Shown here piece after piece: positions 1-41,464 of a stretch of 41,464 nt of DNA. The first letter of the stretch is position 1. Every line of letters begins with the position of its first letter. Source of the DNA: Flavobacteriales bacterium (GTDB taxonomy: Bacteria > Bacteroidota > Bacteroidia > DT-38); the NCBI GenBank assembly GCA_013214205.1, contig JABSPQ010000397.1, positions 1 to 41,464 on the forward strand. Reading direction: 5' to 3'. Made by a program: the position numbers and the translations under genes. Under the pieces are notes generated by a model, which was not told the DNA's origin, searched no databases, and saw nothing but the letters and a program-made list of their open reading frames with translations.

Positions 1-573
1 AAGGCACTCACACTTGGGCAATAAATCAATAGAACAATTTAATCTCAATAATCATCAATTTAATCAGGCGGCATAGCTTAACTTAAACTCCATTATTTTG
101 TTGCAATTCCAAATGCAAATGCAGAATCTTTTAACGCCAAAATAAAACTCTTTAGAGCTAATCTTAGAGGTGTCTCGGATATTAAGTTTTTCCTATTCAG
201 ATTACATAAACTCTTTGCCTAGTCCCTAAGAAATTCACCTGACCCCATTTAACCTCTAAAAAAAAGGAAATCGTCATCGACAATAACATGATTATCAAGT
301 AGTTAATGTTTGTATTAGGTTTTTCAGCAAGCCCTAATTATTAGCTAAGCTTTATCCTTAAAACTATTTTGTCTTAAAGTTTAAGCGGGGTAGAGCATTA
401 ATCGATAAAACTGTATAGTTTCTTGATTAGATGTTATCATAACGCATTAAAGGGATGAATATAAAGTGAATGCTATTACTAGCTAAACTTTATTATTCAT
501 CCCTAATACTGTCTGTAGCACAAGGCTTAAATCCAATAGGCAGTTAACCTAATTCCAGAAAACTTATTGATGC
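1..573. other. Non-coding stretch downstream of rplT
   Basis: About 570 AT-rich bases with no convincing open reading frame on either strand and no tRNA or rRNA pattern that I can recognise. It contains three inverted repeats: AATAGGCA at 535-542 with TGCCTATT at 571-578 (this overlaps the rplT stop), a longer one at 451-504 listed separately, and a short ATTAGG/CCTAAT hairpin near 315-339. It is the 3' flank of the thrS-infC-rpmI-rplT operon and may hold its transcript end. The rest is unexplained, and a decayed gene cannot be excluded. Confidence 0.6.
451..504 (-). terminator. Long inverted repeat, candidate end of the rplT transcript
   Basis: The arm at 451-467 (AGGGATGAATATAAAGT) pairs with 487-504 over about 17 base pairs with one bulged base, around a 19-base loop. 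It lies about 70 bases past the rplT stop in the direction of transcription. Only a short T run follows on the minus strand, so it is not a textbook intrinsic terminator. It may instead be a processing or stability hairpin. Confidence 0.4.
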
Positions 574-918
574 CTATTTAAGGCTATCGCAGATTGCCTT
601 GAAAGTAACAGGATTGTTCATAGCTAAATCAGCTAAAACCTTTCTGTTTAATTCAATGTTATTGGCGTGTATTTTACCCATGAATACAGAATAAGACATT
701 CCGTGCTCACGCGATCCTGCGTTAATTCTTTGAATCCACAAACCTCTAAAGCTTCTTTTCTTAGCTTTCCTATCTCGGTAAGCGTAAGTATAACCTTTTT
801 CTAGTCTGTTTGTGGCGTTGGTATAAACGTTTTTACCTTTTCCAAAAAAGCCTTTGGCTTGTTTGAATATTTTTTTTCTACGTTGCTTAGCAGCAACATT
901 ATTGGTAGCTCTGGGCAT
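574..918 (-). CDS. rplT: 50S ribosomal protein L20
   Basis: L20 binds 23S rRNA and is needed early in large-subunit assembly. The 114-residue product is the usual length. It begins [20 protein letters not shown] and carries the very basic N-terminal helix followed by the compact domain with the motifs [19 protein letters not shown] and NPVTFKAI, as in other L20 proteins. It is the last gene of the minus-strand run thrS-infC-rpmI-rplT, an order conserved in most bacteria. The gap to rpmI is 77 bases. In other bacteria L20 represses its own operon by binding mRNA; no such site could be identified here by eye. Confidence 0.97.
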
Positions 919-995
919 TTTACTTAATTTTTATAGTTAGCGTTCCGCATAATCGGACTCTTTGGTGCTAAACCTATATTCTACAATTTTACTTC

Positions 996-1193
996 TTATC
1001 TTTTGCAAAGCATAAACTTCACTCTTTTCACATCTACATCATGTACAAGTGTAAAGTAAGTTAGGTTTCGCTTTCTTTTCGTCGACTTCTTAGTTAAAAT
1101 GTGACTCTTGAAAGCGTGCTTTCTTTTAATTTTTCCTGACGCTGTAAAGGTAAATCTCTTCTTGGCACTGGAAACTGATTTCATTTTTGGCAT
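996..1193 (-). CDS. rpmI: 50S ribosomal protein L35
   Basis: L35 is a small basic protein of the large ribosomal subunit. The 65-residue product starts [14 protein letters not shown] and has the family pattern [21 protein letters not shown] near residues 18-37. The C-terminal part follows the Bacteroidota version of the family rather than the enterobacterial one. It begins only 6 bases after the infC stop and precedes rplT, so the three are almost certainly translated from one mRNA. Nothing about the gene is unusual. Confidence 0.96.
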
Positions 1194-1199
1194 ATTACT

Positions 1200-1766
1200 C
1201 TATTTTTTACTTTTCTTTTGACCACTGGCCAACGGCGAAAGCATCATTATCATCCTTCTACCTTCCTGTTTAGGCAATTGTTCCACTTTTGCATACTCTT
1301 CGAGATCTTGCGCGAATTTCAACAATAACAATTCACCTTTTTCTTTAAACAATATTGTTCTTCCCTTAAAAAACACAAATGCTTTCACTTTCGCTCCATC
1401 AGTCAAGAAATTCATCGCATGTTTCAGCTTAAAATTAAAATCGTGATCATCTGTGTTAGGTCCAAACCTTATTTCCTTTACAACAACTTTAGAAGCTTTG
1501 GATTTTAATTCCTTCTGCTTCTTTTTGTACTCGTATAAGAACTTCTTGTAATCTATAACTTTACAAACAGGCGGTTTCGCTTCAGGCGAGATCTGAACTA
1601 AATCTAGTTCTTGATCATCGGCCATTCTTATTGCCTCAACAATGCTATACACACCAGGCTCTATGCCTTCACCTACAACCCTTACCTCGGGAGCTTCTAT
1701 TTCGCCGTTAATCTTATACGGGTTATAGATCTCTCTTCTAGGGCCCTTTCTATGTCTAATTGCTAT
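1200..1766 (-). CDS. infC: Translation initiation factor IF-3 (AUA start)
   Basis: IF-3 binds the 30S subunit, blocks premature joining of 50S and checks the start codon-initiator tRNA pairing. The frame has no ATG before residue 48, yet family-conserved sequence begins far upstream: [20 protein letters not shown], then [11 protein letters not shown]. The frame opens at a stop at 1788-1790, and the only sensible start is ATA at 1766-1764 (reads as MAIR, matching the family N terminus). It lies 9 bases after a strong GGAGG (1780-1776). This gives 188 residues, the normal length. A rare start codon is a known trait of infC, because IF-3 discriminates against its own non-AUG start and so autoregulates. 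It follows thrS by 17 bases. Confidence 0.93.
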
Positions 1767-1783
1767 TTTACAGTTCCTCCACC

Positions 1784-3730
1784 TTAGTTAATACTATACT
1801 CCTTGTTCTTGTTAATTTTTTTGTCGATATAAAGAGCGAAGTCTTTCAACTTCATTTCTCCTAAATCTTCTTTTCCTTGCTTTCTAACTGAAACCGATTC
1901 GTTGTTAAATTCGTTTTCCCCTACAATTAACATATATGGGATCTTTTTCAACTCAGAATCTCTGATCTTTTTACCGATCTTTTCATTCCTGTTATCTACA
2001 AGCCCGCGAAGGTCGTAATTTTTTAGCAATTTTAAAACATTTTGTGCATACTCATTATATTTCTCGCTAATAGGTAATATTACAAATTGCTCAGGTGTGA
2101 GCCATAGCGGGAACTTGCCGGCACAATGCTCTATTAAAACAGCAATAAATCTTTCTAAAGAGCCGAATGGTGCTCTGTGAATCATTACTGGTCTATGTTG
2201 CTTGTTATCATTGCCTTTGTATTCTAATTCAAATCTTTCTGGTAAATTGTAATCTACTTGAATTGTTCCCAATTGCCACTTTCTTCCCAGTGCATCACGC
2301 ACCATAAAGTCTAATTTGGGACCATAAAAGGCAGCTTCGCCTAATTCAACAACCGTTTCTAAACCTTTTTCTGCAGCTGCTTCGATGATTGCAGATTCGG
2401 CTTTATCCCAATTTTTATCCGATCCAATGTATTTTTCTTTGTTTTCCGGATCTCTTAAAGATATTTGTGCAGTGTAATTTTCGAATCCTAAAGAGTTGAA
2501 AACGTAAAGCACCAAGTCGATAACTTTTAAGAACTCTTCTTTTACTTGGTCTGGTCGGCAAAATAAATGTGCGTCATCAACCGTAAACCCTCTTACACGA
2601 GTTAAGCCAGATAGCTCGCCGCTTTGCTCGTAACGATACACTGTACCGAATTCAGCAAAACGAACTGGTAAATCTTTGTACGATCTAGGTTTGTACTTGT
2701 ACATCTCACAATGGTGAGGGCAGTTCATTGGTTTTAAGTAAAACTCTTCGCCTTCCTTTGGTGTTTTAATTGGCTGAAAAGCATCTGCACCGTATTTCTC
2801 GTAATGCCCAGATGTTACATATAGGTTTTTATGACCGATGTGAGGTGTAATTACAGGCTCGTAACCAGTTTGCAGTTGAATGTTTTTTAAGAAGTTTTCA
2901 AGTCGTTCTTTAAGCATAGCGCCTTTAGGCAACCACATTGGTAAACCTGTACCAACTTTTTCGGAGAACATAAACAACTCCAGTTCTTTCCCTAGTTTTC
3001 GGTGATCTCTCTTTTTTGCTTCTTCTAATAAATCTAAATGAGCGGTTAATTCTTTCTGCTTTGGAAAACTAACGCCATAAATACGGGTGAGTTGCTTTAA
3101 GTTTTCGTCGCCTTTCCAATAAGATCCTCCTGTTGTTAGCAACTTAACCGCTTTTATATGACTGGTGTTTGGTAAATGAGGGCCACGGCATAAGTCGGTA
3201 AAATCGCCTTGTGTGTATAAAGTAATAGTGCTGTCATCTAAACGTTCTAGCAGATCTAGTTTGTACTCGTCGTCTTTCTCTTTAAAATAAGCGATGGCAT
3301 CTGCCTTCGAAATCTCTTTGCGCTCAAATTTGTTGTTGTTTCGAGCCAACTCAAGCATTTTGTCTTCAATCTTCTTAAAATCGTCTGAAGAAATATCTTT
3401 TCCGCCTAAATCAACATCGTAATAAAAACCAGTTTCAATTGATGGGCCAACCCAGAATTTAACCCCAGGATAGAAATGTTGAAGCGCCTCAGCCATTAAG
3501 TGCGCAGTAGAATGCCACATTACATCTTTTGCGTCTTGGCTACCCCAAGTTACTAATTCGATGTTAGCATCGGCGTTAATCGCTCGGGTTGCGTCTTGAA
3601 GCTCACCATTAATTTTGGCTGCCATAACGTTTCTGGCAAGGCCTTCACTAATTGAAGAAGCAACTTCCATGGCAGTTGTTCCTTCAGGGTAAGTTCTCGT
3701 GTTTTTGTCTGGGAATGTGATTGTGATCAT
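1784..3730 (-). CDS. thrS: Threonyl-tRNA synthetase
   Basis: This class II synthetase charges tRNA-Thr in the cytoplasm. At 648 residues it is full length. Domains in order: TGS domain (about 1-62); editing domain with the HSTAH motif (His73, His77) and the CRGPH motif near residue 181; then the catalytic core with the zinc cysteine in [12 protein letters not shown] near residue 337, motif 2 ([15 protein letters not shown]), motif 3 ([18 protein letters not shown]) and a C-terminal anticodon-binding domain. It is the first gene of the operon with infC, rpmI and rplT, with a good -7 promoter element just upstream. Both editing and synthetic sites look intact. Confidence 0.98.
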
Positions 3731-3753
3731 AATTATCTAATAAAAACGGACGA

Positions 3754-3761
3754 CAAAGATA
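3754..3761 (-). promoter_or_regulatory. TAnnTTTG -7 element for thrS operon
   Basis: On the minus strand the sequence is TATCTTTG, matching the Bacteroidota -7 consensus TAnnTTTG. The implied start of transcription is about 18 bases before the thrS ATG. No matching TTG is seen 19 bases upstream, so the -33 box is weak or absent. Confidence 0.55.
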
Positions 3762-3785
3762 TTAATTTGGCTCGATTAGCAGAAT

Positions 3786-4268
3786 TTAAATGATGGCTGT
3801 TTCGCTTACTATAATTCCATCTTCGTCGGAATAAACAAACTGACCTGGGATGAAGTTGGTGCTGGCAAATTTAACAGTGATTTGTTTGTCGCCTTGGCCT
3901 TTTTTTATACTCTTTATCGGGCAGGTTCCCAGAGCTTTAATGCCGATGTTAATTGTTTCGATTACTCTGGCATCTCTAATGTAGCCGTATACAATTATAC
4001 CAGCCCATTCGTTTTTCACTGCTAAATCGGCAATTAAGTCGCCAACTAAAGCGCAACGAGTAGAGCCACCTCCATCTGCAACTAGTACTTTTCCTTTTCC
4101 GTTGGAGGAAAGAGTTTCTTTTAAAATAACGTTGTCCTCGTAGATTTTTACGGTAACTATTTCACCGTAAAAAGAGGATTTCTTACCATAACTCAGAAAG
4201 AGTGGATCGGCAATACCTAAATTATCGGAGTGATCGTCGCATAAATCTGCAGTACTTATTTGTTCCAT
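3786..4268 (-). CDS. RraA family protein
   Basis: The 160-residue product matches the RraA/HMG-aldolase fold in length and motifs: TADLCDDHSD at the N terminus, a central glycine-rich GGGSTRCALVGD (about residues 66-77) and GYIRDARVI, whose Arg-Asp pair corresponds to the metal and substrate site of the aldolase-type members. Members of this family are either ribonuclease E regulators (RraA proper) or 4-hydroxy-4-methyl-2-oxoglutarate/oxaloacetate aldolases, and the sequence alone does not decide which. It starts 4 bases after the carboxylase stop, so it is probably co-transcribed with it, which slightly favours a metabolic role. That part is inference. Confidence 0.85.
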   Translation of the reverse strand: MEQISTADLCDDHSDNLGIADPLFLSYGKKSSFYGEIVTVKIYEDNVILKETLSSNGKGKVLVADGGGSTRCALVGDLIADLAVKNEWAGIIVYGYIRDARVIETINIGIKALGTCPIKSIKKGQGDKQITVKFASTNFIPGQFVYSDEDGIIVSETAII

Positions 4269-4272
4269 TTTA

Positions 4273-5904
4273 TCAAGTTTGAATTACACCCACATTGAAT
4301 TGTTCTTTCAAGGGGTTATGATTAGCAGCGGAAATTCCCAAAGAAATTACATTTCTAGTTTCAACGGGATCAATAATCGAATCGATCCAAAGCCTAGAAG
4401 CCGCATAGATTGCAGTGGTTTCTTTTTTATATTTCTCGGAGATTTCGTCTGTTAATTTTTTTATCTGTGCCTTGGTCAATTTTTCTCCTTTTTTCTGGAG
4501 GGTCGAAGCTTGAATTTGAAGCAATACATTCGACGCTTGTTTGCCACCCATAACAGCAATTTGAGCTGTAGGCCAAGCAACAATTAATCTGGGATCGAAA
4601 GATTTGCCACACATGGCGTAATTGCCAGCACCATATGAGTTGCCTGTAATGATGGTGAATTTCGGCACGACTGAATTAGAAACTGCGCTAACCAATTTAG
4701 CACCGTCTTTAATAATACCTCCATGCTCAGCATTAGAGCCAACCATAAATCCTGTTACATCCTGAATGAAAATCAAAGGCATTTTTTTCTGGTTGCACTT
4801 CATTACAAAACGAGCTGCTTTCGATGCAGAGTCGGAGTAGATAACGCCTCCAAATCTCATTTCGCCTTTTTGTGTTTTTATTATTTTACGCTGATTGGCT
4901 ACAATTCCAACAGCCCAACCATCAATACGTGCCGTGCAGCAAACAATGGTTTTACCAAAATCTTCTTTGTATTCTTCAAAATCAGAATCGTCTACAAGTC
5001 TTTCAATAATATCTCTAACCTCATAGGGTTTGTGCCTCTCTTTAGGTATAATGCCATATATTTCCTGAGGATCTTTAATTGGCGGTACTGGTTCGATTCG
5101 GTTAAAATTGGCTTTATCGGAAGGAGTTAGTTTGCTGAAAATCTTTCTGATTTTTTTTATGCAATCTAAATCATCTTCGCATTTGTGATCGGCAATACCT
5201 GAAATTGCAGTGTGCGTTGTGGCTCCGCCTAATGTTTCATTGTCTATATCTTCACCAATAGCCGATTTAACTAAGTAGGAGCCCGCTAAGAATATAGAGC
5301 CTGTTTTGTCTACTATTAATGTTTCGTCCGACATAATAGGAAGGTATGCACCGCCCGCAACACAACTGCCCATAACAGCTGAAATCTGTATAATTCCGCT
5401 GGCCGACATTTTTGCATTGTTTCTAAAAATGCGACCAAAGTCTTCTTTGTCTGGAAAAATCTCGTTTTGCATTGGAAGAAAAACACCTGCGCTGTCTACT
5501 AAATAAATAATAGGCAGTCGGTTTTCCATCGCTATTTCCTGAGCTCTTAAAATCTTTTTTACTGTGATAGGAAACCAAGCCCCAGCTTTAACGGTGGCGT
5601 CGTTGGCAACAATTACACATTGTTTGCCGCTTACGTAGCCTATATGTACTGTAGTGCCTCCGGCAGGACATCCGCCGTGTTCTTTGTACATTTCGTGACC
5701 AGCTAGCGGGGCGAGTTCAAAAGATTCGGTATCTGGATCAATTAAAAGGTTTACTCTTTCTCTTACGTTGAGTTTTCCTTTCTCTCGCTGCTTTTCGAGC
5801 TTTGCTTTCCCTCCACCTAATTTGATCTTATCTAGAATTTTATCCATTCTAGACAGAAGAAACTTCATGTGGTCTTCGTTCTCGTGAATTTCGATTTTAG
5901 TCAT
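4273..5904 (-). CDS. Acyl-CoA carboxylase beta subunit (methylcrotonyl-CoA type)
   Basis: This is the carboxyltransferase half of a biotin-dependent acyl-CoA carboxylase, which moves the carboxyl group from biotin to the acyl-CoA. The 543-residue chain has both crotonase-like halves: VDSAGVFLP and GSCVAGGAYLPIMSDE in the first (about residues 140-200), and QDVTGFMVGSNAEHGGIIKDG in the second. The pattern, including FGRIFRNNAKMSASG, is closest to methylcrotonyl-CoA carboxylase (leucine breakdown), with propionyl-CoA carboxylase the alternative. A slightly longer frame from TTG at 5910 exists, but ATG at 5904 is the better start. The biotin carboxylase partner is not in this window. Confidence 0.9.
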   Translation of the reverse strand: MTKIEIHENEDHMKFLLSRMDKILDKIKLGGGKAKLEKQREKGKLNVRERVNLLIDPDTESFELAPLAGHEMYKEHGGCPAGGTTVHIGYVSGKQCVIVANDATVKAGAWFPITVKKILRAQEIAMENRLPIIYLVDSAGVFLPMQNEIFPDKEDFGRIFRNNAKMSASGIIQISAVMGSCVAGGAYLPIMSDETLIVDKTGSIFLAGSYLVKSAIGEDIDNETLGGATTHTAISGIADHKCEDDLDCIKKIRKIFSKLTPSDKANFNRIEPVPPIKDPQEIYGIIPKERHKPYEVRDIIERLVDDSDFEEYKEDFGKTIVCCTARIDGWAVGIVANQRKIIKTQKGEMRFGGVIYSDSASKAARFVMKCNQKKMPLIFIQDVTGFMVGSNAEHGGIIKDGAKLVSAVSNSVVPKFTIITGNSYGAGNYAMCGKSFDPRLIVAWPTAQIAVMGGKQASNVLLQIQASTLQKKGEKLTKAQIKKLTDEISEKYKKETTAIYAASRLWIDSIIDPVETRNVISLGISAANHNPLKEQFNVGVIQT

Positions 5905-5974
5905 ATTCAATTGTTGAAATAAAGCTAGTAATACGGGGCGACAAATGAAACTGTTATTATTAGAATAAACTAAA

Positions 5975-6595
5975 TCAATCTGTACAATTTTTCAGATAGA
6001 TTCCAGCTTCTGGTCCTAAATTGAAAATAAGATCGATTATGCTAAGGTCTTCAAGGAAAGGGCCAGTGTCTGAAAACACTTGAAAGTATGGCTTGTTATG
6101 GAAGTTGGGCTTTTTTCGGAGGTTGAATTGTGCTCTTAAATCAAGCGATTTTTCATCTGCATCTAAATACTTTTGACTCACTTCAATTTCTTTAGCGAGA
6201 TCAAGAATTTTAAGGGTTATTTCGAATAATTCGGTGTTTAGGTCAACTAAATATTCAATTTTAGTGTTGAAAGCATTGTGGAAATAGTGCTCATAGAATT
6301 CGAAAAAGGGAGATGATTTGTATGCGGTTTCCATAGATTTCCAATGAACTGCTTGCCAATCCATATCGTAGGAAACTTTAATATCTTTTACACTGCTTTT
6401 GCCCGTGATTTTTTGAACAGGAATAGACAGATTTAGGCTACCGTTGGCACCATATATTTCGCATCGATTTCGGAAAGTTCGGGTAACAAAATGTTCGGCG
6501 TAATCGAATATCGCGTTATCCTGCTTAAGAATACTGTGATAATAGGAGATAGGGGCGAGATACGAAGAGGGCAAAATAACAGTAGCGCTGCTCAC
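5975..6595 (-). CDS. WbqC family protein
   Basis: The 206-residue protein shows the WbqC-like pattern: a short N-terminal strand (VILPSSYLAPISYY), a central RNRCEIYGANGSLNLSIPV segment, and later DWQAVHWKSMETAYKSSPFFEFY with conserved aromatic residues. The family is named after an O-antigen cluster gene, but its reaction is not established to my knowledge. The frame has no ATG; GTG at 6595 is taken as the start because it gives the expected N terminus, and in-frame sequence further up reaches a stop after only nine codons. It follows lepB closely, a pairing that recurs in Bacteroidota. Confidence 0.8.
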   Translation of the reverse strand: MSSATVILPSSYLAPISYYHSILKQDNAIFDYAEHFVTRTFRNRCEIYGANGSLNLSIPVQKITGKSSVKDIKVSYDMDWQAVHWKSMETAYKSSPFFEFYEHYFHNAFNTKIEYLVDLNTELFEITLKILDLAKEIEVSQKYLDADEKSLDLRAQFNLRKKPNFHNKPYFQVFSDTGPFLEDLSIIDLIFNLGPEAGIYLKNCTD

Positions 6596-6611
6596 ATCAA
6601 CATGTTGTTGT

Positions 6612-7919
6612 TTAATGAATTAATGAGAACATGTGACTCCATCTGAATTTATCTACTATTCCAACATCAGGATCTAGTGATAGCCAGATAAAGATTGCTT
6701 TCCCTACCACATGATCCTCAGGAACGTATCCCCAAAAACGAGAGTCTAAAGAATTGTGTCGATTGTCGCCCATCATCCAGTAATAATCCATTTGGAAGGT
6801 ATAACTAGTAGCGATTTCTCCATTTATATAAATATCGTTTCCTTTTACTTCCAAATCATTTCCTTCATATAAAAAGATTGTTCTTTCATATAAAGGGAGA
6901 TTTTCAACAGTTAAGTTTACCGTTACTCCTTCTTTAGGGATTGTAATTGGGCCATAATTGTCGGCGTTCCAACCTTTATTATAGTTCCTCGGAAACACTC
7001 TAGGATCGCCTAAGTTTTTTTGATCACACTTTTTAACGATCTCTTTAACCATCGTCATAGCACCAATTACCTTTTCAGATTCGGATGTTAGTGCCATTCT
7101 ATAATCTCCATTCATGGAAGTCATTCCGTAATCCGTTATGTCGTGTTTTTTTAGAATTCTCTTGTTGATTTGTCTTCCGTCTGTTTCTATAAAATAATTG
7201 AACTGCATATTTTTCGGCTTATCGGCCTCAACACCATTAATGTAAACTGTTCCATTTACTATCTCTAGGGTATCTCCTGCAATGGCGATACATCTTTTTA
7301 TGTAATTTTCTCTTTTGTCGGGTGGCCGAACAATTACATCGAATCCATTTGCAATTATTAGTTTGCCGAGACTAACGGAATAATTATTTTCGTTTAGCAA
7401 CTTTACCAATTTGGGGTAATCGTTTTTCCCTGGTTTTTCTCCAAGGCCATTATACATAATATCTCGGCCTCTTACTTTACCAAACTTGTTTTCGAATTTG
7501 ATTAAAATGTCATAATAACTACTGTTTTGTGCCTCTAAGCACACGGTATCTCCCTCTGGATAATTAAATACCACAACATCGTTGTTTTTCACATCTGCAA
7601 ATCCAGGTAAGCGCATGTAAGGTAATTTGATCCACTCTAAATAAGATTTTGCTGTAGAAAGCGGCAAAGTGTGGTGTGCAAACGGAAAGGAGAGGGGGGT
7701 ATTGGGTATTTTGGGGCCATAATGAATTTTACTCACGAATAAATAGTCGCCTCTTAATAACGATTTTTCCATGGAGGAAGTAGGGATGGTAAATGCTTCA
7801 ACCAAAAACATTCTTATAAGAGTAGCTGCTATCACAGCAAAAACTATGGCATCAAGCCATTCTCGTATTGGTCCTTTTGGAACGCTTGGAATTTTTTCTT
7901 CTTTCTTTTTAAAAAACAT
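6612..7919 (-). CDS. lepB: Signal peptidase I
   Basis: It cleaves Sec signal peptides at the outer face of the inner membrane. The 435-residue protein has a short basic N terminus, one membrane helix (about residues 22-42), then the catalytic [15 protein letters not shown] with Ser49, the general base Lys208 in [11 protein letters not shown], and the C-terminal [14 protein letters not shown] box. It is much longer than the E. coli enzyme because of two large inserts (about residues 80-185 and 225-350), as is usual in Bacteroidota. It lies 4 bases after dapB in the same transcript. Many envelope proteins in this window carry signal peptides it would process. Confidence 0.96.
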
Positions 7920-7923
7920 TGTT

Positions 7924-8637
7924 CTAATCTAGTAAATCTTTCATTCCAAAAACACCTTTTTTACCTGCAACCCATTCGGCTGCAATTACCGAACCCAATG
8001 CAAACGCAGCTCTATCGCTAACATTGTGTATGAGTTCTAAAGTGTCTACAGAAGAAGTGTATTTTACACCGTGAATTCCTTTAACATCACCTTCTCGTCG
8101 AGAGTGAATCATTAACTCTTCGGCGTTTCCATTTTCTTCTAATGTCCAGCTCTTTTTTCTCTTTAAGTTATCCGTTACGCCATTTGCAATGGTGATGGCT
8201 GTTCCGCTTGGGTGGTCCTTTTTATGAATGTGGTGAACTTCATTCATCTCAACATTATAATCCAATTGATTATTCATCATTGCAGCTAATTTTTCGTTGA
8301 TGCTAAACATGATGTTTGCCCCAATGCTAAAGTTGCTTGCAAAAAATAACGTTTTGTTATCGCTTAATGCAGTTTGCTTAATTTCTTCGTACTTGTCGTG
8401 CCAACCCGTTGTTCCTATAACAGTGGGTAAATCGGCTTCAAAGCATCTGTTGATGTTGGAAATGATTGTACCCGGACTGCTAAAATCTATGGCAACATCT
8501 GCAACGCTTAATTCTTCTGTTGTTATTTCTTCGGAATTCGAGGATGTAACAATTAACGGAAATTGATGTCCTCTGCCTAGGCCGATTTCTTCGATCTTTT
8601 TCCCTGTTTTACCGTGTCCGAATAAGATGATTTTCAT
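7924..8637 (-). CDS. dapB: 4-hydroxy-tetrahydrodipicolinate reductase
   Basis: DapB reduces the DapA product using NAD(P)H in the lysine and diaminopimelate pathway, which feeds peptidoglycan. The 237-residue protein starts with a nucleotide-binding loop ([12 protein letters not shown], where GxGxxG is altered to GHGKTG), has IGTTGWH near residue 74, and the active-site signature [14 protein letters not shown] (about residues 134-147) with the catalytic histidine and lysine. The Bacteroidota forms are similarly short. It sits between a DUF5683 gene (24-base gap) and lepB (4-base gap), within the chromosome-segregation/envelope cluster. Confidence 0.95.
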
Positions 8638-8661
8638 AAGGTTTATTCTCAGGCGGTGAAT

Positions 8662-9234
8662 TTACAACTTAATAGACAAATTAAGTTGAGGCATAAGTGT
8701 AGTTTTTGTTTGATAAGTATCTATTCCGAAATTGAGTTTTAAACTTAAATCGTCGCTCATATCGAAGTCGAAAAGGTGCGCATCTACAGTTGCATCTACA
8801 ATATTAAGGATGTACAATCCTGCCATTAAAATAAAATCCAAATCGCGTAATTGTCGGGATTGATCTTTTAGAGCTCTTAATTGATCTATTGTGTCGTCGC
8901 AATAATCTGATTCGTTTGGATCGCAAGTAATACCTGCAAGCCTATCAGAATAAGCCAACTTGTAGTTTTGATAGTCGGTGTTGTTTACGTTTGCAAAATG
9001 AATTAAAACTCCAAAGCCTGCATATATAATTGGGGGCTTCAAGTATTTCTTGTTGTAAATCTGTCCTAACCCGGGTAAAACTCCCGACATAATAGCAGCA
9101 GCTTTTGGCGAATGTTCCCTTTTCTTTTTAACAATGGTGCTGTCTTCAGCTTGTGCCATCAAATCATTATGAATCAATGAAGAGCTCAACGCCAGTATAA
9201 AAATGAAGATTATTTTTTTGTACATGTCAGGCAT
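8662..9234 (-). CDS. DUF5683 domain membrane protein
   Basis: The 190-residue protein has a signal-like hydrophobic N terminus (IIFIFILALSSSLIHNDLMA), a short polar linker, then HSPKAAAIMSGVLPGLGQIYNKKYLKPPIIY (about residues 41-71), the hallmark of DUF5683, followed by a hydrophobic stretch near 71-84 and another around residue 142-158. Function is unknown. In Bacteroidota it is regularly found between parB and dapB, as here (19 bases after parB). The start could also be the second ATG, three codons in. Confidence 0.85.
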   Translation of the reverse strand: MPDMYKKIIFIFILALSSSLIHNDLMAQAEDSTIVKKKREHSPKAAAIMSGVLPGLGQIYNKKYLKPPIIYAGFGVLIHFANVNNTDYQNYKLAYSDRLAGITCDPNESDYCDDTIDQLRALKDQSRQLRDLDFILMAGLYILNIVDATVDAHLFDFDMSDDLSLKLNFGIDTYQTKTTLMPQLNLSIKL

Positions 9235-9253
9235 TTGACAAGAGCGGCTCTTT

Positions 9254-10138
9254 TTAAAGACCCATTTTGTTTATGATGTCATTTAAATCATCGTCGGATT
9301 TGAAGTGGATCACAATTGAACCTTTTCCGTTCGGTTTTCTTTTAAGAACAACTTTTGATTTAAATTTCTCATTTAAGTTTTCACTTAATTTTAAATCGTC
9401 AAAAGAGATTTGTTCTTTTTTGTCTGACTTGCCTTTATTTTTTCTCTCCTTTACCAACTGTTCTACAGAGCGAACGGAAAGTTTGCCATCAATTAATTCT
9501 TTATAAGTTTGAATCATTAACCCTGGGTCATCTATGCCTAATAACGTTCTGGCATGTCCCATCGAAATAATGTTCATTATTAATCCTTCCTGTATTTCGG
9601 CAGGTAAGTTTAAAAGGCGCAAGTAATTGGTGATGGACGATCTGTTTTTACCTACCTTTTTACTTAATACTTCGTGTGTTAATTTACATTCTTTGATTAA
9701 CCGTTGGTAACTATTTCCAATTTCGATTGCGTTTAAATCTTTTCGCTGAATGTTTTCAACCAATGCCATTTCTAGCATTTCGCTGTCGTTGGCAAGTTTA
9801 AGGTATCCTGGAATTTCTAAAAGGCCTGCAAGTTTAGAAGCTCTGTATCTTCTTTCTCCCGAAATAATTTGGTATTGATTTCTCTTTACTTTTCTAAGAG
9901 TGACGGGTTGAATAACCCCGTACTCTGTAATGGTAGCGGCTAGTTCTGCTAGCCCTTCTGCGCTAAATTCTGTTCTAGGATTAAAAGGATTTGGCTCAAT
10001 ATCTACAATAGGAATATTAACAACCGAACCAACCGCTGGGTTTAGAGATTTACCAGCGTAACCAGCTGCTATGTCTATTCCCGAATCTTCAAGTAGTGCG
10101 CTTAATCCTCTTCCTAATGCTTTTTTTTTATCCTTCAT
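9254..10138 (-). CDS. parB: Chromosome partitioning protein ParB
   Basis: ParB binds parS sites near the origin, spreads as a CTP-dependent clamp and works with ParA in chromosome segregation. The 294-residue protein begins KKKALGRGLSALLED, the typical N terminus, followed by the CTP-binding ParB domain with GVIQPVTLRK and GERRYRA (about residues 94-100), then ALVENIQRKDLN and a helix-turn-helix (LSKKVGKNRSSITNYLRLL). A C-terminal dimerisation segment closes the chain. The start overlaps the end of parA by 11 bases, indicating coupled translation. Confidence 0.97.
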   Translation of the reverse strand: MKDKKKALGRGLSALLEDSGIDIAAGYAGKSLNPAVGSVVNIPIVDIEPNPFNPRTEFSAEGLAELAATITEYGVIQPVTLRKVKRNQYQIISGERRYRASKLAGLLEIPGYLKLANDSEMLEMALVENIQRKDLNAIEIGNSYQRLIKECKLTHEVLSKKVGKNRSSITNYLRLLNLPAEIQEGLIMNIISMGHARTLLGIDDPGLMIQTYKELIDGKLSVRSVEQLVKERKNKGKSDKKEQISFDDLKLSENLNEKFKSKVVLKRKPNGKGSIVIHFKSDDDLNDIINKMGL

Positions 10139-10946
10139 GAGTAGTTACGGAAATTATTTTCTCCGACTCGTTAATCTGAGTCAATTCATTTTTCTGCAAG
10201 ATTTCTCTAGCTAAATTTAAATAATTCGTAGCTCCTTTTGATGTTGCGTCGTGCATTATTATTGTTTTACCATGGCTAGGTGCTTCACCTAAACGGGTAT
10301 TGCGTTGGATAATTGTATCAAATACGATTTGTTGGAAATGAGTTTTTACATCTTCAGCAACTTGTTTAGACAGTCTTAATCTAACGTCGAACATGGTTAA
10401 AAGAATGCCCTCAATATCCAGATCTGGATTTAATCTTGATTGAACAATTTTAACACTGTTTAATAATTTACCTAAACCTTCCAAGGCAAAATATTCACAC
10501 TGGATAGGAATTAAAACAGAATCTGCAGCGCATAATGCGTTGATGGTAATTAAACCTAAAGACGGTGCGCAATCAATGATAATGAAATCATACTTAGATT
10601 TTATTTTCTCTAAGGTCATCTTCATCATGTGCTCTCTGTTCGGAAGATCTATTAATTCTAATTCCGCCGCTACCAAATCGATGTGAGATGGCAATAAATC
10701 TAAATTAGGTGTTTCAGTATGCAGTACAATGTCGTTAGGATTTAAATCATCCACCAAGCATTCGTAAAGGCTTGTTTTAACATTTCGCGGATCGAAACCG
10801 ACACCTGATGTTGAGTTTGCTTGTGGATCGGCGTCAATCAACAAAGTTTTAAATTCTAAAACTGCCAAGCTTGCTGCAAGATTAATTGCTGTTGTTGTTT
10901 TACCTACACCACCTTTCTGATTGGCAATTGCTATAATTTTTCCCAT
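10128..10946 (-). CDS. parA: Chromosome partitioning ATPase ParA (Soj)
   Basis: This deviant-Walker ATPase drives movement of the ParB-bound origin region. The 272-residue protein starts MGKIIAIANQKGGVGKTTTA with the deviant Walker A lysine in KGGVGKTT, followed by LLIDADPQANSTSGVG (Walker A') and DFIIIDCAPSLG (Walker B). Length and motifs are those of chromosomal ParA rather than plasmid types with extra N-terminal domains. It follows the UPF0173 gene by 4 bases and overlaps parB, so the set is one operon. No parS site was recognised, though I did not search exhaustively. Confidence 0.97.
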   Translation of the reverse strand: MGKIIAIANQKGGVGKTTTAINLAASLAVLEFKTLLIDADPQANSTSGVGFDPRNVKTSLYECLVDDLNPNDIVLHTETPNLDLLPSHIDLVAAELELIDLPNREHMMKMTLEKIKSKYDFIIIDCAPSLGLITINALCAADSVLIPIQCEYFALEGLGKLLNSVKIVQSRLNPDLDIEGILLTMFDVRLRLSKQVAEDVKTHFQQIVFDTIIQRNTRLGEAPSHGKTIIMHDATSKGATNYLNLAREILQKNELTQINESEKIISVTTHEG

Positions 10947-10950
10947 AACG

Positions 10951-11631
10951 TTATATTGTTATTGATTCGTTGATCTCGATTAGTATTAATTCTTTTCCTT
11001 TTTCGGCAAATAATGATTTAGCTTTTGCTTTGTCAATTTCAATAAATCCGAAAGTATCGTAATGCATTCCTATTATTTTATCGCATTTAATAAAATCCGC
11101 TGCGATAAGTGCGTCGTTGATGTCCATGGTAAAATTGTCGCCAATAGGTAAAAAGGCAAAATCAATTTTATCATAATCACCCAATAATTTCATGTCGTAA
11201 GTTAAAGCAGTATCACCAGCATAGTAAAAAGACAATCCATCAGCTTTTACAACAAAACCTCCTGGATTACCTCCGTAAGTGCCATCTGGCAAAACGCTCG
11301 AATGAACAGCATTTACATATTTTACATTCCCAAAATCGAATTTCCAATTACCTCCATGGTTCATTGGGTGTCCGTCTGCTAATCCTTTGCCAGCTGCCCA
11401 AGTAGCAATTTCGAAGTTAGAAATCACCTTGGCATTGGTTCGCTTGCCAATTTCTATTAAATCAGCAACATGATCTTCATGCCCATGAGACACTAAAATA
11501 AAATCGGCTTCAATGGTATTGATGTCAACTTTTTCGGCAAGTTTGTTAGGCGAAATAAATGGATCGAAGAGCAGATTTGCCTGATCCGTTTTAATGCCAA
11601 AACAAGAGTGTCCGTAATAAGTAATATTCAT
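10951..11631 (-). CDS. UPF0173 metal-dependent hydrolase
   Basis: The 226-residue protein has the metallo-beta-lactamase fold of the UPF0173 group: it opens MNITYYGHSCFGIKT, has the metal-binding SHGHEDHVAD (HxHxDH) near residues 50-58, a further YAGDTALTYDMKLLG segment with the bridging aspartate, and a C-terminal IIGMHYDTFG histidine. The substrate is unknown; relatives are often listed as L-ascorbate-6-phosphate-lactonase-like or simple hydrolases, and I would not choose. It is the first gene of the minus-strand run leading into parA. Confidence 0.9.
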   Translation of the reverse strand: MNITYYGHSCFGIKTDQANLLFDPFISPNKLAEKVDINTIEADFILVSHGHEDHVADLIEIGKRTNAKVISNFEIATWAAGKGLADGHPMNHGGNWKFDFGNVKYVNAVHSSVLPDGTYGGNPGGFVVKADGLSFYYAGDTALTYDMKLLGDYDKIDFAFLPIGDNFTMDINDALIAADFIKCDKIIGMHYDTFGFIEIDKAKAKSLFAEKGKELILIEINESITI

Positions 11632-11737
11632 ATTTACAATACCTGAAAAAGAGAAATAACCGTGATATTCGTATATCTTTTTAAAATTACAAATCCCTTA
11701 GTGGAGAAGTGGGAAAAATAGGCAGTACTTTTAAACA

Positions 11738-11745
11738 TAATTTTG
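11738..11745 (+). promoter_or_regulatory. TAATTTTG -7 element for the rhomboid gene
   Basis: This matches TAnnTTTG and lies about 24 bases before the TTG start of the rhomboid gene on the plus strand, in the divergent region with the UPF0173 gene. A -33 TTG at the ideal spacing is not present. Confidence 0.45.
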
Positions 11746-11768
11746 TTAACAAAGGCAATTAGGAAAAC

Positions 11769-12437
11769 TTGAAAAACCAAGACGCAACAAGGGCTTACTT
11801 AGGCTTCTTTATTTCCTTAATTTTTGTGGCCATAATGTGGTTAGTAAAATATATTGAGGAATCGCAAAATATATCGTTTGTGTCGTATGGAATTCTGCCT
11901 AGAACATTTTCTGGATTGAAAGGAATTTTGACTAGTCCATTTATTCATGGCGATTACGACCATTTGATAAGTAATTCGAGTCCGATGTTGATTTTGGGCA
12001 CTTCTCTGTTTTATTTTTATCGGAAAGTGGCACTTAAAGTGTTTATTCTCTTGTTTTTTGTAACAGGTATATGGGTTTGGGCTGGTTCCCGAATGTCGTT
12101 TCATATTGGTGCGAGTGGGTTAATTTATGCACTTGCTGGATTTTTGTTTATGAGTGGAGTGATTAGAAAAAACATGCAGCTTTTAGCAATATCGCTTATG
12201 GTTGTTTTTCTATATGGTAGCTTGGCTTGGGGAATTTTGCCTTACAAACCTTCAATCTCTTGGGAGTCGCATTTGTTTGGAGGTATAGCAGGGGCAGTCG
12301 TTGCGTTTTTTTACCGAAAAAGAGGGCCAGAAGACGATAAATATGATTGGCAAGATGAGGATGACGACGATGATTTACACAAGGATAATACGTTGCCCAA
12401 TTCTAATATGCGAATTGTATATAGGATGAAGGATTAG
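11769..12437 (+). CDS. Rhomboid family intramembrane serine protease
   Basis: It cuts membrane-spanning substrates inside the lipid bilayer. The 222-residue protein has about six hydrophobic helices between residues 10 and 182. The L3/TM2 motif HGDYDHLISN (His60, His65, Asn69), the catalytic serine in HIGASGLIYA (Ser116) and the catalytic histidine in SWESHLFGG (His168) are all present, so it should be active. The C terminus after residue 184 is a hydrophilic, very acidic tail (EDEDDDDDLHKD). The start is TTG; the first ATG would fall inside helix 1. Its stop touches the stop of the next, convergent gene with no base between. Confidence 0.9.
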   Translation: MKNQDATRAYLGFFISLIFVAIMWLVKYIEESQNISFVSYGILPRTFSGLKGILTSPFIHGDYDHLISNSSPMLILGTSLFYFYRKVALKVFILLFFVTGIWVWAGSRMSFHIGASGLIYALAGFLFMSGVIRKNMQLLAISLMVVFLYGSLAWGILPYKPSISWESHLFGGIAGAVVAFFYRKRGPEDDKYDWQDEDDDDDLHKDNTLPNSNMRIVYRMKD

Positions 12438-13058
12438 TTATTTCGGAATGACTTCGAGTTTGAAATTGTCTAGTAAAAAATCGTTTTTCTCTTTGTTTAA
12501 AACATAAACTTTGAGTTTGTATTTTTTACCTTTTTCAATTTTACCCAGCTTAAACCTAGCGTTGTTTTTTACCCACTCGCCTTTTTTAGTGTTTTGTATT
12601 TGGTATTTGTTCCAGTAAACCGACTTATTATCCTGATCGCTGAGTGACACTACAAATAAAACTTTGTTCATATTGTCGCCAAGTTGCTTAAAGCAAGCAC
12701 CTACTTTAAGGGCTTTTATGTCGTTTAAATCTAATGTTTCGTCGTAGTTAATTATAAACCGTGGACTGTATTTCCATTCCTTATTTAATTTTAAAGATCC
12801 TGGGTCATTGCAGGAATCGTCGTCGAGTTTCCAATTCTTGTTCTTTTTTTTCTTAAACGAAAACTCCGATTTATAGTAAATTGGGCTTTTTGTTAAGTCT
12901 CTTTTATCCTTTTGGGTAGTTTCTTTGGTAGAAGTTTTACTTGCTACTTTCTTTTTATCATTTCCATCGCTGCTTGTTATCTCCATAATTACAATTGCCA
13001 CGATGAACGCTGCGATGAAAAAATAAATTGATTTCTTGTTTTTGTTGCTGTCTTGCAT
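12438..13058 (-). CDS. Unknown membrane-anchored protein, intact copy of a tandem pair
   Basis: I do not recognise the family. The 206-residue protein has one N-terminal membrane segment (about residues 10-27, YFFIAAFIVAIVIME), a Lys/Thr/Ser-rich linker (about 33-75), then a beta-rich C-terminal half with a core LKVGACFKQLGDNMNKVLFVV (about 116-137), YWNKYQI, WVKNNARFKLGKI and FLLDNFKLEV. The spacing of strands suggests a carbohydrate-binding-like or jelly-roll sandwich exposed outside the inner membrane; that is a guess from pattern only. The neighbouring copy at 13134-13754 has exactly the same coding length and shares the core, so the two arose by tandem duplication. Confidence 0.75.
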   Translation of the reverse strand: MQDSNKNKKSIYFFIAAFIVAIVIMEITSSDGNDKKKVASKTSTKETTQKDKRDLTKSPIYYKSEFSFKKKKNKNWKLDDDSCNDPGSLKLNKEWKYSPRFIINYDETLDLNDIKALKVGACFKQLGDNMNKVLFVVSLSDQDNKSVYWNKYQIQNTKKGEWVKNNARFKLGKIEKGKKYKLKVYVLNKEKNDFLLDNFKLEVIPK

Positions 13059-13133
13059 AGTTAGATTGTTAGAAGGGATGAAAATTACTCTATTCCTTTT
13101 GAATTGAATACTTGTTCGGGAATAATACTTTTT

Positions 13134-13754
13134 TTACTCGAAATCTTCGATGTATTTAGATGTTACTTCGATGTTAAAATTATCAACTAAAAAAGTTTCT
13201 TTATCAGGATTCCATATGTAGGCTTTCAAACGATGTTTCTTTCCTGTAGGAATTTTATCTAGCTTAAATCTTGTTTCTTTGTTAATCCATTCGTCCTTTT
13301 CGTATTTTTAAATTGCGTAGTCTTTCCAAAATACCGATTCACCAGCTTCATTGGTAAAGGCAATCACAAAAGAAATTTTATTTAAAGATTCTTTGAGTTG
13401 CTTGAAGCAAGCACCCATGTCAACGAATTTCATTTCGTTTAAATTAACTTCCTCAGCATATTCTAATTGAAAAAATGGGCCAAATACGGTTCTTTTGTCC
13501 ATTGCAACAGATACGGTATCTCTGCAATAACCGCCATCGATGTATTTTTGTTTGCTGTTTTCTTTATGAGTAAAGTTCTGTTCGGCTTTATAAGCAAGTT
13601 TGTGAATTTTATTACCTCCGTTTTGTGAAAATTTAACGTAGCCATCTACAACATTCCAGCATTCTATGCTATAGATTTCTATGTATGAAATGGTAGCACA
13701 AAAGACTAATAAAATGATGTAAAGCAGCTTGTTCCTTTTTTTGATTTCGCTCAT
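13134..13754 (-). pseudogene. Second copy of the tandem pair, broken by an in-frame TAA
   Basis: From ATG at 13754 the frame reads an N-terminal membrane segment (LLYIILLVFCATISYIEIY), then GACFKQLKESLNKISFVIA and SVFWKDYAI, and stops at TAA (13310-13308). The same frame continues past that stop with no shift: KYEKDEWINKETRFKLDKI, then KKHRLKAYIWNPDKETFLVD and NFNIEV, ending at a second TAA (13136-13134). This continuation aligns with the intact copy (GEWVKNNARFKLGKI, FLLDNFKLEV) without gaps. The TAA replaces a glutamine of the intact copy, so one C-to-T change in CAA explains it. Full length is 206 codons, equal to the intact copy. A truncated 148-residue product could still be made, lacking the last strands. 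Confidence 0.85.
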
Positions 13755-13865
13755 TAGTTTAAAAGCTTAAAGGTAATCTTTAAACGATTACTATAATGCT
13801 TGTTAGGTAGGAAAATGATGATGGCAAGGTGATTGGATTTTGTAATCTATCACACGGTTTATTAA

Positions 13866-15206
13866 TTACTCAGTTAACCGAATAATCTTTTTGGCTTCTC
13901 TAATTCCTGTTTTGTAAGCGCCATGCACAGTGCCTCTGTAGTCCCATGAAGTATGTTCGCCAGCAAAAAATAATTTGTCGTTTACTTCTTCCGATAACAA
14001 TTCGAAAACGTTTGTTTTAATGCCTCGGGTTGCATGAGAGTAGGATCCATAATGGTTTTTATCGCTTCCCCAGTTTGTTCTTTTAAATGAAATTGGGGCA
14101 GGAATGTTTTCGCCGTAAATGATTTTAAGGTGATTCATAATTTCCTTGATTATAACGGAATCCGATTTCGATTCTGCTACTTTAGAATAATTTCCGAACG
14201 AAAAAGTCATTAAAGCATTCACATTATTGGTCTTTTTTAAATTGAGGAAAAGATTGAATTTCCCTTTCTCTTCTGGGGTAAAGCCAATGTAATCTAATTC
14301 GATGTTCCAAAATACGGTGTCCCACACCAACACAAATTTATTAACGGTTCCCATATCTAACTTAGCAATGCCTTCCTGTTTTGCGTGCGGCAAAGGCGGT
14401 TTATAGGCAATGTTTTTCTTTTTGAGTACACCAAGCGGAATGGTAACGATAACATACTTGCTTTTGTAAAACATGTTTTGAGATGCTACAATGGTGAAAT
14501 CTCTAGAGTAATCAATTGTATTTACCCGCTGATCTGTTCTGATGTCAATAGAGTCCTTAAGATGATCTATTAGTCGGCTATAGCCATTGGTAATCATCAC
14601 ATCTTTGCCGATGTAATCTTTGTCGTCGTAGAAAAACTTTGAAGAAAGTCGAGAAATGTCGCCACCAGTATCGAATTCCAAATAGGCCGAGAGCATGTAT
14701 TTCCAAAATCGATCTGTTGAATAATCTGCATAATTTGAATTGAAAACAGATTCGAAACTAGAGGTAAACGTCCCCGAACGTTTTATTAATGTAAGCAGTT
14801 GTTCAAATTCTTTTTCGTTTCTGTCCATCAAGGCTTCTTTGTACTTTTTTCCATCAATGTCGTAAACCTCCACATTGTTGTCGTTGGTAATATAAGTTGT
14901 TGCGCCTGCTGCCTCCAAAAGTGGGGTAATGGGATTTCCTTTTGGACCATGAATCCAACTTGCGCCCAAATCAAGTGGAAAACCGAGAGAAGTGTCAGTA
15001 TGAATTCTCCCACCAATACGACCTTGGGCTTCTAAAATGATACAATCGATACCTTTTTCTTTCAAGTAATTAGCAGCCGATAGGCCCGCTATTCCTGCTC
15101 CTACAATAATAACTGTAGCACTGTCAGTGTATTGATCTGCAAGTGGTTGTGCGTAATTTTTGAAAGCGCAAAAGCAGACTATTAATAATGTTAAAATGAT
15201 TTTCAT
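13866..15206 (-). CDS. Exported flavin amine oxidase
   Basis: This FAD-dependent oxidase would oxidise an amine or amino-acid substrate, releasing hydrogen peroxide. The 446-residue protein has a Sec-type signal peptide (about residues 1-19, ending FKNYAQ), then the dinucleotide-binding VIIVGAGIAGLSAANYLKEKG, GRIGGRIHTD and LGASWIHG, and ends with the FAD-contact motif LFFAGEHTSWDYRGTVHGAY. This layout is that of monoamine-oxidase/polyamine-oxidase-like enzymes. The substrate cannot be read from sequence. A signal peptide on an FAD enzyme without a twin-arginine motif implies FAD loading after Sec export. It stands alone on the minus strand, divergent from the kinase-like gene. Confidence 0.87.
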   Translation of the reverse strand: MKIILTLLIVCFCAFKNYAQPLADQYTDSATVIIVGAGIAGLSAANYLKEKGIDCIILEAQGRIGGRIHTDTSLGFPLDLGASWIHGPKGNPITPLLEAAGATTYITNDNNVEVYDIDGKKYKEALMDRNEKEFEQLLTLIKRSGTFTSSFESVFNSNYADYSTDRFWKYMLSAYLEFDTGGDISRLSSKFFYDDKDYIGKDVMITNGYSRLIDHLKDSIDIRTDQRVNTIDYSRDFTIVASQNMFYKSKYVIVTIPLGVLKKKNIAYKPPLPHAKQEGIAKLDMGTVNKFVLVWDTVFWNIELDYIGFTPEEKGKFNLFLNLKKTNNVNALMTFSFGNYSKVAESKSDSVIIKEIMNHLKIIYGENIPAPISFKRTNWGSDKNHYGSYSHATRGIKTNVFELLSEEVNDKLFFAGEHTSWDYRGTVHGAYKTGIREAKKIIRLTE

Positions 15207-15281
15207 GTTGATTTATTGTGTGGCGATGTTAGTGTGTTGAATAATGTGTTTGTTCTAATTCGGAACAAGTTAATTATTTTA

Positions 15282-15289
15282 TAATTTTG
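15282..15289 (+). promoter_or_regulatory. TAATTTTG -7 element for the BadF/NagK-like gene
   Basis: It matches TAnnTTTG and lies 15 bases before the ATG at 15305. A -33 box at the standard spacing is not seen; a TTTG occurs at 15249-15252 but is too far away. Confidence 0.45.
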
Positions 15290-15304
15290 ATTCAATATAA
15301 AGAT

Positions 15305-16138
15305 ATGAAAATAATAGCAGATTCGGGGTCCACAAAGTGCGATTGGGCAATTGTAAATGAGCAAGTTCGTGTAGATACGAGCACAATGGGACTTAACCCA
15401 TTTTTTCATGATGAATCCATAATTTATGATACCGTTAAGAGTGATGTTGAACTAAGCAAGCATTGTGCCGATATTAAGGAAGTGTTTTTTTATGGCGCTG
15501 GTTGTTCGAGCGATAAATTAAAAAGTGTTGTAAAAGTAGGCTTGCAGAGTTTCTTTAAAAATGCAGAGATCACTGTGGGGCATGATGCAATGTCATCGGT
15601 ACTCGCAACTTATACAGGTGAGCCATGCGTTTCTTGCATTTTAGGAACTGGTTCAAATTCAATTTATTTTGATGGTAAGGACACGCGAGAAGAAATTCCG
15701 GCTCTTGGTTATATTATGGGAGACGAGGGGAGCGGAAGTTATTTTGGGAAGCAATTGCTAAAGGATTTTCTTTATAGAGACTTGCCGAATAACCTTGCTA
15801 GTGAATTGCAAGAACAATATAAACTGGACAAGAAAGCAATTTTAGCTAGAGTTTTAACTGAGCCTAATGCCAATGTGTATTTGGCGTCGTTTATGCCATT
15901 TCTTAATCAGAACAATAAAACTGATTACGTTCAGGAATTAATAGCAAGGGGGTTTAATGACTTTTTAAAACGACATGTACTGTGTTACAAAGAAGCTCAC
16001 GAAGTGCCCATTCATTATGTTGGTTCTGTTGCTTTTTATTTTAAAGATGAATTGCAGAAGGCGATGGATCTATTGGATTTAAAGATGGGCAATATCGTTC
16101 AAAAACCAATTGATGGGCTGGCTAGATATCATGAGTAA
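15305..16138 (+). CDS. BadF/BadG family ATPase, N-acetylglucosamine kinase-like
   Basis: The 277-residue protein belongs to the ASKHA sugar-kinase/Hsp70 fold: phosphate-1 motif MKIIADSGSTKCDWAIV at the N terminus, ILGTGSNSIYFDG (phosphate-2, about residues 114-126), the nearby LGYIMGDEGSGSYFGKQLL, and VGSVAFYF near residue 238. Bacteroidota members are usually named N-acetylglucosamine kinase, which would place it in amino-sugar recycling; activity is unproven. ATG at 15305 is chosen because it places the DSGSTK strand at the very N terminus as in relatives; a longer frame opens with TTG at 15287 but would cover the promoter element. Confidence 0.87.
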   Translation: MKIIADSGSTKCDWAIVNEQVRVDTSTMGLNPFFHDESIIYDTVKSDVELSKHCADIKEVFFYGAGCSSDKLKSVVKVGLQSFFKNAEITVGHDAMSSVLATYTGEPCVSCILGTGSNSIYFDGKDTREEIPALGYIMGDEGSGSYFGKQLLKDFLYRDLPNNLASELQEQYKLDKKAILARVLTEPNANVYLASFMPFLNQNNKTDYVQELIARGFNDFLKRHVLCYKEAHEVPIHYVGSVAFYFKDELQKAMDLLDLKMGNIVQKPIDGLARYHE

Positions 16139-16188
16139 ATGATTGTATTTTAGTTGTTAGAAACATAACAGAACAAATCATCCATTTA

Positions 16189-17559
16189 ATGAATAGAATT
16201 GCAGTTTTATTGCTTTTTGTAGTATTTATATGTAGCTGCGAGGCTGAGAAACAAGAGCTCGTTGATAATAAGGATCTAATTCAGAAAGGTAAGCTGGAGA
16301 TGGATACGGTTCTTAATCAGTTTCTTCAGGTTTGTATTTTAAATGAGAATATCGAGGACTGCATTGACGATTTGATGGATGAAGCGAATGATGAATATCA
16401 AATGTTCGCTCTAAATCAGATTCTTTACGAGATTGACCCGGTGGCATCCTTTAAATTGATTACGGAAATTATAGAGGAAAAGCCAAACGAGTTATCTTTT
16501 ATTCTTCAATATGCCATCGAACTCCATAGAGGAGGAAAGCATGCCGATGCGATTTCTTATTACAATATTTATCAGCTTTCGGATTCGATGGATTTTAGAA
16601 TTCACACATGGTTGAGTGAGTGTTATTTGAATGTGGGGAATTTTCAAATGGCTATGGATCATTGGGCTTATGCGGATAATTCTTACAATCAAAAAGGTAT
16701 GGATGCCGCATTGTATATCATTCATGGTAATTCGGATCAGCTAAGAGTTAGGTCTGAATTAATTAAGAAAGTGTGGGATGGCGACGCTGCCAGTGCTTAC
16801 GATTTAATTCATAGGGATATGAATTGGGAGGCAAATTGGTGGAAAACTTATATGCAAGATTTTTTATTGAGAAAAGACTTGGTGACAGTAGCTGAGGTGT
16901 TTGGGGAAGGTAGCCAAGTTACTCAAGAACTACGGGCGTACAACTACGTGAAGCATTTAAGAGAAATGGGTTCTCACAAGGATACAATTGGCGCTTTTTT
17001 ACATCACATGAGTTTAATTGTTGGAGGAAACCCCTTGCCAGTGAGTGCAGATATTGCATCGGATATGCTGAGTGTGACTTTTTATAGCAGGGTGATGGAT
17101 GGAAGCTATTTCTTTAAAACAAGGGGATCTGAACTGTATACATTGGCCGATGCTGGAAAAAGTGGTAAACTGAACAAATTGATTTCGGAGTTAGAGGCGT
17201 ATTCAAGAGGATCAAAGTCGCAGAGTAATGATAAGAAGGGGTGGCAGGAGTATAAGGATGAAAAGTCGGCTATTAGATATCTTATTGGCAAAGCGGATAA
17301 TCTTAAATATGGAGACCCAGAGTTGGAACAGGCTATTTTAGATTTTCCGAATTCGGCCAAACTTCAATGGATAAAGTTTAATTGTGCTGGTGCGGCTAAG
17401 GTTGATGTGCAGCCTGTTTTGCTTTTGTTGATGCTAAAGGAGTTTAGGTCGTTGGGTTCTGATAATAGAACTTCTTCGGGTACGCTCAATACTTATTTCT
17501 ACTGGTTTGGTCAGTTCGAGCAGATGAAGGCTGGTGGTGCTCCACCAGAGCAACATTAA
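16189..17559 (+). CDS. TPR-containing lipoprotein
   Basis: The 456-residue protein has a lipoprotein signal (AVLLLFVVFICSC, lipid-modified Cys17) and then a mostly helical body. Residues about 60-170 read as tetratricopeptide-like helical pairs (PNELSFILQYAIELHRGGKH, DAISYYNIYQ, LSECYLNVGNFQMAMDHW). The rest is helical with no catalytic motif. It is probably a periplasmic or outer-membrane scaffold; the partner is unknown. It follows the kinase-like gene by 50 bases on the same strand and may be co-transcribed. Its stop overlaps that of the convergent metallophosphoesterase: both stops sit in the shared TTAA at 17556-17559. Confidence 0.75.
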   Translation: MNRIAVLLLFVVFICSCEAEKQELVDNKDLIQKGKLEMDTVLNQFLQVCILNENIEDCIDDLMDEANDEYQMFALNQILYEIDPVASFKLITEIIEEKPNELSFILQYAIELHRGGKHADAISYYNIYQLSDSMDFRIHTWLSECYLNVGNFQMAMDHWAYADNSYNQKGMDAALYIIHGNSDQLRVRSELIKKVWDGDAASAYDLIHRDMNWEANWWKTYMQDFLLRKDLVTVAEVFGEGSQVTQELRAYNYVKHLREMGSHKDTIGAFLHHMSLIVGGNPLPVSADIASDMLSVTFYSRVMDGSYFFKTRGSELYTLADAGKSGKLNKLISELEAYSRGSKSQSNDKKGWQEYKDEKSAIRYLIGKADNLKYGDPELEQAILDFPNSAKLQWIKFNCAGAAKVDVQPVLLLLMLKEFRSLGSDNRTSSGTLNTYFYWFGQFEQMKAGGAPPEQH

Positions 17560-18797
17560 CTCTTCTCCAAAGTAAACATCGTTATTTCAGGAGAAATTCC
17601 TAAGCGGCCAGGATAGCCGATAAAGCCAACTCCTCGGTTTACATACAATTGTTGGTTGTCGGCATCAGAATACATACCGGCCCATTGCTTGTAAAAATAT
17701 TTAGAAGGACTCCATCTAAACCACGGAATTTCAACGCCAAATTGCATGCCGTGGGTATGACCAGAAAAAGTAATATCTATTTCCTTTTGTTTGCCCTGCA
17801 TGTGGTAATCCCAAAAAGAAGGATCGTGGCTTAAAAGGAGTTTTACCGAATCGTTTTTAATTCCTTTCATCGAAACATCTAAATCTCCAAGTTTTTGAAA
17901 ACGTTTGGCTTTGCCCCAGTTTTCCATTCCTATCAAAGCAATTTCGTCGGCACCTTTTTTAAGCATTATTGAATCGTTAAGAAGTAAATTCCAACCCATA
18001 TCGGCGTGATGTTGCTTAACTTTTGCCAGGTTGTTTGCTTTGTCTGTATCGTTGTCCCATTTAAAATAATCGCCATAATCGTGATTGCCTAAAATGGAAA
18101 ACACACCCATCGATGCTTTTATCTTGCTCAAGGTTTTAATGTACGGATCGGCTTCGCTGGCTTTTTCGTTCACCAAATCTCCAGTAAAAAATACCACATC
18201 TGCATTTTGTTCATTCACAAGGTCTACAATTTCCTGAACGGGGTTGTTAGAAATAAAACTGCCAGCATGAATGTCGGAGAATTGAACAATCTTTAGTCCT
18301 TCGAAACCAGTTGGCAGGTTTTTTAATTTGAGCGTTACCTTTTTTATATCATAGTTAAACGCACCTCTAACCATACCATAAATAAGGCCTGCGAAGGGGA
18401 TAGCCATAGCTGCAATTGCTGCTTTGCTTAAGAATTCTTTTCTTGAGATTGTTCCATCCTTGTTTTTGTTAGACGCAGGTTTAAGCTTCCTAATGATGGT
18501 TTTGGTTGCTAAAATTAAATCGTCGGCAATTACAAATACCAGCCCGAAAAGCTTGCACAATGCAAAGGTCATAACCACACCAGGAACGTAAACTCTAAGT
18601 GCCAAGGGCCAATGGTGGTAGCTAATACAATAAAGATTAATGAGCACGGCCAAAGTGCCAATAACGGTAATACCGAAAAAACAAAACGTAATTGCGCTTA
18701 TGTATTTAGTAGGCAACCGATAGGTTGTTAACTTAATGGCTTGGAAAAAGTACCAGTCTATAAACGCGAAGAGAACTAGAAACGCGAGTTGCTTCAA
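17556..18797 (-). CDS. Membrane-bound metallophosphoesterase (YaeI-like)
   Basis: A calcineurin-like phosphoesterase with a membrane N terminus. Residues 1-150 hold about four hydrophobic segments. The catalytic domain follows from about residue 155 with the full metal set: QFSDIHAGS, FFTGDLVNE, ILGNHDYGDY, LLSHDPSFWD and FSGHTHGMQFG. Relatives include YaeI-type and UDP-2,3-diacylglucosamine-hydrolase-like enzymes, and the substrate is open. The start is TTG at 18797, four bases after the dnaN stop; the first in-frame ATG is inside the third hydrophobic segment, so TTG is preferred. Co-transcription with dnaN is likely. Confidence 0.88.
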   Translation of the reverse strand: MKQLAFLVLFAFIDWYFFQAIKLTTYRLPTKYISAITFCFFGITVIGTLAVLINLYCISYHHWPLALRVYVPGVVMTFALCKLFGLVFVIADDLILATKTIIRKLKPASNKNKDGTISRKEFLSKAAIAAMAIPFAGLIYGMVRGAFNYDIKKVTLKLKNLPTGFEGLKIVQFSDIHAGSFISNNPVQEIVDLVNEQNADVVFFTGDLVNEKASEADPYIKTLSKIKASMGVFSILGNHDYGDYFKWDNDTDKANNLAKVKQHHADMGWNLLLNDSIMLKKGADEIALIGMENWGKAKRFQKLGDLDVSMKGIKNDSVKLLLSHDPSFWDYHMQGKQKEIDITFSGHTHGMQFGVEIPWFRWSPSKYFYKQWAGMYSDADNQQLYVNRGVGFIGYPGRLGISPEITMFTLEKS

Positions 18798-18801
18798 GCT
18801 A

Positions 18802-19929
18802 TCAAGTATTGAGCATCACAGGCATGATCAACATCAATACCTCTTTCCCTTTGTTGTCTTTATCCTCGTTATGCGGTAAAATAATACCAGCTTTGTTAGG
18901 TGTAGAAAGCTCGATCACGATTGCTTCAGAATCCATGTTGCTCAACATTTCAATTAAAAAACGAGCGTTGAAACCAATTTTAAGATCTTCACCTTTGTAT
19001 TCGCATGTTAAACGTTCGTTGGCTTCGTTAGAATAATCTAAATCTTCCGCCGAAATACTTAGCTCACTTCCTTTAATATTAAGCTTAACTTGGTGGGTAG
19101 TTTTGTTTGAGAAAATAGAAACTCTTTTTATTGATCCCAATAAAGTAGCTCTGTCGATAACCAATTTGTTTGGGTTTTTATCTGGAATAACCGCCGAATA
19201 ATTTGGGTAGTTACCATCAATCAACCTGCAAATTAAATTAACGTGACCGAATGAAAATAATGCGTTCGATTTGTTGTATTCAATTTTTACATCTCCTTCG
19301 ATGTTTCCTAAAATTGACTTTAATAAGTTCAACGGTTTTTTTGGCAAGATAAACGAGGTAAGCTCATCTGCACTAGAATCTGTTCTTCTGTATTTAACCA
19401 ATTTGTGAGCATCTGTAGCCACAAATGTTACATCATCTGGAGAGATTTCGCAAAGCACGCCCGACATAACTGGTCTCAATTCATCATTTCCTGTAGCAAA
19501 TAAAGTACTGGTCAGAGCATCTACTAACACTTCTGGCTTAAGTACTATAGAAGCAGGAGATTCAATAGTTGGTAATTTAGGGAATTCATCTGCATTGTGG
19601 CCAGCTAATTTGTATTTACCAAAGTCCGAAGAAATTTCGATGCTGTTGGTTTTTAAATTAACATCGAAAGTAAGTGGCTGCTCAGGGAATGTTTTTAACG
19701 TGTCGAGAAGCAATCTTGCTGGAATCGCAATGTTGCCATCTTCTTTAGCTTCGATGGTAATTTTAGCAGAAATGGTAGTTTCTAAATCGGAAGCTGAGAT
19801 AATAAGGTAGTTTTTTCCTATTTCGAACAAAAAGTTATCTAATATAGGAAGGGTGTTGTTAGAGCTAAGAACACCATTAATTGCCTGTAACTGTTTAAGT
19901 AAAGACGTGCTTGATACAATGAATTTCAT
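18802..19929 (-). CDS. dnaN: DNA polymerase III beta clamp
   Basis: The sliding clamp encircles DNA and tethers polymerase and repair proteins. The 375-residue protein has the normal length for three clamp domains and starts MKFIVSSTSLLKQLQAINGV. The second domain carries RPVMSGVLCEI and FVATDAHKLVKYR, the third EIVIEL-like strands and the C-terminal hydrophobic cleft, ending VLMLIMPVMLN, close to the usual LIMPMRL ending. In this phylum it often lies beside gldFG, as here, rather than beside dnaA. It has its own promoter element and can be expressed apart from the upstream gliding genes. Confidence 0.97.
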   Translation of the reverse strand: MKFIVSSTSLLKQLQAINGVLSSNNTLPILDNFLFEIGKNYLIISASDLETTISAKITIEAKEDGNIAIPARLLLDTLKTFPEQPLTFDVNLKTNSIEISSDFGKYKLAGHNADEFPKLPTIESPASIVLKPEVLVDALTSTLFATGNDELRPVMSGVLCEISPDDVTFVATDAHKLVKYRRTDSSADELTSFILPKKPLNLLKSILGNIEGDVKIEYNKSNALFSFGHVNLICRLIDGNYPNYSAVIPDKNPNKLVIDRATLLGSIKRVSIFSNKTTHQVKLNIKGSELSISAEDLDYSNEANERLTCEYKGEDLKIGFNARFLIEMLSNMDSEAIVIELSTPNKAGIILPHNEDKDNKGKEVLMLIMPVMLNT

Positions 19930-19957
19930 CTATAAAAATAAGGATGGTTAGAAGGAA

Positions 19958-19965
19958 CAAATTTA
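19958..19965 (-). promoter_or_regulatory. TAAATTTG -7 element for dnaN
   Basis: On the minus strand the sequence is TAAATTTG, a perfect TAnnTTTG match, 28 bases before the dnaN ATG and after the DUF4340 stop. No TTG occurs at the exact -33 spacing. Confidence 0.5.
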
Positions 19966-19989
19966 GTATTTCAACCGATAAGTTTCAGA

Positions 19990-21015
19990 TTATTTATCAA
20001 CAATAGGGTCGCTTAAAAATTTAGCGGCGGTCACTGTTAGGTTATCGAATGTAAAATATTGAATTAGTACAAAATCAGTTCGTCCGTTTTTAGTTAAACG
20101 AGCGTGCATTCTGTCGTCGTCCACGTAAGTTGCTTTCGGATCTTCTTCTCTGTAATCTCTTTGTACAATAGGGAATGCATCAAGTATGGTAATGTCTCCA
20201 TCTAAATCCTCGGCTGTAATAGTAAATATAGGAGCGTCTTGCATTACAGAGTCTGCAATGTCTATAAAGTTGATAAAGCTTTCCATGTATGTATGGCTAT
20301 ACAAGTTGAGGTAGTTGGAAACTGTAGCAGAATTGATGTTGGTTAACGTTTCATTTTTATCGTTGATAACATTGTATCTGTCTTTGTCTACATTGATTGT
20401 AAAGCTGCCATCTTTCTTGCCAGGAAAATCAACCTTAACCTGTTTTATGGTGCCAAGCTGAGCGTTAAAAATGCCAACATCTCGCCATTTGTTCATGTTG
20501 GTAAAAAAGTGCGATCTAACATTGCCAATGAATCCAGGCAGATTAACCACGTATGGAAACTTTGCGTTTTTACCCGTTTCGGGATCGCTAAGCAGCATAA
20601 AAGTTCCCTTGCTTTCTTTAGTTGCTGTGCCAACATATATAACCTTAACTAAGTTGTCGCCTTGATAAACTTCAACTTTTACACTGTTTGATGAAATGAA
20701 TTTGAAAATGCTTTCTCTCTCGGCTTTTGAGGTAGGGCGCTTAATATCGATGTCTTTTAGGGTTGATAATATAATTTTAATAGCATCTTTTCTTACAACG
20801 AATTCACTGTTTGCTATCCAAGTTCCATCGGCTTGTTTTTCGACAGTAACCCTATTTGAGTTTTGATCTGCTAAAAAAATTTTGGTAACAGCTGCAGTGT
20901 CTTCAACTGAAAAGTTGGAAAGATCTTCGCTTGAAACTGATCTGTTTGATAAAAAGTAATAGGCTCCAAAAATTACAAGTGCTGCAACGAGGCCTAATGA
21001 TAAGTTTTTATTCAT
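19990..21015 (-). CDS. DUF4340 domain protein of the gld cluster
   Basis: The 341-residue protein has one N-terminal membrane helix (about residues 5-23) and a large beta-rich domain of the DUF4340 type: repeated VTVEKQADGTWIANSEF-like strands, then VEVYQGDNLVKVIYVGTAT (about residues 112-130) and a domain with GKNAKFPYVVNLPGFIG. It should face the periplasm. The function is not established, but such proteins accompany GldG-like ABC subunits, and here its start overlaps the gldG stop by 4 bases, so translation is coupled. It is a candidate periplasmic partner of the GldFG transporter. Confidence 0.85.
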   Translation of the reverse strand: MNKNLSLGLVAALVIFGAYYFLSNRSVSSEDLSNFSVEDTAAVTKIFLADQNSNRVTVEKQADGTWIANSEFVVRKDAIKIILSTLKDIDIKRPTSKAERESIFKFISSNSVKVEVYQGDNLVKVIYVGTATKESKGTFMLLSDPETGKNAKFPYVVNLPGFIGNVRSHFFTNMNKWRDVGIFNAQLGTIKQVKVDFPGKKDGSFTINVDKDRYNVINDKNETLTNINSATVSNYLNLYSHTYMESFINFIDIADSVMQDAPIFTITAEDLDGDITILDAFPIVQRDYREEDPKATYVDDDRMHARLTKNGRTDFVLIQYFTFDNLTVTAAKFLSDPIVDK

Positions 21016-22706
21016 GAACTATATTTTCTTTTTCTAAAGTATACCTGAAGAAAACCAAAGGCAATAACAAGTATAAGGGGCAAAACCGTATTGATTAGTT
21101 GCCATTTAGTTTTGCTCTTTTTAATCAGGTTGGTATCTAGTAATCTCATTTTTAACTCTCTTGCTCTAATCGACAGCATATCTATATCATCGGTTAGGTA
21201 ATTCATCGCATTTAAGAAAAAGTCGACATTGCCGTATTCTTGTCCTGTATACATATCTACCCCAAGATGGTATACCTGCCCTGAGGAGTGTACTTCATTT
21301 TTAATAATATCTCCATCCGCGATTACAATCATTTTAGTAGGCTTGCTTTGTTCTCTAAAATCAATGTTTTCGTCTTGTAAAATTTGTTTGGTTAGTCGGT
21401 TTTTAAAAACACTTGTAAATTTGCCTTCCAATAAGACAGCAATATTTTGATATGGATCGTTGAAAGCAGCAGGGTTCGGTTTCATATATGCAAGACCAAT
21501 GTTAATTGGTAATGGCGCTCTTAAGGCTCTAGAGTATTTAGATGATCGGAGTAAGAATGTTTTTTTAATTCCAGGTGCTTCCACCGTATCTATTGTGCCA
21601 GTATACATGCACTTAATAGCGTTGAGGTTTTTTGCAATTGGATGATAGGTAGTGTTGGTGATGAGCGGGTAATAAATCCAGTCGAAAAGCTTGGGCTTAC
21701 CATCAAGAGGATTTATTAAACCTAATTTGGCACATTGTAAATCTTCGATAATCTCGGAATTAACTCTTGCTCCATATTTAAATAATTGATCGGCTATGTT
21801 TAAATCCATACCGATAGCCATGGTTTTTTGGCTCACTTTTAGCGTATCTAAATTAACATCAACAGATTCTACCAACCACATTACTTTACCACCTCTCATA
21901 ATAAATTGATCGATGATGAATTTGTCTTTGTCAGTAAATTCTAATTGAGGTTTAGCAATAATAATGGTGTTGATCCCTTTTAGCTTAGTGAGTTGACCAT
22001 CGAGTGTAACTCTTTCAATTTGATAATATTCTCCTAAACTTTCGGATATACTGGCTGTTTGAATCCTTGGTAATTCTCCATGGCCTTCAATAAATGCAAT
22101 TCGAGGTTTTGCGTTTACTGCAAGTCTTCTGATAGAATTTGCTAGACCATATTCTAGCATTTGAATGGAGTTGTTTAATTGTTGTTCAGCACTTACTCCC
22201 ATTTGCTTTTTTAGGAGCATCAATGGAACCTGAAGGTCTCTGTAACTGATAATGGCTCCTGGGAATATTAATTGCTGAGAAAATTTTGAATCGTCTTTAA
22301 CCTCAACAGGTGTTGGCTTAATGCCCGAAGCTGCCAAGTTTTCATAAACCTTTTGTCTTTTATTTTTATTGGTATGGGCCGATGGATCGATGAATTCGTA
22401 CTGAATGTTACTGCCACCATATACCTTAAACTCGTCCAGCATTTCTTTGGTCGAATTTCTTAAGCGTTTAAAAGGCGCAGGGAAATCACCTTGTAAATAA
22501 ACCTTAAAATAAATAATGTCGTCGAGGTTTGTAAGCAGTTCTTTAGTGACATCGGAGATCGTAAATCTTTTTTCTGAAGTAAGATCGAGTCTTGAAAAAG
22601 AGAACGAGCTTATTATATTAATCCCAATTATGATGATTAATCCGAGTAAAAGCTGAATGATGTCTTGTCTTCTTTTCAAATCAGATTTACCATTTTCGGC
22701 TTCCAA
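21012..22706 (-). CDS. gldG: Gliding motility-associated ABC transporter substrate-binding subunit GldG
   Basis: GldG is the Gld-transporter component with an N-terminal membrane helix, a large extracytoplasmic region and a C-terminal helix. The 564-residue protein shows this: a helix at about 17-37 (IIQLLLGLIIIIGINIISSF), RLDLTSEKRFTISDVTKELL immediately after, as in other GldG proteins, IAFIEGHGELPRIQ near residue 208, a GxxxMWLVESVDV segment, and a final helix (LPLILVIAFGFLQVYF) followed by RKRKY. It overlaps gldF by 20 bases. The ATPase gldA is not in the window. In Flavobacterium these genes support gliding and, indirectly, surface adhesin secretion. Confidence 0.93.
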   Translation of the reverse strand: MEAENGKSDLKRRQDIIQLLLGLIIIIGINIISSFSFSRLDLTSEKRFTISDVTKELLTNLDDIIYFKVYLQGDFPAPFKRLRNSTKEMLDEFKVYGGSNIQYEFIDPSAHTNKNKRQKVYENLAASGIKPTPVEVKDDSKFSQQLIFPGAIISYRDLQVPLMLLKKQMGVSAEQQLNNSIQMLEYGLANSIRRLAVNAKPRIAFIEGHGELPRIQTASISESLGEYYQIERVTLDGQLTKLKGINTIIIAKPQLEFTDKDKFIIDQFIMRGGKVMWLVESVDVNLDTLKVSQKTMAIGMDLNIADQLFKYGARVNSEIIEDLQCAKLGLINPLDGKPKLFDWIYYPLITNTTYHPIAKNLNAIKCMYTGTIDTVEAPGIKKTFLLRSSKYSRALRAPLPINIGLAYMKPNPAAFNDPYQNIAVLLEGKFTSVFKNRLTKQILQDENIDFREQSKPTKMIVIADGDIIKNEVHSSGQVYHLGVDMYTGQEYGNVDFFLNAMNYLTDDIDMLSIRARELKMRLLDTNLIKKSKTKWQLINTVLPLILVIAFGFLQVYFRKRKYSS

Positions 22707-23418
22707 GCACCGTTTTCGTTAGTAATAAAAATATTGCGATTACGCTAAAAAAGTAAATCGCATCTCTACTATCAATAACCCCTCGACTCATAGAAGTGTA
22801 ATGCTCTTGAATGCCTAGTAATAAAATAATGTCGTCTACTTTACCAAAGAAATCCATGCTGGCTAAAAAGTCGAACCCTGTGTAAATAAAGAAACACAAG
22901 AACATGCCGATGATAAAAGAAATAATTTGATTCTCGGTTATTGCCGACGAAAATAGCCCTACAGCGGCAAATCCACTAGCTAAAAATAAAAGGCCTAAAT
23001 ACGAACCCCATGTTCCGCCAAAATCAATATTGCCTCTTTCTGTACCCAATTCTACAACAGAATAAAAATAAATTAATGTTGGCAGCAGCGAAAAAACGAT
23101 CAAAAGGAGTGAGGCCAGGTATTTAGCCAGAATGATTTCCATGTCGGTTAAAGGCTGAGTCATAAGTAATTCATAAGTACCTGTTTTCTTTTCGTCGGAA
23201 AACATACGCATGGTAACAGCTGGAATGAGGAACATGAAAACCCATGGCGCCATTACAAATAAACCTTCGATATTGGCGTAGCCCATATCCAATACGTTGA
23301 ACTCTGAGGGGAAAACCCATAAAAATAATCCGAGGGTAAGCAGAAATACAGAAATTACGATGTAGCCAATCAGTGACGAAAGGAAGGAGGTAATTTCTTT
23401 TTTTAGAAGAGTAATCAT
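22687..23418 (-). CDS. gldF: Gliding motility-associated ABC transporter permease GldF
   Basis: GldF is the inner-membrane permease of the gliding-associated ABC transporter. The 243-residue protein has six hydrophobic segments. It opens LLKKEITSFLSSLIGYIVIS, followed by LTLGLFLWVF and WVFMFLIPAVTMRMFSDEKK with GTYELLMTQPLTD, the ABC-2 permease signature (about residues 58-92), and SSAITENQIISFIIGMFLCF near residue 165. These match GldF closely. It is the first gene of the gldF-gldG-DUF4340 unit. A possible but imperfect -7 element (TATCTTTT) lies about 100 bases upstream, so I do not list it as a promoter. Confidence 0.94.
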   Translation of the reverse strand: MITLLKKEITSFLSSLIGYIVISVFLLTLGLFLWVFPSEFNVLDMGYANIEGLFVMAPWVFMFLIPAVTMRMFSDEKKTGTYELLMTQPLTDMEIILAKYLASLLLIVFSLLPTLIYFYSVVELGTERGNIDFGGTWGSYLGLLFLASGFAAVGLFSSAITENQIISFIIGMFLCFFIYTGFDFLASMDFFGKVDDIILLLGIQEHYTSMSRGVIDSRDAIYFFSVIAIFLLLTKTVLGSRKW

Positions 23419-23536
23419 TTTCTACAGCTCAAGAATCTGTTGAATTGCTTTGTTAATTCAGATTGTAATGATAGAATATTTATGAATTCACTTTTAGCAA
23501 GATCTTAAAAGATATTAAGAAATGGTTGCTTAAAAC

Positions 23537-24340
23537 TTAGGCAGGTTGAAACTCAATTCGAATGGTGTCGCCTTGGTTAAGGCCGAGCAACGAACATGCA
23601 CCACCGCCTGCACCGTGAACACCTTTATTTATAGCTATTTCGAGGTAGCCTGTAGAGCCAAAGAGGGCACACATTTCTCCTTCCACAACATCGCTATAGG
23701 AATTGCCTATGGTTGTTATGTTATATTCTGTACGTCGGAAAAACATGGTAAAACGTCTGCCTCCACCAATTTTATCGAATAAATCGCGCGTAATATTGCA
23801 GATTACATTCTCGTAATCGTCGATGTAAATAACATTTCCTCTAATCATATCAGGATCGGTGATGGCCCTGAGCATAATCATTTCTGCAATCGATTCTTTT
23901 TTCTTTCCTATCATTTCCAAAGTTCCTCCTCGGGCAATATGGCATGCGGCGGTAACAAATATATCTTTGGTTGGAAACGTAAAGTAATTTACTTCCTGAC
24001 TTAAATCGAGTTCAACAATTTCGTCGGGAACTTTATCGAATATTAACGAGAAAAGACCATTATCGGCACCAATAAAATAATGCCCGTTTACTTTTAAAGC
24101 TAAATGACACCTGTCTGATCGTAAATCCGTGTCGATACCCACAATATGAATCGTTCCTAGAGGAAAAGCAGAATAACTGTTTTTAACAATAAAAGATGCC
24201 TGTAAAATGTCGAACTTTGGAATACTGTGCGAAATATCGACAATAGTGGTCGTAGGTTCTTGAGATAAGATGGCTGCCTTAATAAGACTAACGTAATAAT
24301 CTTTTAAGCCGAGGTCTGTTGTAAGGGTGATAATAGCCAT
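23537..24340 (-). CDS. S-adenosyl-L-methionine hydrolase (adenosine-forming), DUF62 family
   Basis: This family uses hydroxide to cleave S-adenosylmethionine to adenosine and methionine; fluorinases and chlorinases are specialised relatives. The 267-residue protein has the family N terminus ITLTTDLGLKDYYVSLIKAA with the conserved aspartate, TTIVDISHSIPKFDILQASF, FIGADNGLFSLIF (about residues 88-100), and the C-terminal barrel with IYIDDYENVICNI. It lacks the fluorinase-specific insert as far as I can judge. Its biological role in non-halogenating bacteria is unclear. It diverges from phoH, a neighbourhood seen in this phylum. Confidence 0.9.
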   Translation of the reverse strand: MAIITLTTDLGLKDYYVSLIKAAILSQEPTTTIVDISHSIPKFDILQASFIVKNSYSAFPLGTIHIVGIDTDLRSDRCHLALKVNGHYFIGADNGLFSLIFDKVPDEIVELDLSQEVNYFTFPTKDIFVTAACHIARGGTLEMIGKKKESIAEMIMLRAITDPDMIRGNVIYIDDYENVICNITRDLFDKIGGGRRFTMFFRRTEYNITTIGNSYSDVVEGEMCALFGSTGYLEIAINKGVHGAGGGACSLLGLNQGDTIRIEFQPA

Positions 24341-24376
24341 TTAATTATACCTTGAAATTCTGTAGAATTTCTTTAA

Positions 24377-24406
24377 TTTGTGGATCAAAACTAATTAATA
24401 TTTTAC
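24377..24406 (+). promoter_or_regulatory. Possible promoter of phoH-purC
   Basis: TTTG at 24377-24380, an 18-base spacer, then TATTTTAC at 24399-24406. The first half of TAnnTTTG fits; the last two bases do not. The position, about 35 bases before the phoH start, is suitable. Confidence 0.35.
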
Positions 24407-24440
24407 AACCTTTTAATAGGTACTAAAAGAGTTACAAAAT

Positions 24441-25397
24441 TTGGCAAAAGGAATTAACACGAAAGAAATAAAGATAGAGTACATCGATCCTCTTGATCTT
24501 TATGGTGCAAACGATAAAAATTTAAAGAAAATTAAGGAGAGTTTTCCTTTATTGAAAATTGTTGCCAGAGGTGATGTTATTAAATTAGCGGGTTCTAAAG
24601 CTGAGATAAAAAGATTCGAAGACAGAATCGAAAAGCTCATTAAACATTTTAATAAATACAACGGCCTCAACGAAAATAATGTTGAGCGATTATTAAATGG
24701 TGAGGAAAAGGTTGTAATGGCATCTTCTCGAGAATCAAGCGATATTTTGGTTCATGGAGTTGGAGGTAAAAAAATTAGGGCACGTACGGTTAACCAACGT
24801 AAAATGGTTGACAGTACCAAAGAGAATGATATTGTTTTTGCAATTGGTCCGGCCGGAACGGGCAAAACATATACTGCTGTTGCTATTGCAGTGCAGGCTC
24901 TGAAAAATAAAGAAGTCGAAAAAATAATTCTAGCAAGGCCTGCAGTTGAAGCAGGGGAGCATTTAGGCTTTTTGCCTGGAGATCTGAAAGAAAAGTTTGA
25001 TCCTTTTGTTCAGCCTATCTACGATGCGTTGGGGGATATGATTAAACACGACCAACTTGATATTTTAATGGAGAAAGAAGTGATTCAAATTGCTCCATTG
25101 GCATATATGAGAGGACGAACACTCGATCATGCCTTTGTAATTTTAGATGAGGCACAAAATACGACTAAGGCACAGTTAAAAATGTTTCTTACAAGACTGG
25201 GTACTTCGGCTAAGTTTATTATTACGGGCGATATGACTCAGGTTGATTTACCTCGAAAAAATGATTCGGGTTTAATGCATGCCAAAGAAATATTAACAGG
25301 CATTAAGGGAATAGATTTTATCATATTAGATAGTAAAGATGTGGTAAGGCATAAATTGGTTAAAAAAATAATAGGCGCATACGATAAGGAAGACTAA
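24441..25397 (+). CDS. PhoH family ATPase
   Basis: PhoH-like proteins are cytoplasmic P-loop ATPases linked to RNA metabolism, often next to ybeY in other bacteria. The 318-residue protein has an N-terminal nucleic-acid-binding-like region (about residues 35-75), then Walker A GPAGTGKT (136-143), [21 protein letters not shown] with the conserved FLPGD, Walker [10 protein letters not shown], and [20 protein letters not shown]. The start is TTG at 24441; no ATG lies nearby upstream, and the next ATG is far inside the conserved region. It precedes purC by 2 bases, so the two form an operon. Confidence 0.93.
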
Positions 25398-25399
25398 AC

Positions 25400-26356
25400 A
25401 TGGAAAATTCACTCACAGCATCATCATTTAATTTTCTGAATCAGAAAAGTGTTTATCACGGTAAGGTAAGAGACGTATACAACATCAACGACGAATTGTT
25501 GGTAATGGTAGTTTCTGATCGGATTTCGGCATTCGATTTTATTTTACCAAAGGGGATTCCCTATAAAGGACAAGTGCTGAATAGCATTGCAAAAATATCG
25601 ATGGATTTAACCAAAGATGTTGTTCCGAACTGGATTATTAATGTACCCGATCCGATTGTTACTATTGGTAGGTTGTGTAAAACATATCCGATTGAAATGG
25701 TGATTAGGGGATACTTGTCTGGTCATTCGTGGAGAGAGTATAGTGCTGGGAAAAGAATTTTATGTGGAATGGCGATGCCAGAAGGCATGAAGGAGAATGA
25801 TAAGTTTCCTGAGCCAGTAATTACACCTGCTACCAAAGCAGAAGAAGGGCACGATGAAGATATTTCGAGAGAAGAGATTATTGCACAAGGAATTATTTCG
25901 AAGGAGGAATATGAGCAATTGGAAACTTATACCCGAAATTTATTTGCAAAAGGAACTGAGATTGCTGCCGAAAAAGGTTTGATTTTGGTTGATACAAAAT
26001 ATGAGTTTGGCAATGCAGATGGTTCAATTTATTTGATCGACGAAATTCATACACCCGATTCTTCAAGGTATTTTTATAAAGAAGGATATCAGGAACGTCA
26101 GGATAGAGACGAAAAACAAAAGCAATTATCTAAGGAATTTGTGAGAGAATGGTTAATCTCAAAAGATTTTCAAGGCTTGGAAGGGCAAACTATGCCACCT
26201 ATGCCCGATGAATTTGTGAAAGAAACTTCTGATCGCTACATCGAACTTTACGAGAAAATAACTGGCAAAGATTTCCAAAGAGGTGATTTGTCGGATATCG
26301 AAAAGAGGGTAGAGGACAACGTTAATACCTTCCTTAAAGATTACTATAGTAAGTAA
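25400..26356 (+). CDS. purC: Phosphoribosylaminoimidazole-succinocarboxamide synthase (SAICAR synthetase)
   Basis: PurC joins CAIR with aspartate using ATP in purine biosynthesis. The 318-residue protein has the N-terminal [20 protein letters not shown] loop, the PYKGQVLN segment (about residue 55), the [15 protein letters not shown] signature (about 97-111), EEGHDEDIS, and LVDTKYEFG with [11 protein letters not shown]. The length corresponds to the longer SAICAR synthetase form found in Bacteroidota and yeast rather than the short E. coli type. It is tightly linked to phoH and is the only purine gene in the window. Confidence 0.97.
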
Positions 26357-26380
26357 AGGTTATCCTTAAAAGGATTCCAG

Positions 26381-27025
26381 CTACATTTTGGTTGCTGTAG
26401 AAGTGCAATTGATCACATCCGAAGCAGTTGTGATTTCATACGTAAACTTTATAGTGGTGTCATTAATAAACATTCCCGAACCAGCGATAGATGTGTCTTC
26501 CGTTGCATTTGATTGCAATGGAATGGTGATGTCGCTTCCTGCAATATCGATTCTAACTTCTCCTCTAAAATAATTTTGATCGAAATCAATAACGAGCAGC
26601 TCAAACAAGTTTTTATTCGATAAGTTATAATAACTAGTGTCCGACACTGAGGAGCAATCACTCAATGTCATATATAAAGTATTTACAGTATCAACCAAAG
26701 TGCTTGCAGCATACGATACATCCACAACTCTTTCTTTCAGGTTTATGTTGTCGCAATCGTCTTGCACCGAATAATAGATAATGTATTCTTCAATAACATC
26801 GGCATCTACCGTACCTGTTATTTCAATAGAACCTGTAATGTCGCCATCCTCAATGTCTATAGCAGTAGCACCTTGTTCTACGTATGGTTCTCCTTTAATT
26901 ACTGTAATGTAAGCAGGGCCATTTAGATATAAAGATGGGGCATTCGGATCTCGGCAGCAGCTTGATAGTATCAATACTGACACTAAAAGTATGGTTGTAT
27001 ATAGTGTTTTCGTATAGTTAAGCAT
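26381..27025 (-). CDS. DUF5011 (Ig-like) lipoprotein
   Basis: The 214-residue protein has a lipoprotein signal (ILLVSVLILSSC, Cys23 with a second Cys24) and then an Ig-like domain of the DUF5011/HYR type: AYITVIKGEPYVEQGATAID, EDGDITGSIEITG and YYSVQDDCDNINLKERVVDV (about residues 39-104). The rest (about 110-214) is beta-rich, with no motif I recognise. It is probably anchored to a membrane facing the periplasm or outside. It converges with purC, with only 24 bases between the stops. Confidence 0.8.
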   Translation of the reverse strand: MLNYTKTLYTTILLVSVLILSSCCRDPNAPSLYLNGPAYITVIKGEPYVEQGATAIDIEDGDITGSIEITGTVDADVIEEYIIYYSVQDDCDNINLKERVVDVSYAASTLVDTVNTLYMTLSDCSSVSDTSYYNLSNKNLFELLVIDFDQNYFRGEVRIDIAGSDITIPLQSNATEDTSIAGSGMFINDTTIKFTYEITTASDVINCTSTATKM

Positions 27026-27275
27026 TGCTAATGTTTGATGGTAAATAATTCAATTTGATACAGTGCTTAGGATGCTAAAATATAGAAAATATGACTGTAA
27101 GTCTAATATGAGAATTGTTGTGTTTGATAATTATGATACGAATAGAGCTCCTAAAAGTTTAATAAGTATGTTAGGGTTGAGTCGGGAATGCCTTGCTACT
27201 ATGGTGAAATTGATTTATTAAAACGAATCATAGCGTTTTTTCATGTTGCTTTATTCGGAAGTAAATGGATTTGAA

Positions 27276-29525
27276 CTATTCGACTAACAGTGTTTTTAAT
27301 CGATCAATGGATTTTTGATTGTCGGAAAGTCGAATGGCGTCCGTTATTTGTTTTTTCTCTTTAGTAGTAAGGTGGAAGCTAAGCGACACCTTTCTTTCAT
27401 TGTTCGATTTCATTTGGAAACTCACAATATCAATGTTGCCATCAAACCATGAACTCGCATATTTTATTAGTTCATCGTTGTTGTAATCTTGAGCCTTGGT
27501 AAGGTTGCTGTACACGCTTCCTAATGGAGTAAGTAGATTTTCGACCATAGAACGAAGTGAATAATCTTTATTAACCGTGTGCTTGTCGGTATCACGCAAC
27601 TGAATTATCACGATTCCACTAGTGTTGTATTTAATCCATTCTTTAAAATTGTAGATGTAATTTAAACTGATTTTAATTCCAAAATTATCTCTAATTCCTG
27701 CATCCATCACCTCAATAGGCGGGTCGGTTGGGAGCGAAACCGCTGGTAGAACATACGGGAAAGTAGCATTCATTCGGAGTGCCGAAGTAAACTTTAAATT
27801 GTCGGCATCCTGCTCTTTAAATAATTTTCTAAACTCAATATTTTCAATGGTAGCGTTGTTGTTGATGTTTTTCTCAGGAATGTTTCTGCCTAGATAAGAA
27901 ATTTCTTGAGATGAGATCAAGAGTCTTCTGCCATCGTTTACAATAGTTGGCGACAAAATCATCATCGGTATTATTGCAGATGCTTCTGGTTCTTTATAAT
28001 CAGCCAATCTTTTATCTAAAATGTATTCGGTGTTTTTGTTAAACTGTTTTTCGAATGCATACCCTCTGTCTTTTCTGTACTCGTAGTCGCCATCCTCAAA
28101 TGTTTGAAGCCTCAAATACAAATCATTTATAGCGATTGTAAACGCTACAGGGTTAAGTAAATCTTGTCCTAAATTGGTTAAATATTTATCGTCATAAGGG
28201 TTTATGTCAGCTGTTTGCGAACGCAGATAAAGCTCCCGGTAATAAGCAGCACCAATCATACCACCCGATGAGCCAGTAATTAAATGAGTGTGTTTCGATA
28301 ATTCTCCATTTAGTATGCTATCCACTTGTTGCATAACATGAAAAGTCCAAAGAGAGGATCTTAAACCACCACCACTGCAATTGATAAAAACCAATTTGGG
28401 CTTTCTGTTGGTTTCTGTCATGTTTTTCTTTTTCCAATTATTCAGGATATTTAGCGATGTAAGTTTGTCGTATTTATAACTCGAATTAAAATTGAAGGCG
28501 GTATCGTTGTAAGCTTTTGCCTCTGTGTTGTAATTTAACCCGTAAGCCTGATTTCTCACATTCATAAATTCGAATTGTGAGAGGTAGTTAATTGCTAAAA
28601 AGAGTACGATGTAAGTTATCGGAGCCCATCCTCTAAGCCACGAATGTAGTGCGCTAGTTACCATCATAAACATGGTAAACAACAATAAAATACTTGCACC
28701 AGCAGGAATTGCGAAGAACGAAATTTCGCGGAGCCAGCCAAGTGCGAGGATTGATAATATGGCAAAAACTTCTAAAATTGCTGCGTTAATGTGGTTTTGA
28801 TGAAACACCATCAATAGCGTTTCGTCGTCGTAATGCACAATGGAACGGGCTCTTTTTATTTTAAATCCAGAGCCGATATACGATTCAATCTGCCATTTTT
28901 TAGATTCAGCCGAAAATTGTTCGAATCGGGTTTTTCTGTGCAATACAGACTTAACAGGATCGTCTTTGGCCTTTTTTTGCTTTTGTAAATCGGAAATAAA
29001 GTGGATGTCTTGATTCGTTTTAAAGAAATAGAGAAACGAAAGGAATAAAAATATTCCAATACCAATTAAGAAACCAAGGATGTCGAAAACGATTTTTTTA
29101 ACCGATTCGAATTCATATTCCATTTTAAAAATGATCATGTAATAGATGTACAGAATCAGGAAAATAATTGGAATAATACTGTTGTTAACACAGTATTTGG
29201 TAAACGGGCGCGCCAATGTTGCTGTAAACGGAAAACGATGAGCGTTTCGGATGTAGCTAAATATGTTGAATGCCATTATAAAGCCACCAGCCGCAAAACC
29301 GAGTATTAAATAAGATGCCATGTTAACTTTGCCCATGTATTCGGGGTAGAGAAACAAGGAAGGGATGCCGTACTTAGAGCCTAAACGAGAGGAAATGAAT
29401 CCAAAAATTATGATCCAATAAATTAATAAGAGGTGATTTTTTTTTATATGTACGAACAGCAGCTGAAACGGAAAAAAGTGTAAAACGCTTTTCCATAAAG
29501 GCACATGCGGGGTGTTGTCGCTCAT
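27276..29525 (-). CDS. Multi-pass membrane protein with patatin-like phospholipase domain
   Basis: The 749-residue protein combines a membrane region (about residues 1-330, roughly eight hydrophobic segments) with a C-terminal patatin-type serine lipase domain. The oxyanion loop is CSGGGLRSS (about residues 382-390), the nucleophile elbow GSSGG (near 418-422), and the catalytic aspartate lies in VMDAGIRDNFG (near 607), so the Ser-Asp dyad is complete. It probably hydrolyses acyl chains of membrane lipids; the substrate is unknown. The region before the lipase domain includes a KFEQFSAESKKW-like cytoplasmic stretch (about 190-215). It stands alone on the minus strand, divergent from aroC. The membrane part did not match a family I know. 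Confidence 0.82.
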   Translation of the reverse strand: MSDNTPHVPLWKSVLHFFPFQLLFVHIKKNHLLLIYWIIIFGFISSRLGSKYGIPSLFLYPEYMGKVNMASYLILGFAAGGFIMAFNIFSYIRNAHRFPFTATLARPFTKYCVNNSIIPIIFLILYIYYMIIFKMEYEFESVKKIVFDILGFLIGIGIFLFLSFLYFFKTNQDIHFISDLQKQKKAKDDPVKSVLHRKTRFEQFSAESKKWQIESYIGSGFKIKRARSIVHYDDETLLMVFHQNHINAAILEVFAILSILALGWLREISFFAIPAGASILLLFTMFMMVTSALHSWLRGWAPITYIVLFLAINYLSQFEFMNVRNQAYGLNYNTEAKAYNDTAFNFNSSYKYDKLTSLNILNNWKKKNMTETNRKPKLVFINCSGGGLRSSLWTFHVMQQVDSILNGELSKHTHLITGSSGGMIGAAYYRELYLRSQTADINPYDDKYLTNLGQDLLNPVAFTIAINDLYLRLQTFEDGDYEYRKDRGYAFEKQFNKNTEYILDKRLADYKEPEASAIIPMMILSPTIVNDGRRLLISSQEISYLGRNIPEKNINNNATIENIEFRKLFKEQDADNLKFTSALRMNATFPYVLPAVSLPTDPPIEVMDAGIRDNFGIKISLNYIYNFKEWIKYNTSGIVIIQLRDTDKHTVNKDYSLRSMVENLLTPLGSVYSNLTKAQDYNNDELIKYASSWFDGNIDIVSFQMKSNNERKVSLSFHLTTKEKKQITDAIRLSDNQKSIDRLKTLLVE

Positions 29526-29734
29526 AATTAAGTGCGCAAGGTTAAATGCGCTATTTATCTAACGTTGATTATTGGTCCAAAGTTGGTTAAACTAGAGGCT
29601 CGTTTCGTTCTCACCTCAATATTAAACGTTTTTTTTTAGAAGCAATTATATAAACGAATGTAAGTAGTGTGAATTTTGAATTATTCTACTTTAAACCTCC
29701 CGGTTTATTTGTTGTTAAATTTACCGCGTTAGCA

Positions 29735-29764
29735 TTGCCTATGAGCTACTTCTTGTTAATTTTG
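29735..29764 (+). promoter_or_regulatory. Promoter of aroC (TTG-N19-TAATTTTG)
   Basis: TTG at 29735-29737, exactly 19 bases, then TAATTTTG at 29757-29764. Both boxes and the spacing fit the Bacteroidota TTG/TAnnTTTG promoter. It lies about 23 bases before the aroC ATG. This is the best promoter in the window. Confidence 0.65.
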
Positions 29765-29787
29765 TAATTCATAATTCTAATCCAATA

Positions 29788-30873
29788 ATGGCAGGCAATT
29801 CAATAGGTAATCTTTTTGTACTAAGTACATTCGGTGAGTCTCACGGTAAATCTTTAGGTGGAGTATTAGATGGCTGTCCGGCCGGAGTTGAAGTTGATGA
29901 GGATTTTATTCGCTCAGAAATGAACAGAAGGAAACCTGGACAATCAAAAATTACTACCCAAAGAAAAGAAGGAGATGACTTCGAAATCCTTTCTGGAGTG
30001 TTCGAAGGAAAAACTATAGGCACACCAATTGGCTTTGTAATTAAGAATCAAGATCAGAAATCTAAAGATTACGATCACATCAAAGATAAATTCAGACCAA
30101 GTCACGCAGATTATACTTACGAGGCTAAATATGGTAACAGGGATTATAGAGGTGGAGGCCGACAATCTGCTCGCGAAACTGCATCTAGAGTTTTGGGTGG
30201 GGCCATTGCTAAAATGTTTTTGAATAAAGAAAGCATTCGTATTCAGGCTTACGTTTCTTCGGTTGGAGATATTAAATTGGATAAAAATTATACCGAATTA
30301 GATTTGTCTACCACAGACGACAACATTGTTAGGTGCCCCGATCAGGAAGTAGCAGAAGAAATGATTGCTAAAATTGACGGAATTAGAAAAGAAGGCAATA
30401 CAATAGGCGGCGTAGTTACATGTGTAATTAAAAATGTGCCTGTTGGCGTTGGCGAACCTGTTTTTGATAAACTGCATGCCGATTTAGGCAAGGCCATGTT
30501 GAGCATTAATGCAGCCAAAGGGTTCGAATTTGGATCTGGATTTGAAGGAACTGTTTTAAAAGGATCGGAACACAACGACGAATTTTATATGGATGGCGAC
30601 CGTGTTGCTACCAAAACTAATTTGTCGGGCGGAATTCAAGGTGGAATTTCTAATGGAGAAGATATTTATTTTAATGTAGCATTTAAGCCTGTAGCTACAA
30701 TTATGACTGATCAAGATTCGGTTAATTCGGCAGGCGAAGAAGTAGTGGTAACTGGCAAGGGCAGACATGATCCTTGCGTTTTACCAAGAGCAGTGCCTAT
30801 TGTTGAGGCAATGGCGGCGTTGGTTATCGCAGACCAATTGCTTAGAAACACGGCCATTCAAAAATTTCAATGA
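29788..30873 (+). CDS. aroC: Chorismate synthase
   Basis: AroC converts 5-enolpyruvylshikimate-3-phosphate to chorismate, needing reduced FMN, the last shikimate-pathway step. The 361-residue protein has the family signatures: [20 protein letters not shown] at the N terminus, [36 protein letters not shown] (about residues 118-133) and, near the end, [20 protein letters not shown]. The length is typical. Its stop overlaps the ATG of the next gene by 4 bases, so the symporter is translationally coupled, although the two have no obvious metabolic link. Confidence 0.98.
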
Positions 30874-32276
30874 AAAAACTCGCTCTACACTGGCAAGTAA
30901 TTATCGGATTAGTACTAGGAACTCTTTTTGCTTATATAGCAATTACAAGCAGCCCTGTATTGGAGAAATTCACAATTGATTACATCAAGCCTTTTGGCGA
31001 CATGTTTATCAATGTCTTAAAAATGATAGCAGTGCCAATGGTATTGTTCTCTGTTATTTTAGGAATTGTTTCTTTAAAGGATGTTACCAAACTGGGCAGA
31101 ATGGGTGTGAAAACCTTGGTTTTATATTTGGCTACAACTATGTTGGCGGTAAGCCTTGGGTTGATTGTGGTTAATACAATTAAGCCTGGCGAAATGGTTT
31201 CTGATGAGATTAGGTTGGAAAACAGAATCACTTACGAACTATGGCGCGATGCAAATGAAATAAAAAAACTAGATGACATTTGTCTTTCTTGTTTGCCCGA
31301 AAATAAACAATTGATCGAAGAGATTTCGGGACGAAAGGTTGAAGAGTTAAGTGCTTGGTCGAAAAAGGCGTTGAAGCATGCTGAGGAGAATAAAGAGGCT
31401 GGTCCACTTCAGCCGTTGGTAGACGTAGTGCCGAGCAATATTTTTGAGGCATTAGTAAAAATGTCGATGTTGCAAATAATATTCTTTGCCATATTTTTTG
31501 GTGTTGTGGCCGTTAAGCTTCCTGAGAGTAAACGAAAACCTTTGATTAGTTTAATAGATAGCCTCAACGAAGTTTTCATTAAAATGATATTGGTGGTAAT
31601 GAAAGGCATGCCGTTTTTCGTGTTTGCCTTAATGGCTGGAAAATTGGTAGAAGCGGCTGGTTCCGACGAGGAAAAATTTAATGCCTTGCTAAATTTTCTG
31701 TGGAAATATGGCCTAGTAGTTGTATTTGGTTTGCTCATTATGATTTTTATAATCTATCCGATAATAGTGAAATTGATGGCCAAGATAAATCCCAAAAAGT
31801 TTTTGAACGATATTTCGGAAGCGCAAGTAACAGCCTTTTCAACCAGTTCGTCTGTCGCAACATTGCCTGTTACGATGGATTGTATGACTAAAAATATCGG
31901 AGTGCCTAAATCCATTTCTAGTTTTGTTTTACCAATTGGTGCTACAGTTAATATGGACGGTACTAGTTTGTACCAGGCCATTGCGGTAATTTCTTTGGCG
32001 CAATTCCACATGATCGACTTAGAAATTTCTCAACAATTGGTAATAATATTAACGGCAACTTTGGCTTCGATAGGGGCTGCTGCCGTTCCTAGTGCGGGTT
32101 TAGTACTCATGATTTTAGTTTTAGAATCTGTTGGTCTAAATCCTGCATGGATAGCAATAATATTTCCAATAGATCGTATTTTAGACATGTGTAGAACGGT
32201 GGTAAATGTTACAGGAGACGCCACGGTTTCAACCATCATAGCAACATCAGAAGGAGAGTTAAACATCAAACAATAA
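30870..32276 (+). CDS. Dicarboxylate/amino acid:cation symporter (SDF family)
   Basis: An inner-membrane secondary transporter of the glutamate/aspartate/dicarboxylate family. The 468-residue protein opens [20 protein letters not shown] and has the conserved serine-rich hairpin [15 protein letters not shown] (about residues 325-339), NMDGTSLYQ in helix 7 and [18 protein letters not shown] in hairpin 2. An insertion of about 70 residues (about 110-180), holding a Cys-x-x-Cys (ICLSCLP), lengthens an external loop; this is common in the phylum. The exact substrate is not readable. Translation is coupled to aroC. Confidence 0.92.
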
Positions 32277-32282
32277 ATTAAT

Positions 32283-35024
32283 ATGAAAAAAATCATTCTA
32301 ATCGTAGTCGGCATAATTGTCTTTTTAATTGGGGCAGTAATTGCTTTGCCTGTTATTTTTAAAGACGACATTATAGCAATGGTTAAAGATGAGGCCAACA
32401 ATAACTTACAGGCAAAGGTTGAATTTGGTGAATTTGATATAAGTATCATTTCAACTTTCCCGCATTTTCATTTCGAAATCCACGACATTAAAGTGGTAAA
32501 TACAAAAGGAGAGTTTGAAGGTGTTACTTTGGTTAGTATAGGTTCTCTAGAAACTGTTTTAGATATTAATAGTGTGATAGGTGGCGAAACCTTGAAACTT
32601 AAATCATTCGATCTTTCTAATGTAGATGCCCATGTGATTGTACTTGAAGATGGGACTGCAAACTACGACATTATGATTGCTTCAGAAGAAACTGAGGACG
32701 TTGCGGAAGAAACGGGTGTTGAAAGCGGTCCGTTTAAAATGAATTTGGATCATTATGGGTTTCACAACATTAATGTTATATACGACGATAGGCAAGGTAA
32801 TATGCTAGCCGATGTGAAGAACTTTAACCACATTGGTAATATGAAGTTGAACGGCGATGTTATTGATGCAGAAACAACTACTGATATTGCTGCTTTAACT
32901 TTTGTTATGGATGGTATCAAAATGTTAAAAGAAGTATCTATGTCTTCTAAATTTGATGTTGAGGCAGACATGGAAAATTCTAAGTACACTTTTAAAGAGA
33001 ACACATTTAGAATGAACGAACTGGAACTTGGCTTTAATGGTTGGGTTGCTATGCCTGGCGATGATATCGACATGGATCTGGATTTTGAAGCGAAGCAAAC
33101 GGAATTCAAACAAATTCTGTCGTTGGTGCCAGCTGTTTATGCTAAGGATTTTGCAGATATTAAAACCTCTGGTAAAGTTGCTCTTAAAGGATCTGCAAAA
33201 GGTGTTTATGGAGATGAACTTCCTGCATTTTATTTGAGCATGGTTGTTGAAGATGCTACATTTAGATATCCTGATCTTCCAAAAGCATGTAGCAACATTC
33301 AAATGAAATTAGATATAACCAATCCTGGAGGATCTGAAGACAACACCATTGTTGATCTTTCTAAATTCCATATTGAGTTGGGAGGCAATCCTTTCGATAT
33401 GAATTTATATGTTTCTACACCAGTTTCTGATGCCAATGTAAAAGGTGGTGTTAACGGTACCATTTATTTGGATCAATTACAGGATGTAATTCCGATGGAA
33501 GAAGGTGAGGAGTATTCTGGTGAGATAACTTCTGATATTAATTTCGCCGGACGTTACTCTTCTATAGAGAATGAAAAGTATGAGGAGTTTGATGCATCGG
33601 GTAGCATGATCATTATGGACATGGTGTACAAAAGCAAAGATTTTCCTGAGGGAGTTGAGATTGAAAGGTTAGATTTTGGTTTTTCTGCTCAGTATTTAAA
33701 TCTGAATGAAATGAGCGTAGTGATTGGAAACAGTGACGTTCAAGCAAGCGGAAAAATTGAAAACCACATTGCCTATGCATTAAAAGATGATGAAACGTTA
33801 ATAGGAGTCTTCGAAATGTCGTCGAATGTTTTTGATCTGAATGAAATGATGGGAGAAGAAGACTCAATAGCTGTTGTAACTACAGACTCTGCTGAAGTTG
33901 AAGACGCATATGGGGTGGTTGAAGTGCCAGCCAACATCGATTTTCAATTGGATGCCACTTTAGGTAAAGTAATTTACGACAACATTGATGTTACTGATAT
34001 TAGAGGCCAGATTAATGTGAAAGACCAAAGAGTTTCGATGGATGATGTTGCTATGAACTTGATGAAAGGTTCGATGGTGATGAATGGCTATTACGAAACA
34101 AAGGACATTAAGGAGCCTCGAATGGATTTTAAAATGGACATAAAAGACTTTGATATTCAGGAGTGTGGCGATAAGTTTAATACGGTTAAAAAAATGGCTC
34201 CAATAGTAGAGAGCGTTAAAGGTACGTTTGATTGTAAAATGACTGTTGCTGGCTTGATGGATAACAATATGGAGCCTGTGTACGAAAGTTTAGTAGGACA
34301 AGGAAAAATGCTTACTCACGAAATTGAAATAAGTGATTTTAAACCATTAGATAAGGTAATGGCAGCGACTAGTAAATTTAAGCTTGATCCTGTTAATTTT
34401 TCGGATGCTAAATTATCGTTCGAATTTGTTGATGGCAGAGTTTATGTTGAGCCATTTAAGGTTCCATTAGGCAAAACAACTGCTACAATTCAGGGTTCTA
34501 ATGGCTTTGATGAGACAATTGATTACTTAATGACCTTAGCGATTCCTAGAGATGAAATGGGAGGACAAGTTAATCATGCAATCAATAGTTTGTTAGGGCA
34601 AGCCAACGATGCTTCTGGTTTGAATTTAACGATGAGCGACAATATCAATCTTAATGTGAGTATTGGTGGAACTATGTTAGATCCAAAGATTAAAACTGCA
34701 TTAGCTCAAGGCGAAGGCGAAAATGGCGAAGGTGGCATGAAAGATGCTTTAAAAGAAAAAGCTAAAGCCGAATTAGATAAAGCTAAAGAGGAGTTGAAGA
34801 AAAAAGCGAAGGAAGAAGCCGATAGGTTGAAACAGGAAGGGAAAGATAAGCTTGAAAAAGAAAAAGAGAAGGCCAAAAAGGAATTGGAAGCAAAAGCTAA
34901 GGCCGAAGTGGAGAAATTGAAAAAAGAATTGGCCGCAAAAGCAAAGAAAGCAGCAGAAGAGAAATTGAAAAAGGAAGCTGCGGATAAAGCCAAAAATGCT
35001 TTGAATGGTTTATTCAAAAAATAA
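32283..35024 (+). CDS. AsmA family protein with long charged C-terminal tail
   Basis: AsmA-like proteins are bridge-like lipid-transfer candidates anchored in the inner membrane and extending into the periplasm. The 913-residue protein has an N-terminal helix (IILIVVGIIVFLIGAVIALPVIF), then the AsmA pattern FGEFDISIISTFPHFHFEIHDI (about residues 45-66) and a long beta-rich body. Near residue 770 comes the conserved end of the AsmA-like repeat (NLNVSIGGTMLDPKIKTAL). Residues about 815-905 form a Lys/Glu/Ala-rich, probably coiled-coil tail, ending in ALNGLFKK. The tail is the odd part. The gene follows the symporter by 6 bases and precedes the OmpA gene by 9, so all four genes probably share one transcript. 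Confidence 0.88.
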   Translation: MKKIILIVVGIIVFLIGAVIALPVIFKDDIIAMVKDEANNNLQAKVEFGEFDISIISTFPHFHFEIHDIKVVNTKGEFEGVTLVSIGSLETVLDINSVIGGETLKLKSFDLSNVDAHVIVLEDGTANYDIMIASEETEDVAEETGVESGPFKMNLDHYGFHNINVIYDDRQGNMLADVKNFNHIGNMKLNGDVIDAETTTDIAALTFVMDGIKMLKEVSMSSKFDVEADMENSKYTFKENTFRMNELELGFNGWVAMPGDDIDMDLDFEAKQTEFKQILSLVPAVYAKDFADIKTSGKVALKGSAKGVYGDELPAFYLSMVVEDATFRYPDLPKACSNIQMKLDITNPGGSEDNTIVDLSKFHIELGGNPFDMNLYVSTPVSDANVKGGVNGTIYLDQLQDVIPMEEGEEYSGEITSDINFAGRYSSIENEKYEEFDASGSMIIMDMVYKSKDFPEGVEIERLDFGFSAQYLNLNEMSVVIGNSDVQASGKIENHIAYALKDDETLIGVFEMSSNVFDLNEMMGEEDSIAVVTTDSAEVEDAYGVVEVPANIDFQLDATLGKVIYDNIDVTDIRGQINVKDQRVSMDDVAMNLMKGSMVMNGYYETKDIKEPRMDFKMDIKDFDIQECGDKFNTVKKMAPIVESVKGTFDCKMTVAGLMDNNMEPVYESLVGQGKMLTHEIEISDFKPLDKVMAATSKFKLDPVNFSDAKLSFEFVDGRVYVEPFKVPLGKTTATIQGSNGFDETIDYLMTLAIPRDEMGGQVNHAINSLLGQANDASGLNLTMSDNINLNVSIGGTMLDPKIKTALAQGEGENGEGGMKDALKEKAKAELDKAKEELKKKAKEEADRLKQEGKDKLEKEKEKAKKELEAKAKAEVEKLKKELAAKAKKAAEEKLKKEAADKAKNALNGLFKK

Positions 35025-35033
35025 AAAGTAGTA

Positions 35034-37106
35034 GTGACCGAAGAGAAGGTAATTTTAAATACACATTTAACTTATTTAAATAGAGTCGTACTGACTCTAT
35101 TTTTATGGGCTATAGTTGCCGTCTCCTTTGCACAAGATACCGATGGGTGTTTGTATGAACCATCGAAGAAATCGAAGAAAGCATACGATAATGTAAAGGA
35201 GTCGGATGAAGCTATGGGTTTTAGGCGAAAGGCGCTCAGAGAATTAGTAGAAATCGATCCGCAATACATAGACGCCCATTATATGTTGGCGCGATACACA
35301 TTTAATTATTGTAAGGCGAATTACAAGCCATTCGATAAACCGATGGAAATGTATAAGCAGGTCATAAAATTGTGTCCAACCTATCATTCAAATCCATACT
35401 ATCATGTAGGCCGAATTCTGCATGCGCAAAAAAAGTACAAAGAAGCCATCGTCTATTTGGAAGGATTCAAGAATTTTGATGCCGAAGGGAAAGAGAAATA
35501 CGATAGAGACAGAAAGTACAACGAAAAACTAGAAGAGGTAAAGGGCTTATTAGAGGATGCTAATTTCTATGTCGATCAGTTTGAAAATCCAGTTCCATTC
35601 GATCCGGTATTGATGGAAGGAGTGAGTACAGGTGCTGATGAGTTTTTGTCGATAATAGCGCCCGATGGGGAGAGTATTTACTTTACACGTCGCAAATTTA
35701 ATGTAAGAAGTAAAAACATACCATTCACAACCGACGTTGAGGAATTCTGTAAAAGCGAAATGGTTAATGGTAAGTTTATCAAAGGCAAACCAATGACGGC
35801 TCCATTTAATATGCACGATGGAAACTCTGGTGGTACTTCGGTTTCGATAAACAACAAGGAATTGTTTTTTACGGTTTGCTTTGATGGCTTTTGCGACATT
35901 TATACCTCCAAAAGGTTTTACAATCATAAAATTTTGGACATGGATTGGAGCAAGCCTAAAAAGATGGGAACTCAAATCAATACGGAACAATGGGAGTCGC
36001 AACCATGTATTTCGGGCGATGGTAAAACTTTATACTTTGCTAGTGCTCGTGGGCCAGCAGGATTGGGCGGTACTGATATTTATAAAAGTGTGAGAGATTC
36101 TACAGGGAAATGGGGAGAAGCTGTTAATTTGGGTGCACCTATAAACACACCCGGAAACGAGAAAACGCCGTTCTTTCACGTTGATGGTATGACGATGTAT
36201 TTTGCCTCATCAGATCGCGAGGCAAAAGGGGATGCTTATTTTCCAGGGCATCGTGGTTTGGGCGGGTTCGATTTGTTCTTCTCTAAATTCAACGAAAAGG
36301 ATTCTACCTGGTCGGAGCCAAAGAATTTAGGATATCCAATTAATTCGGAAGGAAACGAATATGGTTTTTATGTAAGTACAGACGGCGCTACTGGGTTTTT
36401 CTCGTCAGATCAACTAGATGGCCCAGGAGGATTAGACCTCTACTCATTCCCTCTTTATAAAGAAGCAAGACCTGAAAAAGTAATGTTTTTGAAAGGAAAG
36501 TTAAGGGATGAAAATGGGAATCCAATTAAAAATGCTATGCTTGAATTAAGAGGATCGAAATCTAATAAGATCTTAAAAATTGATGTAGACTCCACAGATG
36601 GTGCTTATGCAATGGTAATGAAACTGGATGACGAGGACGAAGATTTTATTCTTTCTGTAAAAGGAAAGGGGCTTGCTTTTAACTCTAAGTTGATTTCTGC
36701 TAAAGATACAACGTATAGTCCACCTGCTACAGTAGATTTTGATGTAAAAACTATCAAAGTCGGTGGCTCATATCAGTTAAACGATATTTATTTTGAAACC
36801 GATTCGGCTGTACTTACTGCTAAGTCTCAATTTGTAATAACAGAGTTTATAGCCTATTTAAAATTTAATAAAAGCATTACTATAGGGATCTATGGGCATA
36901 CAGATAGTATTGGAGATGCTAATTATAATTTAGAGCTCTCACGTCAAAGGGCAGAGCAGGTAAACAACTATTTAGTAGCTGAGGGAATCAATCAAAAGAG
37001 AATTAAATTCGCAGGGAGGGGAGCTTTTCAACCAATAGCCCCCAATAAAACCGAAGTGGGTAGGGCACGAAACCGTAGAACGGAATTTAAAATACTTTCT
37101 AAATAA
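35034..37106 (+). CDS. OmpA family protein with TPR, PD40 propeller and peptidoglycan-binding domain
   Basis: A cell-envelope protein of the type that accompanies gliding and T9SS machinery. The 690-residue protein starts at GTG (35034), the only sensible start since no ATG precedes the signal peptide (about residues 14-34, VVLTLFLWAIVAVSFAQ). Order: TPR-like repeats (about 45-175), a PD40/WD40-like beta propeller (about 200-475, with blades GKTLYFASARGPAGLGGTDI, GMTMYFASSD, GATGFFSSDQLDGPGGLDLY), a carboxypeptidase-regulatory-like beta domain (about 480-575), and a C-terminal OmpA domain with IYFETDSAVLTAKS, GHTDSIGDANYNLELSRQRA and GRARNRRTEF. It closes the aroC-symporter-AsmA transcript. 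Probably it anchors an outer-membrane complex to peptidoglycan; the partner is unknown. Confidence 0.9.
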   Translation: MTEEKVILNTHLTYLNRVVLTLFLWAIVAVSFAQDTDGCLYEPSKKSKKAYDNVKESDEAMGFRRKALRELVEIDPQYIDAHYMLARYTFNYCKANYKPFDKPMEMYKQVIKLCPTYHSNPYYHVGRILHAQKKYKEAIVYLEGFKNFDAEGKEKYDRDRKYNEKLEEVKGLLEDANFYVDQFENPVPFDPVLMEGVSTGADEFLSIIAPDGESIYFTRRKFNVRSKNIPFTTDVEEFCKSEMVNGKFIKGKPMTAPFNMHDGNSGGTSVSINNKELFFTVCFDGFCDIYTSKRFYNHKILDMDWSKPKKMGTQINTEQWESQPCISGDGKTLYFASARGPAGLGGTDIYKSVRDSTGKWGEAVNLGAPINTPGNEKTPFFHVDGMTMYFASSDREAKGDAYFPGHRGLGGFDLFFSKFNEKDSTWSEPKNLGYPINSEGNEYGFYVSTDGATGFFSSDQLDGPGGLDLYSFPLYKEARPEKVMFLKGKLRDENGNPIKNAMLELRGSKSNKILKIDVDSTDGAYAMVMKLDDEDEDFILSVKGKGLAFNSKLISAKDTTYSPPATVDFDVKTIKVGGSYQLNDIYFETDSAVLTAKSQFVITEFIAYLKFNKSITIGIYGHTDSIGDANYNLELSRQRAEQVNNYLVAEGINQKRIKFAGRGAFQPIAPNKTEVGRARNRRTEFKILSK

Positions 37107-37131
37107 AACTTCTGAACTCAGGTTCTTAAAC

Positions 37132-37166
37132 AAAAAAACACATTCGCCTGTTGGTGAATGTGCTTT
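37132..37166. terminator. Intrinsic terminator between OmpA gene and rplS, bidirectional
   Basis: Stem CACATTCGCC (37139-37148) and GGTGAATGTG (37153-37162), 10 pairs with one G-T wobble and a TGTT loop. Seven A on the left (37132-37138) give a T run for the minus-strand rplS transcript. CTTTT on the right serves the plus-strand OmpA transcript less well. Confidence 0.8.
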
Positions 37167-37192
37167 TATAATGCTGTGGAAGAAAGTTCTTC

Positions 37193-37528
37193 TTAAGATC
37201 TTCTTTCTTTAATTCTAGCTTTCTTACCAATTCTATCTCGTTGGTAAAATATTCTTGCTCTTCTAACTTTGCCTGTTTTGTCGATTTTGATACTTTCGAT
37301 AGCTGGCGAATCAATTGGAAAAATTCTTTCAACACCAATTCCGTTAGAAATTTTTCTAACAGTAAAAGTTGCTGTCTTAACTTGAAGAACAACGCCTTGG
37401 AATTGTTGAACACGCTCTTTTTCCCCTTCCTTAATCTTGTAAAACACGGTGATAGTATCACCTGCTTTGAATTTAGCAAGGTTATTATCTAGAATCATTT
37501 GTTCTCTTACGTAGTCAACTGCAGTCAT
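37193..37528 (-). CDS. rplS: 50S ribosomal protein L19
   Basis: L19 sits at the interface of the two ribosomal subunits. ATG at 37528 gives 111 residues, the family length. The frame remains open for 25 more codons to 37603, but the conserved part begins AVDYVREQMILDNNLAKFKA, and the upstream part is the intergenic region after trmD. Motifs: GDTITVFYKIKEGEKERVQQ, FQGVVLQ and GIGVERIFPIDSPAIESI, then RARIFYQRDRIGKKARIKE. It follows trmD (81 bases from this start), the usual pairing. Confidence 0.96.
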   Translation of the reverse strand: MTAVDYVREQMILDNNLAKFKAGDTITVFYKIKEGEKERVQQFQGVVLQVKTATFTVRKISNGIGVERIFPIDSPAIESIKIDKTGKVRRARIFYQRDRIGKKARIKERRS

Positions 37529-37609
37529 GGTGGTATGTTTTTTCTTATAAATTTCGGAGTGCAATAATACTGAATTAATTTTATTAATCCTTCTAATATT
37601 CAATCAAAC

Positions 37610-38287
37610 TCACTCTTTAAATAATCCGGGTCGTCTTTTTTCTGTTCTTTCTACGGATTGTTCGTGCCTCCAGTTATCAATTTCTTTCTGATTCCCTGAT
37701 AATAATACTTTCGGAACCGACATATCCCTATAAATTTCGGGTCTTGTGTATACGGGAGGCGAAAGCAAATCGTCTTGAAATGAATCGGTTAGTGCGCTAG
37801 TTTCGTTGGTTAAAACTCCTGGGATTAATCTGGCTATTCCATCGGCTAAAATAGCAGCAGGAATTTCACCTCCAGAAAGTACAAAATCTCCAACAGAAAT
37901 TTCTTTTGTAATAAAATGATCTCTCACTCTCTGATCAATCCCTTTATAGTGTCCGCATAAAATAATAATATTCTCAAGCGTCGATAATTGATTGAGTCGG
38001 CCTTGTTTTAAAAGCTCACCATCTGGCGTAACAAAAATAATTTCGTCGTACTTCCTTTCCTTTTGCAAACCCTCAATACATTTTGCAATTGGTTCAATAG
38101 TTAAAACCATTCCGGCACCACCGCCATACTGGTAATCATCAATGCTTTTGTAATTGTTAGTCGCGTAGTCTCTTAAGTTGTGTGTTTGAATGGTACACAA
38201 ACCTTTTTCTTGAGCACGATGTACAATCGAATGGTCGAAAAAACCATCGAGTAACTGCGGAACGGCGCTAATAATATCTATCCTCAT
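37610..38287 (-). CDS. trmD: tRNA (guanine-N1)-methyltransferase
   Basis: TrmD makes m1G37 in tRNAs reading codons that begin with C and some others, which prevents frameshifts. The 225-residue protein has IDIISAVPQLLDGFFDHSIV at the N terminus, YGGGAGMVLTIEPI (about residues 53-66), the SAM-binding trefoil knot with IILCGHYKGIDQRV, and SVGDFVLSGGEIPAAILADG. Length and all key residues fit. It is the first gene of trmD-rplS and diverges from bioB, with 95 bases between starts. Confidence 0.97.
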   Translation of the reverse strand: MRIDIISAVPQLLDGFFDHSIVHRAQEKGLCTIQTHNLRDYATNNYKSIDDYQYGGGAGMVLTIEPIAKCIEGLQKERKYDEIIFVTPDGELLKQGRLNQLSTLENIIILCGHYKGIDQRVRDHFITKEISVGDFVLSGGEIPAAILADGIARLIPGVLTNETSALTDSFQDDLLSPPVYTRPEIYRDMSVPKVLLSGNQKEIDNWRHEQSVERTEKRRPGLFKE

Positions 38288-38318
38288 TAAAAAACGTTGA
38301 AAATGTCGTGAATTAGTT

Positions 38319-38326
38319 CAAAGCTA
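38319..38326 (-). promoter_or_regulatory. TAGCTTTG -7 element for trmD-rplS
   Basis: On the minus strand TAGCTTTG matches TAnnTTTG, about 32 bases before the trmD ATG. It sits 26 bases from the oppositely oriented bioB element, so the two promoter regions overlap. Confidence 0.5.
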
Positions 38327-38352
38327 AAACAAATTCACATAAGTTAATTCCA

Positions 38353-38360
38353 TAAATTTG
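38353..38360 (+). promoter_or_regulatory. TAAATTTG -7 element for bioB
   Basis: A perfect TAnnTTTG match about 22 bases before the bioB ATG, divergent from the trmD element. No BirA- or BioR-like operator palindrome was recognised by eye. Confidence 0.5.
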
Positions 38361-38382
38361 CGTCATAGAAATTACTTGAAGA

Positions 38383-39474
38383 ATGAGTGTAGATATTAAA
38401 AGTTGGAGTAGAGAAGAAATTAGAGCGGTTTACGACCGTCCGTTGCTACAATTAATTTACGATGCCGCTGAGGTACATCGTGAGCACAACGACCCGCTGG
38501 AAGTTCAGGTGAGTAAACTTATTTCCATTAAAACTGGTGGCTGTTCGGAAGATTGTGGATACTGTCCGCAAGCTGCCCGTTACCACACAGGTGTGGAAGC
38601 CGTGCCATTAATGAGCATTGATGAAGTAAGGAAAGATGCTGAAGAGGCAAAAGCTTCTGGTGCTTCAAGATTGTGCATGGGTGCTGCTTGGAGAAACGTG
38701 CAGGAAGGAAAAGACTTCGACAACGTTTTAGAGATGGTAAAATTGGTTAATGGTATGGACATGGAAGTGTGTTGTACTTTAGGTATGATAACCGACGACC
38801 AAGCCAGAAGATTAGCGGATGCAGGTTTATATGCATACAATCACAATGTGGATACTTCTGAAGAATACTACAAAGAAATTATTTCGACAAGGGGATATGA
38901 CGACAGACTAAAAACCATTAAGCATGTTCAAAAGTGGAACATTGGTGTTTGCTCTGGTGGAATTATCGGAATGGGCGAAACAGTTGACGATAGAATCGGG
39001 ATGTTGCTTACATTGGTAAACTTATCTCCACAACCAGATTCAGTTCCAATTAACGCATTGGTTCCTGTTGAAGGAACTCCAATGGCCGAAAACTACAAAG
39101 TGCCAATTTGGGATGTTGTTAGAATGATTGCTACTGCTAGAATTGTTTTGCCACATGCATCTGTTCGTTTATCGGCAGGTAGATTAGAAATGAGTCAAGA
39201 AGGGCAGGCGTTGGCATTTATGGCAGGCGCTAACTCGATATTCGCTGGCGACAAACTATTGACTACTCCAAACCCTGAATTTAATCAGGATAAAGAATTG
39301 TTTGAAATTTTAGGCCTCAAGCCAAAAGCAGCCTTTAAAGATGGCGATCAGCCAGAAACAAAAGAAAGCTATAAAGAAAGCGGTGCTACCGAAAAGCCAA
39401 AATGGTCACGTCCAGCACATACTATCGATGCTAATATCGAAGCTTCTAAGAAGGGTAAGGAGGAAGCGGTTTAG
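38383..39474 (+). CDS. bioB: Biotin synthase
   Basis: BioB is a radical SAM enzyme that inserts sulfur into dethiobiotin. The 363-residue protein has the SAM cluster motif CxxxCxxC with Cys54, Cys58 and Cys61 ([19 protein letters not shown]), and further family blocks: [10 protein letters not shown] (about residues 105-114), [13 protein letters not shown] and [19 protein letters not shown] near residue 265 belongs to the second, [2Fe-2S]-binding region. The C terminus has an extra hydrophilic tail of about 35 residues rich in Lys and Glu. It stands alone with its own promoter and a strong terminator. Its product is the cofactor of the acyl-CoA carboxylase encoded earlier. Confidence 0.97.
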
Positions 39475-39498
39475 GTTTAATTAAGAAATTAGAGGGAA

Positions 39499-39531
39499 GC
39501 TCATTCGCCAACTGGCGAATGAGCTTTTTTT
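39499..39531 (+). terminator. Intrinsic terminator of bioB
   Basis: Perfect 11-bp stem GCTCATTCGCC (39499-39509) and GGCGAATGAGC (39514-39524), loop AACT, followed by seven T (39525-39531), 25 bases past the bioB stop. Confidence 0.9.
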
Positions 39532-39627
39532 ATGATGAACACTTCGAATTATCTAATCGACAATGTTGTATATTAGTAAGGATGAAGGATAGGTGCTTGA
39601 TAATCAGTTCTTCTAAAACCTGTAATT

Positions 39628-40710
39628 ATGCATAAATCAGTCCTAGTAGCAATTTCATTAATTCTGTTCAGTATTGTGCTTCAGGCTCAAAACGTATACA
39701 TTCCCGATACAGCATTTAAGGATGCGCTCCTTGCGAAGCGTGCAATTAATTTAAATTCCGATGATGAAATTCAGTTGAGTGAGGCGGATTCCTATTCTGG
39801 CGGTCTTGATCTTTCGGATAGGGGGATAAAATATTTAACAGGAATTGAGGAGTTTACAATGTGTGAATCAATTGACTGTGGTTCTAATCTGCTTACTAAT
39901 TTAGATTTCTCAGGGAATTTAGGACTTAAAGATTTGGAATGCGGATTGAATCAGCTAAGCAGTATAAATTTGACCAATAACGATAGCCTGCGGTATCTGA
40001 GTTGTGGAAGTAGTGGATTGTCAGAACTTGATTTGTCGGGAAACACAATGCTCACCACTCTGTACTGTTCTAAGAATGAATTAACAAGCCTCGATCTTTC
40101 TAATAACCCTTTAATGGATCGCCTTTTTTGTGGGTACAATTCGATAACGAGTTTAGAATTCCCCAATAATCCAATACTTAACCTTGTAGAATGCTGGAAT
40201 AATTTTTTGACTAGCCTTGATATTTCAAATAACCCTGAGCTAACAATTTTAGGTTGTTACTATAACAGCCTAACAAGTTTAGATTTAACGAATAATATTA
40301 ATCTCTATAATCTCGACTGTGGTTCAAATCAAATTACAAGTCTCGATTTGACAAGCATTGTTAGTGACAACGCCCAGATTCGTTGCGATAGTAATCAATT
40401 AACAAGTCTTAATTTGAGTGGAGGGTATAGTTGTAGATTGGTTCGCAGTGACACAGCTAGATGCACGGCAGTTACACTTCATGCATTGGATAATCCTTAT
40501 TTGATGTGTATTCAAGTAGATGACTCTAGTTGGGCTGCAGATACAAGTAAATGTGGGGTTTGGTTAATTGGCTCTACAGCACATTATAGCGAAAGTTGTA
40601 CGGTGTTAGCATTGGAAGACCAGTTATTCCAAATACACTTTTTGCACCGCATCCCCTTCTTCAAAAGTCACTTTTACAAGATGGGTTCCTCTTTGAGGCA
40701 AGGTAATTAA
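39628..40710 (+). CDS. Secreted leucine-rich-repeat protein, 3' end replaced by inversion
   Basis: The protein has a Sec signal peptide (about residues 1-21, ISLILFSIVLQAQ), the N-terminal block VYIPDTAFKDALLAKRAINL typical of Bacteroidota LRR surface proteins, and about eight repeats of period 21 with the pattern LxxLxCxxNxLTSLDLSNN (about residues 70-265). A cysteine-containing cap follows, ending HYSESCTVLALED (residue 331, codon 40618-40620). The last 29 residues after that (to 40710) look random: they are the antisense reading of a T9SS sorting domain. The true end lies on the other strand (see 40624-40839). As it stands the product could enter the periplasm but lacks the tag for T9SS secretion. 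The authentic LRR part is 39628-40620. The TTAACAAGYCTYGAT-like DNA repeats follow the protein repeats. Confidence 0.85.
   Translation: MHKSVLVAISLILFSIVLQAQNVYIPDTAFKDALLAKRAINLNSDDEIQLSEADSYSGGLDLSDRGIKYLTGIEEFTMCESIDCGSNLLTNLDFSGNLGLKDLECGLNQLSSINLTNNDSLRYLSCGSSGLSELDLSGNTMLTTLYCSKNELTSLDLSNNPLMDRLFCGYNSITSLEFPNNPILNLVECWNNFLTSLDISNNPELTILGCYYNSLTSLDLTNNINLYNLDCGSNQITSLDLTSIVSDNAQIRCDSNQLTSLNLSGGYSCRLVRSDTARCTAVTLHALDNPYLMCIQVDDSSWAADTSKCGVWLIGSTAHYSESCTVLALEDQLFQIHFLHRIPFFKSHFYKMGSSLRQGN
40616..40620 (+). repeat. Left inverted repeat at the inversion border
   Basis: AAGAC, inverted copy of GTCTT at 40837-40841. With outward bases the match extends imperfectly: AGCATTGGAAGAC here against AGCTTATAAGAC on the minus strand at the other border. 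A separate small hairpin, TTGGAA (40613-40618) with TTCCAA (40627-40632), spans this border. Confidence 0.55.
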
Positions 40711-40836
40711 AGCAGAACCATTTACTTCGATTTGAGTTAACTGCTGTCCCATTAAGTTGTATACAAAGGCCGTTCCTACTGCTTTAATCGAGATTGAGTT
40801 GCCATATGCTGTAATCATTACTCCATGGGCTTCGCC
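40621..40836. other. 216-bp inverted segment carrying the T9SS sorting domain of the LRR gene
   Basis: Reversing these 216 bases joins codon GAC (40618-40620) to GGC GAA GCC from the minus strand in the same frame, and the reading runs 70 further residues to TAA (40626-40624). The restored protein has 401 residues: LRR part, LALEDGEAHGVMITAYGN, then the sorting domain. The segment is flanked by AAGAC and GTCTT. Whether it still flips is not shown by one sequence. Confidence 0.8.
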
Positions 40837-40839
40837 GTC
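40624..40839 (-). pseudogene. Detached T9SS type A sorting domain (3' part of the LRR gene)
   Basis: On the minus strand a 71-residue frame, bounded upstream by TAA at 40842-40840, reads DGEAHGVMITAYGNSISIKA, then FVYNLMGQQLTQIEVNG, LITLPQRGTHLVKVTF and ends AVQKVYLE. The pattern (strand, YNLMGQQL, short turn, LPQRGxHLVKV, basic end) is that of the C-terminal sorting domain that sends proteins through the type IX secretion system. It has no ribosome-binding site, no signal peptide and no gene body of its own, so it is read as the missing end of the neighbouring LRR gene. Confidence 0.8.
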
Positions 40840-40841
40840 TT
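40837..40841 (-). repeat. Right inverted repeat at the inversion border
   Basis: GTCTT, partner of AAGAC at 40616-40620. The minus-strand codon GAC (40839-40837) is in the same frame position as the plus-strand codon GAC at 40618-40620, which is why an exchange here keeps the frame. Confidence 0.55.
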
Positions 40842-40904
40842 ATAAGCTGGTAAATATTATAATGCTCATTTAAAAATGATGGGCTTTAGTCGTGTTTAAG
40901 TCAT

Positions 40905-40912
40905 TATCTTTG
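40905..40912 (+). promoter_or_regulatory. TATCTTTG -7 element before the 132-residue gene
   Basis: It matches TAnnTTTG and lies 28 bases before the ATG at 40940. It is outside the inverted segment, so its orientation does not depend on the flip. Confidence 0.45.
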
Positions 40913-40939
40913 AGGTTGTAATAATGAATAATTGCTAAT

Positions 40940-41338
40940 ATGATTAACGATTTTACGCAGGATGAAGTAAGGATAGTTCATCAGTTATTTCAACTCAAAT
41001 TTGATTCATATAAGGTGGGTAAGTCATACAATGCAACTCATTATGAGCAATTGTTGAAAATTAGTAGGAAGGATTACAAATATTTGAACACAGAAATGTG
41101 CCTTATTGGGGAAGAGTTAGGACTGTTTACTATGAATCAATCTGGAAGTGGAACATGTAGTACTCATACATGGAGAGAGCCTGTTTGTGAAAAGTTTGTT
41201 TTAGCTGGTGGCTTTGAAGAGCATTTTGAGAAAATTTGGGTTGAAGAAAAAGAAGAAGATCAATTTATTCAGAATAAAAGAAATTCAGTTAAACCTAAAA
41301 AGTTTTGGAAAAGACCTGAGGTTGTTATACCAGTTTAA
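40940..41338 (+). CDS. Hypothetical protein, 132 residues
   Basis: I do not recognise this protein. It has no signal peptide or membrane segment. The N-terminal half looks helical (QDEVRIVHQLFQLKFDSYKV, YEQLLKISRKDYKYLN). A middle section with GSGTCSTHTWREPVCEKFVL holds two cysteines and a histidine, and the C terminus is Lys-rich and polar (KPKKFWKRPEV). The ATG at 40940 and a TATCTTTG element upstream suggest a real gene. Its neighbours are the LRR switch region on the left and a probable transposase start on the right, so it may be accessory cargo. Confidence 0.6.
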   Translation: MINDFTQDEVRIVHQLFQLKFDSYKVGKSYNATHYEQLLKISRKDYKYLNTEMCLIGEELGLFTMNQSGSGTCSTHTWREPVCEKFVLAGGFEEHFEKIWVEEKEEDQFIQNKRNSVKPKKFWKRPEVVIPV

Positions 41339-41374
41339 ATTCAAAGCTGCCTATATATTTCGTATATTTATAGT

Positions 41375-41464
41375 ATGGGAAAAAGAGCTAATATATTTAT
41401 AAAAGAGAGCGAAGAAGAATTAACTATTCTGTATAAAAAGGAAAGGAACTATAAAAGGAAACTA
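41375..41464 (+). mobile_element. Start of a probable IS630-type transposase, cut by the window end
   Basis: From ATG at 41375 the frame is open to the last base (30 codons): MGKRANIFIKESEEELTILY, then KKERNYKRKL. The pattern IKESEEEL followed by a basic helix resembles the N terminus of IS630-family transposases, which begin with a helix-turn-helix after an IKES-like strand. Only 30 residues can be judged, and no terminal inverted repeat could be confirmed, so this is a tentative call. Confidence 0.45.

What the first reader, a model, noticed from the sequence alone, without database searches (positions are those of the whole stretch)
13134..13754. Single-base nonsense mutation in one of two tandem paralogues
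Past the TAA at 13310-13308 the same frame continues for 57 codons that align without gaps to the intact copy, and the total length is identical (206 codons). The stop stands where the intact copy has glutamine, so CAA to TAA is enough. The decay must be recent because no other lesion is present. It could also be a sequencing error, a population variant or a readthrough site.
Basis: seen in the sequence. Interest (0 to 1): 0.6.

Follow-up and report, generated by a model that had tools for sequence, protein, structure and literature searches.

The report
Freshly broken duplicate of bacterial gene
One of two neighbouring related genes for a membrane-anchored, sugar-binding-type protein carries a single premature stop codon, an ordinary and probably very recent gene loss (or an error or strain variant) with no sign of anything exotic.

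Summary
On the minus strand, 13754-13134 is a 206-codon frame with one in-frame TAA at 13310-13308, next to an intact paralogue (13058-12438, 36% identity). The 57 codons past the stop are coding by every test: 49% identity to the intact copy, 43% to the only sister-genome copy, and normal codon usage.

Two details are wrong. The equal length is coincidental: a 7-residue linker gap is offset by one residue and a 6-codon tail extension. "No other lesion" overlooks that tail, a loss of the ancestral stop. The ancestral codon is unproven: the aligned residue is Q in the intact copy but I in the sister genome.

The stop copy groups with the sister genome's single copy (93/80) and has the shortest branch. 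The proteins are one TM helix plus a CBM22-like jelly roll. The stop removes the last three strands and the family's three most conserved residues, all still present behind it. All 31 tRNA genes found lack a UUA anticodon, and no relative has a stop there.

Best reading: a recent single-lesion pseudogene or segregating null allele. A base-calling error cannot be excluded without reads. Readthrough and a useful truncated protein are unlikely. Ordinary; low interest.

The parts
13134..13754 (-). Stop-bearing copy: ATG at 13754, frame to TAA at 13134, one internal TAA. Membrane-anchored CBM22-like jelly-roll protein family
13308..13310 (-). Premature TAA, codon 149 of 206
13137..13307 (-). 57 still-coding-like codons behind the stop; hold the family's near-invariant W, N and D
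13134..13154 (-). 6-codon C-terminal extension plus terminal TAA, past the point where both the intact copy and the sister-genome copy stop
12438..13058 (-). Intact paralogue, 206 aa: TM helix (residues 6-32), linker, jelly-roll domain (about 60-206)
11769..12437 (+). Rhomboid-like membrane protein, syntenic flank shared with the sister genome (63% identity)
13866..15206 (-). FAD-dependent amine-oxidase-like protein, upstream neighbour on the same strand; its sister-genome orthologue runs off a contig end

Best explanation
A tandem pair of paralogous genes, each for an N-terminally membrane-anchored protein with a CBM22-like beta jelly-roll domain, has lost one member through a single nonsense mutation. 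The tandem pair and the stop are shown directly; the loss of the last three beta strands is modelled. That the truncated product does not fold and is degraded is inferred. That the event is recent follows from the lack of further stops or frameshifts and from the unaccelerated sequence behind the stop. The intact neighbour may cover the function (inference). The lesion may be fixed or may still be segregating in the population.
For: Single in-frame TAA in an otherwise open 206-codon frame. The sister genome has a full-length single copy with no stop, in the same ParA - metallo-hydrolase - rhomboid context. None of the listed matches among 395 class genomes carries a stop except this one. Downstream codon usage equals upstream: 0.376 v 0.317 bits/codon in frame, negative or near zero in the other five frames. 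The stop copy has the shortest branch of the three (0.48 v 0.67 and 0.73) and groups with the sister-genome copy, 93/80. W162 and D197 (invariant) and N188 (nearly so) of 26 homologues lie behind the stop and are all kept. Neutral simulation: no further stop or frameshift over the whole gene implies under about 0.05 substitutions per site since loss of constraint, assuming indels at 10% of substitutions; under about 0.15 for stops alone. AlphaFold2: the full intact domain is confident (pLDDT 92-97 in the blocks from residue 91 on), the truncated product 57 with no jelly roll. In Salmonella 346 of 378 pseudogenes have only one inactivating mutation, and 131 are premature stops that shorten the frame by over 20% (PMC2916853); here 28% is lost.
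Against: No reads and no second strain, so a base-calling or consensus error is not excluded. Expression and fold of the truncated protein are untested. The truncated model has no full-length model of the same copy as control. Branch grouping support is moderate.
Confidence: 0.74

Rival explanations
1. Sequencing, assembly or consensus error: the gene is intact in the organism.
For: 464-contig draft with a single differing base; no decay of any kind behind the stop.
Against: No other interrupted gene was seen among the window's 33 main ORFs, so the sequence is not error-rich. Isolated substitution errors are rare at ordinary coverage (own knowledge).
Confidence: 0.13
2. The truncated 148-aa protein is still useful, for instance as a membrane-anchored fragment or partner of the intact copy.
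For: The first 148 codons are open and codon-typical.
Against: Removes three of nine strands and the three most conserved residues of the family; truncated model has mean pLDDT 57 with no jelly roll; the full-length frame retained behind the stop implies full-length selection until recently.
Confidence: 0.08
3. Programmed or suppressor readthrough of TAA gives the full-length protein.
For: Coding-like sequence behind the stop with no other disruption; in-frame stops with constraint on both sides have been reported in bacteria (PMC7918605).
Against: All 31 tRNA genes found have ordinary sense anticodons and none reads UAA. TAA is the commonest normal stop here, 21 of 33 genes. Neither paralogue nor sister copy has a stop at this site. 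PMC7918605 itself judges most such cases short-lived.
Confidence: 0.04

Closest known systems
Young single-lesion bacterial pseudogenes (Salmonella set of Kuo and Ochman 2010, PMC2916853)
   Same: One premature stop removing over 20% of the frame, no further decay, single-copy syntenic relative intact
   Different: No strain panel here, so fixation and age cannot be measured
CBM22 carbohydrate-binding modules (Paenibacillus barcinonensis Xyn10C CBM22-1/-2, PDB 4xup, 4xuo)
   Same: Beta jelly roll over residues 58-206, VIA-align Z 12, rmsd 3.0 over 134-135 residues; the family profile reaches 4xup at E 7e-6
   Different: Only 10-16% identity, no catalytic domain, a TM anchor instead; no Pfam or NCBIfam model reaches its cut-off; ligand binding unknown
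C-terminal domains of about 600-700 aa membrane glycosyltransferase-like proteins in the same class
   Same: Same jelly-roll domain with the W ... Y.WN..K..F..DDF signature
   Different: Here the domain stands alone on one TM helix

Membership tests
Pseudogene by nonsense mutation | In-frame stop that removes a substantial part of a frame intact in relatives | tested here: met
   Codon 149 of 206; sister copy and paralogue full length
Pseudogene by nonsense mutation | Part behind the stop is homologous in the same frame | tested here: met
   Z 18 and 16.5 against shuffles
Pseudogene by nonsense mutation | Lesion real and present in the organism (reads, strains) | not testable with these tools
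   No reads; only one other genome in the genus and family
Pseudogene by nonsense mutation | No functional product made | not testable with these tools
   Needs proteomics or ribosome profiling
Stop-codon readthrough gene | Suppressor tRNA or reassigned codon | tested here: not met
   31 tRNA genes, none reading UAA; TAA ends 21 of 33 window genes
Stop-codon readthrough gene | Stop position conserved among orthologues | tested here: not met
   I in the sister copy, Q in the paralogue
CBM22-like jelly roll (fold only) | Beta jelly-roll fold | tested here: met
   Model with Z 12 to 4xup/4xuo; profile hit to 4xup at E 7.4e-6
CBM22-like jelly roll (fold only) | Polysaccharide binding | not tested
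   Binding-site residues not compared

The most novel reading that the evidence does not exclude
The stop is tolerated because a low level of UAA readthrough still makes enough full-length protein, so this is a leaky, possibly regulated allele and not a dead gene.
Probability: 0.03. Interest if true: 0.4.

Novelty: new member of a known kind. Interest (0 to 1): 0.08.

Why it matters
Little beyond annotation: it is a clean example of a tandem paralogue lost by one stop, in which the lost copy is probably the orthologue of the one that the sister species keeps. The uncatalogued single-TM jelly-roll family, which no Pfam or NCBIfam model covers, is of slight interest for annotating this class.

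Tried and rejected
Suppressor tRNA or codon reassignment: rejected on the tRNA survey and normal TAA usage. Second, intact allele elsewhere in the assembly: none found. Two scans of genome contigs found no further relatives. Pfam on the single proteins and on 26 homologues gave nothing above cut-off, and NCBIfam none above cut-off for the family. Promoter and terminator scans of 12400-13900 gave chance numbers. dN/dS was not attempted, since copies at 35-42% protein identity are saturated at synonymous sites (own judgement). Several toxin binding domains appear in the fold search; they share only the common jelly roll at about 10-16% identity and say nothing about function here.

Full report
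OBSERVATION. The minus-strand frame 13754-13134 begins with ATG and holds one internal TAA at 13310-13308, codon 149 of 206. It then continues open for 57 codons to a TAA at 13136-13134. The neighbouring frame 13058-12438 on the same strand is intact with 206 codons. The two are paralogues: a protein search of the own genome with the intact copy finds the stop copy at E 6e-34, flagged with one TAA, and no other close copy. The remaining hits are weak, one of them the C-terminal end of a 685-aa frame on contig C52.

WHAT LIES BEHIND THE STOP. The 57 residues match the intact copy with local score 141, against a shuffled mean of 33 (Z 18), and the sister-genome copy with Z 16.5. Their in-frame codon usage is 0.376 bits per codon, like the 0.317 before the stop, while the other five frames are negative or near zero. 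Shuffled DNA of this stretch stays open in 0.5% of trials. The stretch is therefore coding-like, not chance.

The equal length of 206 is a coincidence. In the alignment the stop copy lacks 7 linker residues, has 1 extra, and runs 6 codons past the end of the others. At that end both the intact copy and the sister copy have K-TAA while the stop copy has K-TAC. So there is a second change of a stop codon, probably harmless. At the premature stop the intact copy has Q and the sister copy I, so the former codon is not known.

RELATIVES. Only one other genome exists in the genus and family here (G001). It has one full-length copy with no stop, in the order ParA - metallo-hydrolase (79% identity) - rhomboid (63%) - copy - glycosyltransferase. 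In a tree of 26 homologues the three copies form one clade (99/97). Within it the stop copy joins the sister copy (93/80) and has the shortest end branch: 0.48, against 0.67 for the intact copy and 0.73 for the sister copy. The copy that broke is thus probably the orthologue of the one kept by the sister, and the surviving intact copy is the diverged paralogue. That implies duplication before the split, with loss or non-assembly of the other copy in G001. The G001 orthologue of the upstream amine-oxidase gene ends at a contig end (G001:C85), so a second copy there cannot be excluded. G001 keeps a glycosyltransferase beside its copy, of which G000 has no close relative.

PROTEIN. No Pfam or NCBIfam model reaches its cut-off. 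A wide class search finds the domain in 108 of 395 genomes, alone in about 200-aa proteins or within about 600-800-aa proteins, many of them membrane proteins with the domain at the C-terminus. None of the listed matches has a stop except this one. The model of the intact copy (mean pLDDT 83.6; 92-97 from residue 91 on) has one TM helix at residues 6-32 and a beta jelly roll. Its best solved matches are CBM22 modules, Z 12, rmsd 3.0 over 134-135 residues, and the family profile reaches 4xup at E 7.4e-6. A shared fold does not show sugar binding.

EFFECT OF THE STOP. It removes strands 162-169, 180-188 and 194-205 (intact numbering) and with them the invariant W162 and D197 and the nearly invariant N188; all three are still present behind the stop. 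The truncated 148-aa product is modelled at mean pLDDT 57 without a jelly roll. Caveat: no full-length model of the stop copy was made as control. Loss of a functional product is therefore likely but inferred.

AGE. In a neutral simulation the whole gene would have a further stop or frameshift with over 95% probability at about 0.05 substitutions per site, assuming indels at 10% of substitutions. For stops alone the bound is about 0.15. The sequence behind the stop is nearer to the sister copy (43%) than the intact paralogue's is (35%). Both point to a recent event, or to no event at all (an error).

READTHROUGH. Of 31 tRNA genes found in the 97%-complete assembly none reads UAA, TAA is the commonest stop in the window (21 of 33), and the stop is not shared by any relative. 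Published analysis finds in-frame stops with some constraint to be widespread in bacteria but mostly short-lived (PMC7918605).

CONTEXT. In Salmonella 346 of 378 pseudogenes carry a single inactivating mutation, and 131 of these are premature stops that shorten the frame by more than 20% (PMC2916853). The case here (28% lost, one lesion) is typical. The verdict is ordinary: a recent single-stop pseudogene or segregating allele, with an error as the main rival.

Noticed in passing
13134-13154 (-): Stop-loss: the stop copy reads TAC where both other copies have their stop codon, giving a 6-codon tail.
   Followed up: yes
L003 (G000:C52) and L026 (G001:C349): The same jelly-roll domain sits at the C-terminus of 676-685-aa multi-TM frames; the G000 one matches a putative glycosyltransferase family (NF047440) below its cut-off.
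   Followed up: partly
12438-15206 (-): Amine-oxidase-like gene, stop copy and intact copy lie on one strand with 111- and 75-bp gaps; if co-transcribed, the stop could reduce expression of the intact copy by polarity.
   Followed up: no
G000 against G001: Two genomes of one genus, both about 97% complete, are 5.1 and 2.8 Mb; large gene-content difference or mixed bins.
   Followed up: no
class-wide search: Uncatalogued single-TM or lipoprotein-like jelly-roll family, signature W...Y.WN..K..F..DDF, in about a quarter of sampled class genomes.
   Followed up: partly

Follow-up and report, generated by a model that had tools for sequence, protein, structure and literature searches.

A 216-bp inversion has cut the C-terminal sorting domain off an LRR cargo protein of the T9SS. 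The window is the whole stretch of DNA analysed here (41,464 nucleotides), and it constitutes the entire contig C331 of a draft genome of 5.11 Mb in 464 contigs (97.35% complete, 2.84% contamination). The LRR gene is located close to the right end of this contig, where it follows bioB (38383-39474), and its open reading frame on the plus strand extends from 39628 to 40710 (360 aa). A perfect 14-bp inverted repeat with a gap of 2 nt, followed by a run of T, is found between bioB and the LRR gene at 39497-39526 and is probably the bioB terminator. The Pfam match for the LRR gene is LRR_4, with an E value of 7.5e-7 and a score over the cut-off. The signal peptide of the protein was called by eye alone. 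The features of the locus are as follows.

39628 to 40620, plus strand: LRR portion of the cargo gene, whose N-terminus by eye resembles a signal peptide, from the open reading frame, the Pfam LRR_4 match and LRR relatives in the same genome
40616 to 40620, plus strand: left inverted-repeat arm AAGAC, 5 bp, from the border comparison
40621 to 40710, plus strand: 29 extra codons ending in a stop, where the frame enters the antisense of the sorting domain, from the end of the open reading frame at 40710 and the end of the paralog-like frame after 40620
40621 to 40836, no strand assigned: inverted segment of 216 bp, holding the sorting domain with its stop codon plus 3 nt, from re-inversion to a 401-aa frame collinear with ten paralogs
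40624 to 40839, minus strand: T9SS sorting domain of 71 codons plus stop, from the frame, the TIGR04183 score (22.2 bits against a cut-off of 23), the paralogs and the predicted fold
40837 to 40841, plus strand: right inverted-repeat arm GTCTT, 5 bp, from the border comparison

The initial annotation described an LRR frame that is natural up to position 40620 and then runs antisense to a frame on the minus strand, and the positions of the open reading frames and stop codons agree with that description. Re-inversion of the segment in silico reproduced the single frame of 401 residues that had been predicted for the joined halves. Ten LRR paralogs in this genome have an in-frame domain, and the re-joined protein is collinear with them; the collinearity extends across the C-x-x-VDD-x-x-W region, the conserved cysteine and the linker motif into the domain. 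The linker motif is LALED in the window gene and LGIE or LGVE in several of the paralogs. The re-joined linker, CTVLALED/GEAHGVMI with the slash at the break, aligns without gaps to paralog C165 (CATLGIENNHSIQPSI). The mean identity to the ten paralogs is 0.35 before the break and 0.37 after it, for a set that was composed of LRR paralogs with an in-frame domain and includes both C449 copies, which have stops further upstream; C238 (in-frame stop), C61 (contig end), C81 and cargo proteins devoid of LRRs were omitted. Because the two pieces are collinear with the paralogs and the identity is alike on both sides of the break, the LRR piece and the domain piece were once one gene. The equal identity also means that the turned domain is not visibly more decayed than the LRR half.

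The minus-strand frame consists of 71 codons (DGEAHG...KVYLE) between the stop codons at 40842-40840 and 40626-40624. It is a T9SS sorting domain on the evidence of its paralogs and predicted fold, though its score against the curated profile falls just below the cut-off. The TIGR04183 score is 22.2 bits with an E value of 1e-4, and this profile is matched at E ≤ 0.01 by every one of the 15 members of domain alignment A1, among them the window domain. In the Pfam search, the sole match of the minus frame was unrelated and below the cut-off. The low TIGR04183 score and the lack of a relevant Pfam match are what would be expected of a chance open frame merely resembling a sorting domain, but this reading is extremely improbable in view of the paralogs and the fold. 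When the minus frame was used as the query against its own genome, 67 matches were obtained at E ≤ 10, and the best of these after the frame itself has an E value of 1.1e-10. A profile made from 14 paralogous domains of the genome, with the window domain left out, gives the window domain 63.8 bits. This value is the lowest of the 15 leave-one-out scores, the other 14 ranging from 73.0 to 105.1 bits, and the window domain departs from its paralogs at two nearly invariant columns. The low score and the two variant columns may reflect either decay or a divergent paralog.

The fold of the domain alone was predicted in five models. The best of these has a pLDDT of 90.3 and is all-beta, with the Ig-like beta fold of T9SS C-terminal domains; the other four have pLDDT values of 52.8-80.9. 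The top three PDB matches of the best model in Foldseek are the RgpB C-terminal domains 7pq4 and 5ag8 and chain D of 8gl8, the T9SS translocon with RemZ. The E values for these matches are 1.3e-3 to 1.6e-3, none being below 0.001, and the TM scores by query are 0.75-0.81. The sequence profile of the group also matches the C-terminal domains of Endonuclease I (8glk, 2.1e-6) and gingipain R2 (5hfs, 2.7e-5). At least 150 TIGR04183 matches are present in the genome (150 of the 362 candidates scored, the window domain not among them), together with the T9SS protein SprA. The initial annotation had named a match to T9SS type A profiles as a check; the TIGR04183 score itself falls just short, and the assignment is carried by the paralogs, the leave-one-out score and the fold. 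The window gene shares with T9SS type A LRR cargo (TIGR04183, Por_Secre_tail) a signal-peptide-like start, an LRR body and an RgpB-type C-terminal domain, and ten paralogs in the genome follow the same plan. In those ten the sorting domain is in frame at the C-terminus, whereas at the window locus it is antisense, on the opposite strand and outside the protein. That an inversion parted the T9SS sorting domain of an LRR cargo protein from its body, as originally proposed, is thus borne out by the collinearity with the ten paralogs and by the identity of the domain.

The border repeat AAGAC/GTCTT is perfect over 5 bp. Outward, 7 of 9 positions match, with two mismatches; inward, the 7 matching positions of 25 are scattered. 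Among 300 border pairs around the break, in all frames and over ranges picked by the analyst, a single pair has at least five matching bases; it lies at the inferred break and is in frame. Three other pairs have four matching bases, and all of them are out of frame. Throughout the region, 0.13% of border pairs have at least five matching bases, which corresponds to about 0.13 expected in 100 in-frame pairs. The in-frame match is therefore suggestive of microhomology, short of proof. By the same test, 20 of the 21 other sorting domains examined in the genome are flanked by a repeat of at least 5 bp; among the domains tested, C61 and C238 share sequence and do not count as independent. After shuffling of the flanks of 22 domains, that of the window included, a repeat of at least 5 bp is found in 84 to 100% of the shuffles. 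The chance repeats at the paralogous domains differ in sequence from the border repeat of the window, and the window flanks themselves hold a longer chance repeat of 7 bp, which is not at the break. The border repeat is a weak candidate for a switch site, its length being at chance level around such domains. According to the available text of PMC5903667, invertible sites have inverted repeats of 10-20 nt, and that of PMC11892184 gives 10-40 nt for invertons; the 5 bp of perfect repeat at the window locus lie below the inverton range of about 10-40 nt.

No match to Resolvase or Phage_integrase was found on the window contig (0 of 5 and 0 of 22 in the genome, respectively), and all of these matches are on other contigs. 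Four Phage_integrase matches are clustered on C280, three on C441, and two Resolvase matches with one Phage_integrase match on C183; C441 and C183 also bear LRR cargo genes. The locus is single-copy in its own assembly. Even when one mismatch is allowed, that assembly does not contain the alternative left junction, and the alternative junction gave no matches in genome_contigs, a collection that may omit near genomes. No second orientation was seen in the assembled sequences, which does not imply its absence within the sampled population.

The initial annotation suggested related genomes as a place to look for the same LRR gene with the domain in frame. In genome_contigs no ortholog was found, and the relatives obtained are five loci that are only 35-40% identical. 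Where the gene end lies within the sequence of these relatives, the C-terminal domain is in frame by eye (the first gene of L126, two genes of L127, and L129), and the same was seen by eye in L128, whose gene is divided into two open reading frames. The gene end falls outside the examined sequence for the gene of L125, one gene of L126 and one gene of L127. In the one same-genus genome that came out of the relatives search, G001, bioB is 87% identical and is located on a contig of 4,035 bases. No LRR gene follows bioB on that contig, where other genes are found; those after bioB resemble bioF, bioD and bioA (named by eye). LRR relatives elsewhere in G001 are at most 43% identical.

A second domain lying antisense within its own gene was not found at 20 loci of the genome, most of them picked for short frames. 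By eye, these loci display contig ends, frame breaks and transposase remnants, with too little upstream DNA for a judgement at C100 and C28; the domain match C180:251-460 (a short frame of 100 aa near the contig start) lies outside the inspected set. A screen of the class with the domain profile gave matches in at least 116 of 295 genomes, the present one included, with at most 21 candidates scored per genome. No inverted domain was found at the seven loci with the shortest open frames among the matches listed, the present genome being excluded; six are near contig ends, and G136 (157 aa) is on the same strand as its neighbours. The window case is the only inverted sorting domain seen among the loci inspected.

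Cargo genes of the genome are also interrupted by stop codons. An LRR paralog at C238:21188-22279 (L026, L048) has a single in-frame TAG between the LRR body and the sorting domain, which makes it either a pseudogene of recent origin or an instance of readthrough. The cargo gene on C408 (L109:1137-2564) would be one open frame but for an in-frame TAA and TGA, and that on C453 (L112:2530-3234) but for an in-frame TAA and TAG. Internal stops occur in 4 of 31 LRR matches of the genome. Since the link between body and domain is also lost through stops, the inversion is not special in this respect, and ordinary gene loss is favoured.

The present arrangement probably arose through a single, recent inversion of 216 bp, which removed the tag from one cargo protein. 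It is unlikely that the locus is a reversible sorting-tag switch, in which a recombinase encoded elsewhere would flip the 216 bp so that surface-exposed and periplasmic forms of the LRR protein alternate. That reading rests mainly on the intact halves and the neat in-frame borders: turning the segment back gives a cargo gene in frame again, each half has kept an open frame and the same degree of conservation, the one border pair in 300 with at least five matching bases is in frame and coincides with the inferred break, and recombinases are encoded on other contigs. The intact coding of both halves thus fits a switch too, and both this and the neat bracketing of the domain by the breakpoints count against a one-off event. 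The border repeat, however, has 5 bp (7 of 9 with two mismatches) where 10-40 nt and 10-20 nt are given in the available texts of PMC11892184 and PMC5903667, the contig carries no Resolvase or Phage_integrase match, the other orientation was found neither in the assembly nor in genome_contigs, and the chance repeats at paralogous domains are of different sequence. A reversible T9SS address label operating through an unusually small 5-bp crossover site, with the LRR protein either displayed or periplasmic and transcription unchanged, is quite unlikely. The surface/periplasm switch advanced in the initial annotation was therefore not upheld, given a repeat at chance level, a contig free of Resolvase and Phage_integrase matches and only one orientation found; in addition, no other inverted domain was seen in the inspected loci, and the C238 paralog is parted by one stop codon.

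An assembly or chimera artefact, in which the segment was turned during contig making and the living gene is intact, is likewise unlikely, though slightly more probable than the switch. The assembly is a draft in 464 contigs, the contig ends 623 bp from the right border, and an independent assembly of the locus was not found in the search of genome_contigs. Contigs C61 and C238 have near-identical ends (297 of 300 bases) with the same LRR-type sorting domain inside, and therefore this LRR gene family does break assembly. A 5-bp repeat is, on the other hand, below any usual assembly word; being too short to mislead an assembler, it suggests that both junctions should stem from reads. The locus is also present once, with no collapsed repeat, and the remaining genes of the window are intact in appearance (by eye).

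For the preferred one-off inversion, the original gene would have encoded a normal T9SS cargo protein with a signal peptide, an LRR body, a short linker and a C-terminal sorting domain. A single 216-bp inversion would then have turned the domain, with breakpoints in the linker and just past the stop codon, at or near the 5-bp inverted repeat. The simplest cause that we infer for it is a single error of replication or repair, through template switching or microhomology joining. The frames of both halves remain open and conservation is the same in the two, so the inversion was presumably recent. In its present form the gene would yield an LRR product that ends in 29 foreign residues and lacks the sorting tag. 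The sorting domain being cut off in a genome that encodes SprA, this product is expected to reach the periplasm and not the surface. The proposal that the protein is made but kept periplasmic is thus consistent with the severed domain and the presence of SprA, while the localisation itself is what we infer from them. The effect would be the loss of function of one protein from a large cargo family in which further members are broken, and flipping back at a high rate would not be expected.

Intragenic invertons and gene-altering programmed inversions, reportedly the subject of Chanin et al. in 2024 and Milman et al. in 2023, are said to alter the C-terminus of the product. The window locus is like intragenic invertons in that inversion within a coding sequence gives the product a different C-terminus, and unlike them in that no repeat of the usual length, second orientation or acting recombinase is in evidence. 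Spacer inversion by template switching is described in the available text of PMC8604942 for yeast, where the arms exceed 9 bp and the spacers have a few bases. Like it, the proposed event would be an error of replication in which the DNA between two inverted repeats is turned round, whereas the window has arms of 5 bp and a segment of 216 bp, sizes at which the mechanism is not documented in that text. If the inversion is reversible, it would represent phase variation of the address of a protein and not of its expression; no phase variation of the address of a T9SS cargo is described in the titles and opening lines of abstracts of the papers listed by searches of an open-access library. If it is a one-off event, it would be a clean example of a small inversion untagging a secreted protein, in a genome rich in T9SS cargo genes, some of which are broken in other ways.
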